From Leptospirales bacterium (GTDB lineage: Bacteria; Spirochaetota; Leptospiria; Leptospirales; Leptospiraceae): a stretch of 64,000 bases of DNA. Both the position numbers and the translations under genes were made by a program. The stretch is from contig JAAFIR010000018.1 in NCBI GenBank assembly GCA_013297885.1, positions 1-64,000 of the forward strand, in the 5' to 3' direction. Positions 1-64,000 of this stretch are shown piece after piece. Positions within the stretch are counted from its first letter, which is position 1, and each line of letters starts with the position of its first letter. The notes beneath the pieces were generated by a model, which saw only the letters and a list, made by a program, of their open reading frames with translations, was not told the origin of the DNA and searched no databases.

Positions 1-1340
1 GTTTAATCTCACATCAAAAGTCCCGGTTCCACCTTCTGGAATTGTAGTGATGTTTTGGGTAATGATAATACCTTGCACGTCATTGTCAACTGTGTTGATA
101 CTACCGGCAGACGATACTAGTCCCACTCCACTTGCATTAATTGATACTGTTTCAGAAACAATATTAGCATCTTCTAATCCATTGATCTGAACTGCTTGGG
201 GAATATTCCAATTGTTTTGGTCAAAGCTTAGTGAAGTTGAGCTTAATGTCACTGCAAGTATATTAGAACTTGCTAATGTAACAGTTCGAGCTGTTCCTGG
301 ATTTCCACTCAGTGCAACATTCAAAAGTGTGTTTGCATTCTCATTTACTGTGGCTGCATGTGTCAGTGTAATTGTAATATCATTGTCGAGTGTTGTGAAA
401 TTGGAATTTACAGTTGTTGTAGCTGGGGCTGTGGATGTGATTACAATATTTTCCAAGGACTGGTTTGCTTCTTCAAGTCCGTTTAGTGTAATCGTTTTAT
501 TTGAACTCCAACAATTTACACCAGGACATACATTATCAAATGTAGTGCTTGCTACAGCTGTTGTTGCTGATGCTGGAATATTACTAGCAAAACTTACGAC
601 AAGTGAAGGACTTGGCTCTGCATTTAGTCTCACATCAAAAGTCTGAGTGCCACCTTCTGGAATCGTAGTGATGTTTTGGGTAATGATAATCCCTTGCATG
701 TCATTGTCAACTGTGTTGATACTACCGGCAGACGATACTAGTCCCACTCCACTTGCATTAATAGTTACAGTTTCAGAAACAATATTAGCATCTTCTAGTC
801 CGTTTATCTGAACTGCTTGGGGAATATTCCAATTGTTTTGGTCGAAGTTTAGTGAAGTAGAGCTTAATGTCACTGCGAGTATATTAGAACTTGCTAATGT
901 AACAGTTCGAGCTGTTCCTGGATTTCCACTTAAGCTTACATTCAAAAGTGTGTTTGCATTTTCGTTTACATTTGCTGCATGTGTCAGTGTAATTGTAATA
1001 TCATTGTCTAAAGTTGTATAGTTAGAATTTACAGTTGTTGTAGCTGGGGCTGTGGAAGTGATTACTATATTTTCTAAGGACTGGTTGGCTTCTTCCAGTC
1101 CGTTTATTGTAATAGTTTTGTTTGAACTCCAACAATTTACACCAGGACATACATTATCAAATGTAACTGATCCAACTGCTGTTGTTGCTGATGCTGCAAT
1201 ATTACTAGCAAAACTTACGACAAGTGATGGACTTGGCTCTGCGTTTAATCTCACATCAAAAGTCTGTGTCCCACCTTCTGGAATCGTTGTAATGTTCTGG
1301 GTAATGATAATCCCTTGCACATCATTGTCAACTGTGTTCA
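1..1340 (-). repeat. 621-bp tandem repeat inside the lipoprotein gene
   Basis: The block at 10-620 recurs at 631-1241 and begins again at 1252. The period is exactly 621 bp (207 codons). By eye the copies match at about nine bases in ten, far more than the older repeats at 1340-2900. Each unit codes for two Calx-beta-like modules. Recent duplication or gene conversion is the likely origin, and copy number may vary between strains. Confidence 0.9.
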
Positions 1341-2994
1341 CATTCAAAGTTCCTGTTGCTAAAAAAGTTCCAGTCCCTGTTACAGTGAAAGGTTCAGTAA
1401 TAATATTTGCATCCTCAATTCCATTTAAAACAACAGACTGAAAATAATTGGAAGGAGTCATTACTAGTGATAGATTACTTAAAGTGCCTGCAAACAAATT
1501 GGAGCTAACCAAATTTACCGTCCTTGGAATTCCTGGATTTCCAGTAAGTGCAACTGTGATTAAAGTATTTCCACCTTCGTTAACTGTTCCTGCTCCTGTA
1601 ATAATAATTTTAGTATCATCGTCAATTGTGATAAGATTATATATTTGCATTGGAGCAACTGTTGTTGTTAGATAAACTGAAGCAGATTCAGAAGTTTCAT
1701 TTATTTCATCTATTGCAGTGATTGTAACTGGTTGATCGATATTATAATTTCCAGGAGTAAATGTTAAAGTGGCAGGAGAAACAGTTACTGAAGATGGAAG
1801 GCTACTAGCAATGTTTACAGTTACATTTGTTGGAGGCATATTCGAAAGTTGCACCTGAATTGTATTATTTGTATTTTCATCTAGAGTAGTAAACCCACCC
1901 GTTACAATAATATTTTGTGAGTTTGTATCAATAGATTGAATATTTAAAACAACAGGTGCCATACCTGTAGCTTGAAGAGTTAAAGTAACATTTTCTGAAA
2001 CTAAATTTACATCAGGAACTGCTGCCAGAGTAACGTTTTGATCTATCTGTGAATTACCTGAAGTATAATTTAAAGTAATCGATCCTCCACCGTTTATAGA
2101 AATTGCAGATGGATTAGAACTAGTAATAGTAATATCGTTTGCCGATAGTAATGTTTTAAAAAATCTTGCACCCATTAAAATAGAATTTCCTTCAATTATG
2201 GAAGTTGGTGCATTAGTTGTTAAAATCACATTATCATCAATGATTTGAAAATCATAATTATTATCAGTTGTTCCTATTAGTCTAAAACTAATTCTAGTGT
2301 TTGTATTATTTGAGTCTCCATCAATAACGGCATATATAGCTAAATTTTGAGAAGTATTATAATTTGTTGGGGTAAAAGTTAAACTAGTAGTTGAAGCTCC
2401 ATTTACTAAGACTGAAGAATTGTTTGGAACAATATTTACAGTTACTGAAGTGAGTGGTGCTTTAGATAAGCTAACACCAACATTAATCGTTTCTCCTTCT
2501 TGGATAGAAGGTGTTGTCCCAGATAATACTATACTAGAATCATCTGACAAAAATATAAATAAAATTAAATCATCTGTATCTTCTGCTGTACATTTAATAA
2601 TCACCGAATCTGAAATATTATCATTATCAACTTTTGCAGTTAATTTAACTTCTTGACTTATTGCAAAATTTGCAGAGGTAAAATTAAATTCATTCACTTG
2701 AAGTCCATTTAGAACTAGACTTGGAAAATTGGAACTACAACTCACTTTAGTATCTTTACGAGGATTTTCTTTTAAATATAGCCCAAGATTTAATTCTTGA
2801 CCTTCTTGGATTGTAGTAGTAATACCTGTTACAATAATTTTATTCTTTGGAGGAGGATTTAGTCTAAATGGATCCAAACTCAAATATAAACCAGTAATTG
2901 TTTTTGGATCAAAAATACTTAGTTCAGAACCAGCACAATGATTTAGAAAAAAAAGAATCAAAAATAAAATTTTATAATTTTTAAAAATTTTCAT
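1..2994 (-). CDS. Calx-beta-like repeat surface lipoprotein (C-terminus beyond window)
   Basis: The reading frame is open from an ATG at 2994 to base 1 (998 codons, no stop), so the C-terminus lies outside the window. The N-terminus (MKIFKNYKILF...LNHCAGS) is a lipoprotein signal peptide with a lipobox Cys near residue 20. The rest is a chain of roughly 100-residue beta-sandwich-like repeats. Each starts near an EGG/NEN segment and ends in a DND or DDD signature (for example TTLDNDITITL), as in Calx-beta domains. The repeats nearest the left edge are almost identical copies. Each 207-residue unit has one CPGVNC cysteine pair, which could form a disulfide. It starts 12 bp after the stop of the caspase-like gene, so the two are probably co-transcribed. 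I infer an exported, possibly surface-exposed binding protein; the ligand is unknown. Confidence 0.85.
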   Translation of the reverse strand, partial: MKIFKNYKILFLILFFLNHCAGSELSIFDPKTITGLYLSLDPFRLNPPPKNKIIVTGITTTIQEGQELNLGLYLKENPRKDTKVSCSSNFPSLVLNGLQVNEFNFTSANFAISQEVKLTAKVDNDNISDSVIIKCTAEDTDDLILFIFLSDDSSIVLSGTTPSIQEGETINVGVSLSKAPLTSVTVNIVPNNSSVLVNGASTTSLTFTPTNYNTSQNLAIYAVIDGDSNNTNTRISFRLIGTTDNNYDFQIIDDNVILTTNAPTSIIEGNSILMGARFFKTLLSANDITITSSNPSAISINGGGSITLNYTSGNSQIDQNVTLAAVPDVNLVSENVTLTLQATGMAPVVLNIQSIDTNSQNIIVTGGFTTLDENTNNTIQVQLSNMPPTNVTVNIASSLPSSVTVSPATLTFTPGNYNIDQPVTITAIDEINETSESASVYLTTTVAPMQIYNLITIDDDTKIIITGAGTVNEGGNTLITVALTGNPGIPRTVNLVSSNLFAGTLSNLSLVMTPSNYFQSVVLNGIEDANIITEPFTVTGTGTFLATGTLNVNTVDNDVQGIIITQNITTIPEGGTQTFDVRLNAEPSPSLVVSFASNIAASATTAVGSVTFDNVCPGVNCWSSNKTITINGLEEANQSLENIVITSTAPATTTVNSNYTTLDNDITITLTHAANVNENANTLLNVSLSGNPGTARTVTLASSNILAVTLSSTSLNFDQNNWNIPQAVQINGLEDANIVSETVTINASGVGLVSSAGSINTVDNDMQGIIITQNITTIPEGGTQTFDVRLNAEPSPSLVVSFASNIPASATTAVASTTFDNVCPGVNCWSSNKTITLNGLEEANQSLENIVITSTAPATTTVNSNFTTLDNDITITLTHAATVNENANTLLNVALSGNPGTARTVTLASSNILAVTLSSTSLSFDQNNWNIPQAVQINGLEDANIVSETVSINASGVGLVSSAGSINTVDNDVQGIIITQNITTIPEGGTGTFDVRLN

Positions 2995-3006
2995 TTTTTT
3001 TCTCCT

Positions 3007-4317
3007 CTAAAATCTAAATTGAAAATACAAATCATATTTTTTATCAGCTGAAATTGAATATTTATCAATTTCAAAAAGATTCATTTTAAATTGAATAGCC
3101 CAGAAATAATCATTTCCTTTAAATAGAAATAAATCAAGCAAATTCCAAGCCCAAAAAGCTCCTACTAGAGTAAGAGATTGGTTAAATTTTTTTTCATTTT
3201 CCTCTACATCTTTCCTTTTTGGTTCAAAGATTAAATAGTTTTGAACAAAAGTATCTCCTTGTCCAGCACGTGCGGGAATTAAAAAAGTAGATTCATAATT
3301 TTTTTTTGATTCCAAAAATAAATTATATCTATATGCAGAATGAAGTCCTAAAAGTAAAAAAATAGAAACATATGAAATACCTTTTTCTTTTCCTCCAGAA
3401 TAATATTGTCCCCATCCAGGAATAAAAAAGGAACGGGCAAGAGCTGGAAACTTTGAATTACTTGTTTCAAAATTTTTCGAGTCTACTGAAGATTTTGTAT
3501 TTTCATCTAATACTGAAATTGGAAGAGTTGAATTTTTTGAAAGATATTTTAAGAATGGTTTTTGACTTCTGTCATTTTCTGCTGACCAAGTTTCAACTGA
3601 ATTTTTTACAAATTTATCAATTTCTTCAATTGTAATAATTTTATCAGAATTATAATCAGCTTTACCTTCTAAACCTAAACATATAAATTTTGTAAATACA
3701 CCAAACTTAGATTTATTATCTTCATAAGAAAAAAAACCATCTTTACTTGAAGAAAAAAAACTGAATGATTCATTAGCTTCATATTTTTCTGATTTAAAAC
3801 CTGTAGTTAAAATTTCTTTTCGATTTGTGTTTAAAATTTCTCTGTTAGAATCCAAAATCATCATAGAATGTTTAAAATTTTTAGATTTAATTTTTTTTAC
3901 AATTTCGTCTAAATTTACTCCCGTATAATTGTATTTATCCAAAGAAGAATCTTGTGCTAATAAGAAATTTTGATTTTCGTTATCTGTCACTGCTTGACCA
4001 GAAAAGAAAAAAAGAAAATGATCATTTTGATTTAAACGATTTAATATTTGATCTAATTTTGTTTCTATATTATTTTTTGTTGGAAAAAGCTCACTAGACT
4101 TATTTAAATTATCAGTTAAAATAATAGTTTCATCAAATGCTGAATTTTCAGTTAAAACTTTAGCTAAAAGAGTAGCATCGTTTCTTGCATTATTTAAACT
4201 TAGGATTTGGTTACTTTCATATTCATTAATTCCAATCAATATAGCAATTCTTTTCACTTCCGAATCTTTAGAATGAATAAAACTTATACTTAAAATTAAA
4301 CTTAAGAATAATTTCAT
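3007..4317 (-). CDS. Inactive caspase-like (peptidase C14 fold) exported protein
   Basis: A signal peptide (residues 1-16) is followed by a caspase/metacaspase-like domain. It begins RIAILIGINEYES (23-35) and includes LNNARNDA (41-48). Where active members have a HG motif after the FxxSG strand, this protein has FFFSGQA (104-110; Gln108 replaces His). Where the Cys nucleophile follows a DxC pattern, it has LDSN (155-158; Asn158 replaces Cys). Both catalytic residues are therefore missing. An EF-hand-like segment, DYNSDKIITIEE (221-232), follows, as in many C14 proteins. The C-terminal part has IPGWGQYYSGGKEKG (299-313) and hydrophobic helices, resembling DUF5683-type membrane modules. It is the first gene of a pair with the repeat lipoprotein. 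I infer a binding or scaffold role in the envelope. Confidence 0.8.
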   Translation of the reverse strand: MKLFLSLILSISFIHSKDSEVKRIAILIGINEYESNQILSLNNARNDATLLAKVLTENSAFDETIILTDNLNKSSELFPTKNNIETKLDQILNRLNQNDHFLFFFSGQAVTDNENQNFLLAQDSSLDKYNYTGVNLDEIVKKIKSKNFKHSMMILDSNREILNTNRKEILTTGFKSEKYEANESFSFFSSSKDGFFSYEDNKSKFGVFTKFICLGLEGKADYNSDKIITIEEIDKFVKNSVETWSAENDRSQKPFLKYLSKNSTLPISVLDENTKSSVDSKNFETSNSKFPALARSFFIPGWGQYYSGGKEKGISYVSIFLLLGLHSAYRYNLFLESKKNYESTFLIPARAGQGDTFVQNYLIFEPKRKDVEENEKKFNQSLTLVGAFWAWNLLDLFLFKGNDYFWAIQFKMNLFEIDKYSISADKKYDLYFQFRF

Positions 4318-4551
4318 ATTGGATAATTTTTTTAACCTTTTGATAAATTTAAAAACTAGAATAATTAGTTACTAAATAGAAAATTAATTTTTAAAAATAG
4401 TGCTTAATATTATTATACGTATAAAATCACTTTTTTTATACAATTAAATTTTTTTCAAAAAAATTATATTTATTTTTTAACTATTTCTAATCGTAAATAA
4501 GGCTTTAAAAACTAAATTTCTTCTAGATTCAAAATAATTCTTAAATACTTA

Positions 4552-4697
4552 CGCAAAAGAGATCGACTTGGGGTCAAAAAAATGACGAAGTAAATTTTTT
4601 GACCAAAAAGGAGAGCTCGCTTTTTTGTGGTTTTAAGAAATTGTTTTACTAATTCACAAAAATAATTTAAATAAGAATATTCCACAAAAAATTTGCC
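4552..4697 (+). repeat. Dispersed two-hairpin element, copy E1
   Basis: The left end resembles GCGAAAAGGATTGA (here GCAAAAGAGATCGACTTGG). Hairpin 1 is GGTCAAAAAAAT...ATTTTTTGACC. The middle motif is GAGAGCTCGCTTTTTT. Hairpin 2 is TTTTTTGTGG...CCACAAAAAA, ending in TTTGCC. The right end lies 14 bp from the trmL stop. The rest of the 393-bp gap (4318-4551) is AT-rich; apart from a small TATACGTATA palindrome near 4418 I see nothing in it. Confidence 0.7.
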
Positions 4698-4710
4698 AAA
4701 AAAAACAATA

Positions 4711-5172
4711 CTAAGAAATTAGACCAATTTGCCTAACACCTTCATAAGCCAAAATTGCAACTGAATTGCTTAGATTGATACTTCTAGAAATTGGAAGCAT
4801 TGGAATAAAAAGTTTGTTAGTTTCAGGATAAGAATCTTTTACAAAATTTGGAAGACCAGAAGTTTCTGACCCAAAAACTAAATAATCATTTTTTTTGTAT
4901 TGGATATTTGAATAAAGAGTTTTACCAAATTTTGTTACCAAAAAAACTCTGGAGTGGTCGGAAATTTTTGATTCAAAACTTTCCCAGTTTTCATGAAGTA
5001 CCAAATGCAAATCATCCCAATAATCAAGACCTGCTCTTTTTACAGCCTTTTCAGAAATATCAAAAGCAGGTTTATCAACAATATGAAGAGTTGCACCAAT
5101 TCCAACACTTAGTCTAGAAATATTTCCAGTGTTAGGTGGAATTTCTGGTTTATACAAAACAATATTAAACAT
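4711..5172 (-). CDS. trmL: tRNA (cytidine/uridine-2'-O-)-methyltransferase TrmL
   Basis: This 153-residue SPOUT-class enzyme methylates the 2'-hydroxyl of the wobble base (position 34) of certain leucine tRNAs using SAM. Visible family motifs are NTGNISRL near the N-terminus, RAGLDYWDDL, the SAM-knot motif FGSETSGLP, and IPMLPISRSINLSNS near the C-terminus. The length is typical for TrmL, which lacks the N-terminal extension of TrmH. The ATG overlaps the stop of the upstream S1-domain gene by one base (TAATG), so translation is probably coupled. An E1 repeat follows the stop and may serve as its 3' end. Confidence 0.93.
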   Translation of the reverse strand: MFNIVLYKPEIPPNTGNISRLSVGIGATLHIVDKPAFDISEKAVKRAGLDYWDDLHLVLHENWESFESKISDHSRVFLVTKFGKTLYSNIQYKKNDYLVFGSETSGLPNFVKDSYPETNKLFIPMLPISRSINLSNSVAILAYEGVRQIGLIS

Positions 5173-6314
5173 TATTTCTTCAAAGATTTTTTTAATAATA
5201 ATCCAAAGCTTGATACTGATTCTTCTTTGTTATTTGAAACATAATTTTGAAAATCCAATTTATCTTTAGCTTCTTTTGCTTTTTCAATCGAAAGTGCAAT
5301 TTGTTTTTTTTCAGGATTTACTTCAGTTACAAATACCTCAACAATTTCACCAACTTTAAATTGAGAGCCAGGATTTAATTTGTTTCCAAGACCTGTTTCT
5401 TTATTTGGAACTAGTCCATGAAAATGCTCATCTAATTTTATAAACAAACCAAATGGTTTAATTGAATCGATCTTTGCTGAAAGAATGTCCCCTTCTTTAA
5501 AAGGAACTTTTTTAATCCAAGGATCATTGGATGAATCTTTTAGCGAAACTGAAAATTTATTTTCTTTCCAATCAAGTGCAAGAATTTTTCCGTGAACCCT
5601 TTCTCCAATTTTAAATTCTTTTTCGAGATCTACATTTTTTTTAAAACTGGATTCTGAAGCTGGAACTAATGCATCCATTCCATTCATGTCCACAATCAAA
5701 CCAAATTTATGAATCGATTTTATTGTGCAGTTTACAAAACTTCCTTCTTTTAATTCAGCTTTTAAAATTTCTTTTTTAAGTTCTTTCTCTTTATCAGAAA
5801 TCTTTTTTTGAGATAAAAATATTTTTTTGGATTTTGAATTAATTTCTTGGACAATAAATTTGAATTTTTTTCCTGTTATAATACCCGACTTTAAAACTGG
5901 ATCAATTTGTGAATAAGCACAAACTGCATTGTAATCACCAAGTTTTACCTCATAACCAGAATTATTTTTGGATTCAATACCAAATTGCCCAAGGACAGGA
6001 ATTTCTTTATCATATGCCAGTTCCAAAGTTTCTTCTGTAATTTCATCATCAGCTAATGCAGTAGTAAAATAGTATTCACCTGAATCTTCTCTTAAAAAAT
6101 ATGCAGGATAAATTTTTCCAATCTCAAATTTGTGTTCATCATCTTGTTCTGAAGAAGACAAAATTCCTTTTATATTTCCATTGATAGTTTGAATAAAAAT
6201 ATAATCATTTTTTATAGTGATAATTTTTACATCATGCAAAGCCCCGATTTCGAGGCTTTTTCTTTTTTTAAAACTTTCTTCTAATAAAGATGCAAAATCG
6301 TTTTTAGAATTCAT
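5172..6314 (-). CDS. S1-domain RNA-binding protein (RpsA-like)
   Basis: At 380 residues it has about four S1-type OB folds. The N-terminal two are degenerate. The third (about 190-250, GSFVNCTIKSIHKFGLIVDM) and fourth (about 270-345, GDILSAKIDSIKPFGLFIKL) carry the classic FGLxV/I core with a VxxxD/N segment. Ribosomal protein S1 usually has four to six repeats, so this could be a short S1 paralogue or a spirochaete S1-like translation factor. It is cytoplasmic, with a very Lys-rich tail. It lies 9 bp downstream of the 6324-7529 gene and overlaps trmL, forming a three-gene operon. I cannot tell whether it is the ribosomal S1 itself. Confidence 0.85.
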   Translation of the reverse strand: MNSKNDFASLLEESFKKRKSLEIGALHDVKIITIKNDYIFIQTINGNIKGILSSSEQDDEHKFEIGKIYPAYFLREDSGEYYFTTALADDEITEETLELAYDKEIPVLGQFGIESKNNSGYEVKLGDYNAVCAYSQIDPVLKSGIITGKKFKFIVQEINSKSKKIFLSQKKISDKEKELKKEILKAELKEGSFVNCTIKSIHKFGLIVDMNGMDALVPASESSFKKNVDLEKEFKIGERVHGKILALDWKENKFSVSLKDSSNDPWIKKVPFKEGDILSAKIDSIKPFGLFIKLDEHFHGLVPNKETGLGNKLNPGSQFKVGEIVEVFVTEVNPEKKQIALSIEKAKEAKDKLDFQNYVSNNKEESVSSFGLLLKKSLKK

Positions 6315-6323
6315 TTATTTTCC

Positions 6324-7529
6324 TTATTTAGTTTCTTTTGCTAATTGTTCTAACTCTTGAATACGTTTTGTTTTATCATCACTTTCCCAAGGTTTTTTTG
6401 TAAACTGAGAACTAGTTAATGTTTTAGTTTTATATTCTTCAGTAAATGGAATTACCATTTCTTTATCTGGCTCTGTAGTTTTTGCAGCTTGAATTTTTTT
6501 CAAACCCTCTTCACCTTGATCATACCAAGCTGGATCAATTGGAAGATTCACTCTATATCCACGAGCATTTGTTAAAATATAAGGACCATCATAACCTTTG
6601 TCTCTCAAAATTTTTCCATAATACAAAAATTCAACTTCTTGAGTTCCTTGTTTTAACTGACCATCAAAAGTCGCAAATGCTAAATAATTTCCTTCTTTCG
6701 CTTCTTTTAAATTTGCTTCTAAATGATAATTTCCAGCTTTAAAGACATTTAATGTAGCATAAATCACAAGAGAACCATTAACGATTCCTTCTCTAAAATT
6801 ATTTGTAAATTCAGCGGGTTTATTTGGAGAAGAAAAAAAGCTAGAAGTAAGTTTTGCTTTTTTATTTGTTCCGTAAGTGATGTTTGCTTCAAGTGACATT
6901 TGTCCCCAATCGTTTTTAAGTGGTCTCCATTTAAAAGTATAAATTCCATCTTTTGCGGTTTCATCACCATCTCTTCCATCATCATTAAAATCAGGAGAAT
7001 GAGTTGGAGTTTTTTGATCTTCAAATTCTTTAAATACAGTTGCATTAAGGATAGAAAATTTTGCTAATGTTTGTGAAGCATCTCTACATTCTAATTTTAT
7101 GATCATATCAGAATTTGGTCCAATTACAGCCCAAGTTTTTGGTTGTAATAAACATCTATAACCATTTCCTTTTTCATCTTTTACATTATCAACCATAGTT
7201 AGAGCATCTATATCTAATTTAAATGGATAAACAATATCTTCATTCAAATTGGAAATGGGTCTTGATTGAGGTGGATATTGAGCCCACTCATTGTATTGTT
7301 CTAATAAAAATTTTGGTGTGATACCAAATTTTTCATCTTGGTTTGATGACTCAGAAGATGTTGAAGCTGTCCCATCACTAATATCTTGTGGTGACGAATT
7401 TGTTGGGTCTGATGTTTTTGACATTGTATTATTTGATTTAGAAGTTTTTTTTCCGCCTGGTTTCATAATAAAAAAGGCAACACCCGCAAGTATTAAGCCA
7501 ATTATTGTAAATAGAATTTTTTTATTCAT
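6324..7529 (-). CDS. Membrane-anchored periplasmic protein with beta-sandwich domains
   Basis: The 401-residue protein begins with one N-terminal membrane helix (residues 4-22, LFTIIGLILAGVAFFIM). A Ser/Thr/Asn-rich linker (25-75) follows, then a globular domain. The segment PDFNDDGRDGDETAKDGIYT matches the Asp/Gly-rich signature of 'choice-of-anchor X' type beta-sandwiches. A second beta-rich unit follows, with a YDGPYILTNARGYRVN segment. The topology suggests anchoring in the inner membrane with the domains in the periplasm. A strong ribosome binding site (GGAGGG) precedes the ATG. It is the first gene of the operon with the S1 protein and trmL, an odd pairing for an envelope protein. Its function is unknown. 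Confidence 0.7.
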   Translation of the reverse strand: MNKKILFTIIGLILAGVAFFIMKPGGKKTSKSNNTMSKTSDPTNSSPQDISDGTASTSSESSNQDEKFGITPKFLLEQYNEWAQYPPQSRPISNLNEDIVYPFKLDIDALTMVDNVKDEKGNGYRCLLQPKTWAVIGPNSDMIIKLECRDASQTLAKFSILNATVFKEFEDQKTPTHSPDFNDDGRDGDETAKDGIYTFKWRPLKNDWGQMSLEANITYGTNKKAKLTSSFFSSPNKPAEFTNNFREGIVNGSLVIYATLNVFKAGNYHLEANLKEAKEGNYLAFATFDGQLKQGTQEVEFLYYGKILRDKGYDGPYILTNARGYRVNLPIDPAWYDQGEEGLKKIQAAKTTEPDKEMVIPFTEEYKTKTLTSSQFTKKPWESDDKTKRIQELEQLAKETK

Positions 7530-7738
7530 ATACCCTCCGTTTTAAGTAACTATGAAAATAAATTTTATTATATGATTGGTTACAAATCATTTTTTTAAAA
7601 TGAAGTCTTTTTAGCAAAAAATTAAATAATTTTTGGACTAGAAACTTTTATTTCCAATACTAACTCCAAAAAGCTCTAGATTTGTTCTCACATAAAAAAA
7701 ACTAAACTAAAATATAAATTGATTTTAGTTATTAAAAT

Positions 7739-8896
7739 TTAAATTGATTCAGAAAAATCTTCTTGTAAAAAATAAGTAGCACTTACTAAGCACATCGGAA
7801 TTAAAAAAGGGACAAAATTTCGAACTTCTGCTAACCAACTGAAAATGATATTAGTTAAAACTAAAATTGGTATTAAAAATAGAATCAAATACTTTAATGA
7901 AGAAGGTATTTTTTTCCAGATAAGAATATTAAATGGTAAAAACAAAAATAAAGTTAAAAATACTTGTCCATACCATCTTGAATCTTGTAGATTTCTCAAA
8001 ATATGATCTGGTGTAACACCGCTTATATTTACATATTCTAAATTTGATTGGTTAATATACCATCTTACAAGAATAATTAAACCAAAGCTCAAAGTAATAA
8101 AAAGAAATGAAAGAAAATAATGACTAATATTTTTTTGGTATCTAATAAAAAAATAAAATATTGCCATAACTGCGACAGATTCTTTTGCAAGAACTCCAAT
8201 AAGTATGGTTAGAATAAAATAGAAATCTTTTTTTTTATTAAGAAATATAAAACTTAAAATAAAAGATAAATGTGACATCGGATCAATTGGTTGTCCAGCA
8301 TAATCACGAATTGTAATGGGATAAACTAATACATAAAGCAAAACTGTTATCAATGCTGTTCTATAATTTACATAAAGCCTTGCCCAATAAAAAATTGAAA
8401 ACAACAATAAAAATTGAAATATAAGTCTATAAGCGATAACAGCTTTTAAAAAATCTCCAAGACAAATTATTAAAATAGAAATAAATGTTTCTGCTAAAAA
8501 GCGATATGAATGTGGAATTGCACTTGGATTTTTATTTAGTATTTGTTCATGCATTTCTTTTTGCCATAAAAGATTAATTTTATCTGGTAAATATTTTCCC
8601 AATTCAACATTTGTAAAATGTAAATGTACACAAAAGCAAGTAAACATTGAAAGAAAAATTAATATAAAAATTTTTTCCTTATTTTTTAAATCAGAAAGTA
8701 AAAAATAGGAAATTAGAATTGGAGTTAAAATTAAAACAAAAAAAGGCGGTTTAAGTTTTTTAAAAAAAGGGAATGGCGAATTTAAAGATTCAAAATTAGG
8801 AATAAAAAATGCTAATAAACAAATTATTAACAAAATTATGATAGCAAAAATAATTAAAAAGTCTTTTCCGAAAATTTTATTTTTCATAGATAACAC
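7739..8896 (-). CDS. Polytopic membrane protein, function unknown
   Basis: The 385 residues contain about nine or ten predicted hydrophobic helices spread over the whole length. The N-terminus is MLSMKNKIFGKDF; initiation at Met4 is equally possible. A soluble-looking loop near residues 105-135 contains NPSAIPHSYRFLAET, and YAGQPIDPMSHLSF follows later. The layout resembles lipid-linked-sugar-dependent glycosyltransferases or oligosaccharide polymerases of the inner membrane, but no diagnostic motif is visible, so that is only a guess. It stands alone, 117 bp after the end of the large TPR gene's coding direction neighbour and 209 bp from the next gene, and has no obvious partner. Confidence 0.65.
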   Translation of the reverse strand: MLSMKNKIFGKDFLIIFAIIILLIICLLAFFIPNFESLNSPFPFFKKLKPPFFVLILTPILISYFLLSDLKNKEKIFILIFLSMFTCFCVHLHFTNVELGKYLPDKINLLWQKEMHEQILNKNPSAIPHSYRFLAETFISILIICLGDFLKAVIAYRLIFQFLLLFSIFYWARLYVNYRTALITVLLYVLVYPITIRDYAGQPIDPMSHLSFILSFIFLNKKKDFYFILTILIGVLAKESVAVMAIFYFFIRYQKNISHYFLSFLFITLSFGLIILVRWYINQSNLEYVNISGVTPDHILRNLQDSRWYGQVFLTLFLFLPFNILIWKKIPSSLKYLILFLIPILVLTNIIFSWLAEVRNFVPFLIPMCLVSATYFLQEDFSESI

Positions 8897-9013
8897 TTTT
8901 TTTAAATACTAAATATTGCAATTTTTTTTTGATAATATTTAAGTCAAAGAAAAATTATGTTTAAACTTGGAGAATTTTATAAAAAATTCCCTTTGTTTAA
9001 AAAACTTTTTTAA

Positions 9014-12000
9014 TTAAAACTTACCTTTTTTTGTACTTAATAATTCTTTTACTGTTCCAATTGTTGGAGAAAGCCAATCATCAAGTAATGGTTCATTGCC
9101 TTCACGTTTATTTTTAAATAAAAAATCTTTATTGTGATTTGGAATTTCAGTAGTAATATCTATTTTACGTGCTATTTCAATTGATTTCCAATAGTGTTTT
9201 AATGCTTCTGAAGTATTACCTTTTTGCTCATAAATTGCACCAATATTATTATATACTGCAACTAAAACATTGTAAATCTCTTGGTGAATAGATTCATCTG
9301 ATGAAGGTCTAGCAATTTGTGATTCTTTCTCTTCAAAATCTTCTTTTATTTTGATAAAATTCCCAAGTGCTGCATTTAATTGATTCAAATTATAAAATGA
9401 ATTTGCTCTACCAAACATTACATTTACATTTGTATAAATGTCATCTTCTGAAAGATTTGACCATTGGTTGATTGCTTCTTCGTAATCAGAACGCATATAC
9501 TCAATCCAACCTTTATAATAATACATTTCTCTTTTTAAAGAAGGGTTTTGTAATTTAAATTCTTCAGCTTTTTCAAACATCATCATTGCTGTATTTAAAT
9601 TTTTTCTACGATTTGATTCTTCTTCAGTTAATTTTCCTAAACTTCTTTCAGGATAAACTTTTCTATCAGGGAACTCTGTTATTTTCCCTTCTTTTGCTAC
9701 TAATGCAGATTCTAAATAAGCAATTTTTCCCTTATCAAAATAGATTCTTCCATAATCACCATAAAATAAAGTTTCATCTTCTTCTTTATTTCCATAATAA
9801 TCTTTATAAGTCTCATATCTATTTTTTGCATTATCTAATAAATCTAAACTATCTGAATAATTGCTTACTCTCATATTATGCTCTGCCATTTCAAGTACTG
9901 ATAAATAATGTGCTGAATCGTATTGTGCAGAAAGTTCAAATTGTTTTAAGGCTTGGATCGTTTCGCCTCTTTTTAAAAAGAATCTCCCCCTTTGGTAATA
10001 ACCCTCAGAATACTCATCACCTTTAACAACTTCACCATTGTCAGATTTTTCTTTTTTATTAAAAGCAATATTTAATAAATGCTCAATATTATCTTGTAAC
10101 TCCATATCAGTAACTTGATCTTCAGGATTAATATTGTATTTAATTCTAACATCATTAGTTGTAAGATCAATATAAAACGATGCAAGTTTTGTTAATACAA
10201 ACAAAGAAAGATCATCTTCGATATTTAAACTGTTTCTAACTCGCCTATGATGATCTAGAACAAATGTTGGGTTGTTATCTTTTTTCCACATTTCAATATA
10301 ATTACTTAATAACCCGCCGTTACCTATTGGATTAGTTGGAAATTTATCTACAATTTTATTATAAAAGAAAACTGATTTTGCAAAATTTTGTTGGTTATAA
10401 TAAACTTTTGCAAGCCCAGCAGTTGCTTCAATATTATCAGGTTCTTCACCATCAGTAAAAACTTCTTTGTAATAATTAATTGCTAAATTATCATTTTTAT
10501 AACTTCTATTTCCATCCAATTTAGGTTTTTGAAATAAATTAGCAATATTGGAATGAAATTTTCCAAGTGAAATATAAGTTGTGTTGTCATGAATATTTTT
10601 TTCTAACCTGGAGACAATATAAGCACCAGCACGTCTTATTTTTCTTTCAACTTTTCTTTTTCCATTCCCAGATTCTAAAATCATATATTCATTATCCGGA
10701 ACAATTCTTCCACCTAATGGTAATTTGTCATTATTCCAAGAAGATTTTGGAGAAAGTTGTATCAATGGAACTTCTTGCCTTTTTGTCCAAGCTTCATTTT
10801 CACCATTTGGCTCTCCACCAAAATCAGGTTCAACTACACCAAAAAGTTTTTCAAAAGCTTGGTCATATTCTCCAATTTTCATATAAGCCATACCAAATTT
10901 ATTTAAATATTCTAAATCATTTGGTTCAATTTTTTCACCTTTAGCAAAAGCTGATTTTGCATCTGCTAAAAGTCTAGTTCTTTCAGTTGGGTTTTTTAAA
11001 GTCCCAGCTTTCTTAATTGCTTCAAGCCCCTCATCATAATGCCTAGATGCCTGAAATGGTTTAAGTCCATATTTATAAGAGCTAACTAATGCAATTAATC
11101 CAAATAAAACAGCAGCGGCGATTAAAGCAGTTCTCTTAATTAATTGTGAACGCTTAAGTTCACCTTCTTTGGTATAAATATCTTTTGTTGCAATGACTGG
11201 AATTCCACGAGAAGAATAAGCTCCTGATTTATCAAATAGTTCAACTTCGTAACCAAGCTTTTCAGTTAAGTATGAAGCAACATCTTCTGGTTTTTGAGAA
11301 GTTTTAATTAGCTCAATTAAACCTCGTTCATCCATTTTAGATAATTTATTATTTGTAACTGCGTCAATTACTGCACGTTTTAATTTTGGAGGATAATTAA
11401 CAATTTCTTGTTGAATGATTGCAAGTTCTTCATCTGACAATTCATCTTTTTCTGATTCATCTTCTTCTGCTAAAGAGTCTAAATCTTCATCTAAAGTATC
11501 ATAACTTCCAGAATTTTGTGTTGAATTATCTTCATTGTATTCAATTGTATCTAATGAACCACCTGTTAAATTTGCATTATAACCTTCTTCAAAATTATCT
11601 CCAAGGTTTGTTCCTCCACCAAAATCATCTTCCATTCCTGTTGAAGGAGTGAAATCAGAGTAAGGATCTTGATCTGCAATTTCAAAATTTGAATCATCTT
11701 TTTCATCATCAAAATTAATTGTTTTTTCTTCATCAACTGTATTAAATGCAGCTGTCGCAAAAGGATCTTCTTCCTCGAGGTTGTTTTGTGATATAGAAGA
11801 AAAATCATCAGCTCCACTTCCAATATCATCTAAGCCACTAAATTGGTTAACATCAGCCTGCTCTTCATCATCTAAATTTGGAGTTGCAAATGGATCTTCA
11901 TCATCACTAGTTTTAGGTTCGGCATCAAAATCATCTACACCACCAAATTCATCTAATTCTGGTGTTGCATCATTATTTAAACCTGGAGTTCCAAATGGAT

Positions 12001-12739
12001 CTTCTTCATCACTAGCCTTAGGTTCGGCATCAAAATCATCTAATCCACCAAATTCATTTAATTCTGGTGTTGCATCATCATTTAAACTTGGAGTTGCGAA
12101 TGGATCTTCTTCAGTAGTAGAATCTAAATTTCCAAAAGGGTCAACCTCATTATTTGCTTCTGAAATATCTCCAAAAGGATTTTCATCTTCAGCTTCAACA
12201 GGGATTTTAGCAAAAGGATTAGTATCAGCTTCAGATACTGCTTTAAATGGATTTGTATCAGCAATAGGATCATCTTCTGGGGGAGAATCATCAAAAATAT
12301 TAAAATCTGGAGTTTCATTTGAACTTTTATCTATAGTTAGTTCATCTTCTTCAGAGGTTTCTAAGTCAGTATCAATATTATTATCAAAAGTATTGTGAGT
12401 AAAATCGTCTGGAATATTTTCATCAACTGCTTCTATACCAGATAAAGTTCCGCCCTCATTAAATTTTTCTGCTGATTTTAATAATGCCTCTAAGTCTAAG
12501 TCAGGATGTTCATCAACATAATCTTGAATCGTTGGTATTTCTGGCTCATCTTCATAGTTTTCATCAACTTGAACATCTTCAACTTCAGTATCTTCATCAA
12601 ATTGAGGCTCAGGTAAGCCTTTAATTTTTCTTAAAATTTTAGCAGTTGGATTTAATGTCTCATTCTTAATTGGATCTTTATCAAGTGGAGATAAAATCTC
12701 AGCAATTTTATTTAGTTCATCATTTGAAAATTTAGCCAT
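9014..12739 (-). CDS. Giant acidic/TPR single-pass membrane protein
   Basis: The 1241 residues fall into three parts. Residues 1-500 are extremely acidic and include a 35-residue tandem repeat (EEDPFATPSLNDDATPELNE and near copies) plus scattered DPF/NPF tripeptides. One membrane helix lies near 533-555 (RTALIAAAVLFGLIALVSS). Residues 560-1220 form a TPR-like helical array with motifs such as YLNKFGMAYMKIGEYDQAFE and AVYNNIGAIYEQKGNTSEAL. The acidic part should be cytoplasmic and the TPR array periplasmic. Spirochaetes have periplasmic TPR proteins of the flagellar collar (for example Borrelia BB0236). The late segment LLDDWLSPTIG and the single-TM architecture make a relative of that group plausible, but I could not confirm it. 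It appears monocistronic and diverges from the CBM48 gene. Confidence 0.8.
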   Translation of the reverse strand: MAKFSNDELNKIAEILSPLDKDPIKNETLNPTAKILRKIKGLPEPQFDEDTEVEDVQVDENYEDEPEIPTIQDYVDEHPDLDLEALLKSAEKFNEGGTLSGIEAVDENIPDDFTHNTFDNNIDTDLETSEEDELTIDKSSNETPDFNIFDDSPPEDDPIADTNPFKAVSEADTNPFAKIPVEAEDENPFGDISEANNEVDPFGNLDSTTEEDPFATPSLNDDATPELNEFGGLDDFDAEPKASDEEDPFGTPGLNNDATPELDEFGGVDDFDAEPKTSDDEDPFATPNLDDEEQADVNQFSGLDDIGSGADDFSSISQNNLEEEDPFATAAFNTVDEEKTINFDDEKDDSNFEIADQDPYSDFTPSTGMEDDFGGGTNLGDNFEEGYNANLTGGSLDTIEYNEDNSTQNSGSYDTLDEDLDSLAEEDESEKDELSDEELAIIQQEIVNYPPKLKRAVIDAVTNNKLSKMDERGLIELIKTSQKPEDVASYLTEKLGYEVELFDKSGAYSSRGIPVIATKDIYTKEGELKRSQLIKRTALIAAAVLFGLIALVSSYKYGLKPFQASRHYDEGLEAIKKAGTLKNPTERTRLLADAKSAFAKGEKIEPNDLEYLNKFGMAYMKIGEYDQAFEKLFGVVEPDFGGEPNGENEAWTKRQEVPLIQLSPKSSWNNDKLPLGGRIVPDNEYMILESGNGKRKVERKIRRAGAYIVSRLEKNIHDNTTYISLGKFHSNIANLFQKPKLDGNRSYKNDNLAINYYKEVFTDGEEPDNIEATAGLAKVYYNQQNFAKSVFFYNKIVDKFPTNPIGNGGLLSNYIEMWKKDNNPTFVLDHHRRVRNSLNIEDDLSLFVLTKLASFYIDLTTNDVRIKYNINPEDQVTDMELQDNIEHLLNIAFNKKEKSDNGEVVKGDEYSEGYYQRGRFFLKRGETIQALKQFELSAQYDSAHYLSVLEMAEHNMRVSNYSDSLDLLDNAKNRYETYKDYYGNKEEDETLFYGDYGRIYFDKGKIAYLESALVAKEGKITEFPDRKVYPERSLGKLTEEESNRRKNLNTAMMMFEKAEEFKLQNPSLKREMYYYKGWIEYMRSDYEEAINQWSNLSEDDIYTNVNVMFGRANSFYNLNQLNAALGNFIKIKEDFEEKESQIARPSSDESIHQEIYNVLVAVYNNIGAIYEQKGNTSEALKHYWKSIEIARKIDITTEIPNHNKDFLFKNKREGNEPLLDDWLSPTIGTVKELLSTKKGKF

Positions 12740-12897
12740 GGCAGATTATTAATAAATATCGGAAAGATTTTTAACTTTATAAGAAATATTTTATTCTATG
12801 TCCCTTAAAAATTTTTATATAAATAGTCAAAATCTTAAAAAATGATTTATTAGATTACATAATTATACGAAAATAATATTAAGAATAATTATATCTA

Positions 12898-13761
12898 ATG
12901 AAAAATAAAAAAACTTTCCTAATCATAATCATATTTGCTTTACTATTTGGATTTAAACTTATAGGTCAAGATACAGTAGAATGGATTGGAAGTTATTCTA
13001 ATAAAGATTTAGAAGGAACTGAAAAATTTGATTCTAAAACATATTTTTATTGGCAAATTGAAAGTTTAAAAAGAGCAGTTCCACCTAGATTTATAAAATT
13101 AATTGATATAGAAAATTATGTCAAAAATGGAAAATTTATAAATAAAGGTATCTTGTTCACTTATTTTGGACTAACAAATGAAGAAGTTTCAATTTGTGGG
13201 AATTTTTCAAATTGGAAATGTTTACCAATGAAAAAAAATAAATACGGTGTATTTCAAGTATTAATACCATCTGAGTTTAAAGATAGAAAAGAACAACAAA
13301 TTAGAAAATTTGAATATAAATTCCAAGTGGATAACATTTTTGAATTTGATCCTGAAAACCAAAATAAAATCTCCGATGGTACAGGTTCATATTATTCAGA
13401 ATTTATTTATAATGAAGATGATTTTGAAAAACAAGTATTTTCAAGTATAATTAAAGATGAACTTTTAGAAGATCTTGATTTTATGATTGTAGAATTTAGA
13501 ATTCATAAACCAAATGCTTCAGTAGTTTCCTTAGTTGGTGATTTTAATCAATGGAATCCTGAACATGATTATTTACAAAAAAATGAACATGGAATTTATA
13601 CTTTAAGAAAAAAGCTTAGACCAGGTGAATACCTTTACAATCTAATTGTAGATGGTGAAAAAGTTTTAGATACTTATAATCCAGAAACAAGGCATCGTGT
13701 TGACTCTGATGAATTATCTTCTTATATCAAAATTATCGATTATAGAACTAGCTCATATTAA
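12898..13761 (+). CDS. Exported protein with two CBM48/AMPK-type glycogen-binding domains
   Basis: A signal peptide (residues 1-22, ending near LIGQ) precedes 265 residues with two immunoglobulin-like CBM48 folds. The first (about 83-152) has VSICGNFSNWKCLPMKK and ends FEYKFQVDN. The second (about 196-275) has VSLVGDFNQWNPEHDYLQKN and PGEYLYNLIVDG. The G(D/N)F(N/S)xW core and the later YxxxVDG strand are the family's carbohydrate-contacting elements. There is no catalytic domain. Leptospires have similar exported CBM48-only proteins of unknown role, so glycan binding is an inference. It is transcribed away from the TPR gene; the 158-bp spacer presumably holds both promoters. Confidence 0.82.
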   Translation: MKNKKTFLIIIIFALLFGFKLIGQDTVEWIGSYSNKDLEGTEKFDSKTYFYWQIESLKRAVPPRFIKLIDIENYVKNGKFINKGILFTYFGLTNEEVSICGNFSNWKCLPMKKNKYGVFQVLIPSEFKDRKEQQIRKFEYKFQVDNIFEFDPENQNKISDGTGSYYSEFIYNEDDFEKQVFSSIIKDELLEDLDFMIVEFRIHKPNASVVSLVGDFNQWNPEHDYLQKNEHGIYTLRKKLRPGEYLYNLIVDGEKVLDTYNPETRHRVDSDELSSYIKIIDYRTSSY

Positions 13762-13782
13762 TTTTTATAAATTATTTTTTTG

Positions 13783-13935
13783 TTAACGATTTTCTTCTAA
13801 CCATTTTAATCTTCTAGTGACAGGAATATGTTTTATTTCAAATTCTTCAAATAATGCATCAAAGCCATTTCCATCTAGAGAAGTAGCCACCATTCCAACC
13901 ATCACTGGTTTATTTTCCGGGAAATAAGCTAGCAT
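13783..13935 (-). pseudogene. Short gene remnant, origin unrecognised
   Basis: A 50-codon minus-strand frame (MLAYFPENKPVMVGMVA... to ...RRLKWLEENR) has protein-like composition and ends in TAA. Upstream it is open for only five more codons before a stop. This looks like the C-terminal stub of a larger gene. I do not recognise the family. Confidence 0.35.
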
Positions 13936-14207
13936 TGGTTTTATTATTTCAAATCAAACAACCGTTTTTAATAAAGAGCAAATTTATTCTATTCACAAAA
14001 AGTTTTTCTTTTGCAAAAAAAATTTATTCATCTGAACTCATAACAAAAGATGATATTTATTTATCAATAGATATAAATTTAAATCGTTATTTTATTTCAG
14101 GTGATTATTTAAATCACTATACTGCAAGATTAGAAACTGAAAAATTTTTATATATCAACGAAGCAAATATTAGTTTTGCTATAAAATCAATTACATCAGG
14201 GAGGTGA
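13935..14207 (+). CDS. Doubtful small ORF or gene fragment
   Basis: A 90-codon frame abuts the remnant on the other strand. The second half (SSELITKDDIYLSIDINLN) reads like real protein; the first half is Lys/Phe-rich and may be chance. No good ribosome binding site is visible. It could be a fragment in a decayed stretch (13783-14275) rather than a working gene. Confidence 0.25.
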   Translation: MVLLFQIKQPFLIKSKFILFTKSFSFAKKIYSSELITKDDIYLSIDINLNRYFISGDYLNHYTARLETEKFLYINEANISFAIKSITSGR

Positions 14208-14216
14208 TGTTTTATA

Positions 14217-14275
14217 AAATTCCCCAAACACTACTTCCCCAAATAATCAGATCGACTCGGCATAAATTTTTTTGA
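14217..14275 (+). repeat. Fragment of the dispersed element
   Basis: The segment TTCCCCAAACACTACTTCCC followed by AGATCGACTCGG closely matches the left part of copy E2 at 18891-18930. The hairpins that should follow are missing. It appears to be a truncated copy. Confidence 0.55.
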
Positions 14276-14310
14276 TTGAAATTTTTATTCGAATTTTAAT
14301 TATAATCATT

Positions 14311-15018
14311 ATGGATAATTTACCTTTGAATCAACGTAAACTAATTTTTAAAGTAATAATTAATTTCTTTCTAATAATTTTTAACAATTGTACCCATGAA
14401 ATGGTAAAACCTGTCTTAACCCCCCATACTAAAACTAGTTCTGTAGTTTTTTTTCAAGCAAAACTTGGCTCTTTTAAAACTCTTCCATATCCAATTTGCT
14501 ATATCACTCCCATTGACGCAAAAAGACCTGATGAATTATTATTTAAAGATTTAATTGAATCTTCCTTTTATCAAGTTGGTCCTCTGGCATTGGGTGAGTT
14601 TCATTTTATGAATATAAAACCCGGTAAATATAGAATTGTTGCATTTAAAGATTGGTGGCATATGGGTCGTACAAATAATTCTAGTCAAGGACTTTCAATC
14701 ACTGGGGTATTGTATCTTTCGAATGAAGATATGAAAAAAACTGAATTTGAAATTGGTCCCTCAGAGTTAAAAATTTTAGGGAGGTTTAATATTGATTATA
14801 CTTCATTAAATTCGAGTATGCTTCCAATGAATGGTAAATTATCTGAGAAACATCCAACTGCTAAATGGAAAAATTTTCAAGCCAATAATGACCTTGGAAC
14901 AATAGCTGAAATTATTAAAGATGAAAAATACCTTTATACCGAAAAAGAAAGATTTAAACTTGCCTATACTGGAACACAATGGGAATACCTTTTACAAAAT
15001 ATTACAGTTCAAAAATAA
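14311..15018 (+). CDS. Lipoprotein, function unknown
   Basis: I chose the ATG at 14311 over a TTG 39 bases upstream because the resulting N-terminus (MDNLPLNQRKLIFKVIINFF) gives a basic region, a hydrophobic core and a lipobox Cys at residue 27 (IIFNNC). The mature 209 residues are predicted mainly beta, with FMNIKPGKYRIVAFKDWW. A short 'GxY' strand of this kind is common in carboxypeptidase-regulatory-like or transthyretin-like folds. No enzyme motif is visible. It lies immediately before the decayed MntA-HepT region, so it may be part of an accessory block. Confidence 0.65.
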   Translation: MDNLPLNQRKLIFKVIINFFLIIFNNCTHEMVKPVLTPHTKTSSVVFFQAKLGSFKTLPYPICYITPIDAKRPDELLFKDLIESSFYQVGPLALGEFHFMNIKPGKYRIVAFKDWWHMGRTNNSSQGLSITGVLYLSNEDMKKTEFEIGPSELKILGRFNIDYTSLNSSMLPMNGKLSEKHPTAKWKNFQANNDLGTIAEIIKDEKYLYTEKERFKLAYTGTQWEYLLQNITVQK

Positions 15019-15050
15019 TTTCATATCGACTCTATATTATATTTAAGCAA
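15019..15050 (+). repeat. Direct repeat flanking the toxin-antitoxin remnant, left copy
   Basis: TTTCATATCGACTCTATATT here matches TTTCATATCAGACTCTATTT at about 15589-15612, with one indel and few mismatches over roughly 27 bp. The right copy codes for residues 8-15 of the large VPA1262-like protein. The left copy is non-coding and directly follows the lipoprotein stop. Confidence 0.6.
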
Positions 15051-15103
15051 TTGTAACCCAAAAATAAGCTTGCAAAATAATTAAAAATTCTAAATCATGA
15101 GTT

Positions 15104-15442
15104 ATGAATTTAATTAGTTCTCGTGAAAATTTATTCAAAAATTTAAAACCTGATAAAAATCGAATTCTTAATTTTTGTGATAAATGAAATATAAAAGAGT
15201 TCTATTTTTTTGGCTCTGTATTAACAAAAAATTTTTCAAAAGAAAAATCTGATATTGATATAATGATTGATTTTAATGATAATGTAAGCTGGTCATTATT
15301 TGATCATATCCATATGGTTGAAGAGCTAGAAGCTTTTATGGGGAGAAAAGTTGATCTAATTACAAAAAAAGCACTCGAAAAATCCAAAAACCCATTTAAG
15401 AAAAAAATTATATTAGACGGTTCAATGCTTTATCATGGATAG
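15104..15442 (+). pseudogene. mntA: MntA-type nucleotidyltransferase antitoxin, nonsense-mutated
   Basis: The frame from ATG 15104 gives a minimal nucleotidyltransferase of 112 codons, the usual MntA size. It contains the motif FYFFGSVLTKNFSKEKSDID (GS followed by DxD) and a later GRKVDLITKKAL. MntA proteins neutralise HepT by AMPylation. A TGA at 15185-15187 interrupts the frame before the active site, so no full-length product is expected unless translation restarts. The stop overlaps the following hepT ATG, the standard operon arrangement. TGA in place of TGG would be a single-base change. Confidence 0.85.
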
Positions 15443-15581
15443 AGACTTATCTAGTTTATTAGATATTTTAAATGCATCAAAACTAATTCTTGGTTTTATT
15501 CAAAGTAAATCTTTTAGAGACTTTGAAACTGATATGATGTTAAACTCTGCAGTGGAAGGTAGTACCAATGGAACAAATTGA
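15435..15581 (+). pseudogene. hepT: HepT-type HEPN toxin, truncated
   Basis: The 48-codon frame starts MDRDLSSLLDILNASKLILG and continues SFRDFETDMMLNSAVE, the classic N-terminal half of HepT (about 110-140 residues normally). After AVE the sequence leaves the family and stops, so the Rx4HxY RNase motif of the C-terminal half is lost. The breakpoint (about 15553) lies just before the ribosome binding site of the next gene. The toxin cannot be functional. Confidence 0.82.
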
Positions 15582-18500
15582 AAAATTATTTCATATCAGA
15601 CTCTATTTTATTTTAGAAGAAGGAATTGAACCCACATTATTATATGGAATGATTTCTCCCAAAGAAGATGAAATAATATATTTAAATAAATTAAGTTCTT
15701 ATAATATTGAAAAGAAATTTACACGCCCCAAAATAAGAATTGATAGATTAGATTTTTACACAACAGAAAATTTATGTGGTAAATTTTTTAAGCAAATTCA
15801 AGATAAGTCAATTAGTGATTTTGAAGAATTTGACTTTACTGAAGTTAAAAAAAAAGAGCTGCTAAAATGGAAATTAAATGGAAATATAGTTTTATTTAAA
15901 AATGTATTTTTAGAATCTGATTCTTCTAGTAATTCATTAAGAGAACACCGAAGTTGGCAAAATATAAACATGGGCTCAAGTCTGGCTGATATATATTTGC
16001 AATTAGATAAAGATTATTTTTTTAGCAAAGGTAAAGAATTCTTTATAAATTTGAACAATTTTTTTAAAAAAGAAACGGGGATTAAATTAATTGAAATTGA
16101 ATCCGACGAAATGTTTCCTTATGGTGAGGAATGGAAAAGATTAGGTAATCTTGAATTTATTAAAAGAAGTGAAAAGAAAAAAAATCAAGATTTGTTTGAA
16201 ATAAAATTTTCTTCCTATTCAATTAATTTTTTAATCAAACCAGAACTTTCAAATAAAAAATATATTTCAGTTAGTTATATGTTATCAAATTTTGGATTAA
16301 TTCATTCAAGTGGAATGAAATCTTGCAAAATCAATAAAGAAATAATTACAGAAATTGACTTTACTATTGAAACGAACTTAGCTTGTAAATTTTCTTATCA
16401 GATTTATGAAAGTAATGATGGTATTTCTTATAATTTAATTGCTGAACATAATGTTTTATATATTAAAGCTTTTCAATTTAGTTTAAGGATAATGACTGAT
16501 TTACCTGAGTTACATTCCAGTGATAGTTATTGGAATCGATTTATAACAAATCTTTCTCAAAAAGAAGAAAAAAAGAAAAATCTTCTCAAAATAGAAAAAT
16601 ATAATTTTAATGAAGTGCAAACAGTTCGTCCAGAGAAAAAAGATTTTTTTTATGATTTGCAAAAATATGAAAAGCTTATCCAAGAAAGTAGAAATAAAAA
16701 AAGCAATTCTTATTCAAAGTTTTTTAATGGAAATGACAAGGATAAATATGAATTTGCATTATTTTTAAAAAATGTCTGTGATAGTTTTAAAAAGAAAGGA
16801 GTTAAAATAAATAAAATCATTTTAGCTGACCCTTTTGCAAATGCTGAAACAATTCAATCTTTTATTGTCCATCAAGATTCACATGTTGAACTGATTTTAA
16901 ACTCTTCACAAAAAAGAGAAAGAACAGAAAGTGATCCAGAAGGAGACTCAGATCAACCACTAATAAATAAAATCATACAAGCTTGTTTAGAATATTCAGG
17001 TAAAATACCTACAGATACTAAAATTATTGATATAAATAAAATTTCAAATCCAAAAGAAAGATCATTTCATGACAGATATATTTTGATTGAAACTAGTTAT
17101 AGTGGAAAAATATTTTATAATGGTTTTTTACTAAGTTCATCACTATCTTCTTATTTTGCTGGAACTCCAGCATCAATTAGCGAGCTAGATGTTAATACTA
17201 GTACTGAAATATTTAATTATTTAGAAGCTCTGAAATCAGGATACTCCAACTTAGAGAAAATGAAGAATAATAAAAAAGATTTAGTAGTAAGTGAAATTTG
17301 GCCAGGAATTTATGCTCAAAAAAAAATAATTGCTCAGAATGAAAAAACAAATTTAAAAAAAGAAATTTTAGATTTTGGCATTAAATTACTCAAACAAAAT
17401 AATATAAATTTTCCAATTGAACTAGAAGAATCAGAATACAAAGAAATAATTGAATATAAACCAAAATTTCAAAATAATTTAAAAATTGATTTAACGAATT
17501 TAGTTCCTTATTTTCAAAATAAACCTACTGAAGAGAGCATTCAATTTTTTGCTTTTTTAAATATTTTATCAGTTCATACTTATAGTGAGAATGAAGAATT
17601 TTTCCAGTCATTATATGATTCATTTTTATCGAATCAACTCGTAAAAGAAAAATACATCCAGTATGTTAATGAATGGGAAAATTACAACTCACCAATTGGA
17701 ATTAAAAATGAATTTATTTCGTATGAACAATTACCTATTTTACAAAAACTATTTTTTGTATTTAAAGATTCTCCTCATATTTGGCTCAAAAGTATTTCGG
17801 ATAGAGAACAAACTCCATGTTATCATAATGATTTACTCACAGAATTATATGAATTATATCTTCAATTTGATCCAGAATTTGCCATAAAACTTTTAGAAAA
17901 TTTATTTGATGAATCTAATTTTTTTGAAAAGTTGAATTTGATTTCAAATGAAACTGAATTAAGGAAATTACAAAAAACTTCTAGACTTGGACAAGCTTTA
18001 AAAGCCAATTTTTTATATTACATTAGAGCAATCAGAATACCAAAATTTTTTATAACTCTAACTGGATCAAAAAATACTTGGATCAAACAATTGGGGCTGA
18101 TTGGAGTTTATAATCTTAAAACAGGTTTATTGGATAATTTTTCAGAAGAATTCAAATCATTAATAGAAAACGAGGAATTTCTTTCAAATAAAATATCTGA
18201 AACAGATAAGATTAGTTTCATTTATACAATTTATTCACACTGGATAAAATTAAAATTAGAGTTAATTCATAAAAAATTAAAAAATGAAAAATTCTATTTA
18301 GAAAGTAAAACAGAATTTTTTAATTACTTTAAGAATTTAGATGATAATGAAATTTTTGAAAAAATGAAAATTTTTTTATTTATTTATCAAAATGATTTAG
18401 ATGTGATTGTTGAAATAATTCAAGAAGCAAAAGAGTTTTTTTCAGCTGAAGTAATCCAAAAATTATATGAAGAAATTTTAATTAGATTTATAGCATTAAA

Positions 18501-18888
18501 GCTAAAAGAAAAAAACAAAGAATTAGAAATTCATTTCAATGGATATTTTAGCTTTAAAAGAATTAAATTAAATGAAGTATTTAATTTACTCAAAGATAAA
18601 GACTCATTAAAAAAAAGAGCTTGGGAGATTTTAGAAAAATTCAAAAAAAATACTTTAATCAAATTTAATGATCCTTTTATTCGAAGAAAGAATTTAAATC
18701 GCATTTGGAAGTTAACTGAAGGATTAGCTTGGTGTGTTTTTTTTATACTTGTATTGGACTTTGATAAAAATGAAATAGATGAATTTGATAAATTAGTAAT
18801 GTTCTATTTTGAAAAACGTGAAAGAGTATATTATGATTGGCCAGATTTTAATAGTTTAATAGGGGCTAGTGATATAGAGGCAACTTAA
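15568..18888 (+). CDS. Large VPA1262-like / PLD-like protein, candidate defence effector
   Basis: The 1106-residue soluble protein has an ATG preceded by GGAAGG. Its N-terminal part (LYFILEEGIEPTLLYGMISP...) resembles the VPA1262-type N-terminal domain. The middle contains a degenerate phospholipase-D-like module: LADPFANAETIQSF (about 419-432), a HDRYILIE segment (His501) in the place of the PLD HxK motif, then GFLLSSSLSSYF. Such HDR-type PLD modules occur in conflict and phage-defence proteins. Residues 560-1106 are helical and Lys/Glu-rich with no recognised domain. It is not in an operon with intact neighbours and sits beside a broken toxin-antitoxin pair and repeats, which suggests acquisition by transfer. 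The family assignment is tentative and the biological role is inferred. Confidence 0.6.
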   Translation: MEQIEKLFHIRLYFILEEGIEPTLLYGMISPKEDEIIYLNKLSSYNIEKKFTRPKIRIDRLDFYTTENLCGKFFKQIQDKSISDFEEFDFTEVKKKELLKWKLNGNIVLFKNVFLESDSSSNSLREHRSWQNINMGSSLADIYLQLDKDYFFSKGKEFFINLNNFFKKETGIKLIEIESDEMFPYGEEWKRLGNLEFIKRSEKKKNQDLFEIKFSSYSINFLIKPELSNKKYISVSYMLSNFGLIHSSGMKSCKINKEIITEIDFTIETNLACKFSYQIYESNDGISYNLIAEHNVLYIKAFQFSLRIMTDLPELHSSDSYWNRFITNLSQKEEKKKNLLKIEKYNFNEVQTVRPEKKDFFYDLQKYEKLIQESRNKKSNSYSKFFNGNDKDKYEFALFLKNVCDSFKKKGVKINKIILADPFANAETIQSFIVHQDSHVELILNSSQKRERTESDPEGDSDQPLINKIIQACLEYSGKIPTDTKIIDINKISNPKERSFHDRYILIETSYSGKIFYNGFLLSSSLSSYFAGTPASISELDVNTSTEIFNYLEALKSGYSNLEKMKNNKKDLVVSEIWPGIYAQKKIIAQNEKTNLKKEILDFGIKLLKQNNINFPIELEESEYKEIIEYKPKFQNNLKIDLTNLVPYFQNKPTEESIQFFAFLNILSVHTYSENEEFFQSLYDSFLSNQLVKEKYIQYVNEWENYNSPIGIKNEFISYEQLPILQKLFFVFKDSPHIWLKSISDREQTPCYHNDLLTELYELYLQFDPEFAIKLLENLFDESNFFEKLNLISNETELRKLQKTSRLGQALKANFLYYIRAIRIPKFFITLTGSKNTWIKQLGLIGVYNLKTGLLDNFSEEFKSLIENEEFLSNKISETDKISFIYTIYSHWIKLKLELIHKKLKNEKFYLESKTEFFNYFKNLDDNEIFEKMKIFLFIYQNDLDVIVEIIQEAKEFFSAEVIQKLYEEILIRFIALKLKEKNKELEIHFNGYFSFKRIKLNEVFNLLKDKDSLKKRAWEILEKFKKNTLIKFNDPFIRRKNLNRIWKLTEGLAWCVFFILVLDFDKNEIDEFDKLVMFYFEKRERVYYDWPDFNSLIGASDIEAT

Positions 18889-18890
18889 AA

Positions 18891-19078
18891 TTTCCCACCA
18901 ACACTACTTCCCAAAAAAGTAGATCGACTCGAGGTCAATTTTTTTTAGCGATTGCCGAGCTTCAAAATGTGAGGCAATCATCTTTTGTCTAAAAAAATTG
19001 ACCTTAGAGGAGAGCTTGTTTTCTGTCATATCGTTCTAAAAAAATAAAATTCCCCAAAGAACGATATAAGACCGAGTT
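18891..19078 (+). repeat. Dispersed two-hairpin element, copy E2 (divergent)
   Basis: It contains AGATCGACTCGAGG. Hairpin 1 is GGTCAATTTTTTTTAG...CTAAAAAAATTGACC, with an inner GATTGCC...GGCAATC stem. The middle motif is GGAGAGCTTG. Hairpin 2 is CATATCGTTCT...AGAACGATAT. It fills most of the 297-bp gap before fusA, whose promoter must lie in or just after it. Confidence 0.65.
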
Positions 19079-19185
19079 AGATTTCAAACAATTTTTTTCT
19101 TTTCTGTGCAATATCTTGAAAAAAAATGACAAGTAAGTTATAAAAATTTGTTTTTTTAAAATAATTATTATATAGAGGAAAAATC

Positions 19186-21294
19186 ATGGCAACTCCATCC
19201 TTCTTAACAGACAAACTGAAAAATACTAGAAATATCGGTATTTCAGCACATATCGACTCAGGTAAAACTACTTTAACAGAAAGGATTTTATTTTATACAA
19301 ATAAAATTCATGCTATTCATGACGTCAGAGGTAAAGACGGTGTTGGTGCAAAAATGGATAGTATGGAGCTAGAAAGAGAAAGAGGGATTACAATCCAATC
19401 TGCTGCAACTTATTGTACATGGAAAGATAAAACAATCAACATCATCGACACACCAGGTCACGTGGATTTTACAATTGAAGTGGAGCGTTCACTTCGGGTA
19501 TTAGATGGAGCAATATTAGTGTTATGTGGTGTTTCTGGTGTTCAATCTCAATCAATTACAGTTGATAGACAAATGAGAAGATACTCAGTTCCAAGAGTTG
19601 CATTTATTAATAAATTAGATAGAACTGGTGCAAACCCATTTAGAGTAATTGATCAATTAAAAGAAAAATTAAAACACAACGCAGTAGCAATCCAACTTCC
19701 AATTGGTCTTGAAGGAGACTTTAATGGCATCGTGGATTTAATCCTCATGAAAGCTTTCTATTTTGAAGGTGCTAATGGAATGGATATTAAAGAAAAAGAT
19801 ATTCCAGAAGACATGGTTGAATTTGCAAATAAAAAAAGAGAAGAAATGCTTGATGCACTTTCTCTAATTTCAGATGAATTAACTGAAGCAATGCTTGAAG
19901 GCACACCAACTGAAGAATTAATTAAAGCTGCTGTGAGAAAAGGTGTTATCGAATTAAAACTCACTCCTGTATTTATGGGTTCTGCATACAAAAACAAAGG
20001 TGTTCAAAAACTTTTAGATGGTGTAAGTGATTATTTAGCAAACCCAACTGAAGTTACAAACAAAGCTTACGATTTAAGTAAAGACGAAACTGAAATCATC
20101 ATTGAATCAGACCCTGCAAAACCATTAGTTTGTTTAGCATTCAAATTGGAAGATGGTCGTTATGGTCAGTTGACTTATGTGAGAGTTTACCAAGGTAAAT
20201 TATCCAAAGGTATGACAATTTACAACTCATCTACAAACAAAAAACATTCAGTTGGTCGTCTAGTTCGTATGCATTCAGATGAGATGGAAGAAATCCAAGC
20301 AGCTGAAGCTGGTGACATTGTTGCTCTATTTGGTATTGATTGTGCATCTGGAGATACATTTACAGATGGAAATATCAAATACACTATGGAGTCTATGTTT
20401 GTTCCTTCACCTGTAATTTCATTAACAATTGAATGTAAAGAATCAAAACAACTTCCAAACCTTGCAAAAGCATTAAATCGTTTTACAAAAGAAGACCCAA
20501 CTTTCAAAACTGAAATTGATAAAGAGTCAGGTCAAACTATCATCAAAGGTATGGGTGAATTACATCTTGAAGTTTATGTAGAAAGAATGAAACGTGAATA
20601 TGGAGTTGACCTTGTAACAGGTGCACCTCAAGTTGCGTATCGTGAAACAATCACTAAAAAAGCAGAATTTGATTATACTCATAAAAAACAAACTGGTGGT
20701 CAAGGTCAATTCTCAAGAGTTGCTGGTTACTTAGAGCCTATTCCTCTCGAAGAAGGAAAGAACTATGAGTTTGTGGATAAAGTTGTGGGTGGTTCAATTC
20801 CAAGAGAATACATTAGTTCATGTGATAAAGGTTTTAAAAGTTGCTTAGATCGTGGTGCATTAATAGGATTCCCAATTGTTGGTGTACGTGCTGTTATCAA
20901 TGATGGTGCTTACCATGACGTGGATTCTTCCGACATGGCATTCCAAATTGGTGCAAGATACGGATTTAGACAAGGTTTCCAAAAAGCATCTCCACAAATA
21001 TTAGAACCAATTATGAAAGTTGAAGTTGATGGTCCTGTAGAATTCCAAGGTGCAATCCTTGGTGGCTTAAACCAAAGACGAGGGATGATTGTTGCTACGA
21101 CTGAACAAGATTCCTATTGTAAAGTAGAAGCAGAAGTTCCTCTTGCAGATATGTTTGGTTATTCAACAGTTCTTCGCTCTGCAACTCAAGGTAAAGCTGA
21201 GTTCTCAATGGAGTTTGCAAAATATTCTCCAGTGCCAAGAAACGTTGGTGAAGAACTTCTCAAAAAATACAAAGTGAAACAAGACGAAGATTAG
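19186..21294 (+). CDS. fusA: Elongation factor G, spirochaete/mitochondrial type (spdEFG1-like)
   Basis: This 702-residue translational GTPase moves tRNA-mRNA through the ribosome. G1 is AHIDSGKT (21-28), G2 RGITI (66-70), G3 DTPGH (88-92) and G4 NKLD (142-145). Domains II-V are complete, with RGMIV near the end. The Ser in AHIDSGKT, the stretch [20 protein letters not shown] (49-68) and [11 protein letters not shown] are typical of mitochondrial EF-G1 and its spirochaete relatives (spdEFG1) rather than ordinary bacterial EF-G (AHIDAGKT). In such lineages a second EF-G handles ribosome recycling. The ribosome binding site (GAGG) fits the ATG. It stands alone, not in the usual rpsL-rpsG-fusA-tuf cluster. 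Codon use looks more optimised than in its neighbours. Confidence 0.97.
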
Positions 21295-21429
21295 AATTTT
21301 GATTATAGATTTTAGAAGATAGAAAGCGAGTTTAAATTTTACTATCTTCTAAGTCTATTTTACGTTTTATTACTTTTCTATTTCTAAATCAATTTTTTCA
21401 ATTCTAATTCTATCATATACTTCTAGTAT

Positions 21430-21588
21430 GGGCGAATCGGCATACTCAATACTCCTGTCTTGTGATACTATCATGTAACGAGAGTATCCCGTCAGGCTTT
21501 CCTCTTTTGTCAATAATTTGCTAACAAACTTGCATAAATACATTTTCTTGTTCAAACAAATTATTGACACCGAGTCAATCCTTTTCGC
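21430..21588 (-). repeat. Dispersed two-hairpin element, copy E3
   Basis: On the plus strand it reads GGGCGAATCGG, then the middle motif CGTCAGGCTTTCC. Hairpin 1 follows (TTGTCAATAATTTG...CAAATTATTGACA), then GAGTCAATCCTTTTCGC. A related short hairpin (GATACTATCATG...GAGAGTATC and AATACTATCGTC...GAGAGTATT) occurs inside and just beyond it (to 21627). It lies between the convergent ends of fusA and the 21762-22487 gene; otherwise 21295-21761 holds nothing I recognise. Confidence 0.72.
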
Positions 21589-21761
21589 TCGTCTTGAGAA
21601 ATACTATCGTCTAGCGAGAGTATTTTTAAAACACAAAGGAAACCAATTATTAGCTTGAACATGAATCTAGTTTATCCTCCGTATTTTGGATAATAACACT
21701 TTAACTTACTAAAAAAAAATTTAAACATAGATTTTAGCTTACAAAAATAAATATAACAATC

Positions 21762-22487
21762 CTAGCCATTTTGATAAAGACTTTTAATATAATCATATTC
21801 AGTATAATGCCTTTTTGGATCCCATAAACCTTTTTTATAAAAGTTTCTTCTTGCATGAGTATGCCCAAAACTCTCTTTAAATCCACTACAAATAAATTTT
21901 TCCAGTATTAATTGATGTTTTAATGAATTTGGAATTGGTAGTTTTTTATTTAGAAGAAATATTTCATAAATCCCATCAACTTCTTTAAGTTCCAAATACT
22001 CTTTCTTTTTTAAATGAGCAATAATTCCAAATACAATTGATTGATAATTAGTCATTACATTATAATCAATTTCATATGGTAAAGTTTTTTTTATTAACTC
22101 ATATACTTCTAATTGTCTATTACAGTAATAATCAAAAAGATCATACTGCTCTTGTAATGAACCAACAAAATAATCAAGCCCTAACTTTTGATAGTTAAAA
22201 GCAAAATTTGCAATTTTGAATTTAGCCACATATTCTTCCCATGCCATTGATTCTTCATCTAATTCTCCTTCATAAAGTTGAGGTACAACATTGAATAAAT
22301 GATAATCTCTTGGATGTGCGATTTTATAAAACCCTTTATAGATTTCAGTGAGTTTATATCTCATTACTTTTCTAGGATGACGATGACTACAATAATTATG
22401 ATATAAAAAAACTCCAAATATATTAATTTCTTCATCAGTAAATTCCCCGAAATCATCTATTAAATTTTGTATTGAATATTCACTCAT
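21762..22487 (-). CDS. Unknown 241-residue soluble protein (last gene of a decayed cassette)
   Basis: The protein is complete (MSEYSIQNLIDDFGEF... to ...YIKSLYQNG), soluble, aromatic-rich and has no signal peptide. I do not recognise the family. Notable segments are HNYCSHRHPRKVMRYKL (about 30-46) and a Tyr/Phe-rich middle. It follows three frameshifted small genes on the same strand with short gaps (41 bp to the nearest). That arrangement resembles a toxin/immunity cassette in which this gene would be the surviving, possibly protective, member, but this is only an inference from position. Confidence 0.6.
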   Translation of the reverse strand: MSEYSIQNLIDDFGEFTDEEINIFGVFLYHNYCSHRHPRKVMRYKLTEIYKGFYKIAHPRDYHLFNVVPQLYEGELDEESMAWEEYVAKFKIANFAFNYQKLGLDYFVGSLQEQYDLFDYYCNRQLEVYELIKKTLPYEIDYNVMTNYQSIVFGIIAHLKKKEYLELKEVDGIYEIFLLNKKLPIPNSLKHQLILEKFICSGFKESFGHTHARRNFYKKGLWDPKRHYTEYDYIKSLYQNG

Positions 22488-22528
22488 TATTTTGGACTCA
22501 CCTTAAATACTTCAAAATCTGCTACAAT

Positions 22529-22896
22529 CTACCATAAATTCCATTTTCCTTCATTTTTAAGTTGAAGCATTACTGCCTCTGCACAAATTCGATCCTTATG
22601 CTTTAATGATATGGAAAGTTGAGTATCATTCTCAAATTTGACAGTTATTTTCTCTTCAATTATATCTTCATCAGTATAACTAATTTTTTAACAATAAGGA
22701 TAAGTAAGTTATTACTATAAAATAAATCCTCTGGAGGTATTATTTTTTTATCAATTTTTAAATGTGGGAGAGTATATGTATTCAAAAGTGCCTCTACAAA
22801 TATAAATTGAATATACCTTGTAATAAAAGTGATACCCAATAATTCTTGATCTTCCAGTAAATTCAGAATATTATTGTTTAAGTTTTCTTCATTCAT
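22529..22896 (-). pseudogene. Frameshifted small gene
   Basis: The frame from ATG 22896 (MNEENLNNNILNLLEDQELL) runs well to the A6 run near 22683. It then continues in another frame as ISYTDEDIIEEKITVKFEND and ends ...LQLKNEGKWNLW before TAG at 22529. One base change in the A run restores a protein of about 121 residues. The end has the look of a small alpha/beta immunity-type protein, but the family is not recognised. The shift could be decay or a homopolymer sequencing error. Confidence 0.6.
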
Positions 22897-22904
22897 AGTT
22901 AAAA

Positions 22905-23038
22905 TTATTTCCCAGGTATATGCCACCACAGATCTGTTGGAGGTATAGGTTTACCAATAATAGGATTAGTAGTGCTTGGTTAAAATATGACCCATACCCA
23001 TCAGGATAAATGTATTTGCCTTTTGTAATTGGATCCAT
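22905..23038 (-). pseudogene. Frameshifted very small gene
   Basis: The ATG at 23038 overlaps the stop of the preceding frame (TAATG). It reads MDPITKGKYIYPDGYGSYFN, then must change frame near 22975 to continue STTNPIIGKPIPPTDLWWHI and stop at 22905. Together this gives about 44 residues. The PIxGKPIPPxDxWWHIP pattern is reminiscent of conserved segments in secreted polymorphic toxins; I cannot name the family. Confidence 0.5.
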
Positions 23039-23306
23039 TATTTAGTCTCTTTGCCACTTTCTGGTTTTTGCTTAAATTCCTCTGGATTCGCTTGAATATA
23101 GTCTATTCCATTTAAATATTGAAGAACTGAATGACCTTCACCGTTTACTCTGTCGTTAATGCTATTTCCTCCCCACTTCAAATCTTTTATACTTCCTCCA
23201 AGAATAGTTGGATTTTGATGAATTTGAAAATAATTTTCCCTATTAGGAATGCTTCCTGTAGTGTTAAATCCAAAAAAATCATTTCCAAGTTATGGTCTTT
23301 ATTCAT
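23038..23306 (-). pseudogene. Frameshifted small gene, toxin-like tail
   Basis: ATG 23306 gives MNKDHNLE. A one-base loss in the following A run leads into NDFFGFNTTGSIPNRENYFQ and, later, GEGHSVLQYLNGIDYIQANP before the stop at 23038. The corrected product would be about 90 residues, Gly/Asn-rich, without a signal peptide. It is translationally coupled to the next small gene. I infer a decayed toxin tip or effector gene. Confidence 0.5.
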
Positions 23307-23480
23307 TTATTCTCGTGTTTTTTCTGTTATGAATTTACACTAGAAAATTTCAAGGAAATTTAATACTCAAATATAGAATCAGAGCCTGACAAACTGTGAT
23401 GATTAAAATAAGAAATTGATATAAATATAAAAAAAATAAATGAATAAATTTATGGTTAAATAAAACTTGAATTAGCTTTT

Positions 23481-24059
23481 ATGAGAAATTTAGTCATACA
23501 TCCAAAAGATCTAACAACAGATTATTTAGAATATTCATATAAACAAATTGCACATAATACAAAAATTATTCGTGATATGACCCTTCCTAGGGAAGAATAC
23601 ATGAACGAAATTTCAAATTCAGAAAAAATCATTTTAATGGGACATGGAACTTCTTTTGGTTTATTAAATCCAAATTCTAATCAAGAATTGCTGATTGATT
23701 CAATTGATTTTCCTCAAATTCTAAGAAAAAAAAATAAAGTTTTTATATGGTGTAACTCAGATCTTTATGTAAATCGATTTTATGTAGATCATGAAAAACC
23801 AATTCTTTACACAGGGATGATTATTTCTGAAAAAAAAGAAGCAGAATTTTATCAAATAAATTGTGAAGATTCGGACATCCTTGAATCCAACCAAAAATTT
23901 TCAGAAATGATTAATCATATTTTATTTGAAGTTTTTGAAAATAAAACAAACAACAAAGTCCTATTAAAAAAAATTATAAATAAATATTCTGATCTTAAAA
24001 ACCCAATAATAAAATTTAATAAAGAAAAGATTTTTTTAGGAGTTTGTCCATTTGTTTAA
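23481..24059 (+). CDS. Small caspase-like (clan CD) His/Cys protein
   Basis: The 192-residue single-domain protein has no signal peptide. The strand IILMGHG (50-56) presents His55-Gly56, and 35 residues later [10 protein letters not shown] presents Cys91. The order and spacing fit the His/Cys dyad of caspase-fold (clan CD) peptidases. A later segment, [18 protein letters not shown], is recurrent in uncharacterised bacterial homologues that I recall having MGHG and IWCN motifs. No partner is encoded alongside; its last 24 bases overlap the end of the convergent histidine kinase gene. Protease activity is an inference from the dyad. Confidence 0.62.
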
Positions 24060-26477
24060 GATTTCATAAATCTTTATTTGTTTAAAAGGTTTTGGTAAAA
24101 AATCATCAACTCCAATTCTATAATAATTTTTTAATTCAGTTTCTAAAAACCCAGCGGAAAAAGCAATGATTGGAGTTCTTTTTTGAATCTCAATCCTTCG
24201 AATCTCTTTTGTCGCTTCAATTCCATCCATTAAAGGCATTTGTATATCCATAAAAATAATATCTGGACATTCTTCTTGAAATCGTTTTATAGCTTCTAGT
24301 CCATTTATTGCAAAAAATAATTTGGAATTAGGTGCAATTTGTGTAAATGTCTTTGAAGCTAATTTTAAGTTCAATTCTACATCATCTACAACAAGAATTT
24401 TAAGTTCTTTTAGAATTATTTTTTGGGTTTCTTTTTTGTTTTCCAAATTCTCTTCTAAAGAATATTCTAAATCTAATTCAAAATAAAATCGACTTCCTTT
24501 TCCAGATTCTGATTCTAGATTTAACCTTGAACCCATCAATTTTAAAAGTTCATTAGAAATTGTTAAACCAAGCCCAGTGCCGCCATACTTTCTAGATATT
24601 GAGTCATCTTCTTGAGAAAATGCTTCAAAAATTTTATTTTGATTTTCTTTAGAAATTCCTATTCCCTGATCAATAATCAAAATTTTTAATTTTAACTTTT
24701 TAGTTTCCTCTAAAAAATGAATCAATTCAATTTTTAATTCAATTTTACCTTTTTCAGTAAACTTTATAGCATTCCCTATTAAATTTATCAAAATTTGTTT
24801 TATTCTTTGAGAATCTAAAAATAATATTTTTGGTATTTCATCTGAAATATGAATTTGAAATTCTAGTTTTTTTTGTAAAATTTTAAATTTAAGAATATTT
24901 TCAACTTCTTTAACTAAACTTAGAAGATTAATTTTATCCATTACAAGATTTAATTTTTTAGCTTCAATTTTAGAAAAATCTAATATATCATTTATTAAAC
25001 CAAGTAATGAGTTGGCTGAATCTTGAATTGCATTTGAGAACTCTTTTTGATTTTGATTTAAATTTGTATTTTCCAATAATTCAGAAAACCCAATTACAGA
25101 AATTAATGGAGTCCTAATTTCATGACTCATATTAGCTAAAAATTCCGATTTAGCTTTATTTGCTTTTTCAGCTTCTTCTTTAGCCAATTTGAATTCATTT
25201 GTTCTATCAAATACTTTTTGTTCTAATTCAGTATGAAGTATTTTTAGTTCATCATTTTTAAGTTTAAGAATTTGTGATAAAGTTTCAGATTCTTTAAAAG
25301 CTCTTGAAAACCTTTTTGACAAAGCTAAACTTTGACAAATCATAAAAGCTAACATTCCATATTGAGAAAATTGAGTAGTTGTAACTTTACCACCGAGATA
25401 AATAATATCATTAGCAACAGCTAATGTAAAAATGCTCATTCCAATAAAAATTATTTTTGAACCAATTATCTTTTTTTTTATTCCAACTAAATTTATATAA
25501 AATGAATAAATTGCTGTGAAGCCCATTAAAATTAAATAAAAATTTATATAAGTATTTATAAATTGAAAATTTCCAATTAAACATGAAATTATATATGGAA
25601 CTGATAAAAACTGAATAATAATTTTCAATTTTTTATTAACTTCTTCAGGAAAAATTCTGTATAATAACTCTATTGCTGCAGGAATTGTTGTAACTAAAGT
25701 TAAATAAAGCAGAAAACTAAAATTTTCTTGACCAATTGAAGGAAATACTTCAAGCAAAAATTTTTCACCTATCAAAAAAACTCTTACTCCAAAAATAAAA
25801 CTAAATATAGCAAAAAATAATGCTGAAGTTTCATTTCTTCTTTGAAAATAAAATGCTAAATGATAAATTGTTATAAAAAAGAATACCCCAGAAATAAATA
25901 TTTCGATTAATAAATTTTTATTTTTTGAAAATTTAATTTCTTTTATGTTGCCTAGATAAACTTTTTGCCATAAACCACCATTCAAATGATAGTCGTTTCT
26001 AATATGAATTATAATTTCGAAATTTCCTTTTGTATCAAAACTATGATTATTAAATTTTTCATTTATTTCATGTAAGCTTGGATCATTTAAATAAATTAAT
26101 TTATCATTAATAAATAATTTATGATAAGTACTTAAATCAGAAAATTTCAAAGCTAAAGAAAAAAAAATTTTACTAGTTTTCACTTTTAAACGATAAGTCC
26201 CAAATCCAAGATTAGAAAGCATTTTTTTATCTTCTTGAAATTTACTCCATGAAGAAGGGACATTGACAATTAATGGTTTTTTAACATTAATTGAATTAAA
26301 GTCTTGAGGTTCATAAAATTCATTTGTGTATAATTCCCATTCACCTTCAAGTTGAATTAAAGGATTTTCTTTTGTGTCCCAATATTCTAAATTTAACTCG
26401 CCATTTTTGGAAATTTCAGAAAATTTTGAATTACAATTGAATAATATACAAAATAAGAAACAAAAAGAAACTCTCAT
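24036..26477 (-). CDS. Hybrid sensor histidine kinase (7TMR-DISM type)
   Basis: In order, the 813 residues show a signal peptide with a lipobox-like Cys15 (FCILFNC), a galactose-binding-like extracytoplasmic domain (about 40-180, 7TMR-DISMED2 type), seven membrane helices (about 188-385) and a coiled-coil linker (395-445). Then come HisKA with SHEIRTP (phospho-acceptor His452), a HATPase with [21 protein letters not shown] and GGTGLGL, and a receiver domain with DD near its start, acceptor Asp744 ([11 protein letters not shown]) and KP near the C-terminus. All catalytic residues are present. The kinase senses an outside signal, probably a carbohydrate-like ligand, and passes phosphate to its own receiver. 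It lies 47 bp downstream of dnaA on the same strand, where dnaN is usually found. Confidence 0.93.
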
Positions 26478-26524
26478 AAATTTATTTAATTATAAATTTT
26501 AATTGAGGTTTTTTTAAAAGACTT

Positions 26525-27826
26525 TTATTTAAAACTAAATCTATCTTGAACTGAAATAACCTCTTTTTCTAATTCTTTTTCAAGAATCATTTTTGATTTT
26601 AATTTCGAAATTGCTGAAATAACTGTTGTGTGTTTAGTATTAAACAGTCTTCCAATTACAGTTTTATTTAGCTTAAAATTTTCAAAAAGAATATACATGA
26701 TAATGTGACGTGGTAGAATAAACTCCGCTTTTCTAGATTTACTTAAAATATCTTTTTTGGTTTGTTTATATTTTGTTGATACAAATTCAATCAATTCTTC
26801 TTCAGATCGATTTGAATTTTTAACTCGATGGATTCTAGATTCTATAATTTCTTTTATTTGAGTTTCATCAAAAATTAATACTGAGGCAGTTTTTTTGTGC
26901 AAATAAAGATCATTTAAACAACCTAAAATTGATCTAAAATCATTATTAAAATTTGTAGAAATATAGCTGATAATATTCGTATCTAAATTTAAAGCCAATT
27001 CATTTGATTTTAAAGTAATAAATTTTTCTATTAGCTTTGTTTCAGGAGTTTTTATTTCAATTTGAAAACCTTGAAGTAATCTAGATTTTAATTTATCATT
27101 AATAGTAAGTTCTTGAATGGGTCTATCAGCTGAAAGAATGATTTGTCTGTTTTTATCAAAAAGGTAGTTAAATAAAAGTAAAAACTCTTCTTGTGTTTTT
27201 TCAGCACCACTTGTCAAACTTTGTATATCATCTAATAGAAGAATTTCATAAGTTTTAAAACGATTTCTAAATTCTTCAATCCCAGATCTAGTCTGAACTG
27301 AAAAAACATATTCAGATAAAAAATCTGACATGGAAATGTATTTTACTTTTTTTGAAGGAAATCTTTTTTTAAATTCATTTCCAATAGCATGAAGTAAATG
27401 AGTTTTCCCAAGACCAATTTTTCCATGATAAAAAATCGGATTTACATTAAAATCTTCTTCTAACGAATCGTAAAGTAAAGTAAAAGTTTTAAAGTTTGAA
27501 TTATGAGTTAAAAAATTTTCAAAAGTATATTTGGATATTAAATTTGAATCATCTTTAAATTTTTCAATTTGAAAATTGGAGATTGAATTTTCTTCAAAAA
27601 AAATATCTAATTCATATTTTTTACCAGTTACTTTTTCTATTGCAGAAATGATGTGAGTTTGGTATTTTTTTTCAATATGCTCTTTTACAAAAAAAGAAGG
27701 AGCTTGAATAGAAAAAATTAAATTCTCTGAACCAAGAAATTTTAGGGGTCGAATAAAAGGTTCAAAATATTTTTCAGGAATTTCTTTTTTTATTTCGAGA
27801 ATTATTTCAGACCAATTGCTTTCCAA
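26525..27826 (-). CDS. dnaA: Chromosomal replication initiator DnaA (Leptospira-like)
   Basis: The 433-residue AAA+ initiator has an N-terminal DnaB/self-interaction domain (1-75), a short linker, Walker A GKIGLGKT (135-142), Walker B LLLDD (196-200), and a C-terminal helix-turn-helix binding DnaA boxes. That signature reads GRLFNTKHTTV where most bacteria have GGRDHTTV; the same divergence is what I recall of Leptospira DnaA. The sensor/Arg-finger region reads KLKSRLLQGF (usually RLRSRFxxG). It is essential for melting oriC. The next gene on the strand is a histidine kinase, not dnaN. The upstream spacer (27827-28329) contains a long palindrome but no TTATCCACA box. Confidence 0.95.
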   Translation of the reverse strand: MESNWSEIILEIKKEIPEKYFEPFIRPLKFLGSENLIFSIQAPSFFVKEHIEKKYQTHIISAIEKVTGKKYELDIFFEENSISNFQIEKFKDDSNLISKYTFENFLTHNSNFKTFTLLYDSLEEDFNVNPIFYHGKIGLGKTHLLHAIGNEFKKRFPSKKVKYISMSDFLSEYVFSVQTRSGIEEFRNRFKTYEILLLDDIQSLTSGAEKTQEEFLLLFNYLFDKNRQIILSADRPIQELTINDKLKSRLLQGFQIEIKTPETKLIEKFITLKSNELALNLDTNIISYISTNFNNDFRSILGCLNDLYLHKKTASVLIFDETQIKEIIESRIHRVKNSNRSEEELIEFVSTKYKQTKKDILSKSRKAEFILPRHIIMYILFENFKLNKTVIGRLFNTKHTTVISAISKLKSKMILEKELEKEVISVQDRFSFK

Positions 27827-27964
27827 GAATACACCCCACTGAATTACTATAAATTTAAAATTGCTTTATTTTAAAATAGGAAAATATAAAAAAAGTAAAA
27901 ATATTATTAAAAAAAAATAAATCTTTTGGCACAGAATCAATTAAGTAAATAACTAAAAACGAAT

Positions 27965-28018
27965 ATTTGAAATAAGTATATTAGTACATTAGAATGTATT
28001 AATATACTAAATTCAAAT
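27965..28018. promoter_or_regulatory. 54-bp palindrome upstream of dnaA
   Basis: Left arm 27965-27990 and right arm 27993-28018 are 26 bp each, with three mismatches and a 2-bp spacer. The core reads AGTATATTAGTACATT / AATGTATTAATATACT. It lies about 140 bp before the dnaA ATG in very AT-rich DNA. It could be an operator, an origin element or a cruciform; its function is not shown by the sequence. The rest of 27827-28329 is AT-rich without features apart from the gene debris noted for the LRR remnant. Confidence 0.6.
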
Positions 28019-28329
28019 TTAATTTGTATTAGTTGAATTTTAAATTATCAAATAGATTTTTTTTCTAAGTGAATTTTTCTTTTTTGCTTCTGGAAAAATT
28101 TAACTTTTTATTTTTTTAAAATAAGATTCAAAATTGGAAATATAAATATCTTTGTGAAGAACTTTTTTTTAATTCATAAACCAATTGATAAGATTTTGGA
28201 AGACCGATTTTATTTTTAAGATAAAGTAAATTTTTTGAAGGAGTACAATCATTTATTTTTTAGTTAATTTTTATTGCTGTAATGTTGATTTGTTGTAACT
28301 GTGCTTCCAAATTCTTCACTTAAAAATCT

Positions 28330-28671
28330 TTAATACAAAATTTCTAAACTTTCTCTTTTTATAGTTTGAGAAACTAAAATTTCTGGATTTTCAAATCCTC
28401 GAAGTAAAATGCTTTTCAAACTTTTTACTAAATTTAATTCAGAAATAGATTTAAGATTTTTACAATCATTTAAAAAAATAATTTCTTCAAGATTTTTTAA
28501 TTCAGAAATTGATTCAGGGATTACTTTTATATTTTCAGAATTTATAATTAAACGATTAAGTTTTTTATTCCTAAATAAACTAATTGGTAAGTATTTTAAT
28601 TTTTTTGTAAATAAAATTGATTCTTGTAGGTTGTTTAAATTCGAGAAGGATTCTTGAATTTCTTCAAGCAA
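28330..28671 (-). pseudogene. Leucine-rich-repeat protein remnant
   Basis: The 113 codons contain three or four LRR units (KLKYLPISLFRNKKLNRLII, IKVIPESISELKNLEEIIFL). The frame has no ATG: a TTG at 28671 is the only nearby start, an in-frame stop lies just upstream, and no ribosome binding site is visible. On the same strand, 28140-28329 holds further protein-like debris (CTPSKNLLYLKNKIGLPKSY). I read it as the leftover of a longer LRR protein. LRR proteins are frequent in leptospires. Confidence 0.55.
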
Positions 28672-28777
28672 TTCAATTTCAATAGCTAAAAAGTTTTATT
28701 TGAATTAGATACGAAAATAATTTTTAAAAAAATTTAGTCTAGAGAAATTTGATTTTTGGATTACAATAAAGTTAAAT

Positions 28778-28929
28778 GCGAAAGGGATTGAAGCTATTGT
28801 CAAAAAATTTCCTAAGAAATTTTTTGACAATAGCTTGGCTTGGTGCTTCAATAAAGCAGGGGGGAGAAAGCCCGTTTTTTTTGTTGTAGAGGCGTTGAAT
28901 GCAACGTCTTGAAACAAAAAAATTCGCCC
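28778..28929 (+). repeat. Dispersed two-hairpin element, copy E4
   Basis: The left end is GCGAAAGGGATTGAAGC. Hairpin 1 (28792-28835) is a near-perfect 20-bp stem around TTGTCAAAAAATTTC. The middle is GGAGAAAGCCCGTTTTTTTT. Hairpin 2 contains GGCGTTG...CAACGTC. The right end is AAAAAAATTCGCCC. The last bases form part of the TAG stop of the ComFB-like gene (TAGGGCGAA on the minus strand). Confidence 0.85.
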
Positions 28930-29219
28930 TAATCTTTTTTATAATGAAGAGGATGTTCTTCAACACGTTTCATTCCGGTAAAAATTGCATTTCGGATTTC
29001 TTCTATAGAGTGAAGGTATTCTGGTTTTTGTCCTTTGAGAGTATATACTGGCGGAAGTTGGTTTAATGCACAAGCAAATACATCTTGAACAGAAATTTGT
29101 TCCCAACCCCAAGCAGGATATTCTTGGATAATTTTTTTTAATTCATTACGAATATCTTCTTCCAAACTATTTTCAATTTTAGAAGACCATTTTTCAATTG
29201 AAAGAATTTGTTTTGACAT
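28929..29219 (-). CDS. ComFB-domain protein
   Basis: The 96 residues match the late-competence ComFB family: a helical N-terminus, then VQDVFACALNQLPPVYTLKG, the family's most conserved stretch (D-x-xA-x-ALN-x-LPPxY). In Bacillus, comFB sits in the competence operon without a defined enzymatic role; cyanobacterial ComFB binds cyclic-di-nucleotides. This protein may therefore be a small signalling sensor. It is the last gene of the ABC/YkgJ operon, directly abutting the upstream gene (stop and start adjacent). Confidence 0.8.
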   Translation of the reverse strand: MSKQILSIEKWSSKIENSLEEDIRNELKKIIQEYPAWGWEQISVQDVFACALNQLPPVYTLKGQKPEYLHSIEEIRNAIFTGMKRVEEHPLHYKKD

Positions 29220-29675
29220 TTATTTTTTCTTCTTTGGTTTTGCTTCGACTGAAGAAGTTGTTTTCTTTTTTTTCTTTTTCTTTTCTTCTTCTAAGTAAGC
29301 AAGCATCGCATCTGGAGTTTTAAAAAGATGAGTGTGATCTTTTCCAGTTCGAGAACAAGCAGTCGCAGAATAGTCTCTACAAATTTGAGGTCTGGTTTCG
29401 TAAATATTACACATTCCATTTGGGAGAAGTTCAGAACAAGGAGTGATAAATAGGATGTTCCATTTTTTATCATTGTCTATATAAATTTGCACATTGCGAT
29501 GAAGAATATAATAAACATAAGTATCAATTTGAGTTTTTGTTTTTGGTTTTTCAATATCTACAGAAACATATCTGCAACAACCAGAACATTTTACACAAAT
29601 TTCAGACTCAGTCATTTTTTCTTCATTTTTAAATTGTGGAAAAATTAATGGTGTGTCACCCTTATCTAAAATCAT
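29220..29675 (-). CDS. YkgJ-family cysteine-cluster protein
   Basis: The 151-residue protein has CVKCSGCCRYVSVD at the front and a second cluster CSELLPNGMCNIYETRPQIC followed by CRDY and ATAC. This Cys pattern defines the YkgJ/CxxCxxCC family, which binds a zinc or iron-sulphur centre. The C-terminus is a run of lysines. Its biochemical role is not known in most bacteria. It sits between a DUF4340 gene and the ComFB gene with no gaps on either side. Confidence 0.88.
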   Translation of the reverse strand: MILDKGDTPLIFPQFKNEEKMTESEICVKCSGCCRYVSVDIEKPKTKTQIDTYVYYILHRNVQIYIDNDKKWNILFITPCSELLPNGMCNIYETRPQICRDYSATACSRTGKDHTHLFKTPDAMLAYLEEEKKKKKKKTTSSVEAKPKKKK

Positions 29676-30722
29676 TTATTTACCCTTTGGCTCTTGCCAT
29701 TCAGTTGCTGTTTTAATTCGATCAAATGATTCAATTAATTTTTTCACTGAGTCTTCTTCTATATATGAAACTGATTCTTTGTGATTTAAGTCAACTTCTT
29801 TTATTACGGGATAATAAGTTTTGTCTTTCATCACAACTTTTGGATAAATTTTTAGAGTATAAGATTGACCATTTGAAAATTGAACTTCTAGGTTTGCAAA
29901 AATTTGGTTCTTTACTAACTCCTCAGAAATTTCAAAACCTTCTCCGTTCTCTTCATCTGGATAAATGCTTGCCTTGAGTGCTTGCAAATTTGCATAAATT
30001 GTGCTACCGAGAGATGGTTCAAGTCGAATTTTTCCACCAGAAATTTTAAACCATTTACTGGAATTGATTCCTTCTTTTGTGAATGGTTGGTTTTCAAGGC
30101 TTACTTTATCTTGGTCTTTGTTAAAATTAATTCTTTGAAGTTCAAACTCTCCTGAACGAACATAATTTCTCTCTCTTAGTTCAAATTTTGAATTTGTAAA
30201 TTTTTGAAAAATAAAATTTTGAACTAGCACAATAGAATTATCTGCTAAGATATATCTAAAACTATCTGAGTCCGTTCCAAGTAAAATTTCTTTTGCTAAT
30301 TTTGATCCAGAATAAATTTCTATTTTTGGTGAAAGCTCTTTGTTTAATTGAAATTTTTCTAAGTATTCTGGTTTTAATTCGTTTAAACCTTTTGTTCTAA
30401 GAATCGAAAGTTCAGAAAATAAATTTTTAACATTATAATTTCCTTCATAAAAATAATTTTTTCCATCAACCGATTTTCCTTTGATCCAAAAAAGAGGAGA
30501 AGTTTTTAAACCAATTTCTTTTTTTTCAAACTCGAATTCATCAGTTGAAAATTTAGAAACTAACTCTGATTTTTCTTTTGGTGGAAAAAATTTGATGAAG
30601 CTCGGATTGATGTTCCAAAGTTCAATTTCTTGTTGGTCTTCTTTTTTTTCTTTTGTGAAAAAAAATACTGCAATTAAAAAAGAAAAACTTATTGCTAAAA
30701 TTAAAAATTTATTTTTTATCAT
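29676..30722 (-). CDS. DUF4340 protein, periplasmic part of a Gld-like ABC system
   Basis: The 348 residues have one N-terminal membrane helix (5-23, FLILAISFSFLIAVFFF), then a repeated alpha/beta architecture with WNINPSFIKF and, twice, a GTDSDSFRYIL / FFPPKEK-type block, typical of DUF4340. In many bacteria this family is encoded beside GldG-like proteins and anchors in the inner membrane facing the periplasm. The gene overlaps the GldG-like gene by 4 bases (ATGA), indicating translational coupling. Its substrate is unknown. Confidence 0.82.
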   Translation of the reverse strand: MIKNKFLILAISFSFLIAVFFFTKEKKEDQQEIELWNINPSFIKFFPPKEKSELVSKFSTDEFEFEKKEIGLKTSPLFWIKGKSVDGKNYFYEGNYNVKNLFSELSILRTKGLNELKPEYLEKFQLNKELSPKIEIYSGSKLAKEILLGTDSDSFRYILADNSIVLVQNFIFQKFTNSKFELRERNYVRSGEFELQRINFNKDQDKVSLENQPFTKEGINSSKWFKISGGKIRLEPSLGSTIYANLQALKASIYPDEENGEGFEISEELVKNQIFANLEVQFSNGQSYTLKIYPKVVMKDKTYYPVIKEVDLNHKESVSYIEEDSVKKLIESFDRIKTATEWQEPKGK

Positions 30723-32569
30723 ACTAAATTTCTTTTCCTATAAGCATAAAATCCAAATCCAAGTGAAATTGAAATTGGAAATAAAAATAATCCAAATAAC
30801 CAAACAACTAATTTTTGTTTATCTGAAATGGTTGTAACAATTGGATCTTCTTTTTTAGTTAAAATTCTTTCTGTTAAGACAGATTGATTTAGCCAGTTTA
30901 CAGAATTCATCGCTAAAATAGAATTCAAATTATAGGAAATATATTTATTTGTAATCCAAGAAGTGTTCGAAGAAATGATAATTCTAGAAGGTGATTCTGG
31001 TGTGAGCGAATTTTTATTTTCTTCTGAAACTTTGGAAGTCAAAACAATCACAAGTGGATAAGAATTTTGTTTTTCATCTTTGTCTAATTTTGAATTTTTA
31101 TTCAAATCTAAATAAGAGCTAAATCCTGATTCCAATAAACTTGTAGAAATCAAATTGGAATCTGGATTTGGACTCACTTCAAAATATGCATTTCCAAAAT
31201 AATATACACCTTTGTCTTTTTGAAAAATCAATTCTTCAATTGGATGAGTTTGAAATTTATTTGCTATAATTTCTAATCTTCCTTCCACTTGACGAATAGA
31301 TTCTTTTTTTAAACTCATTGAAGCTTTGGAAAGTAACCAAGAAAAATCTTCTTCTCCATTTGGATCTATTGTGATAAATAATTTTCCTTTTTGTTCAATG
31401 TATTTTAAAATTGAATCAATGGAAGCTTGGTTAAATTTTACAGTTGGTCCTATAATGCAAATCACATCTGCGTCATCAGGAATTTTTTCAGGGAAACCTT
31501 GTTGAAATCCAAGTTCATTGATGGAATAATTGTAAAAACTTAATATCGAAGTAAATCTTGTAATTAATTCATCTTGAATAGAAGTAAAATTTGCACCATA
31601 ATGCTCTCCATTTGCAGTAGTAAAATAAACTTTTTTTCTGGAAGTGGACAAATTTAAAACAGATTGAACTAATTTTTTTTCTAAATCTTCTAAATCTTTT
31701 TTGGACTGAACAATTACTCTTTCTTCGTTGTATGGATTTCCTGTTGAGTCTGAACTTGTTTTGAGGCTACGTAACAAAATCATTCCATTGGAAACATTTG
31801 TAAAATCTCCCATTAATTCTTTTTCTACTTCTGCATTTACAAAACTAGTTTTAAAATTTGGATTGGAATTTTTTAGTTGATCCATATAAATTTCCACTTC
31901 TGGTCTAATGTATGATAATGAAAGTCCATCATCACGACTGTCGCCTTCAAGTGGTCTAGGAAAAAAAGCAGTTACAGAGATTTCATTTTTTACTTCTTTT
32001 AAAATTTGCCTTGATGTAACTGAAAAAGAAAATTTTCCAATTGAACTCAAATCAAAATTGTAATTTTTTAACACAGCAAAATAATTTACTGCAATAATCA
32101 CCGGACTAATTGCAAAAAAACCAAACAAAGTATTTTTTAATAAAGAAAGTTTTTTATTTTTTAAACTAGAACCAATTTGTTTAGAATCTTGCTTTATTAA
32201 ATTTAAAATACTTAAAACTAAAAAACTTAGTACACTAAGTGTAATTAGTAATAATAAAAAATCTCTTAGTTTTGGAATATTTGTAGACTGTTCATTTACA
32301 CCAGCAACAGAACTAAAGTCCAAATAATTTCTAAGAGCATTTAATACAAATGCAGAAATTCCAAGTCCGCTAGAAATAATTCTTAATTTTTTTTCTTCAG
32401 GGTGAATTTCTTTTAACAAAATCTGAAGAGCAATTAAATCAGATGCAACTAAAATAAAACTAAACAATACAAAGAAAAATTGAAGAGCTGTGCTTGTAAA
32501 AATATCTGAAATTGCAAAATATAGAAGTAAACTTACAACAGAAAGAACAATATAAATTTTATTTTTCAT
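30719..32569 (-). CDS. GldG-like ABC-system membrane/periplasmic protein
   Basis: The 616-residue protein begins with several membrane helices (1-120 and about 150-175) and ends with one (about 593-612). In between lies a large periplasmic GldG/ABC_transp_aux-like domain, with ISVTAFFPRPLEGDSRDD, KKVYFTTANGEHYG and ADVICIIGPTVKFNQ. These are the usual landmarks of the IFT52/GldG-type family. In gliding Bacteroidetes such proteins act with GldA and GldF; in spirochaetes the role is unknown. The reading frame follows the permease by one base. Confidence 0.87.
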   Translation of the reverse strand: MKNKIYIVLSVVSLLLYFAISDIFTSTALQFFFVLFSFILVASDLIALQILLKEIHPEEKKLRIISSGLGISAFVLNALRNYLDFSSVAGVNEQSTNIPKLRDFLLLLITLSVLSFLVLSILNLIKQDSKQIGSSLKNKKLSLLKNTLFGFFAISPVIIAVNYFAVLKNYNFDLSSIGKFSFSVTSRQILKEVKNEISVTAFFPRPLEGDSRDDGLSLSYIRPEVEIYMDQLKNSNPNFKTSFVNAEVEKELMGDFTNVSNGMILLRSLKTSSDSTGNPYNEERVIVQSKKDLEDLEKKLVQSVLNLSTSRKKVYFTTANGEHYGANFTSIQDELITRFTSILSFYNYSINELGFQQGFPEKIPDDADVICIIGPTVKFNQASIDSILKYIEQKGKLFITIDPNGEEDFSWLLSKASMSLKKESIRQVEGRLEIIANKFQTHPIEELIFQKDKGVYYFGNAYFEVSPNPDSNLISTSLLESGFSSYLDLNKNSKLDKDEKQNSYPLVIVLTSKVSEENKNSLTPESPSRIIISSNTSWITNKYISYNLNSILAMNSVNWLNQSVLTERILTKKEDPIVTTISDKQKLVVWLFGLFLFPISISLGFGFYAYRKRNLV

Positions 32570-32570
32570 C

Positions 32571-33296
32571 TTAACCTACCCATCTTCTTGATTCTAGAGA
32601 TTTGATCGTGAGATAATTAAAACAAACAATTCCTGATCCAAAAAATATAAATCCAGAAAGAGGAATTACACCTTTTGAAAAAGAAATAAAATGAGAAAAT
32701 ATATGTAGATGAAATAAAATACTTCTAGTTTTTGCTTGAAACAAATGTGAAAAAAATCCAAGCACCCAAAGTGTCATGATGATAAGCACTGAGATTAAAA
32801 GTGAAATCATTTGGTTTTTTCCAAGACTAGATCCAAACATCCCAACTGAATACGTAAAACATCCTAGTAAAAAAATTCCAATACTCCCACTAAACACCAA
32901 ATAAATGGGAGCTTTCCAAAAACTAAAAAGAAGAAGAGGAAAAAACCCGTTGATAAAAAATGTTACTATAAAACAAACAAAAGCACCAAACAAGAATTTG
33001 CCGACAACAATTTCTAAATCTGAAATTGGGGAAGTGTAAAGTAATTCCATTGTGCCTTTGTTTTTTTCTTCTACAATGCTACTCATACTGAGAATTGCCA
33101 TTGAAATGATGATTGTTGACATAAAAGAAATAAACGTGATGATTGTTGCATCTTCATAATTATTTCTTTCGTGAAAATTGGAAATTAATACAAATAAAGC
33201 ATTTAAAAAAGCTGTTCCACCAAGAACCAGAGCAGCCATATAGGTATTAAAAAATAATTTACATTCTTTTAAAAAAATCCATTTGATATTATTCAT
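32571..33296 (-). CDS. ABC-2 type permease (GldF-like)
   Basis: The 241-residue protein has six membrane helices. The segment [20 protein letters not shown] (about 65-84), which follows the second helix, is the hallmark of ABC-2 permeases of the GldF/NatB kind (EEKxxGTxExLxxxP). It overlaps the upstream ATPase gene by 8 bases. It should form the pore with the ATPase and work with the GldG-like and DUF4340 proteins. Confidence 0.9.
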
Positions 33297-34218
33297 TTTT
33301 CATCCTGTTTACAAAAAATTGTTCTAGTGTTAAATCTTTTCTTTGAATTGATTCTAATTCCAGACCTGAAGAAAGAATCGAACCAAGAAATTTATCTTTA
33401 AATTTTTTTTGATCTTCTGTTTTGATTTGAAATAAAAATTTATCACCTGATTCAGAAATAAATTCTATTTTTGCAGAAGCATCAATTGATTTCAAAAAAT
33501 TTTCTGAAATCTCTTTTGGTTTTCCTGACAAAGAAATTTCTAGTTCTGAAAGATTTTTTAATTCTTGTTCAAAATTTTTTTTGGTGTAGTTGTGTAAAAT
33601 TGTTCCTTCATGTAAAAATAAAAACCGATCACAAGTTTGGTACACTTCAGAAAGAATATGTGAAGACAACAAAATCGTGTGCTCTTTTCCAAGTTCAATA
33701 ATCAAATTTCTAATTTCTACAATTTGTTTTGGATCTAGTCCAGAAATCGGCTCGTCCAAAATAATAATTTCAGGATTACCCAGTAAAGCTTGTGCAATTC
33801 CAACTCTTTTTCTAAATCCCAAAGAAAGATGAGAGATAAATTTTTTTTTGACATCTAGCAAATTTGTTTTTGTACTAACTCGCTCAATTTCATCTGAAAT
33901 ATTTTCCACACCTTTTAATCTTGAAACAAATTCCAAATAGGATTCAATATTCATATCTTCATAAAGTGGAGGAGCTTCAGGAAGATAACCAATTCTTTTT
34001 TTGATTTCGTTTGGATTTTCAAAAAGATTTACTCCATCAAAAAAAACTTCCCCTTCAGTTGGAATTAAAAATCCACTGAGAATTCTAATTGTTGTTGTTT
34101 TGCCAGAACCATTTAAACCAAGAAGACCAACAATTTCCCCTTTGGGAATTTCAAAATTTACATTTTGTATCGCTGGTTTATCTGTATAAAACTTTGTTAA
34201 ATTTTCTACTTTTATCAT
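33289..34218 (-). CDS. ABC transporter ATP-binding protein (GldA/NatA-like)
   Basis: The 309 residues contain Walker A GLNGSGKT (34-41), the Q-loop region before [12 protein letters not shown] (78-89), signature [10 protein letters not shown] (131-140; the usual LSGGQ is LSLGF, common in this subfamily), Walker B IIILDEP (151-157), and the switch His near SSHILSE. The C-terminal 80 residues form an extra domain, as in GldA/NatA-type proteins. It is the first gene of a six-gene operon running to 28929. Confidence 0.93.
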
Positions 34219-34279
34219 ACAAATTCAAAATTGACAAAATGAAATTACACTCAAGCAAAAATTTATTTTTAGGATAATG

Positions 34280-34460
34280 TTTTTTTTAAGAATTTGTTTT
34301 GAAACGAAACATTTTTTACATTTCAAGCTCTCAGTCCACCCTGCTTCTATGGGAGCACCAAGCCAAGCTATGGTCAAATTTTTAAGACAAAAGATGATTC
34401 AAAACCATTTTGAAGGTTTTGAATCGCTTAAAAATTTGACCCCGATTCGATCTGCTTTTT
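34280..34460 (-). repeat. Dispersed two-hairpin element, copy E5 (divergent)
   Basis: On the complementary strand it reads GCAGATCGAATCGGGGTCAA, a long hairpin (TTAAGCGATTCAAAACC...GGTTTTGAATC), then ATAGCTTGGCTTGGTGC and GAGAGCTTGAAATG. The ATAGCTTGGCTTGGTGC run is shared with E4 at 28831-28848, linking the two sequence subtypes. It occupies most of 34219-34616, between two divergent genes. A short open frame inside it is not a gene. Confidence 0.65.
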
Positions 34461-34616
34461 AGGTTAGCTTTTTTTCTCTTAAAAATAAAAACAAAGGTAA
34501 AGCAGAAGAAACACCTGCAAAAAATAATGCAATATAACAATGTATGATTTTTGATTGACAGAATAAAAAAAAATATTTAAGATATTAGTGCTGAATAATT
34601 TTTATGGAGGCTAAGA

Positions 34617-35189
34617 ATGTTTACGATTCAAAAAAATGAACCAAGATATATTGGATTAAAAGTTACAAACGAAGAATACATAAAACTTGAAGATGATGGT
34701 TTTAAATATGATATGATTAAAGGAGTTTTACATTTGGCACCAAGTCCCTTTTCCCCACATTCTTATATTCAAACAATTTTATCAGTAGAATTAGCTGAAT
34801 TTGTTCTCAAAAAAAAATTAGGTATTGTATTTCAAGAATTAGATGTTCATCTTCCAGATGGAGGAGATGTTTTAAGACCAGACATCACAGTTGTTTTAAA
34901 AGAGAATAAACAAATCATAAAAAATTGGATTTTTGGAACACCTGATTTAGTTTGTGAAGTATTAAGCGAATCCACAAAAGAAAGAGATTTGAAGGACAAA
35001 GCAGAAAGATATTTAAAAAATGGTGTAAAAGAATATTGGATAATTGAACCAATTGAAAAATGGATGGAAGTTTGGATTAACAAAAAAGATTTTTGGGAAA
35101 AAAAGAAAGCTGAAGTTTTATCAAGTGAAATTTTAAAAGGATTTTCTATTGATACAAAAAACTTTTTTAAAGATATTTGGGAAGAATAG
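34617..35189 (+). CDS. Uma2-family (DUF820) putative endonuclease
   Basis: The 190-residue protein has the PD-(D/E)XK nuclease fold of the Uma2 family. LRPDITVVLKENK and PDLVCEVLSESTKERDLKDK provide the acidic and Lys residues, followed by YLKNGVKEYWII. A strong Shine-Dalgarno (GGAGG) precedes the ATG. Uma2 genes are abundant and often mobile in leptospires and cyanobacteria; their cellular role is unsettled. It is isolated, flanked by a repeat element. Confidence 0.88.
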   Translation: MFTIQKNEPRYIGLKVTNEEYIKLEDDGFKYDMIKGVLHLAPSPFSPHSYIQTILSVELAEFVLKKKLGIVFQELDVHLPDGGDVLRPDITVVLKENKQIIKNWIFGTPDLVCEVLSESTKERDLKDKAERYLKNGVKEYWIIEPIEKWMEVWINKKDFWEKKKAEVLSSEILKGFSIDTKNFFKDIWEE

Positions 35190-35217
35190 TTTTTCTCTAG
35201 GATGTAATACTAGTTCA

Positions 35218-36042
35218 TCAATTTTTATCTTCCAATTTTAAAAATTTATTTTCATCACAATCAAAATAATAAGTTTCTAGTTTGTTTTGTGAACTAGAAT
35301 TTGGAAGTTGTTTTAAAATCAGTTGATTACATTTTCCAAGTTTACTCACTGACAAAGAAAAATCTGAAACATCAGAAATAAGTTGAAATTGATTTGGATT
35401 GTTTTTATCTTGAAGGTATAGAACAAACTGAGTATGCACTCTTAAGCTTTCTTCTAGTAAAATATCTAATTTATTATCGTTATTAAAATTTCCAATATAA
35501 AACCGAAATGCACCTTCTTCAAATTCTCTTAATAGTTGAAATTTATCTCTTTGAACTAAGTATAAAAAAGTTCTAGAAGTATAAGAAAAATCTGATCCTT
35601 CACCACTATGATAAATTCTCAACATTGCTAAATTATCTTGAATTAATAATTCTTGAGCCTCAATATAATTAATTTTTTCATAACGATTCATTTCAACAGA
35701 AATTGCTTTTCGAATAAAATCTGTTTTTACTGTCCCTTTGAAATTTCCTGTAAGTTTAACTGTAAATCCTGAAAAAATAAATCCTTCTAGATTTTGAAAT
35801 TTTACTTTCCACCAAAACCCAGATAGATTTTCTATAACCTCACCACTTCTTTCTACTTTGGAAATAATTTTTAGTTTTGTTTCATTTGGAATTAAAAATA
35901 AATTTTTACTTTTTTTATCTGGTTTTTCTCTTAGTACTAATCCTGATTTGGAAAAAACTAGAACTTCATCATTTGGTTTTAAATCATTTGAGTATAAATT
36001 GTTTAAAAAAAATAAAATTAAAATCAAAAATTGTTTTTTCAT
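35218..36042 (-). CDS. Exported SH3b-domain protein
   Basis: I place the start at ATG 36042, not further upstream, because it gives a clean signal peptide (MKKQFLILILFFLNNLYS). The mature part begins with a bacterial SH3 domain (DEVLVFSKSGLVLREKPDKK ... GFWWKVKFQNLEGFIFSGF). A second, beta-rich domain of about 170 residues follows, with FYIGNFNNDNKLDILLEES, an FG-GAP-like Asp-rich motif. It is likely periplasmic or outer-membrane attached; SH3b domains often bind peptidoglycan, but this is not shown here. Confidence 0.78.
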   Translation of the reverse strand: MKKQFLILILFFLNNLYSNDLKPNDEVLVFSKSGLVLREKPDKKSKNLFLIPNETKLKIISKVERSGEVIENLSGFWWKVKFQNLEGFIFSGFTVKLTGNFKGTVKTDFIRKAISVEMNRYEKINYIEAQELLIQDNLAMLRIYHSGEGSDFSYTSRTFLYLVQRDKFQLLREFEEGAFRFYIGNFNNDNKLDILLEESLRVHTQFVLYLQDKNNPNQFQLISDVSDFSLSVSKLGKCNQLILKQLPNSSSQNKLETYYFDCDENKFLKLEDKN

Positions 36043-36145
36043 GATTATCAATTTATTTTGATCTGCTTTAAATTTCAATATACAAATTGAATAAAAAATA
36101 TAAATTTCTTCTTGCAAATTTTTTAATTTTTGTTTTAATTCTCCA

Positions 36146-36514
36146 ATGACAAAATGGCAACCCATTTCTTTAAGTGAACTGAACAAAGAAATCCAAAAAA
36201 CTGAACAAGGGTTAGAAGGTGAACTTATTAACTTTTGGAAATTGATAAAAATTGAACCGATCAAATGGGCAGAAAAAGATTATGGTGATGAAGGTGGAGG
36301 ATTTTGGGTTGTAGCAATTTGTGGAACCAAAGTTATTTGGTACAATGATATTGAAGAAGGTTTTAATATTTCAGATTACAAAACTTTTGGACAAATTGAT
36401 GAATATTATTCTAATCAAGATGAACTTAGATTTAGATTAATTGATTTGTTTAATGTGCTAAAATTTGGTGGTGATTTAAATGGTCAAAGAGGAAAACCGG
36501 AAAATAGGGAGTAA
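36146..36514 (+). CDS. Conserved hypothetical protein
   Basis: The 122-residue cytoplasmic protein has the stretch GGGFWVVAICGTKVIWYNDI followed by EEGFNISDYKTFGQIDEYYS. I recall this as a widespread family of unknown function, recognisable by the IWYNDIExGFNxS motif. It diverges from the SH3b gene with a 103-bp spacer. Confidence 0.7.
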   Translation: MTKWQPISLSELNKEIQKTEQGLEGELINFWKLIKIEPIKWAEKDYGDEGGGFWVVAICGTKVIWYNDIEEGFNISDYKTFGQIDEYYSNQDELRFRLIDLFNVLKFGGDLNGQRGKPENRE

Positions 36515-36585
36515 AACAGTACTACACCAAATAATGATTTAATAAAAATAATTGTAAATTATTTATTTTAACATTAACCTAACAC

Positions 36586-36966
36586 TCAAGCTAAAGATTT
36601 TAATTTATAATCTTTGATTAAAATATCAGTTGGGATTTTTAATTCTTTATTTAGAATTCTAATCATATTTAAAGAAAGTTTTCTTTTTTTCTCTAAAATT
36701 TCTGATGCACGACTTCTACCACCGAGCCATTTTCCCAAATCTACTTTTTTTAAACCTAGCTCATCCATTTTGTATTTGATAGTTTCGATTGGATCTGGTG
36801 AACTAATTGGATAATTTTTTTCTTCATAATTTTCTACAAGAGTAATTAAAATATCTAAACTATCATATTCGATTGTTTTTGGTTTAGAATCCCATAAATG
36901 ATCTATTTGTTTCAATGCGTTTGTATAATCTTTTTTTGTTCTGATTGGTTTTAAAATTAAGTTCAT
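36586..36966 (-). CDS. higA: HigA-type antitoxin
   Basis: The 126 residues have an N-terminal helical region (IRTKKDYTNALKQIDHLWDS) and a C-terminal XRE-like helix-turn-helix (ETIKYKMDELGLKKVDLGKW, then GGRSRASEILEKKRKLS). This is the HigA form in which the long N-terminus precedes the DNA-binding domain. It should neutralise HigB and repress the operon. It follows higB with no intergenic base, toxin first, as is usual for higBA. Confidence 0.92.
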   Translation of the reverse strand: MNLILKPIRTKKDYTNALKQIDHLWDSKPKTIEYDSLDILITLVENYEEKNYPISSPDPIETIKYKMDELGLKKVDLGKWLGGRSRASEILEKKRKLSLNMIRILNKELKIPTDILIKDYKLKSLA

Positions 36967-37272
36967 TCAAATCTCCTCTGCATCAATTAAATCATATTCT
37001 TCGTGAGTTCCTACAAATCGAATAAAAATAGTTTTTAAATTATAATGAATTTTTACAATTAATCTATATTTATTTCCATGAATATTAAAAACGACTCTAT
37101 TATTTTTTAATATACTTGCATTTTTAAATTTACTTTTAACATCAGTAGGTGAATTCCAATTTGCTTTCAAAGCTTCCTTGAACCAAATTTCTAAAGCGAT
37201 TTTAGAATCCTTAAAATTTGGGTTTTCATAAAATTCCTTAATAGTTTTTCTGGAAATCACTCGCATAGTCAT
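36967..37272 (-). CDS. higB: HigB-type mRNA interferase toxin
   Basis: The 101 residues match the HigB toxin family (RelE-like fold): MRVISRKTIKEFYENP at the start, NWNSPTDVKSKFKNASIL in the middle, and FNIHGNKYRLIVKIHYNLKT and RFVGTHEEYDLID at the end. It cleaves mRNA on the ribosome until bound by HigA. The start may be Met1 or Met3; neither has a clear Shine-Dalgarno. The pair appears intact, in contrast to the mntA-hepT pair. Confidence 0.93.
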   Translation of the reverse strand: MTMRVISRKTIKEFYENPNFKDSKIALEIWFKEALKANWNSPTDVKSKFKNASILKNNRVVFNIHGNKYRLIVKIHYNLKTIFIRFVGTHEEYDLIDAEEI

Positions 37273-37389
37273 TTTTAAATGTTACCAAAATGGTTGCAAG
37301 TAAAATTCATTTGTTTAAATAAAATAATCGAATATTTAAAGCTCAATTTAAAAGATATTATTCTTATCTATAAAAATTTTTCAAGTCGA

Positions 37390-37566
37390 GCGAAAGGGAT
37401 TGAAGCGTTTCTGTATAGCCTCGGGTTTTAACCCGAGGATTCAGAAGTAGCTGAAAGCCCGGTTTTTTTTTGTAGAGAACACATTTTGACAGCTGATAGC
37501 TACCAGCTGTTCAGTGGGTTGAAACCCACTGTCTTTTGGATTGTCTCTACAAAAAAAAATTCGCCC
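37390..37566 (+). repeat. Dispersed two-hairpin element, copy E6
   Basis: GCGAAAGGGATTGAAGCG begins the copy. Hairpin 1 has a GCCTCGGGTT...AACCCGAGG stem. The middle is GCTGAAAGCCCGGTTTTTTT. Hairpin 2 is TTTGTAGAGA...TCTCTACAAA, with inner stems (AGCTG...CAGCT and CAGTGGGTT...AACCCACTG). The end is AAAATTCGCCC. It is the best-conserved copy. Unlike most, it lies 5' of its neighbours, between higB and a lipoprotein gene. Confidence 0.88.
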
Positions 37567-37645
37567 AAAAGAAAAACAGAAAATTTCATATTGGATAATT
37601 ATAAAAAATATTGACTACACTTTTAATTCAAATTTTATTCAAATC

Positions 37646-38077
37646 ATGAAACTAACAATTTTGATAATGACAATTTTTTTGGGTCAATGTGCGTTCCCAC
37701 ATAAATATACTTTGGGTGACATTGACAACACATCTTCTGGACGAAAACCATTTAAAATCATGTTAAGCGAACGTGGTTATGATTTTGGTGAAGGCGTAAC
37801 TATTGCACAAGCTGGTTTGTATTTGGCAAATAAGGAAGGAAATGTTGAAGCAATTCGTGATCTTCAATATGTGAAACTTGTTTTAGATTTGATGACAATG
37901 GGTCCAGTCACTGGTAGAAAAGTTTTTAACTCTAAATATGCTGATAATTTAACAGAGATTATATTTCAACATTGCAAATCTGGTAAGTTTGTAAATTTGA
38001 GACAATATAGAGAGTCTGCAGTTTACCCAGTTGTAAGTGGGGAAATTATTAGAATACAAGGAGACTGCCTTGATTAA
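37646..38077 (+). CDS. Small lipoprotein, first of three relatives
   Basis: ATG 37646 is preferred over upstream starts, which fall inside the repeat. It gives MKLTILIMTIFLGQC with lipobox Cys15. The mature part has a segment similar to the next two proteins near the C-terminus (HCKSGKFVNL ... VVSGEIIRIQGDCL). The segment around residues 40-80 also resembles TRL-like proteins. Function unknown. Confidence 0.72.
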   Translation: MKLTILIMTIFLGQCAFPHKYTLGDIDNTSSGRKPFKIMLSERGYDFGEGVTIAQAGLYLANKEGNVEAIRDLQYVKLVLDLMTMGPVTGRKVFNSKYADNLTEIIFQHCKSGKFVNLRQYRESAVYPVVSGEIIRIQGDCLD

Positions 38078-38381
38078 ATTTTATAAACTATTTATTCTAC
38101 TTAGCCTGAGTATTTTAATGAATTGTGTGCAGTTACAATCTATTTCAATTAATCCTGTTCCAATTCCTTCTGAAAGAAATAAACCTATTGAATCAGAAGT
38201 GAGTCGTTTGGTTTTTTTAGGATTTAATTTTGATAATGATTTTTTAAACGAACTTCCAGAAGAATTAAAGAAAAAATGCCCTGACGGAAAAATTAAAGGA
38301 ATCGTGACTAAGTTTGAAACAGTTCATTATTTTTTATTTCATAAATATGTCATTAAAGCAAAAGGATATTGTGTAAAATGA
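38070..38381 (+). CDS. Small lipoprotein, second of three relatives
   Basis: A TTG start at 38070 is chosen because AAGGAG (38058-38063) lies six bases upstream and the product (LIKFYKLFILLSLSILMNC) is a proper lipoprotein signal. The frame overlaps the previous stop by 8 bases. The mature domain has FLGFNFDNDFLNELPEELKK, CPDGKIKGIVTKFE and IKAKGYCV, which is shared with the third protein. This TRL-like pattern (C near the middle, GYC at the end) is common in spirochaete lipoproteins; function unknown. Confidence 0.72.
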   Translation: MIKFYKLFILLSLSILMNCVQLQSISINPVPIPSERNKPIESEVSRLVFLGFNFDNDFLNELPEELKKKCPDGKIKGIVTKFETVHYFLFHKYVIKAKGYCVK

Positions 38382-38713
38382 AAATTTTTCTAATGCTCAC
38401 AATTCTTTATGTAAACTGTATGTCTTCAATTCATCAATTTTCTCAATCAGATGTATTGATGATTCAAGATTATACTTCTTCAAAAAAAATTGAATCAGAA
38501 TCAGAACAATTTACATTTTTAGGATTTGTATATGATACTAATTATGTAGAACAAGCTGTTGAAAAATTAATTGAACAATGTCCAAAAGGTGAAGTGGATA
38601 AAATCGGAACTGTTTTTAAAACTGAACTTGGTATTTTATCTTGGACAAATAAAATTAAACTAACTGGTTATTGTGTTGATTCCAATTTGAATTCCAAAGA
38701 ATCAAAAAAATAA
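38378..38713 (+). CDS. Small lipoprotein, third of three relatives
   Basis: ATG 38378 gives MKIFLMLTILYVNC with lipobox Cys14 and overlaps the previous stop by 4 bases. FTFLGFVYDTNYVEQAVEKL, CPKGEVDKIGTVFKTE and IKLTGYCVD align with the second protein over its length. The three form one operon that arose by tandem duplication. Confidence 0.75.
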   Translation: MKIFLMLTILYVNCMSSIHQFSQSDVLMIQDYTSSKKIESESEQFTFLGFVYDTNYVEQAVEKLIEQCPKGEVDKIGTVFKTELGILSWTNKIKLTGYCVDSNLNSKESKK

Positions 38714-38769
38714 CTTAGAAACAAAATGAAGGATGAAGAGTTTTAATATTTTTTAAAGCTTTTCATTCT

Positions 38770-38890
38770 TCGAGGAATTTTTATATTTCAAGCTCTCTGC
38801 TCTTGTCATTTTTTTAGACAACAAATATTGCCTCTCGTTTTGAAGCTCGGCAATTGCTTAAAAATTTGCCATGGTTTAGTCGCTAGGAAT
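38770..38890 (-). repeat. Dispersed two-hairpin element, copy E7 (divergent)
   Basis: TTTCAAGCTCTC matches the same block in E5. A stem TTGTCATTTTTTTAGACAAC and an inner ATTGCC...GGCAAT pair follow. It lies in the 367-bp gap between the lipoprotein operon and the convergent 39081 gene; the rest of the gap is AT-rich without features. A weak GAAGAATGAAAAG-type stem near 38730-38775 may terminate the operon. Confidence 0.5.
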
Positions 38891-39080
38891 CAGAAGGATT
38901 TGGGAGGAATTCTATCTGATTTTTGGTGTTGAATTTGAATAATTTACAAAGTTTAAATTTTTGCAGTTATCTCTTATACTGCTGAAAGTATTTAAATCAA
39001 AAAAAAATTAAAAAAATATTATAACTTTTTTTCTTTACTATTTTTTTTAAGTTAGTTTTTTAAAATTTCAGAATTTTAAA

Positions 39081-39308
39081 TCAACTTTGTAAATCTAAAA
39101 TGGAGCCTTTAAATAGATTATTTTTTTTGGAATCCTGTTTGTTTTGTTTTTCTTTAAATTCTTTAAAAGCACTTTGGTTAAAATAATTATCGTTTGAATA
39201 AATTTTATTTACCTGTTCAATAGGTATATAGTTTAGAGGAGGTTTTACATACAAATGTGGTTCTACTATTGGAAAAGAAACCTTTTGGACACCTTCATTA
39301 AAATTCAT
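39081..39308 (-). CDS. Small protein, function unknown
   Basis: ATG 39308 is chosen because AGAGGG lies a suitable distance upstream. The 75-residue product (MNFNEGVQKVSFPIVEPHLY...) is hydrophilic with no signal peptide or known motif. It is divergent from holA, 37 bp from the holA ATG, so a shared promoter region is likely. It has the composition of a real gene but I recognise no family. Confidence 0.55.
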   Translation of the reverse strand: MNFNEGVQKVSFPIVEPHLYVKPPLNYIPIEQVNKIYSNDNYFNQSAFKEFKEKQNKQDSKKNNLFKGSILDLQS

Positions 39309-39345
39309 TGCATTTCCCTCTTTGTAAAAAATATTGTACACAGAT

Positions 39346-40455
39346 ATGGTAGAAAAACAAGCAAAAAAAAATGAAATTCAGGAGTTTAAAAATTTTTCTG
39401 AAGTTTTAGATTTGACTACTGAAAAAAAGTCTTTTCCCAAAATTTTTTTTTATGTCTCAGAAGATTCATTTGAATTTGATTTAATAACTGATTTGTACAG
39501 AAATTTTTACCAAAAACAAAATCAACCTTATGAGGTTATTGTTTATGTTGCTGAGGGTGGAGATTTTGAAAAACTATATTCTGAAATTTTTAATTTGAGT
39601 ATGTTTTCACAAAATAAACTCTTAATTATCAGATCAGGAACAGATTTTTTTAAACCATTTTTAACTGCTTCAAAAAAAGAAGAATTTGAAACTTTTAAAA
39701 AATCAATTCCAAATATTCCAGAAGGAATTTCTATATTAATTCATTATGATTCAAAAGAAATTCCAGCAAAACTCGGACAATTATTTATTCAAAAATATTC
39801 TGTATTAAAAAATAGAAACTTGTATGCTGATGAAAGATTACCAAGTTTAGAAAGCATTTTAAGATCTGAAAAAGTGAACATGGATTTGGAAGCCAAAGAA
39901 GAATTTCTTCACCGCATACATCCAAACACTGGAGCTTATACTAAATCTATTCGCAAATTAAAATCAATCTTATTCAAAAAAGATTTTGTAATAAAAGATG
40001 TTGAAGATGTTTTATTTAACCAATCAGATTTTAATCCTTTTTATGCTGTGGATTATTTATTTAAAGTTCAGAAGTATGAATTTTTTAAAGAAATTTCAAA
40101 AATAAAAATTGGAAATAGTGGACAGCCAGAAATTTTATCTTTTTTAAATACATGTTTAAATAGAGCTAACGAAGTAAAAAAAGCTACTATTTTATTTACT
40201 AGATTTCAGGGATTAAACCAAGACCATGAGTTTTTTAGTTTGATGGGATTTAGTTCCTATTCAGAAGGTAGGAAAAAATTTGTAAAATCCAGACTTCAGA
40301 AGGAATCCAGAGTTTTTAGTAAATTAATTCAAAAAAAATTATTTTTTTTGTTAAAAAATATCAACCTTAAAGTCAAAACCACAACTTCAATTGATAAATT
40401 TTTTCTTGGTTCTGAGTTCGAAAAAATATTTTTTACTTTAACTGAAACTTCTTAA
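39346..40455 (+). CDS. holA: DNA polymerase III delta subunit (HolA-like)
   Basis: The protein of about 369 residues has the HolA layout: an N-terminal P-loop-less AAA+ domain (KIFFYVSEDSFEFDLITDLY, LSMFSQNKLLIIRSG), a lid with HRIHPNTGAYTKSIRKLKS, and a helical C-terminal collar (SFLNTCLNRANEVKKATILF). It opens the beta clamp as part of the clamp loader. The ATG at 39346 is preferred; a TTG at 39334 would extend it by four residues. Sequence divergence is considerable but the order of motifs fits. Confidence 0.75.
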   Translation: MVEKQAKKNEIQEFKNFSEVLDLTTEKKSFPKIFFYVSEDSFEFDLITDLYRNFYQKQNQPYEVIVYVAEGGDFEKLYSEIFNLSMFSQNKLLIIRSGTDFFKPFLTASKKEEFETFKKSIPNIPEGISILIHYDSKEIPAKLGQLFIQKYSVLKNRNLYADERLPSLESILRSEKVNMDLEAKEEFLHRIHPNTGAYTKSIRKLKSILFKKDFVIKDVEDVLFNQSDFNPFYAVDYLFKVQKYEFFKEISKIKIGNSGQPEILSFLNTCLNRANEVKKATILFTRFQGLNQDHEFFSLMGFSSYSEGRKKFVKSRLQKESRVFSKLIQKKLFFLLKNINLKVKTTTSIDKFFLGSEFEKIFFTLTETS

Positions 40456-40526
40456 TAAAATTATGTCTCTTACAGCTTATTTTTATTTAGCTGAATTTAC
40501 TAAATACCGATTTTATTATAAAGAAT

Positions 40527-40730
40527 ATGAATATTAATTTTAAAGAGAAAAACCTATCTAAATTTCAAGAAAAAGATTTGTTATTTTTACACAAAAATTT
40601 AAATAAACTCGCATTAAACATTCAAGATTTGTTAAATGAAAAAGAAATTAAATTTAAAGATAATGTAATTCCCCTTTTCCCTAAAAAAACAAAAAAATTT
40701 AAAGAAACTCTTTTTGAAAAAGAATTCTAA
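40527..40730 (+). CDS. Small hypothetical protein
   Basis: The 67-residue Lys/Phe/Leu-rich product (MNINFKEKNLSKFQEKDLLF...) ends ...KKTKKFKETLFEKEF and is helical, with no membrane segment. The Shine-Dalgarno is weak. It lies between two genes on the same strand with gaps of 71 and 62 bp. It reads as a genuine small gene but has no recognisable family. Confidence 0.45.
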   Translation: MNINFKEKNLSKFQEKDLLFLHKNLNKLALNIQDLLNEKEIKFKDNVIPLFPKKTKKFKETLFEKEF

Positions 40731-40792
40731 ATCACAAAAAAAACTCTAGACTAAAATTTTTTTTATATTATAATTCAAAAAGAGGTTTAGTT

Positions 40793-41302
40793 ATGACTAG
40801 TTTTAAAGATAGAATTGGCGGTTATGCTGCTTATCACAAACACCCAAAAAACAAATTTACACATTTATTCGGAGTGCCTATGGTTTTTTATTCACCATTA
40901 ATTGCGCTCAATTGGATTCGGTTTGATATTGCAGGATATGATATCCCTCTTGGTTTAATAGTCCTTATTTCTATTATGGTATGGTATTTGACTCTTGATT
41001 TATTACTTGGTTTGATCATGGTTACTTTTTCAATACCTGCTTATTATTATTGTGATGTTGCTTCTAAAATAGAATTTAATTCTTCACTTGGAATTTTTAT
41101 AACATTTACAATAATTGGCTGGGCGATTCAACTTGTGGGTCATTATTTTGAAGGAAGAAAACCTGCTCTTGCAGATAATTTAGTTCAGTCTCTAATGGGT
41201 CCACTTTTTATTGTATTAGAAATTTTATTTTTTTTCGGACTAAAAAAAGATTTAGAACAAGAAGTTCACAAAAGAGCATCTGAGTTCGTTTATCCAAATT
41301 AA
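40793..41302 (+). CDS. Mpo1-like (DUF962) 2-hydroxy-fatty-acid dioxygenase
   Basis: The 169-residue four-helix membrane protein has HKHPKNKFTHLFGVP (16-30) near the start and QLVGHYFEGRKPAL (about 113-126) later. The histidines bind iron in this family. Yeast Mpo1 carries out alpha-oxidation of phytosphingosine-derived 2-hydroxy fatty acid; bacterial relatives are largely uncharacterised. GAGG precedes the ATG. It is alone in its transcription unit and is followed by E8. Confidence 0.9.
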   Translation: MTSFKDRIGGYAAYHKHPKNKFTHLFGVPMVFYSPLIALNWIRFDIAGYDIPLGLIVLISIMVWYLTLDLLLGLIMVTFSIPAYYYCDVASKIEFNSSLGIFITFTIIGWAIQLVGHYFEGRKPALADNLVQSLMGPLFIVLEILFFFGLKKDLEQEVHKRASEFVYPN

Positions 41303-41320
41303 TTTATTAGTTATAAATTT

Positions 41321-41468
41321 GGGCGAATTTTTTTTGTAGAGATAATTCTTAAGAAGCTTTCTAAATTACCTAACACAGTTCTCTACAAAAAAAACCGGGC
41401 TTTTCGCTACTTCTGAAACCTCGCGTTATAACACGAGGTAATTCAGAAACGCTACAATCCCTTTTCGC
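41321..41468 (-). repeat. Dispersed two-hairpin element, copy E8
   Basis: On the plus strand it reads GGGCGAATTTTTTTTGTAGA, hairpin 2 arms (TGTAGAG...CTCTACA), AAAAAAAACCGGGCTTTTCG, then hairpin 1 (GTAGC...CTCGCGTT...GCTAC) and ATCCCTTTTCGC. The GGGCGAA end is 19 bp after the Mpo1 stop. Confidence 0.87.
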
Positions 41469-41573
41469 ATTCTGTTAAAAGAATTTTGTTGAAATGATTA
41501 AATTATGTATTCAATACTTTTGTCTTACGATACTATTGTTTAACAATAGTAAAAATTTTTTTAATACTATTGC

Positions 41574-41665
41574 GATAGTGATTAAAACGGTGTCAAAAAA
41601 TTACGAATGTAATTTTTTGACAAGAGTTGAAAGCACGGTCGCAACTCGCTTAAGCAGTTGCGAAT
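41574..41665 (+). repeat. Dispersed two-hairpin element, copy E9 (partial)
   Basis: GTGATTAAAACGGTGTCAAA is followed by hairpin 1 (TGTCAAAAAATTACG...TAATTTTTTGACA, about 41590-41632), GAGTTGAAAGCACGGTCGC and a short hairpin (CGCAACT...AGTTGCG). It abuts the stop of the FecR gene, so the convergent pair has an element on each side. Confidence 0.68.
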
Positions 41666-41673
41666 CGCTAAAA

Positions 41674-42378
41674 CTATTTAGAATATTTTTCGTCTGAAAT
41701 TACACCCTCAGCAGTCCATCCTGTTGGTTTGTGACAAGTTAAACAGTTTTTTAACATTGAATTATCTTTTACTTTTTGTTCGAAAGAAGGTTTTGCTGTG
41801 GCTTTTACAATGTCTTTTTTGTAATCTGACATGATAATTTCTTTGCTACCTTCTTTAACTGCACCACCATTTCCTTTTTCAACAATTTTTGGTTTTGCTC
41901 CAGCCTCAGTTGAACCAATTTCAACTTTACCTTCACAAATACAATTCATTGCAGTTTTAGTTTTTTCTTCATAAGAAGTTGCAAAAGCAGTTCCACGAAC
42001 ACCAGCAGTTGAAGTTGGAGTTACCGCTGTAACTTTTTGACCTTTTAGATCAACAAGTTTAAACCAAGCCATTCCATTTTTAACTTCTAAAGTTCCTTCT
42101 TTATCTTTTGAAAAAAGAGATTTTAAAACTAAAGTAGTATTTGGTTGGAGTTTAAAATCAGATCCTTTATAAGAAATATTAGTGAGTGATCCATTGCCTG
42201 TCATTATTGTGTCACCCTCATTTAACATATCATTAAGTTTAAGTAACTTCCAATTTGAATTTGCTTCATTAGTTTTGGCTGAAACTTTTCCAATTAGAAA
42301 AGTGATTTTTGCTTTTTCAGTCGCTTGTGAAAATAAAGAAAAACTAAATACTAAAATTCCTAAAAAAATTTTGTTCAT
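41674..42378 (-). CDS. FecR-domain exported protein with a C-terminal CxxCH motif
   Basis: The 234-residue protein has a signal peptide (MNKIFLGILVFSFSLFSQA), then a FecR domain (about 25-140) with LNEGDTIMTGNGSLTNIS and VTAVTPTSTAGVRGTAFATS, its two most conserved blocks. The tail contains NCLTCHKPTGW (211-221), which fits the CxxCH haem-attachment motif of c-type cytochromes. FecR domains usually work in signal transfer or as envelope structural parts. It is exported and likely periplasmic. A single CxxCH could bind haem if the c-type maturation machinery exists. Confidence 0.82.
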   Translation of the reverse strand: MNKIFLGILVFSFSLFSQATEKAKITFLIGKVSAKTNEANSNWKLLKLNDMLNEGDTIMTGNGSLTNISYKGSDFKLQPNTTLVLKSLFSKDKEGTLEVKNGMAWFKLVDLKGQKVTAVTPTSTAGVRGTAFATSYEEKTKTAMNCICEGKVEIGSTEAGAKPKIVEKGNGGAVKEGSKEIIMSDYKKDIVKATAKPSFEQKVKDNSMLKNCLTCHKPTGWTAEGVISDEKYSK

Positions 42379-42484
42379 AAAATCCTCATTTGATTAAATA
42401 TCGAACTAAATTTATGATACTAAAATTTTTTGACAAACGAAATTTTTGATAAAAGATTTTTTTTTCTTGGGAGAGTAAAGGGAG

Positions 42485-43228
42485 TTAATAAACCAGATTT
42501 TTTGAAATCTCTAAAATTTTTTTTGCAAGTATTTCAAGAGATATAACATCTTGGGTGCAATATTCAATTAATTTTTCTAGCGAATTTCTGTTTTGGTAAT
42601 TTTTCCAATCAATCCAAAGGTAAATTGCATCTAATCCATTTAGTCCATCAATTGAATCTGATCGTTTAATTCCAAGTTTTGTTTCAATTTTTTTTAAACC
42701 ACCTTTAAGTCCAATTTGGTAAGACAACCACCTTAAATCTATATGAGCAATTTCTAATTTAGGTATTCTAAAATAATTTTTTATCATTGGAATATCAAAA
42801 GAAGTTCCATTAAAAGAAACTAAAAGTTTTACATCTTCCAAAAAATCTAAAAATGAATCTAAATTATCTCCATTTAAAAATTGATAAACTCTATTTTTAT
42901 AATAACAGATAATCAAAGTTATGTTATCACCATAATTCTGACCATTTGTCTCTATATCAAAAAAGCATGCTCTAGAAAAATTTTCTTCTAGTACTTTCCA
43001 TTTTTCTTTTGGATGAAGTTTAGTAGAAAAAAACTCCAAATCATCTTGTTCTAATTTTTGTATTGAATTTTCAATTTCTAAAACTAATTCAGATTTTTTT
43101 TTATCGTTAAATGGAATTTTTTCAATATTATCTAATACTTCGAACCAAGTTGTATTTCCAAATTCAGAAATAATTTTTAAATTGGCTTTACCAATCCCTT
43201 TAAAATGTAAAAAAGATGTATTTATCAT
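42485..43228 (-). CDS. RNase H-like exonuclease-fold protein (YprB type)
   Basis: The 247 residues have a helix-hairpin-helix-like N-terminus (FKGIGKANLKIISEFG), then the exonuclease-type core: FFDIETNGQNYGD (Asp-Glu pair), a second acidic strand, LVSFNGTSFDIPMIKNYF, and LIEYCTQDVISLEILAKK with the final Asp. The acidic residues of the DEDD type are present. YprB-like proteins are found in Bacillus and spirochaetes; the substrate is unknown. Confidence 0.84.
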   Translation of the reverse strand: MINTSFLHFKGIGKANLKIISEFGNTTWFEVLDNIEKIPFNDKKKSELVLEIENSIQKLEQDDLEFFSTKLHPKEKWKVLEENFSRACFFDIETNGQNYGDNITLIICYYKNRVYQFLNGDNLDSFLDFLEDVKLLVSFNGTSFDIPMIKNYFRIPKLEIAHIDLRWLSYQIGLKGGLKKIETKLGIKRSDSIDGLNGLDAIYLWIDWKNYQNRNSLEKLIEYCTQDVISLEILAKKILEISKNLVY

Positions 43229-43588
43229 TTATCAACTTTTTATTCCAATTTTAAGTAAATTGAATTTTTCAAAATTTCTTGTATTTAATTATTCAATGAA
43301 CTTAATTTCTTTAGTTTATAATTCAAATTATTATTGCAAGCTTTTTTGATACTATTCATTAAAGAACCCTAGCAGTCTAAAATCTAATTCTTTAATAAAG
43401 TTTTTTTATTTTAAAAATAAAATTCATATCTATAAAAGAACCAAGTTTTTTACTTTAGTTTACTTATATTACTAAAAGTTTATTTGTGATTTTTAATATA
43501 AAAAAATATTTTTTTTATTTCAAAAAAAATTTAGTTGATATTTAATTCGATTTATAGTATTCTAAGAATATAAACAAGGAGAAAAAAT
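43229..43588 (+). other. AT-rich intergenic region carrying the hydrolase promoter
   Basis: The 360-bp spacer lies between two divergent genes. I see no open frame or repeat. AAGGAG (about 43576-43581) is a strong ribosome binding site for the ATG at 43589, suggesting high expression. No clear -10/-35 can be chosen because of the AT-richness. Confidence 0.5.
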
Positions 43589-44398
43589 ATGTTTAATTTA
43601 AAAAATTTAATTGCACTAGTAGCTTTTGCTTCTATGTCACTTTCTGCTGGAACTATCACTGTGTTCGTTCATGGTAAATCTGGTAAAAATCATAGTGGAA
43701 CAGGAACTACTGATGTAAACAGCTATTGGGGTGCAGACCCAAATACAGTTGCAGGAACAAAATATTTTGTAGGTTATGATGGAACTTCTGATCCAAGAAC
43801 TTACGGAACAGATAGAGCACAAACAAACTTGACAACTGTATTAACACAAAGATGTAAAGGTGTTGATACTTGCAAGATCGTTTGCCATTCTGCTGGTTGT
43901 TATGCAACTGAATATTGGTTATCAAGTTTAGGTGGAACTGCTTCTAGTAGAGGTTTTAGAATTTCTGTTGTTACTGCACTTGCAGCTGCTTCAGGTGGTT
44001 CTGAATTAGCTTCTGCTCTAAACGGTATCAGTTTTGGTTTTGGTGGTAATTCAATGGACAAAGCTCTCATCGTGAACAATGCGAGAACTTCATTTAACCA
44101 CAACAACACTGCTGGGGTAACTGTTGCGCATGTTCCAGGTTACAAAGGTATGTTTGGTGCTTCTGCAATTCTTCCAGGGGAAGATGATTATGCAGTTGCT
44201 TATCATTCAGCTTGTGGATATAGCACAGTTGGTGGATTAAATAAATGCCAAAGTTCAATCACTCAATCAGAGGGAATTTGGCCATTTAATTCAAATAAAA
44301 CCTATGTTCAATATTTTGGACATACAAGAGCACCATCTGTTCCTGTTGAAGGACTTTACGAAAACCATGGTGAGTTAACAAACGACGGCTGGAGATAG
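43589..44398 (+). CDS. Secreted alpha/beta-hydrolase (lipase-like)
   Basis: The 269-residue protein has a signal peptide (MFNLKNLIALVAFASMSLSA). The oxyanion motif VFVHGKSG (25-32) and nucleophile elbow VCHSAGCYA (98-106; Ser101 in the xHSxG pattern) define the fold. The C-terminal YENHGELTNDGW supplies a candidate catalytic His. Cysteines flank the nucleophile (QRCKGVDTCKIVCHSAGC), suggesting disulfides outside the cytoplasm. Lipase or esterase activity is likely; the substrate is unknown. Codon use looks unlike its neighbours, with more G+C. A strong ribosome binding site precedes it and a good terminator follows. Confidence 0.82.
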   Translation: MFNLKNLIALVAFASMSLSAGTITVFVHGKSGKNHSGTGTTDVNSYWGADPNTVAGTKYFVGYDGTSDPRTYGTDRAQTNLTTVLTQRCKGVDTCKIVCHSAGCYATEYWLSSLGGTASSRGFRISVVTALAAASGGSELASALNGISFGFGGNSMDKALIVNNARTSFNHNNTAGVTVAHVPGYKGMFGASAILPGEDDYAVAYHSACGYSTVGGLNKCQSSITQSEGIWPFNSNKTYVQYFGHTRAPSVPVEGLYENHGELTNDGWR

Positions 44399-44407
44399 CC
44401 CTCAAAA

Positions 44408-44440
44408 AAAAAAGCAAAGATTAATTTCTTTGCTTTTTAA
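44408..44440. terminator. Rho-independent terminator shared by convergent genes
   Basis: AAAGCAAAGA...TCTTTGCTTT forms a 10-bp stem with a 6-base loop and A/T runs on both sides. It can terminate the hydrolase gene on the plus strand and the gene ending at 44437 on the other. Confidence 0.82.
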
Positions 44441-45396
44441 TTTTTTTCTACTCTTGATTTAATTACTTTTAAAATATTACTTTGAATATCTCTCATTAAA
44501 AAATCACCCCAAAGACTTGCATAAAAATTAAATCGAGTTGAAAGTCTATACTTGGAATAAAGAAGAAGATTAATTTGATTATCAGAAACTTTTACAATTT
44601 CATATTCTCCATAAAGTGCATCAAAGTATTTTCCACCCACAACAACATGTTCATCAAGAGTTGTAAGAGGAATATTATTTGGATCTGCTTTGATTTCAAA
44701 ACCAATTTTTTGGTATTCATCCCAAATATTAATTGTTTCAATAAATTCTAAACCTTTTTCAAATTTTGCTTCTCTAACTCCACCAATACCTTCATGACTT
44801 AGAGTTGCTTCAAGTGGTTTTGGAAATCCCATTTTATAAAAAAAACCTTCTTGGGTTTCTATGATTTTTGGAATTTTGATAATATGTTTCCAGACTATTT
44901 CTGGTTTTGAATTAATAATAATACTAGTTTCAACTTTTCTAATTTCAGTTGGTAATTCTAATTTATTTTCAATTAAAGAAACATATATTGGAGAGAGTAA
45001 AACAAGAATAATTGCAAATGAATGAACTTGGTTTTGGTTTGTATATTTAAAATAAATCCACATAAAAATTCCACCTATTACAGCTATAACACAATAGATC
45101 GGGAGTGCCATAACAAAACAAATTAATCCCTCCCAGCCAAGTATTAAAGCTACTACAAAACAGATCAATGAATTTAGTACAGGCATTCCAATTATATAAT
45201 TCCAATTTTTTCTTTGTTTCTCATCACCTTGGTAAACAGTTATTAGTCCAATTACAAAAGGTACGAAAAAAACGAATGCCATTGTCATTACGCCAAACAT
45301 ATCTTTAAATGTTTCTATCGAAAAAGTAACTCTAACTGCAACACCATAACTTACTCCACATAGAATTGGAAATAAAAATTTTTTAATAGAATTCAT
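44437..45396 (-). CDS. Membrane protein with a C-terminal SRPBCC (START-like) domain
   Basis: The 319 residues contain about five membrane helices (8-155), then a soluble SRPBCC-type domain starting at VETSIIINSKPEIVWKHIIK (about 168-187). This domain has KFEKGLEFIETINIWDE and LLLYSKYRLSTRFNFYASLW; such folds bind hydrophobic ligands. The combination suggests lipid or polyketide-like ligand handling at the membrane, but no specific ligand is visible. Confidence 0.75.
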   Translation of the reverse strand: MNSIKKFLFPILCGVSYGVAVRVTFSIETFKDMFGVMTMAFVFFVPFVIGLITVYQGDEKQRKNWNYIIGMPVLNSLICFVVALILGWEGLICFVMALPIYCVIAVIGGIFMWIYFKYTNQNQVHSFAIILVLLSPIYVSLIENKLELPTEIRKVETSIIINSKPEIVWKHIIKIPKIIETQEGFFYKMGFPKPLEATLSHEGIGGVREAKFEKGLEFIETINIWDEYQKIGFEIKADPNNIPLTTLDEHVVVGGKYFDALYGEYEIVKVSDNQINLLLYSKYRLSTRFNFYASLWGDFLMRDIQSNILKVIKSRVEKN

Positions 45397-45503
45397 TCAG
45401 ACCTCAATTCAATTGCACAAAATCAAAATTAAGTGGAAAGCATTTTAATTTATTTTTATAAAAAAAATCTTTCTACTCATTTAAGTCATGTTAAAAATAT
45501 AAT

Positions 45504-47303
45504 TTATTCCCATTCAATAGTACCAGGTGGTTTGTTTGTAAGATCAAAAAATACATACTGGATTTCAGGAATTTTTTTGATTTCTATTATCATTTCTTTT
45601 AAGATATCAGGATCTAATGGATAAAAATTTGCTGTCATTGCTTCAAGTGACTCAACTGGACGAAGCACAATCGAAAATTTATCTTTCTCACCAACTGGAA
45701 TTAACACAACAGGAAACTGCCAAATTTTTTCTAAAAGCTCTCTATAAACTAAAAATTTAGTTATAATTGCATCAGCTTCTCTTAAAATATCCGAATTTTT
45801 TTTGTTTAGCTCTATTCTAGAATAATTAAAATTGAGATGAGAAATTTTTTCTTCAAATGGTAAAATCAGCACACGATTGATTTCAGGAATAAAATTTGTA
45901 ACTTGAGTAGAAATTTTTTCAAGCTCATCATATGACCTAATTGTATCATTGATTACAGCTGAGAAAGAATAAGTTCGTTTATCGCCTTGAACTCCAACAG
46001 ATTTGATCGGTAAAATTTTATATTCAATATTTGAAAAATCAGAAAGGATTTGGTTTAGTTCTTGAAACATTTTAAAACCAGTTTGAGGATTGGAAGATAA
46101 CATTCTCACTGCAAGTCCCGGTCCAGGAAAAGGATGACGTTTCACCATGGATTTATCTAGTCCTAGCATTGTTCCTAGCTCACGAACTTCGTCTTTGTAA
46201 AGGTCTTTAATTGGCTCTATGATTTTTCCTTCTTTCAACATTTCTAAAATTTTATCAACCCTATTGTGATGAGTTTTAATTTTTTCAGAATGTTTTGTGG
46301 AACCAGATTCAATTGTGTCTGGGTAAATTGTGCCTTGTCCCAAAATATATTCTTCTTCATTTAGATTAAATTTTTTGGAAGTTTCTGATTGGATTTCTAA
46401 AAATAAATCTCCAATAATTTTTCTTTTTTCTTCTGGTTCAGTTTTTCCTTTGAGTGCTTCGTAAAATTTGAGACTTGCATCTTCAATATTCAAATCAATT
46501 TTCATTTGGATTAATTTTAATTTTAAATCAAGGACTTCATTTTTTCTCATAAAACCAGTATCCACTAAAAGACCTTTTACATTTTCTTTTCCTAAACTTT
46601 TAGCTAAAAGCACATAAGACACTGTTGAATCCACACCACCAGAAATTAACATAAATACTTTTTTATTTCCCACTTCTGATTTGATTTCAGAATATTTTCT
46701 TTTTAAGTATTCATCTAGTGACCAAGTTTTTTCAGTTCCACAAATAGAAATAAAATTTTTTAAAAGCTCTGAGCCTTTTTCAGTGTGTGTGACTTCAGGA
46801 TGAAATTGAATTCCATAAATTTTTTTTTCTAGATTTTGGATTGCAGCAAATTTACAATTTCTGGTGGAAGCAATAATCTCAAATCCTTCAGGAATGGAAG
46901 AAACTTCATCTCCATGACTCATCCAAACTTGTTCTGATTTTTGAAATTTTTCAAGAAGCAATGAATCTGATTTTTTATCTAAAAATGCTTTTCCATATTC
47001 TTTGGAAGCAGATTGTTTTACAACTCCACCAAGCAAGTGAACTAAAAGTTGTTCACCGTAACAAATTCCAAGAATAGGAATTCCAAGTTCAAAAATTTCT
47101 TTGTCTAATTTTGGTGAATTTTCTTCATAAACGCTTGAAGGTCCACCAGATAAAATTAATCCAGAATATTCTTTGTATTTATTTAAACTTTCTTCGTTAG
47201 ATAAAATTTCAGTATAAGTTCCAAGTCTTCTTACACGAGATGCAATTAAATGAGCATATTGTCCTCCAAAATCAATTACGCCTATTTTCCAAACTTTTTC
47301 CAT
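45504..47303 (-). CDS. guaA: GMP synthase (glutamine-hydrolysing)
   Basis: The 599-residue enzyme makes GMP from XMP, ATP and glutamine. The class I glutaminase domain carries GICYGEQ (Cys81) and FHPEV (His168, Glu170). The ATP-pyrophosphatase P-loop is SGGVDS (221-226). The XMP-binding part contains HPFPGPGLAVR, and it ends in KPPGTIEWE, the canonical terminus. The usual length is about 515-525 residues. The extra residues lie mainly in the C-terminal half, as I recall for spirochaete GuaA. It is divergent from queF with a 55-bp spacer. Confidence 0.96.
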   Translation of the reverse strand: MEKVWKIGVIDFGGQYAHLIASRVRRLGTYTEILSNEESLNKYKEYSGLILSGGPSSVYEENSPKLDKEIFELGIPILGICYGEQLLVHLLGGVVKQSASKEYGKAFLDKKSDSLLLEKFQKSEQVWMSHGDEVSSIPEGFEIIASTRNCKFAAIQNLEKKIYGIQFHPEVTHTEKGSELLKNFISICGTEKTWSLDEYLKRKYSEIKSEVGNKKVFMLISGGVDSTVSYVLLAKSLGKENVKGLLVDTGFMRKNEVLDLKLKLIQMKIDLNIEDASLKFYEALKGKTEPEEKRKIIGDLFLEIQSETSKKFNLNEEEYILGQGTIYPDTIESGSTKHSEKIKTHHNRVDKILEMLKEGKIIEPIKDLYKDEVRELGTMLGLDKSMVKRHPFPGPGLAVRMLSSNPQTGFKMFQELNQILSDFSNIEYKILPIKSVGVQGDKRTYSFSAVINDTIRSYDELEKISTQVTNFIPEINRVLILPFEEKISHLNFNYSRIELNKKNSDILREADAIITKFLVYRELLEKIWQFPVVLIPVGEKDKFSIVLRPVESLEAMTANFYPLDPDILKEMIIEIKKIPEIQYVFFDLTNKPPGTIEWE

Positions 47304-47358
47304 GAAGCATTCTCCTAAAAATGAATGATAAAATTCTTACTACCAAAATGATTGAATT

Positions 47359-47757
47359 ATGAAAAATTTAAAATCTTCTTATGATGATAAACAAACTAAC
47401 ATCAAAACTTTAAACACACCTTTGATAGAAACAATTACAAATATTTATGAGGGTAATGATTATTCAATTGATTTTAGCATTCCAGAATTCACCGCAGTTT
47501 GTCCAAAAACTGGTCTTCCTGATTTTGGAACTATCGAAATTTCTTATATTCCAAGAAAAGTTTTGGTAGAATTAAAATCTTTAAAAGAATACATTTTGTT
47601 TTATAGAAATATTGGAATTTTTCATGAAAATGTGGTGAACAAAATTTTTGATGATTTTGTAAAAGCTGCTAAACCAAAATATTTAAAAGTTGTGGGAGAT
47701 TATAATCCTCGTGGTGGGATCAAAACTATCGCAACAAGAGAAGAAAAATTTAAGTGA
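47359..47757 (+). CDS. queF: NADPH-dependent preQ0 reductase
   Basis: The 132-residue protein is a type I QueF: FTAVCPKTGLPDFGTIEISY contains the catalytic Cys48 and the Asp55 region, followed by ELKSLKEYILFYRNIGIFHE (substrate-binding Glu). It reduces 7-cyano-7-deazaguanine to preQ1 for queuosine in tRNA. No preQ1 riboswitch fits in the 55-bp leader. The gene stands alone and is followed after 11 bp by E10. Confidence 0.95.
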   Translation: MKNLKSSYDDKQTNIKTLNTPLIETITNIYEGNDYSIDFSIPEFTAVCPKTGLPDFGTIEISYIPRKVLVELKSLKEYILFYRNIGIFHENVVNKIFDDFVKAAKPKYLKVVGDYNPRGGIKTIATREEKFK

Positions 47758-47768
47758 GCAATTTTTTT

Positions 47769-47915
47769 GGGCGAATTTTTTTGAATAGTAGGTTACAGGC
47801 ATGCCTCTAACCTACTATTCAAAAAAACCGTGCTTTCCTCTCTTGTCAAAAAATTGCTCACTTCGACTCCGCTCAGTGAGCTGCAATTTTTTGACACCGA
47901 GTCAATCACTTTCGC
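47769..47915 (-). repeat. Dispersed two-hairpin element, copy E10
   Basis: GGGCGAATTTTTTTGAATAG begins it. Hairpin 2 is a perfect 13-bp stem (GAATAGTAGGTTA...TAACCTACTATTC). The middle AAAAAAACCGTGCTTTCC follows. Hairpin 1 is TTGTCAAAAAATTGC...GCAATTTTTTGACA, its loop holding CACTTCGACTCCGCTCAGTG. It ends GAGTCAATCACTTTCGC. The GGGCGAA end is 11 bp after queF. Confidence 0.86.
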
Positions 47916-47924
47916 ATAGTATAT

Positions 47925-47957
47925 CAAGTAACAAGGGATTAAAACCCTCGTTACTTG
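47925..47957 (+). promoter_or_regulatory. Hairpin in the pnuC leader
   Basis: CAAGTAACAAGGG...CCCTCGTTACTTG is a 13-bp stem (one mismatch) with a 7-base loop, 16 bases before the pnuC ATG. AAGGA just after it is the ribosome binding site. It could be a terminator-less regulatory hairpin or debris of the adjacent element. Confidence 0.5.
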
Positions 47958-47973
47958 AACAAGGATTACGAGT

Positions 47974-48531
47974 ATGATAGACTTTTTTGACATGGAATTT
48001 TTTGGCAGGGCTTTAGGCATCGTTTGTGTTTATTTTTTAATTAAAGAAAATAAATTAGCATGGTATTTTGGAATTATCAATGTTTCTATTTTTATTTATA
48101 TATTTTATGAAAAAAAAATTTGGGGACAATTTGTATTACAAATATTTTTTTTGGTAATACAATTTTACGGACTATATGCTTGGGGAAAAAAAAATTCTGA
48201 TTTAAAAATCGAATGGATGGATTTGAATCAAAAAATTTATTCAGTAATTTTTGTTTTAATCAGTTTTTTTATTTTAGAACAAGGACTTTATTTTGATGTA
48301 GAAAAAACTATTTTAACAAAACTTGATGTATTCACAACTGCATTAAGTGTATTAGCCCAATTTATTCAAACTAGAAAAAAAATGGAAAACTGGTTAATTT
48401 GGATTTTTGTTGATGTACTTTGTATTTATCTTTTTTACCAAAACGGTCTTTATAAAGTGATGTTTTTTTATTCTACTCTTCTTGTGCTAGCAACAATTGG
48501 ATTTTTTACTTGGAGAAAAAAATGTCTTTAG
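47974..48531 (+). CDS. pnuC: Nicotinamide riboside/mononucleotide transporter PnuC
   Basis: The 185-residue protein has seven membrane helices. QFIQTRKKMENWLIWIFVDV (about 130-149) is the PnuC signature, whose Trp/Asn residues contact the vitamin. It moves nicotinamide riboside by facilitated diffusion. Phosphorylation by the downstream NadR kinase domain traps the substrate. The 3' end overlaps nadR, confirming functional coupling. Confidence 0.93.
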   Translation: MIDFFDMEFFGRALGIVCVYFLIKENKLAWYFGIINVSIFIYIFYEKKIWGQFVLQIFFLVIQFYGLYAWGKKNSDLKIEWMDLNQKIYSVIFVLISFFILEQGLYFDVEKTILTKLDVFTTALSVLAQFIQTRKKMENWLIWIFVDVLCIYLFYQNGLYKVMFFYSTLLVLATIGFFTWRKKCL

Positions 48532-49487
48532 GTTTTGTGCTCGGAAAATTTTATCCTCTTCACAAAGGTCATATCTATTTGATCGAAGAAGCTAGAAAAA
48601 AAACAGAGAAATTAGTTGTTTTAATTGGAAGTTTACAAAAAGAAAAAATTCCCGGTGAAATTCGATTTGAATGGTTAAAAAAAACTTTTCCAGATTTAGA
48701 AATTCATCATATAGAAGATGAAAACCCAGAAACCCCAGAAGAGCATCCAGACTTTTGGAATATTTGGAAAAAAAGTATTCGATCAAAAATTTCTCACAAA
48801 ATAGATTTTGTATTTAGCTCAGAAGATTATGGTGAGCCACTTGCAAAACTTTTTGATGCAAAGTCTATTCTAATTGATAAAGATAGAAAAAAATTTCCTA
48901 TATCTGGAACAATGATTCGTGAGAAGCCCACATTCTACTGGGACTATTTGAGTGAAGCAGCAAAACCCTACTTTGTAAAAAAAATTGTATTGTACGGACC
49001 TGAGTCAACTGGCAAAACAACACTCTCAAAATTTTTAGCGGAAAAATTTAATACACTTTGGATTCCAGAATTTGCTCGTGAGTATTTGGAAGAAAAAAAT
49101 TCTCCAGTTGTGGAAGAAGATATTACAATTATTGCTCGTGGTCAAATGAAATTAGAAGATGAAGCAATTTTAAAAGCAAATAAAATTTTATTTTGCGACA
49201 CTGATATTTTAGTTACAAAAGTTTATTCAGAACACTATTATAATTCTTGTCCAGATTTTTTAATAGATGAATGTAAAACCAGAAATTATTTTTTACATTT
49301 ACTCACAAATAACGATATTCCTCATGTGGCTGATGCTTTAAGAGATAGAGCAGATCGTAGAGAAGAAATGTTTCATTTATTTGAAAAAGAATTAATAAAT
49401 CATAACAGAAAATTTGAAAAAATCACAGGGAATTTTAAAGAGAGAGAAAAATTAGCTGTAGAAATAATCGAAAAAATTTTGCTTTAA
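48522..49487 (+). CDS. nadR: Bifunctional NMN adenylyltransferase / nicotinamide riboside kinase
   Basis: ATG 48522 is preferred over a TTG 12 bases upstream because GGAG lies just before it. The N-terminal part is the nucleotidyltransferase: GKFYPLHKGHIYLI and ISGTMIRE. The C-terminal part is the kinase, with Walker A GPESTGKTT and WIPEFAREYLEE. The regulatory helix-turn-helix found in Salmonella NadR is missing, as in many bacteria. It forms an NAD salvage operon with pnuC. Confidence 0.95.
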   Translation: MSLGFVLGKFYPLHKGHIYLIEEARKKTEKLVVLIGSLQKEKIPGEIRFEWLKKTFPDLEIHHIEDENPETPEEHPDFWNIWKKSIRSKISHKIDFVFSSEDYGEPLAKLFDAKSILIDKDRKKFPISGTMIREKPTFYWDYLSEAAKPYFVKKIVLYGPESTGKTTLSKFLAEKFNTLWIPEFAREYLEEKNSPVVEEDITIIARGQMKLEDEAILKANKILFCDTDILVTKVYSEHYYNSCPDFLIDECKTRNYFLHLLTNNDIPHVADALRDRADRREEMFHLFEKELINHNRKFEKITGNFKEREKLAVEIIEKILL

Positions 49488-49604
49488 TACTATTTAAAGG
49501 GGAAAGCCTTCCCCTCGCTTCAAAGCTTCGCTTTTACGCTACCCCTTCTCCGAGAAGCTTTTTTGAAAATTATTTATCTCACCGATATCGCTCGGACAAT
49601 GCTA

Positions 49605-49855
49605 TCAGCCCGGCCAACGCCTTTTAAATAGTGCTAGAATTTCACTTGAAGAAAATTCTTCTTTATCTAAATCTGTTACAAATAACATGTTCTCCATTTG
49701 ATAATTTTTTACCAATAAATCTTGAAGACACTGTTTCCTATCTTCGCGTAATATTCTTCAACTGATTTTTTATTCTTTTCTCTTTTTAATTTAATTGTAA
49801 CTTCTTTGACTCTGTCAGATTCTTTAAAGCCTAAAACTTCATCAGCTTCTATTTA
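49605..49855 (-). pseudogene. IS4-type transposase remnant
   Basis: On the minus strand, IEADEVLGFKESDRVKEVTI leads to VEEYYAKIGNSVFKIYW and a stop. A second frame gives LLVKNYQMENMLFVTDLDKE and FSSSEILALFKRRW. The run of a strand ending in TDLD, then SSSEIL-x-LFKxRW, is the C-terminal block of IS4-family DDE transposases, just before the catalytic Glu. It is cut off there. The frameshift and truncation mark a dead element; no terminal repeats are visible. The rest of 49488-49988 includes GC-richer debris (49496-49600) without recognisable genes. Confidence 0.72.
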
Positions 49856-49988
49856 AAAATTAAGCGAGCCTGATTTTTATTTTTCGCGATGCTTTCTGTG
49901 GCTTGATTCCTTTCACTGTCTGTCAAGCCCGAAAGACAATCGTTCTTTATATTCTTAGCATGAAAAAGCGGTGAGTATGCAATATTCT

Positions 49989-50513
49989 TTAAAGTGTCGA
50001 ATCTCGTTGGCGATAGTTTTTTTTATAAAGAGATAAAATTTGCATTCCACTTTCGATATACACGCAAGATTTCAAATTCGCATTTAGCTCCTTGGACATT
50101 TGATTCCAATGAATTCCCATTGAAATCAAAGCTACGGGATTCAAATAAATATCTGCAGAAATTTCCAGAAGAGTTGGAAAGATTGTCTGCTCATCTTTTG
50201 TTTCTCTTTCAACTTGAAAATTTTCACGATTTGCAATGAGTAAACCAAACGATACCGCAAAATATCCAGGATTTTTCGATTGCAAAGAAGCATGGAATTC
50301 ATTTATAATTTTCTCTGCTGCCTTTTCATCAGCCGCTTGATTTGACATTATTAAATTGAATTTATCACAGGCTGAATCCAAATCTTTTCGCGATAAGTTT
50401 AAAGAGTTTTTTTTGTTTGACAAAAGCGATTTTGCAACTTTCACTTCCGCAGAAATACCAGTTTGTAATAGAATGAATACAAAGAAGAAAAGAAATATTT
50501 TTATTAGTTTCAT
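49989..50513 (-). CDS. Exported protein, function unknown
   Basis: The 174 residues have a signal peptide (MKLIKIFLFFFVFILLQTGISA) followed by a helical, charged domain with DSACDKFNLIMSNQAADEKA. Two cysteines (49 and about 155) could pair. No family is recognised. Its base composition is visibly richer in G+C than the flanking genes, and an IS remnant lies just downstream of its stop. It may have been acquired by transfer. Confidence 0.6.
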   Translation of the reverse strand: MKLIKIFLFFFVFILLQTGISAEVKVAKSLLSNKKNSLNLSRKDLDSACDKFNLIMSNQAADEKAAEKIINEFHASLQSKNPGYFAVSFGLLIANRENFQVERETKDEQTIFPTLLEISADIYLNPVALISMGIHWNQMSKELNANLKSCVYIESGMQILSLYKKNYRQRDSTL

Positions 50514-50583
50514 CCCCCGATTGTTTCTGACTCTTCTTTACCGTATAGCAGTAAACCTATGCAAGCTAATTTATCAACACAAC

Positions 50584-50680
50584 GCGAAACGGGATTGTAG
50601 CGTTTCATAAACACAAGCTTTTTTTCTTGTGGTTATGAAGTAGCGAAAAGCCCGGTTTTTGCGGTAGCAAAAATTCGCCC
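50584..50680 (+). repeat. Dispersed two-hairpin element, copy E11 (short)
   Basis: GCGAAACGGGATTGTAGCG is followed by hairpin 1 (TTCATAAACACAAG...CTTGTGGTTATGAA), GTAGCGAAAAGCCCGGTTTT and a very short hairpin 2 (TTTTTGCGGTAGCAAAAA), ending ATTCGCCC. The end is 4 bp from the nirD stop. It is the shortest full copy. Confidence 0.87.
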
Positions 50681-50683
50681 AAA

Positions 50684-51037
50684 CTATTCCAACAAATTTG
50701 TTTCAGAAATAATATGAACAAAATCATTTTCTAAAACTACTTCGTATAATTTTATTTTTAGTTCATCACCACTGAGACAAGTTCCATCAATAAGTGAAAA
50801 GTTTTTTTTGTGCATTGGGCAAGCGATTTTTGGTTCGCCATTTTTGTCCCCGGTGAGTCCTCTTGAAATTACCATGTCTCCAGTATGAGGACATGAATTG
50901 TCGCATGCGTACCATTTGCCGTCATTAAATTGAAAAATTGCAATTTGGTGATTTCCAATTTTAGCACATGAACCTCCATCAAGTGGAAAATCTTTGATGG
51001 GGGCAATTTTGTATTTGAATTTTGTTTCTGTACTCAT
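50684..51037 (-). CDS. nirD: Nitrite reductase small subunit (Rieske)
   Basis: The 117-residue protein has the Rieske [2Fe-2S] motif CPHTGD and, further on, CPMHKKNF (C-x-H and C-x-x-H ligands). It partners with NirB in cytoplasmic NADH-dependent nitrite reduction. Its ATG overlaps the nirB stop (TAATG), giving a coupled operon. Length and motif order match NirD. Confidence 0.95.
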   Translation of the reverse strand: MSTETKFKYKIAPIKDFPLDGGSCAKIGNHQIAIFQFNDGKWYACDNSCPHTGDMVISRGLTGDKNGEPKIACPMHKKNFSLIDGTCLSGDELKIKLYEVVLENDFVHIISETNLLE

Positions 51038-53562
51038 TATTTTGTCTCTGCTAATTCTTTAATAACCCAATCTTTGGGTCTAATTTGGTGACGCTCTTCT
51101 ATAAATTCAACAGTTGGGTCTACTGATGGATCATTGATAAAATGTTTAAATCTTTTTTGTTGTTCTTTTGAATCTACAACTTCTTTCCATTCACAATGAT
51201 AGGTGCCTATAAGAGCATTCATCTCTGCATCTAATTGTTTATTAATTCCAAGTCGGTCATGAATAATAACTTCTTTTAAATATTCAATTCCACCTTCTAG
51301 TTGTTCTAACCAAACTGAAGTTCTCATTAACTTATCAGCTGTGCGAATATAGAACATTAAAAATCTATCTATGTATTTGATACAAGTTTCATCATCTAAA
51401 TCTTCTGCAAATAAAATTGCATGTTTTGGATTTACCCCACCGTTTCCACCCAAATACAAATTCCAACCTTTTTCAGTTGCGATGATTCCAAAATCTTTTC
51501 CTCTTGCTTCAGCACATTCACGAATACAACCAGACACAGCAGATTTTAATTTATGCGGAGAGCGAAGACCTTTATAACGCTCTTCAACTTTAATTGCAAA
51601 TGATGTACTATCTTGTACACCATAACGACACCAAGTAGAGCCAACACAACTTTTTACTGTTCTTAATGCTTTTGCATAAGCATGTCCACTTTCAAAACCA
51701 GCATCAACTAACTCTTTCCAAATTAAAGGTAGATCATCTAGTCTTGCACCAAGCAAATCAATTCTTTGTCCACCTGTGATCTTGCAGTATAGATTATACT
51801 TTTTGGCAACATTCCCAATTGCTAGAAGTTTGTCGGGAGTAATTTCACCACCTGGAATTCTTGGAATTACAGAATAAGTTCCACCGCGTTGGATGTTTGC
51901 TAAATATTTATCATTTGTGTCTTGGATTTCACGATGTTTCACCTGAACAGGTTCATTCCATAAACTAGAAAACATTGCTGCAACTGCTGGTTTACAAATT
52001 TCACAACCATGTCCTTTGCCAGAATCTTTAATTACATCTTCAAAAGTTTTTAACTCTTTTACTTTTACAATTTGAAATAATTCTTGTCTTGTAAAAGAAA
52101 AATGTTCACATAAATATTCTTTAACAACAATTCCTTGTTTTTTTAATTCTGATTTTAATATCGAACCAACTTGAGGTAAACAACCACCACAACCAGTTCC
52201 AGCATTGGAGCAAACTTTTATTGTTTGAACATCTTTACAATTTTTTTCAATAATTGTTTTTACAATATCACCTTTTGAAACATTATTACAAGAACAAATT
52301 TTTGTTTCATCAGGAAGTGAATCAGCAGAAATGAGATTCTCTGCGGATACAGAACCAACAATTAAAGTTTCTGGTTCAGATGGTAATTCAATTTGGTTTA
52401 AGTAAAGTGTTACAAGGTTACCATAAGCAGAAGTATCCCCAACCAAAATACCACCTAACAGCTTTTTGCCGTCAAGTGATAATGCAATTTTTTTATAAAC
52501 ACCTGTTCTTGGATTTTTAAATACAATTGGCAAATGTTCTTTTTCGCCAATTGAATCTCCAAAACTTGCAACATCCACTCCAGCTAATTTGAGTTTGGTG
52601 GATAAATCAGATCCAGTGTAAACTTTTGGTTTTTTAAATGAAGTACATAAATTGTAGGCTAAGTTTTCTGCCATTTCATAACCGGGTGCAACCAGTCCAT
52701 AAATAAATTCATTATGTAAAGCAACTTCACCAATTGCATATATTCCATAATAATTTGTTTCTAAATTATCGTTTACTACAATTCCACCTCTTACACCAAC
52801 TTCGATGCCAGCAGTTTTTGCAAGTTCATCTCTTGGTCTAATTCCAGCAGAGATGACAAGCATTTCAGTGTTATGAATTTCTCCGTCTTGAAATTCCATT
52901 CCTGTAATTTTTTTATCACCTAAAATTTTTGTAGTAGATTTTCCCAAATGAATTTTGATCCCAAGGTTTTCTAATTGCCCTTGCAAAATATTTGAAGCAC
53001 CTTCATCAAGCTGACGTGGTAATAATCTTTTTGAAAATTCTACAACATGAGCTTCTTTGTTCATGTTAAGAACTGCACCAGCTGCTTCTAGTCCAAGAAG
53101 TCCTCCGCCAAGAACGGTAGCGTTTTTTACTTTCATGGAATATTTAATTATACTTTCTAAATCTTCAATAGTTCGATAAACAAAAATTCCTTCTTTTTCA
53201 AGACCTTCGATAGTTGGAACAAATGCAGAAGAGCCAGTTGCAAAAACTAATTCTTGAAATTCTATTTCTTGGCTTTTGCTTGTGAGAACAGTTTTTTTTG
53301 CAGGATCAACTTTGATAACAGATTCATTTAAATACAATTGAATTTGGTTTGCTCTGTACCAATCTTCTTTACAAAGATACAACGAGTCTGCAGATTTTTT
53401 TTCAAAAAATTCTGATAAATGCACACGGTCATAAGCTCTTCTTGGCTCTTCACCAAATACAATTAAGTTGTATGAATTTAAACCACCAAACTCCAAAATC
53501 TTTTCACAGAATCTGTGCCCAACCATTCCATTTCCAATTACTATTAGGTTTCTCTTGTTCAT
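51037..53562 (-). CDS. nirB: Assimilatory nitrite reductase large subunit
   Basis: At 841 residues it contains, in order, an FAD/NAD(P)H domain (GNGMVGHRFCEKI, FATGSSAFVP, GGGLLGLEAAGAV), a BFD-like [2Fe-2S] region (CSCNNVSKGD, CSNAGTGCGGCLP), the ferredoxin-like half-domain, and the siroheme/[4Fe-4S] part with CVGSTWCRYGVQDS (about 637-650) and SGCIRECAEARGKDFG (about 676-691). All ligand cysteines are present. It reduces nitrite to ammonium with NADH. It is likely regulated by nitrogen status together with the nitrate reductase further right. Confidence 0.97.
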   Translation of the reverse strand: MNKRNLIVIGNGMVGHRFCEKILEFGGLNSYNLIVFGEEPRRAYDRVHLSEFFEKKSADSLYLCKEDWYRANQIQLYLNESVIKVDPAKKTVLTSKSQEIEFQELVFATGSSAFVPTIEGLEKEGIFVYRTIEDLESIIKYSMKVKNATVLGGGLLGLEAAGAVLNMNKEAHVVEFSKRLLPRQLDEGASNILQGQLENLGIKIHLGKSTTKILGDKKITGMEFQDGEIHNTEMLVISAGIRPRDELAKTAGIEVGVRGGIVVNDNLETNYYGIYAIGEVALHNEFIYGLVAPGYEMAENLAYNLCTSFKKPKVYTGSDLSTKLKLAGVDVASFGDSIGEKEHLPIVFKNPRTGVYKKIALSLDGKKLLGGILVGDTSAYGNLVTLYLNQIELPSEPETLIVGSVSAENLISADSLPDETKICSCNNVSKGDIVKTIIEKNCKDVQTIKVCSNAGTGCGGCLPQVGSILKSELKKQGIVVKEYLCEHFSFTRQELFQIVKVKELKTFEDVIKDSGKGHGCEICKPAVAAMFSSLWNEPVQVKHREIQDTNDKYLANIQRGGTYSVIPRIPGGEITPDKLLAIGNVAKKYNLYCKITGGQRIDLLGARLDDLPLIWKELVDAGFESGHAYAKALRTVKSCVGSTWCRYGVQDSTSFAIKVEERYKGLRSPHKLKSAVSGCIRECAEARGKDFGIIATEKGWNLYLGGNGGVNPKHAILFAEDLDDETCIKYIDRFLMFYIRTADKLMRTSVWLEQLEGGIEYLKEVIIHDRLGINKQLDAEMNALIGTYHCEWKEVVDSKEQQKRFKHFINDPSVDPTVEFIEERHQIRPKDWVIKELAETK

Positions 53563-53857
53563 TTTTTTTTACACTACCTTATCCAATAAAAGCAAAAACT
53601 ATGCCTTATTTTATAGTCATTTATCGATTAATAGTAGTTAATCGACTCAATATAATTATTCTAAAAAAAAGTATAATTCTATTTAAGCCCTTAAAGGAAA
53701 GTAAAATTTATATTAAAAAATTGAAAAATTTTTCGTTTTGATATATCAGAATTTTTTTTAAAAACCATTCATCCTTTCTTAACAGGCTTTTTTGAATATT
53801 TAGACAAAAACTACTCTAGAAAGAGACTTTGGTTTTACGAAGATATATCTCCTATCC

Positions 53858-54997
53858 TCATTTCTTAAAAACAACACAACGATTACTGTTTGTGCCTTTT
53901 TCATTATTATCAGCACCCCAACAATTGGACAGTTTTGTAAATTTTTGTGTGTTGATAAATGTGGTTTCGTATCTAAGTCCAGTGTTATTAGAAGCCTTAA
54001 CAACAAATTCATCAAGTGGAATTATTTTTTTTCCTTGTGTAACTTCACCAACTTCAATTACAGCATAAGAACCTTTTTTTAAAATACGATAAAATTCTTT
54101 AAGAGATAAATGAATAAAATTAGACCAATCAGAAACAGATGGTAAAATTGTAATATCTTGTTTTTCATTAATTCCCAAAAACCACATTCTTAACCAATTA
54201 TCTTTTAAATAATCAACTTTATCTAAAAATGGAGGTGAAGTAATTAACAAATCACAACTTGCACTTGTAATAGATTTTAAATTGCGACTGTCTTCGTTTG
54301 TAAATAAATTCTTCTTTGAAAATTCATGAAAGAATGGTGGAAGAGAATCTTTTAAACTTCTTCTAGCTTTACTTAAAATTCTTGATTTAATTTCTTTGTA
54401 TTCTGGTTTTTGATTTCGTTTTAAATTATTTCTATTTTGTGATTCAGGTGTAATGGAAATTTGAGGAAAAGTATATACAGAAAAAAATCCATCTGAATGA
54501 CCATGAAGTCTAGAAAGTGCAGTTAAACCTATATAATTTAAAACTGGATTATTTTCTTTTTTAATTATTTTTTTTAAATTTAAAATTTCTTTTAGAGTAT
54601 CTTTATGATAAAAAGGTGATAGATTTTTTTCATCCCAATCATTTATTTGAACTTTATCTGTTAAATCTATTTTACTAAGTTCTAATTCCATTTCTTTAAT
54701 AGTTGGAATATACTGGTTTGCTTTTGCGATGAATAATGAAAGAGGATTTATATCATTATGTATAGCTTTATGACCTAAGATATTTGCTTCAAGAGCTGTT
54801 GTTCCTCTTCCTCCAAATGGATCAAATACAGTCTTGTTTTTCCCGTCTAAGTATTGTTGCATAAAAAATGAGGGAAGTTCTGGTTTAAAACTAGCTCTAT
54901 AAGAAACTGCATAATGTAAAGAATGTGATTGTTTTTGTTTAGCAGTCCAAAATTCTTGAACTTGTAGTTTTTCTTTTGCTTGACTAATTTTAGACAT
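53858..54997 (-). CDS. Orphan DNA methyltransferase (N4-cytosine or N6-adenine type)
   Basis: The 379-residue protein has the SAM motif VFDPFGGRGTTALEA (57-71), then INPLSLFIAKAN, and the catalytic motif TSPPFLDKVDY (about 251-261; the TSPP form is typical of N4-cytosine enzymes). The order is motif I then IV. No restriction gene is next to it, so it appears to be an orphan. I cannot read its target from the sequence. It starts 146 bp from the divergent 55144 gene. Confidence 0.87.
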   Translation of the reverse strand: MSKISQAKEKLQVQEFWTAKQKQSHSLHYAVSYRASFKPELPSFFMQQYLDGKNKTVFDPFGGRGTTALEANILGHKAIHNDINPLSLFIAKANQYIPTIKEMELELSKIDLTDKVQINDWDEKNLSPFYHKDTLKEILNLKKIIKKENNPVLNYIGLTALSRLHGHSDGFFSVYTFPQISITPESQNRNNLKRNQKPEYKEIKSRILSKARRSLKDSLPPFFHEFSKKNLFTNEDSRNLKSITSASCDLLITSPPFLDKVDYLKDNWLRMWFLGINEKQDITILPSVSDWSNFIHLSLKEFYRILKKGSYAVIEVGEVTQGKKIIPLDEFVVKASNNTGLRYETTFINTQKFTKLSNCWGADNNEKGTNSNRCVVFKK

Positions 54998-55143
54998 CCA
55001 GTATAACCCTATATTTAAAATCGGTACGGTGGAAAATTAGAAGGGAAATTTTTTATTTTTGCATTTAAAATTCTATTGATTTTATGTAAAAGTAAAGAAA
55101 ATATAAATAGAGAAAGATTTTTTTCTGGTTAGGTAAGGTAAAA

Positions 55144-56898
55144 ATGTCAGAGTTTGATAAAACAAAAAAAAATATTGGTGCAGGAAATATGGATGATCTC
55201 CATCGCCAAGAAATGTATAATAAGTTTATTTCAGGTGGTGGAAAGGTCATTAAAGAAAAAGTTGAACAACCAGACCAAAATAAACCAAAATCAAAATCAT
55301 CAACAGAATCAAATAAAAGTTCCAGCTCTTCATCAAGTACAAGTGGTGGTAGTAAAAAATTTATTAATCGTGGTACTGGTGAATATTCTGATGATGATGA
55401 AAAATCTACAAAAACTTCCATCACTTCTATTGACTCTGAAATGGGAAGCTTTACTAATAAATTAATTATCAAATTTAAATGTTGGGCAAATGGTGTAACA
55501 AGTTTTGGTAAATCAGATGTCACACCAAAGTTTATGTCAGAATTAAACTTGGAATTAAAACAAGCATTTTTAGAATTTAAAATTGCAGGTAACGATATTT
55601 TATCAACAGGTTTTGGACCTAAAATCACAAAAGAGTTAGATAAATTTTCACCTTTGTATATCGAACTCATTGGAAGATTTCATAAATTGTATGATTCAGG
55701 AGAAATGAATGAATTATTACAAGACTACAATACTAACCCAGATTTGCCAGTGTCTTTAAATAGAATTGCAAGACCTATTTATTCAATTTTTAAAAAACTA
55801 TATTACCTTACCACTTATCAAGCTACTTATAGAAAAGGTTTATTAACTGCATATGATATATTGCAAAAATTAGAACATAAACCGGCTATAATTTATGCTA
55901 ATAGAAAGAAAAAAGTTAGTTCAGAAATTTCTACAATATTTGATAAACTTTTTGAAAAAATTTATCTTTTGATTATTAGAGCTGAAAATAAAAATATTCC
56001 AATGATTTCACTTTATATGGAAAATTTACTCGGAGTAATTGATGCTGAAAAACCTGGTAAACGAAAAGCAGGTGAACTTGTAGAAGAAAGCTCAGAAGAA
56101 CAAAATGTAGAAAAAGTAGATCAAACTCCAATTGAAGAAGTAAAACCCAAAAAAGAAGATACTGAACTTACTTATGGAAGAAAACTTTTATCTCAAGTAA
56201 GTGTTGATTTACTTAGAAGGAAATATGACCAAAGAAATGAATTAATTGAAATTCCTGATACTGATAAAGCATTATTAGCATATTTATTTTTCAGAGAATT
56301 TGATTATGAATATTCATTTGTTTTAACCACAAAAAAAATTATTGTTAAACCTTCGATGAACAATGGAAACAAAATTGACAACAAACAAAAACTACTTTCT
56401 ACTTATGAATTAAGTAGAGGTTGTATGGAACAATTTAAAATTTATGTAGATGTATTCAAAGAACAAAATACAAATAAAAATAATCCAGGTTCAAATTATA
56501 TTGAAGCTTCAAAAAAAGCTACAACACTTGAACAAAAAAGAGGACAACAATCTCGTAATGTCAGGATGGTAATTAAAGAATATATTGAAAAATCTTTTGA
56601 TTCGTTTAATATCTTGATTGAAGATATGAAAGGAAAAGCAGAAATTGTTGGAAACATGGATGAAATAATTACTTTTGATTCCATCGAATCAAAAAAAAGA
56701 CTTCATAAAAAAGCAGTAAAACAATGTATTATGGAATCTTTTTGTTATACTTATGCTCTTGCAAATAGATTAGTTGATGGTGGAGATCTTGCTGGTGGAG
56801 TTATAGAATTAAGCCAAGAAGAAATGCTTAGATCATTTGGTAAAGAAACTGCTGTTACTGAAGATACAAATCTTGGTGACGACACTTCAATGGCTTAA
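55144..56898 (+). CDS. Conserved-looking cytoplasmic protein, function unknown
   Basis: The 584 residues begin with a Ser/Lys-rich low-complexity region (about 35-105, including SSSSSSSTSGGSKK), followed by a largely helical body. A charged linker (about 300-340) divides it into two helical domains. Recognisable stretches include IARPIYSIFKKLYYLTTYQA and FREFDYEYSFVLTTKKIIVK. There is no signal peptide or membrane helix. I recall no family. It is followed 3 bases later by the nitrilase-like gene, so they form an operon. Confidence 0.75.
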   Translation: MSEFDKTKKNIGAGNMDDLHRQEMYNKFISGGGKVIKEKVEQPDQNKPKSKSSTESNKSSSSSSSTSGGSKKFINRGTGEYSDDDEKSTKTSITSIDSEMGSFTNKLIIKFKCWANGVTSFGKSDVTPKFMSELNLELKQAFLEFKIAGNDILSTGFGPKITKELDKFSPLYIELIGRFHKLYDSGEMNELLQDYNTNPDLPVSLNRIARPIYSIFKKLYYLTTYQATYRKGLLTAYDILQKLEHKPAIIYANRKKKVSSEISTIFDKLFEKIYLLIIRAENKNIPMISLYMENLLGVIDAEKPGKRKAGELVEESSEEQNVEKVDQTPIEEVKPKKEDTELTYGRKLLSQVSVDLLRRKYDQRNELIEIPDTDKALLAYLFFREFDYEYSFVLTTKKIIVKPSMNNGNKIDNKQKLLSTYELSRGCMEQFKIYVDVFKEQNTNKNNPGSNYIEASKKATTLEQKRGQQSRNVRMVIKEYIEKSFDSFNILIEDMKGKAEIVGNMDEIITFDSIESKKRLHKKAVKQCIMESFCYTYALANRLVDGGDLAGGVIELSQEEMLRSFGKETAVTEDTNLGDDTSMA

Positions 56899-56901
56899 TA
56901 A

Positions 56902-57633
56902 ATGAATCATTTTAAAATTACTTTATTACAAAAAAATTTAAACACTGAAATTTCGAAGGATTTAAAACAAAAAATTATTTCTCAAAAGTCTGATTTTTTA
57001 ATTCTATCATCACCATTTGGAATTTCTGAGTCTTCAAAACCAAAAGACATTGTTCAAAATTCAAAACAGAATGTTGATAAACTTTTAGAAATTTCAGAAT
57101 ATTACAAAGGTGTAATTATTGGTGGAGGAATGTTACGATCTGAAAATGGAAAAATTTTTCAATCTTGTCCACTAGTCCAAGACATTCAATTGATTGATTG
57201 GTATGATGCAAAATCTCCCGAAAAAATTCATGATTTGAAATTAGATAAATCTTTAGGAGATTCAATTTATATTTTAGGGAAAATTCGATTTGGTTTATGT
57301 ATTGGAGAAGAGTCCAGTGATGAAAAATTACTTTCTCATTTTCAAAAAGAAAAAATTGAACTAATTTTTAATCCTTTTTTTCAACCAAAAAACGAAGACT
57401 CTGAATACCTATCAGAACAAGATAAATATGCAAATCTTTCAGCAAAATACAGTCTCAATATTGTAAAAGTAAATCCAGTTGGCTCTTATCAAACAAAAGA
57501 ATTATCAGGAAGAAGTTTTCATTCAGGACCTTCTGGTATTAAATGGAAAGTTGCAGCATCAGAAAAAAATTTAGAGATTATTAAAACATTAAGTTTAACA
57601 TTAGTTGATTCAATTTTATCTTTTAAATCATAG
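56902..57633 (+). CDS. Nitrilase-like fold protein, probably inactive
   Basis: The 243 residues show the carbon-nitrogen-hydrolase topology: N-terminal FKITLLQKNL, a central strand with KIRFGLCIGEESSDE (Cys133) where the catalytic Cys is expected, and C-terminal LNIVKVNPVGSYQTKELSGR / SFHSGPSG. The N-terminal catalytic Glu (usually in a PE motif after the second strand) is replaced: the segment reads LILSSPFGIS. The Lys is not clearly placed. An amidase-fold protein without full catalytic residues is the best description. Confidence 0.6.
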   Translation: MNHFKITLLQKNLNTEISKDLKQKIISQKSDFLILSSPFGISESSKPKDIVQNSKQNVDKLLEISEYYKGVIIGGGMLRSENGKIFQSCPLVQDIQLIDWYDAKSPEKIHDLKLDKSLGDSIYILGKIRFGLCIGEESSDEKLLSHFQKEKIELIFNPFFQPKNEDSEYLSEQDKYANLSAKYSLNIVKVNPVGSYQTKELSGRSFHSGPSGIKWKVAASEKNLEIIKTLSLTLVDSILSFKS

Positions 57634-57754
57634 GCTTCTTAAAAAATTTCTTATTTATAAAATTTGTTCGATGTCTCTGTCTGGGATTTCAAAAGTATAA
57701 AGATTCAGAATTTTGAAGAATGGAACTCCCAGAACTATGTATCAGTAACTAGAT

Positions 57755-58705
57755 TTATTTTTTAAAAAACTTATATATTCTATAAATGATATAAATTCCA
57801 ATTATAAAAATGGATAGATATACAATTCCATAAGCGATGCTAAATATAAAATTTACAGCAGAAACAAATGCGTTATAAAAATTTGGAATTTGAAAACTAT
57901 CGTTTAATTCTTTTCCTTGAAAATTGATGGAAACTTTTGCCCAAGAAATTCTATCTTTTACTTTCCAAGTTTCAAGTTTTGCTTTGTCCAAATTATCTTC
58001 CGATAAAGCGAGTAAATCTTCTCTGTCTTTCCAATTTTTTACTTGTGCTGAACCCTCAGTTGCCGCAGAGCTTCTTCTTTTGGAACGGGAATTTTCTCGC
58101 TCAGTTTTGATTTTTTGTTCTTCAAAATATTCTGTCAAATCTTCGGTGCTTACATTTTCAGTTTCAATTTTTCCTAGTTTAGAAATTTCTAAAAGAGTTT
58201 CATAAAGTTTTCCAACAGGTGTTAAAACTTCAACTTGATAAGTTTCAAAATCGTTAAAGCTAGTTCCAGAATATTTTAAAATAGAATTTGGTTTTAATAC
58301 TTGTAAAAATTTTTCTCTAGTCTCAAGTGCATTTTTTACTTTCACTAGTAAATTTACTTTGTATTCAATTTGGCGAAGTTTGGATGATTCTGAAATAATG
58401 TCTAGTGGTTTGATTGGTGGTGTTTTTTTTGGGCTGAAATCAATATCTTCATATCCTGGTGGTGGTGTTGAAGTAATATCAGCAGATTTTTCACTTATAT
58501 TTTTATTTGAAGTTTTTAAAGCATATCCATCAACTAACTCTGATTCATCAGAATCTTTCTCAGCTGCCTTTTTATAATTAAACGATTTTTCTTCTTGTTT
58601 TGGTGCTTCTTTTTTGGAACAAAAAATTGAGAATAATAAAATGAGGATTAAAAATAATTTTGTAAAATTAAAATGAATTGCAGTATTAATAAATTTGATT
58701 TTCAT
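57755..58705 (-). CDS. DUF4349 lipoprotein
   Basis: The 316 residues have a lipoprotein signal with lipobox SIFC (Cys29). They carry a Pro/Ser-rich linker, then the DUF4349 core (RQIEYKVNLLVKVKNALETR and GKLYETLLEISKLGKIETEN), a coiled-coil-rich stretch and a final membrane helix (about 288-312). The two anchors would bracket a periplasmic domain. Known members sit in the bacterial envelope; function undefined. Confidence 0.82.
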   Translation of the reverse strand: MKIKFINTAIHFNFTKLFLILILLFSIFCSKKEAPKQEEKSFNYKKAAEKDSDESELVDGYALKTSNKNISEKSADITSTPPPGYEDIDFSPKKTPPIKPLDIISESSKLRQIEYKVNLLVKVKNALETREKFLQVLKPNSILKYSGTSFNDFETYQVEVLTPVGKLYETLLEISKLGKIETENVSTEDLTEYFEEQKIKTERENSRSKRRSSAATEGSAQVKNWKDREDLLALSEDNLDKAKLETWKVKDRISWAKVSINFQGKELNDSFQIPNFYNAFVSAVNFIFSIAYGIVYLSIFIIGIYIIYRIYKFFKK

Positions 58706-58882
58706 AAATAATTTTTTTTTTGAATGGTTAGAATTACAAGTAGAAATTATTTTTTTTAAGTTTAAAAAATTTCAAAAACTCTTTGTAAATAAAAATTTTT
58801 AAAAACTAAGTTTGTTTTTTTTTATGATACTTTTAACAGAAAAAAAGTTTATTCTTTTTTGATAAAGTTTTTATATTACTAA

Positions 58883-59050
58883 GCGAAAAGGATCGAAATG
58901 TTATCAAAAAATTGCAAATGCAATTTTTTGATAGAAATTGAGAGCCTGATTTTTTCTCACTTTTATTAAAATGAATTAACTATTTAATAACTGCTTCATA
59001 GTTAACAGTTCGCTAATCGATTCCAGCGATCAGTGAGAAAAAACTCGCCC
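58883..59050 (+). repeat. Dispersed two-hairpin element, copy E12
   Basis: GCGAAAAGGATCGAAATG is followed by hairpin 1 (TTATCAAAAAATTGC...GCAATTTTTTGATA), GAAATTGAGAGCCTGATTTT, and hairpin 2 (TTTTTCTCACT...AGTGAGAAAAA, with an inner TTAACTATT...AATAGTTAA-like pair), ending ACTCGCCC. The end faces narK's stop, 66 bp away. The remainder of 58706-59115 is AT-rich. Confidence 0.84.
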
Positions 59051-59115
59051 TCAACGTTTATAATCTAGTCTTTAAAATTAACTAAACAATTTTAAAACAG
59101 AAAAGAAAAAATTAA

Positions 59116-60330
59116 TTAAATAGCTTTTAACAACTCTTCATCTAAACCTGAAGATTTGGACCAAATAAATTTGTTAAAAAAGAATAATGCAATTGAACCA
59201 GTTATTCCAATTATTCCCATAAAAAATAATCCATACGTAAATGAACCAAGTGCAGACTTTAAAGAACCTAATAGATTTGGTACAAAAAATCCACCTAGTC
59301 CTCCAAATGCACCTACTAAACCTGTTACAATCCCAATATCTTTTTTAAATCTCAATGGAACTAATTGAAATACTGAACCATTTCCAATTCCAAAAAGAAC
59401 CATCAAAAAAATAAAAAGTGGAAGAATCAAACTAACATCTGGTAAAGTTGAAGCTCCAAATAAAGTTAAACCAATTAAAGCAAGAACAATGATTAATACA
59501 TTACTACCACCAAGTTTATCTGCTAAATATCCACCGATTGGTCGAATCATACTTGCACCAATAATACAATAAGCAGTGTAAACTCCAGTTGTAACTTTAC
59601 TTATTGAGTATTGGTCATGAAAGAAAATTGGTAAAAAGCTTGTGAGTCCAACAAATCCACCAAAAGTAATTGCATACAAAAAACAAAATAATAATGCATC
59701 TTGTGATTTCATGATTTGTAAATATTCTGAAATTTTTTTGTTTGACATTGTTCCCGGTTTGTCTTCTACAAAGTTATAAAAATAAACTAATACTATTGAT
59801 ATAATTAATAATGCTACTGCAAAAGGTGCGTGCCATCCAAATTTTAAAGCTATGGTAGGTGCAAATAAAGTTGCAAATACTGAACCACTATTGCCTGCTC
59901 CAGCAATTCCTAAAACTAATCCTTGGTACTTCTCTGGATACCATCTGCTTGCAAGTGGTAATGCCACAGCAAAACTGGATCCTGCCACACCTAAAAATAA
60001 TGCTATAATTACAATCTCTGGCATTGTTGTTCCGAATAACCAGCCCCATACTAATGGAATCATCGTGATTAGCATTCCATATAAACCAATTTTTCTGGAA
60101 CCAAATTTATCAGATAAAATTCCCATTGGAATTCTTAGTAAAGTTCCACCTAGTAACGGAATAGAAACTAATAACCCTTTTTGGGCAGGGTTTAAACCAA
60201 ACTCTTCAGAAATAAATACACCTAGTGCTGCTATAAGCATCCAGATCATAAAACTAAAATCAAAATATAAAAAGGAACCAACTAATGTTGGAAAATGTCC
60301 TGCTTTTAAAAACTCTTTAACTTTTGTCAT
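59116..60330 (-). CDS. narK: Nitrate/nitrite transporter (NarK/NasA family, MFS)
   Basis: The 404-residue protein has twelve membrane helices. GILSDKFGSRKIGLYGMLI is the MFS A-motif. The nitrate-signature-like segments VALPLASRWYPEKYQGLVLG / GIAGAGNSGSVFATLF and GFVGLTSFLPIFFHDQY are characteristic of NarK. Nitrate/nitrite uptake is therefore likely. It diverges from the nitrate reductase gene with a 278-bp shared regulatory region, and both presumably respond to the same regulator. Confidence 0.95.
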   Translation of the reverse strand: MTKVKEFLKAGHFPTLVGSFLYFDFSFMIWMLIAALGVFISEEFGLNPAQKGLLVSIPLLGGTLLRIPMGILSDKFGSRKIGLYGMLITMIPLVWGWLFGTTMPEIVIIALFLGVAGSSFAVALPLASRWYPEKYQGLVLGIAGAGNSGSVFATLFAPTIALKFGWHAPFAVALLIISIVLVYFYNFVEDKPGTMSNKKISEYLQIMKSQDALLFCFLYAITFGGFVGLTSFLPIFFHDQYSISKVTTGVYTAYCIIGASMIRPIGGYLADKLGGSNVLIIVLALIGLTLFGASTLPDVSLILPLFIFLMVLFGIGNGSVFQLVPLRFKKDIGIVTGLVGAFGGLGGFFVPNLLGSLKSALGSFTYGLFFMGIIGITGSIALFFFNKFIWSKSSGLDEELLKAI

Positions 60331-60552
60331 AACAATTAACCTACTTATTAATTACTTAGCACAAACCGTACCAACTTTTATAAAGATAAAAATATTAGAA
60401 TGCAAAAGATAATATTATGATTAATTAATTTTTCCGTTTAATATTGATTAAGTGGATATAATTCCATATTGAGCTATATTTTTAAGAATTATTCAAATTT
60501 GTGAATTATTTTTTTATTTTTAATACAAGATGAATAAATAATTCTTTTTAAT

Positions 60553-60600
60553 CATAAATAATCAAATTTAATTATGTAATAGGTATGCTTTTTGCCTATT
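60553..60600. promoter_or_regulatory. Palindromes in the narK/nasA divergent promoter region
   Basis: CATAAATAA...TTAATTATG (60553-60576; 9-bp arms with one mismatch) and AATAGG...CCTATT (60578-60600) lie in tandem just before the nitrate reductase ATG. The first looks like a dyad operator; the second may form a leader hairpin. The sequence does not name the regulator. No FNR-type TTGAT-N4-ATCAA site is visible. Confidence 0.45.
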
Positions 60601-60608
60601 AATACTTA

Positions 60609-63600
60609 ATGGAAATTAAAGAAATGTTTCAAACTACCTGTCCTTATTGTGGTGTTGGTTGTGGTGTTATTGTTGAAAAAAACAATTTAAACGAGCTAAA
60701 AGTCTCTGGTGATGAAAGCTACCCATCAAATAAAGGTGCCTTATGTTCTAAAGGTTTAAATTTACATTACGTGGCAAGTGATTATTCAGATAGAATTCTT
60801 TATCCAATGCAAAGAAAAAATCGAAATGATGGGCTAACCAGAGTTAGTTGGAATTCAGCTTTAGATCAAATTGCAAATAAATTTAAAGAATCAATTAAAA
60901 ATTTTGGTCCAGACTCTGTTGGATTTTATGTATCTGGGCAGTTACTCACAGAAGAATATTATATTATAAATAAATTATTAAAAGGTTTTTTAAAAACAAA
61001 TAATATTGATACTAATTCAAGACTTTGTATGAGCTCTGCAGTTGTTGGATACAAAATGGCACTTGGTGAAGATTCAGTTCCTATTAATTATGAAGATTTA
61101 GATATTGCAGATTGTTTTTTAATTGCTGGAGCTAATCCAGCTTATTGTCATCCAGTTATTTTTCGAAGAATCGAAAAAAGAAAATTAGAAAATCCAGATT
61201 TTGTAAAAATGATTGTAATAGATCCAAGAAGAACTGATTCTTGTGAACTAGCTGATGTTCATTTACAATTAATTCCAGGAACAGATATTTATATTTTTCA
61301 TGCAATTGCAAGAATACTAATTGAAGAAGGAAAAATTGATTCTGAATTTGTAAAAAATCATACTGAAGGATTTGAAGAACTTAAAACAAAAGTTTTTGAA
61401 TTGAGTCTTGATGAAGTTGCAGAAATTTCAGGTGTTGAAAAAAAATTAATTATTGAAGCTGCAAAAATTATTGGTGATTCAAAAAGTTTTTTAACTCTTT
61501 GGGCAATGGGACTTAACCAAAGTGTAATTGGGGTAAATAAAAATTTAGCACTATTAAATCTTTCTTTAATCACAGGTCAAATTGGAAAACCTGGAAGTGG
61601 TCCATTTTCATTAACAGGACAACCAAATGCTATGGGTGGTCGTGAAGTTGGTGGCTTAAGCAATTTACTTCCAGCACATAGAAATTTGGCAGATCCTAAA
61701 CACAGAGATGAAGTAGCAAAATTTTGGAATGTGAGTTCTCTCAATGAAAAACCCGGTTACACAGCAGTTGAAATGTTTGAAAATCTAGATTCAGGAAAAA
61801 TGAAAGTAATCTGGATTGCTTGTACAAATCCAACTGTAAGTATGCCTGATGTTAGAATGGTGGAAGCAGCACTAAAAAAAGCTGAACTAGTTATTGTTCA
61901 AGATATTTCTATGAATTCATCTGTAATACCTTTTGCAGATTTTGTATTACCTGCTGCTGGTTGGATTGAAAAACAAGGTACAATGACAAATTCTGAAAGA
62001 AGAATTTCTTATTTACCCAAAATTATAGATCCACCTGAAGAAGCAAAAGCAGATACTTGGATTATTCGAGAATTTGCAAAAAAAATGGGCTTTGAAAATT
62101 CGTTTAATTATAAAGATGAAGAAGAAGTATTTTTAGAACATGCTCGTTTAACAAAAAATACGAATATAGATATTTCAGCATTAAATTATAATATTTTAAA
62201 ATCTGAAAGATCTATTCAATGGCCTTTTCCAGAAAAAAATCACCAAGGTACAAAAAGATTATTCACAGATGGAAAATTTTACAGACCAAATGGTTTAGCA
62301 AAAATTCACGCTGTGGATGCCAAAGATCCTTCTGAAATTGCAACTGAAAAGTTACCATTTATTTTAACAACAGGTAGAATCAGAGACCAGTGGCATACTA
62401 TGACAAAAACTGCTAAAGTCCAAAAATTAATGGAACATAGACCAGAACCTTTTGTAGAAATTCATCCTGAAGATGCAGAAAATTTGAAGATTAATGAATC
62501 TGATATTGTTGAATTAAAAAATGAACGTGGTAATGTAAAAGTTCGTGCAAAAATTAGTTCTGAGATCAGAAAAAAAACTTTATTTATGCCAATGCATTGG
62601 GGAAAAAAATTAGACAGAGATGATGGTAGAGTAAACAATTTAACTAGTAGTAATTTTGATCCAATGTCAAAACAACCTGGTTTTAAAATTTCAGCAGTTA
62701 GTTTGGAATTGTATAAAAAGAAAAAAGAAAAAATATTAATTATCGGTGGAGGTAATGGAACTTTAGCATTTGTAAAAAAATATAGAAAGTTAAACAAAGA
62801 AGATGATATCCAAATCATATGTAAAGAACCATTTGCTTTTTATAACCGTGTGCTGTTGCCTGAATATATTGGTGGAGAAAAAAAATTAGATGAATTATTT
62901 CAAACCCAAAAAGATGAAATTGATTCTTGGAATTTAAAAATTGAATCAGACACATTAGTTGAAAAAATTTTTGCTAAAGAAAAAAAAGTTTTAACAAATA
63001 AAGAAAAGTTTTTTGATTATGATAAATTAATAATCGCTACTGGAAGTTCTCCAAGTATTCCTAAAAATTTCTCTAAAGATATGTATGGTGTATTTAGTTT
63101 AAGATCTGAAGCAGATGCAAAAAAAATAAAAGGTTTTTTTGTTCCGAACTCAAATGCAATTATAGTAGGAGGTGGGCTTGTTGGACTTGAGCTTGCTGGT
63201 GCATTAAAAAGTCAAAAAGTGGATGTAACTCTGCTTGTTCGAGGTAACAAACTAATGGCTAAACAATTGGATGATATTGCTGCTGAAATTTTAAAACAAG
63301 AAATTTTAGAAAGAGGAATTGAAATTAAATTTGGAGTTGAAATAAAAAGTTTTAAAGGCAATGATCGAATTTCTACATTAAAACTTTCAGATGGAACTGA
63401 ACTTTCACCCGATGGAATCATTTTTGCAACTGGAACTACACCAAATATTCATCTAGGTTTTGATGCTGGACTCAAATGTAATGAGGGAATTTTAGTAAAT
63501 TCTTGGATGCAAACATCCGACCCTAATATTTATTCTATTGGTGAAGCAGCAGAACATCATACAGGTCTTTATGGAACAACTGCTGCAACAGAAGAACAAG

Positions 63601-64000
63601 CAACTGTTGCTACTGAACATGTTTTTGGTTTTGCAAATAATGAATACAAAGGTTCAGTACATACAAATATTTTAAAAGTCCCAGAATTAAATTTAATCTC
63701 TATTAGAAAATCATTTGTAGATATGGATGCTAAAGTTTTGAAAGATGGATATGATGAAGTTGTATTTTTAGATAGAAAAAAGAAGAAATACAAAAAATGT
63801 ATTCTAAAAGACAATCATCTTGTTGGTGCAATTTTAATTGGAGATAAATCCGATTTTCTAGAATTTAATAAACTTATTTCTACTGGAATGGAGCTTGGTG
63901 AAATTCGGGACACATTATTATCAGGGAATTTAAAACCTTCTAAACCAGTTATTGGAAAATTAGTTTGTTCCTGTAATTCAGTCGGTGAGGGAAATATCAA
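60609..64000 (+). CDS. nasA: Nitrate reductase fused to an FAD/NAD(P)H reductase module (C-terminus beyond window)
   Basis: The frame is open from ATG 60609 (or Met6 at 60624) to the right edge, at least 1130 codons. The N-terminal 700 residues are the NasA-type catalytic subunit: [4Fe-4S] ligands in CPYCGVGCGV and the later ALCSKG, then bis-MGD molybdopterin regions (SRLCMSS, ADCFLIAGANPAYCHP, PFADFVLPAAGWIEKQGT, TTGRIRDQWHTMT). From about 710 it continues without a stop into a pyridine-nucleotide reductase (ILIIGGGNGTLAF, LIIATGSSPSIP, AIIVGGGLVGLELAGALKS, SIGEAAEH) and, at the edge, CSCNSVGEG, the start of a BFD [2Fe-2S] domain as in NirB. The fusion would make one polypeptide pass electrons from NAD(P)H to nitrate. 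The rest of the protein lies outside the window. Confidence 0.92.
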   Translation, partial: MEIKEMFQTTCPYCGVGCGVIVEKNNLNELKVSGDESYPSNKGALCSKGLNLHYVASDYSDRILYPMQRKNRNDGLTRVSWNSALDQIANKFKESIKNFGPDSVGFYVSGQLLTEEYYIINKLLKGFLKTNNIDTNSRLCMSSAVVGYKMALGEDSVPINYEDLDIADCFLIAGANPAYCHPVIFRRIEKRKLENPDFVKMIVIDPRRTDSCELADVHLQLIPGTDIYIFHAIARILIEEGKIDSEFVKNHTEGFEELKTKVFELSLDEVAEISGVEKKLIIEAAKIIGDSKSFLTLWAMGLNQSVIGVNKNLALLNLSLITGQIGKPGSGPFSLTGQPNAMGGREVGGLSNLLPAHRNLADPKHRDEVAKFWNVSSLNEKPGYTAVEMFENLDSGKMKVIWIACTNPTVSMPDVRMVEAALKKAELVIVQDISMNSSVIPFADFVLPAAGWIEKQGTMTNSERRISYLPKIIDPPEEAKADTWIIREFAKKMGFENSFNYKDEEEVFLEHARLTKNTNIDISALNYNILKSERSIQWPFPEKNHQGTKRLFTDGKFYRPNGLAKIHAVDAKDPSEIATEKLPFILTTGRIRDQWHTMTKTAKVQKLMEHRPEPFVEIHPEDAENLKINESDIVELKNERGNVKVRAKISSEIRKKTLFMPMHWGKKLDRDDGRVNNLTSSNFDPMSKQPGFKISAVSLELYKKKKEKILIIGGGNGTLAFVKKYRKLNKEDDIQIICKEPFAFYNRVLLPEYIGGEKKLDELFQTQKDEIDSWNLKIESDTLVEKIFAKEKKVLTNKEKFFDYDKLIIATGSSPSIPKNFSKDMYGVFSLRSEADAKKIKGFFVPNSNAIIVGGGLVGLELAGALKSQKVDVTLLVRGNKLMAKQLDDIAAEILKQEILERGIEIKFGVEIKSFKGNDRISTLKLSDGTELSPDGIIFATGTTPNIHLGFDAGLKCNEGILVNSWMQTSDPNIYSIGEAAEHHTGLYGTTAATEEQATVATEHVFGFANNEYKGSVHTNILKVPELNLISIRKSFVDMDAKVLKDGYDEVVFLDRKKKKYKKCILKDNHLVGAILIGDKSDFLEFNKLISTGMELGEIRDTLLSGNLKPSKPVIGKLVCSCNSVGEGNI

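Follow-up and report, generated by a model that had tools for sequence, protein, structure and literature searches.

A caspase-fold protein that has lost the His/Cys dyad, encoded beside a repeat lipoprotein gene in a Leptospirales bacterium

The substrates of bacterial caspase homologues are, to our knowledge, mostly not known. Inactive homologues have already been described as pseudo-orthocaspases (PMC6426788; PMC3501461); in the survey given there, 858 of 9,994 orthocaspases, or about 9%, are of this kind, with the variants YS, YN, YA, FS, QC and HA, and those of cyanobacteria keep an acidic S1 pocket (PMC6426788). The same source cites the pseudo-metacaspases MC1 and MC4 of Trypanosoma brucei, in which the dyad is replaced (HS, YS). 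Here we analyse a further homologue encoded in a window of 64,000 nucleotides, the whole stretch under study of a Leptospirales contig from a Leptospiraceae genome. The features discussed below are as follows.

1 to 2994, minus strand: large lipoprotein with Ig-like repeats, cut by the contig start; in two congeners the gene behind the caspase gene is its orthologue
3007 to 4317, minus strand: exported pseudo-caspase with a C-terminal PGWGQ membrane module, 436 amino acids (open reading frame, Pfam, alignment, AlphaFold2)
3010 to 3453, minus strand: PGWGQ membrane module of LIC11435 type at the C-terminus, residues 289-436 (alignment, AlphaFold2, NCBIfam)
3550 to 4254, minus strand: caspase-fold domain, residues 22-256 (Pfam C14, AlphaFold2 pLDDT mostly above 90, Foldseek)
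3622 to 3657, minus strand: EF-hand-like loop D221-E232, general in bacterial C14 relatives (alignment, consensus)
3844 to 3849, minus strand: Ser157-Asn158 replacing Ala-Cys, the Cys being the nucleophile (alignment with relatives, codons)
3850 to 3852, minus strand: Asp156, the counterpart of Asp211 in the S1 pocket of T. brucei MCA2, kept (alignment)
3991 to 3996, minus strand: Gln108-Ala109 replacing the catalytic His-Gly (alignment with relatives, codons)
4177 to 4179, minus strand: Asp47, the counterpart of Asp95 in the S1 pocket of T. brucei MCA2, kept (alignment)

The open reading frame at 3007-4317 is intact, with an ATG start and 436 codons, and its product begins with a hydrophobic N-terminus of the type typical for exported proteins. 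Residues 22-256 match the Pfam family Peptidase_C14 (PF00656) at 64.5 bits, against a cut-off of 21.4. The AlphaFold2 model of the 436-residue protein has a mean pLDDT of 82.7, mostly above 90 in the caspase domain, where the confidence is partly aided by the alignment of relatives, and with a weak loop at about residues 160-180. A Foldseek search with this model ranked the MALT1 paracaspase highest, with a TM-score of 0.79 by the length of 3v4o, ahead of metacaspases. By both profile and fold the protein belongs to peptidase family C14, taken as a protein family, and the model indicates that a MALT1-like caspase fold is retained, as the original prediction had it.

The catalytic dyad is absent. 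Aligned with its relatives, the protein has SGQA in place of SGHG (Q108, A109) and LDSNR in place of LDACR (S157, N158), which bears out the predicted replacement of His and Cys by Gln and Asn. The codons are CAA GCA and TCT AAC, those of the two orthologues introduced below being CAT/CAC GGG/GGC and GCA/GCC TGT; we ruled out sequencing error as implausible, because at least five base changes across four codons are needed to give Gln-Ala and Ser-Asn. We also considered a substitute His or Cys in the active site. The complete list of other such residues is H15, H100, H150, C213 and H326. They occupy the signal region, strand starts, a helix and the membrane module, and in the sequence and the AlphaFold2 model none of the five is placed where the two catalytic strands end; this candidate was rejected, and the other His/Cys pair that would have spoken against the original prediction is not seen. 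The protein lacks the His-Cys dyad of active orthocaspases and paracaspases and has the sequence marks of a pseudo-orthocaspase, a p20 domain with His and/or Cys replaced and no alternative residue. Because the dyad is lost and no other His or Cys can serve, sequence and model together make it almost certain that the product is not a caspase-type protease. The changed residues might support some other chemistry, the protein still being an enzyme, and both catalytic positions do remain polar (Gln, Asn), but the site offers no usual nucleophile or general base and no further His or Cys lies near it, so that we regard this as highly improbable. We know of no peptidase role for a Gln/Asn pair.

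Full-length relatives occur in only five of the eight family genomes searched, and two of them, L031 and L032 from congeneric species, are identified as orthologues by the tree (96/94 for the full-length proteins) and by the identity values of the PGWGQ module given below. Both have an intact dyad, with SGHG and LDAC. The possibility of a domain swap was rejected, since a tree of the caspase domain by itself places it with these two orthologues (92/86) and the stretch GFKSEKY is common only to them and the window protein. Among the distinct caspase domains of related genomes in which both positions could be aligned, 31 of 32 have His-Cys and the sole Gln-Asn is that of the window; we used this count instead of the 126 of 129 obtained in a scan of the genome contigs, which is biased because the scan searched by the pattern FSGHG. 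His-Cys is also present at the other three caspase-domain loci in the window's genome. As far as these sequences go, the dyad loss is secondary and specific to the window's lineage, and the Gln/Asn pair is not the family property that had been envisaged. The window's species has one member of the full-length family, compared with several in each congener. In another genome (G003), a caspase gene of the same family at L040:1-1115 is apparently frameshifted.

The neighbouring lipoprotein gene starts with an ATG at 2994, at exactly the 12-bp spacing given in the original prediction, and runs off the contig end at base 1 of the window. It is called a lipoprotein on the basis of its spirochaete-type N-terminus (LNHC) and its orthologues. 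Its description as a repeat lipoprotein holds, but the name Calx-beta finds no support: there is no Pfam Calx-beta match at E 0.01, and a model of two repeats is all-beta, with tandem sandwiches that match Ig-like folds. Downstream of both orthologous caspase genes lies the same lipoprotein gene, overlapping by 4 bp or starting directly at the caspase stop codon; the encoded proteins are 52-55% identical to that of the window and share with it the N-terminal motif DPK...G...S.DPF.LNPPPK. A lipoprotein gene comes directly after the caspase gene at eight of the nine testable family loci. The paralogous caspase genes L033, L036, L074, L075 and L043 likewise precede one; four of these five lipoproteins carry a second shared N-terminal motif,.P.DG..G.L/F, and the remainder of the sequence differs. 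The L037/L038 type of locus has a non-lipoprotein gene downstream of the caspase gene. Upstream of the window's pair are genes (trmL-like, S1-domain, 6324-7529) whose congeneric counterparts have no adjoining caspase gene, so the pair appears to have been kept together while its chromosomal place changed. Gene order thus indicates that the caspase-lipoprotein pair, not the surrounding region, is conserved across species and chromosomal places, in agreement with the proposed pairing, and we infer that the two products are also physical partners. Since the orthologues have both His/Cys and the same neighbour, the pairing probably arose with an intact protease and catalysis was lost later.

Contig C32 of genome G000 (locus L158:3-3095) probably carries the other half of the window's lipoprotein gene; its start continues the reading frame with the following repeat (59% match), and it has no sequence overlap with the end of the window's lipoprotein. 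The lipoprotein part on C32 is followed by a gene for an OmpA-domain lipoprotein and then by genes resembling a CusCBA-type efflux operon. Near the caspase gene in two congeners (L031:2349-2756 and L075:6-392) lies a gene for a small exported protein that by eye resembles a FecR domain; it has no Pfam match and was not seen beside the window's pair. The lipoprotein following the caspase gene at L043:1-242 has a long Gly-Thr dipeptide repeat. Elsewhere in the window, at 15568-18888, is an open reading frame of 1106 amino acids with no Pfam match at E 0.01.

The PGWGQ-type membrane module named in the original prediction proved real by alignment. It opens with RSFFIPGWGQ and continues as two long helices containing hydrophobic stretches; as in its relatives, the last residue is Phe. 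AlphaFold2 models the tail behind the two hydrophobic helices with low confidence. Against the NCBIfam LIC11435 family (NF047756) the protein scores 45 bits, through the C-terminal module only and below the curated cut-off of 380. Matches to this family are widespread in the order, and LIC11435-like genes in genomes G000 and G006 overlap the gene of a large exported protein. This gene order suggests that PGWGQ proteins may be general membrane partners of large exported proteins, and the caspase one exported domain among several. Overlaps of this kind are found at L205:3716-8069, L206:3319-6785 and L207:3170-6446, and at L205 a cyclase-like gene lies upstream of the two.

The two halves of the protein have evolved differently. 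Between the orthologues, the caspase domain is 83% and the PGWGQ module 64% identical, whereas between the orthologues and the window protein the values are 41-44% and 53-55%, so that the better-conserved half is the caspase domain in the first comparison and the module in the second; between paralogues the module is 24-31% identical. On a fixed tree, the caspase-domain branch is 1.11 for the window and 0.29 for the orthologues (3.8 times), that of the module 0.31 and 0.63 (0.5 times), and the contrast was reversed in none of 60 bootstraps. The same genomes share 64-69% identity in the products of two neighbouring genes. At columns invariant in nine dyad-bearing relatives, the window's caspase domain deviates in 19 of 80, and five of those nine, tested likewise, deviate in 0-4, a comparison that shows much relaxed constraint on the domain in the aligned sequences. 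We rejected the dyad loss as a hot spot, since by hand count 4 of the 10 motif sites are changed and 15 of the 70 remaining invariant ones, which is not clearly above the general acceleration.

Such relaxation is what would be expected of a decaying relic, in which catalysis has become useless, only the membrane module and translational coupling to the lipoprotein are needed, and the domain drifts in a frame kept for the module behind it. The roughly fourfold acceleration of the caspase domain and not of the module, the changed invariant columns and the single family member kept in the window's species all fit this explanation. Its difficulty lies in the kind of change. The substitutions in the caspase domain have a mean BLOSUM62 score of +0.34, compared with -0.74 (sd 0.17) under neutrality, and none of 500 simulations reached the observed value; each of these runs of equal neutral drift also met at least six stop mutations. 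The fold is confidently predicted as well, helped by the alignment of relatives. Because the substitutions are far more conservative than the neutral expectation, the fold does not seem to be simply rotting, and averaged over the whole branch the sequence signal is one of constraint relaxed, yet not abolished; part of the conservative pattern may predate the catalytic loss, and both the rate and substitution tests represent one strain of the window's species. We consider a relic somewhat unlikely and treat it as the main rival, a live alternative that the evidence does not firmly separate from an accessory or binding role. Loss of activity with a retained fold, which had been taken to imply a structural role, does not by itself do so.

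Asp47 and Asp156 align with the S1-pocket residues of T. brucei MCA2 given in PMC6426788, and Ser106 is kept together with them. This would suit a pseudoenzyme for peptide recognition, whose acidic pocket binds Lys or Arg of the lipoprotein or another envelope protein with no cutting, and the pocket is the one kept in cyanobacterial pseudo-orthocaspases (PMC6426788). However, the S1 aspartates and the EF-hand ligands are retained no better than the overall rate of 76%, nor does Ser106 raise the pocket above this background, and the window's lipoprotein lacks the basic pair (KK, KR) that follows the lipidated Cys in the orthologues' lipoproteins; we think this explanation quite unlikely. A loss of Lys/Arg cleavage sites in the lipoprotein partner was dropped as an argument, the sites being very few. 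The EF-hand-like loop singled out in the original prediction is present, with the pattern D221-x-N223-x-D225...E232, but nothing special, since the consensus of 67 diverse relatives has the same loop and it is thus a general C14 feature.

The reading that we prefer, and to which we give about an even chance, is that an ancestral protease has become the non-catalytic partner of a surface lipoprotein, which it serves as a membrane-anchored accessory protein. In the membrane topology that we infer, an inner-membrane anchor would leave the caspase-like domain in the periplasm, and the protein would handle the product of the same transcript, a large surface or periplasmic repeat lipoprotein. The ancestral form, still present in sister species, would be an intact His/Cys peptidase, probably acting on the lipoprotein or regulated with it; intact versions may cut the lipoprotein or a regulator, and that of the window could only bind or space. 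In the window's species the dyad would have been lost, the membrane module and gene pairing staying under constraint, and the caspase domain would persist non-catalytic and folded, probably to bind or space the lipoprotein, and may bind peptide. A bolder version, which we hold to be unlikely, is that Leptospirales have an envelope system built of modules, where a PGWGQ module carries an exported effector domain, in this branch a caspase-like protease, that is encoded with one large repeat lipoprotein and works on it, the window's protease now being its non-catalytic receptor. If so, the species would offer a natural pair of active and inactive orthologues with the same lipoprotein partner. In either case the partner gene is conserved across species and chromosomal places and kept where the enzyme is naturally dead. 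This is a built-in comparison for learning how intact exported caspases act on the lipoprotein, and for asking whether PGWGQ modules serve as general partners of surface repeat proteins across the Leptospira group.

Among known systems, the closest solved folds are those of the MALT1 paracaspase and type I metacaspases, which differ from the window protein in being active enzymes and not exported. MC1 and MC4 of T. brucei similarly combine a caspase fold with a lost dyad, but are eukaryotic, have other substitutions and are without such a partner gene. The LIC11435 family of Leptospira has a homologous C-terminal WRSxxxPGWGQ membrane module and its genes overlap that of a large exported protein, although the N-terminal domain looks beta-rich instead of being a caspase domain. 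In the literature searched we found no report of a caspase-lipoprotein pair or of a fusion of the LIC11435-type module to a caspase, and a Gln-Asn pair is not among the variants named in the consulted sections of the pseudo-orthocaspase papers (PMC6426788; PMC3501461). With pseudo-orthocaspases the window protein shares the C14/p20 fold, the replacement of one or both catalytic residues and the acidic S1 pocket; unlike them it has Gln-Asn, is exported, carries a PGWGQ membrane module and is paired with a lipoprotein gene, and its dyad was lost once, in one lineage whose close orthologues are intact. Pseudo-orthocaspases as such are already known, and what appears from the sequences to be new here is the Gln/Asn dyad and the lipoprotein pairing.
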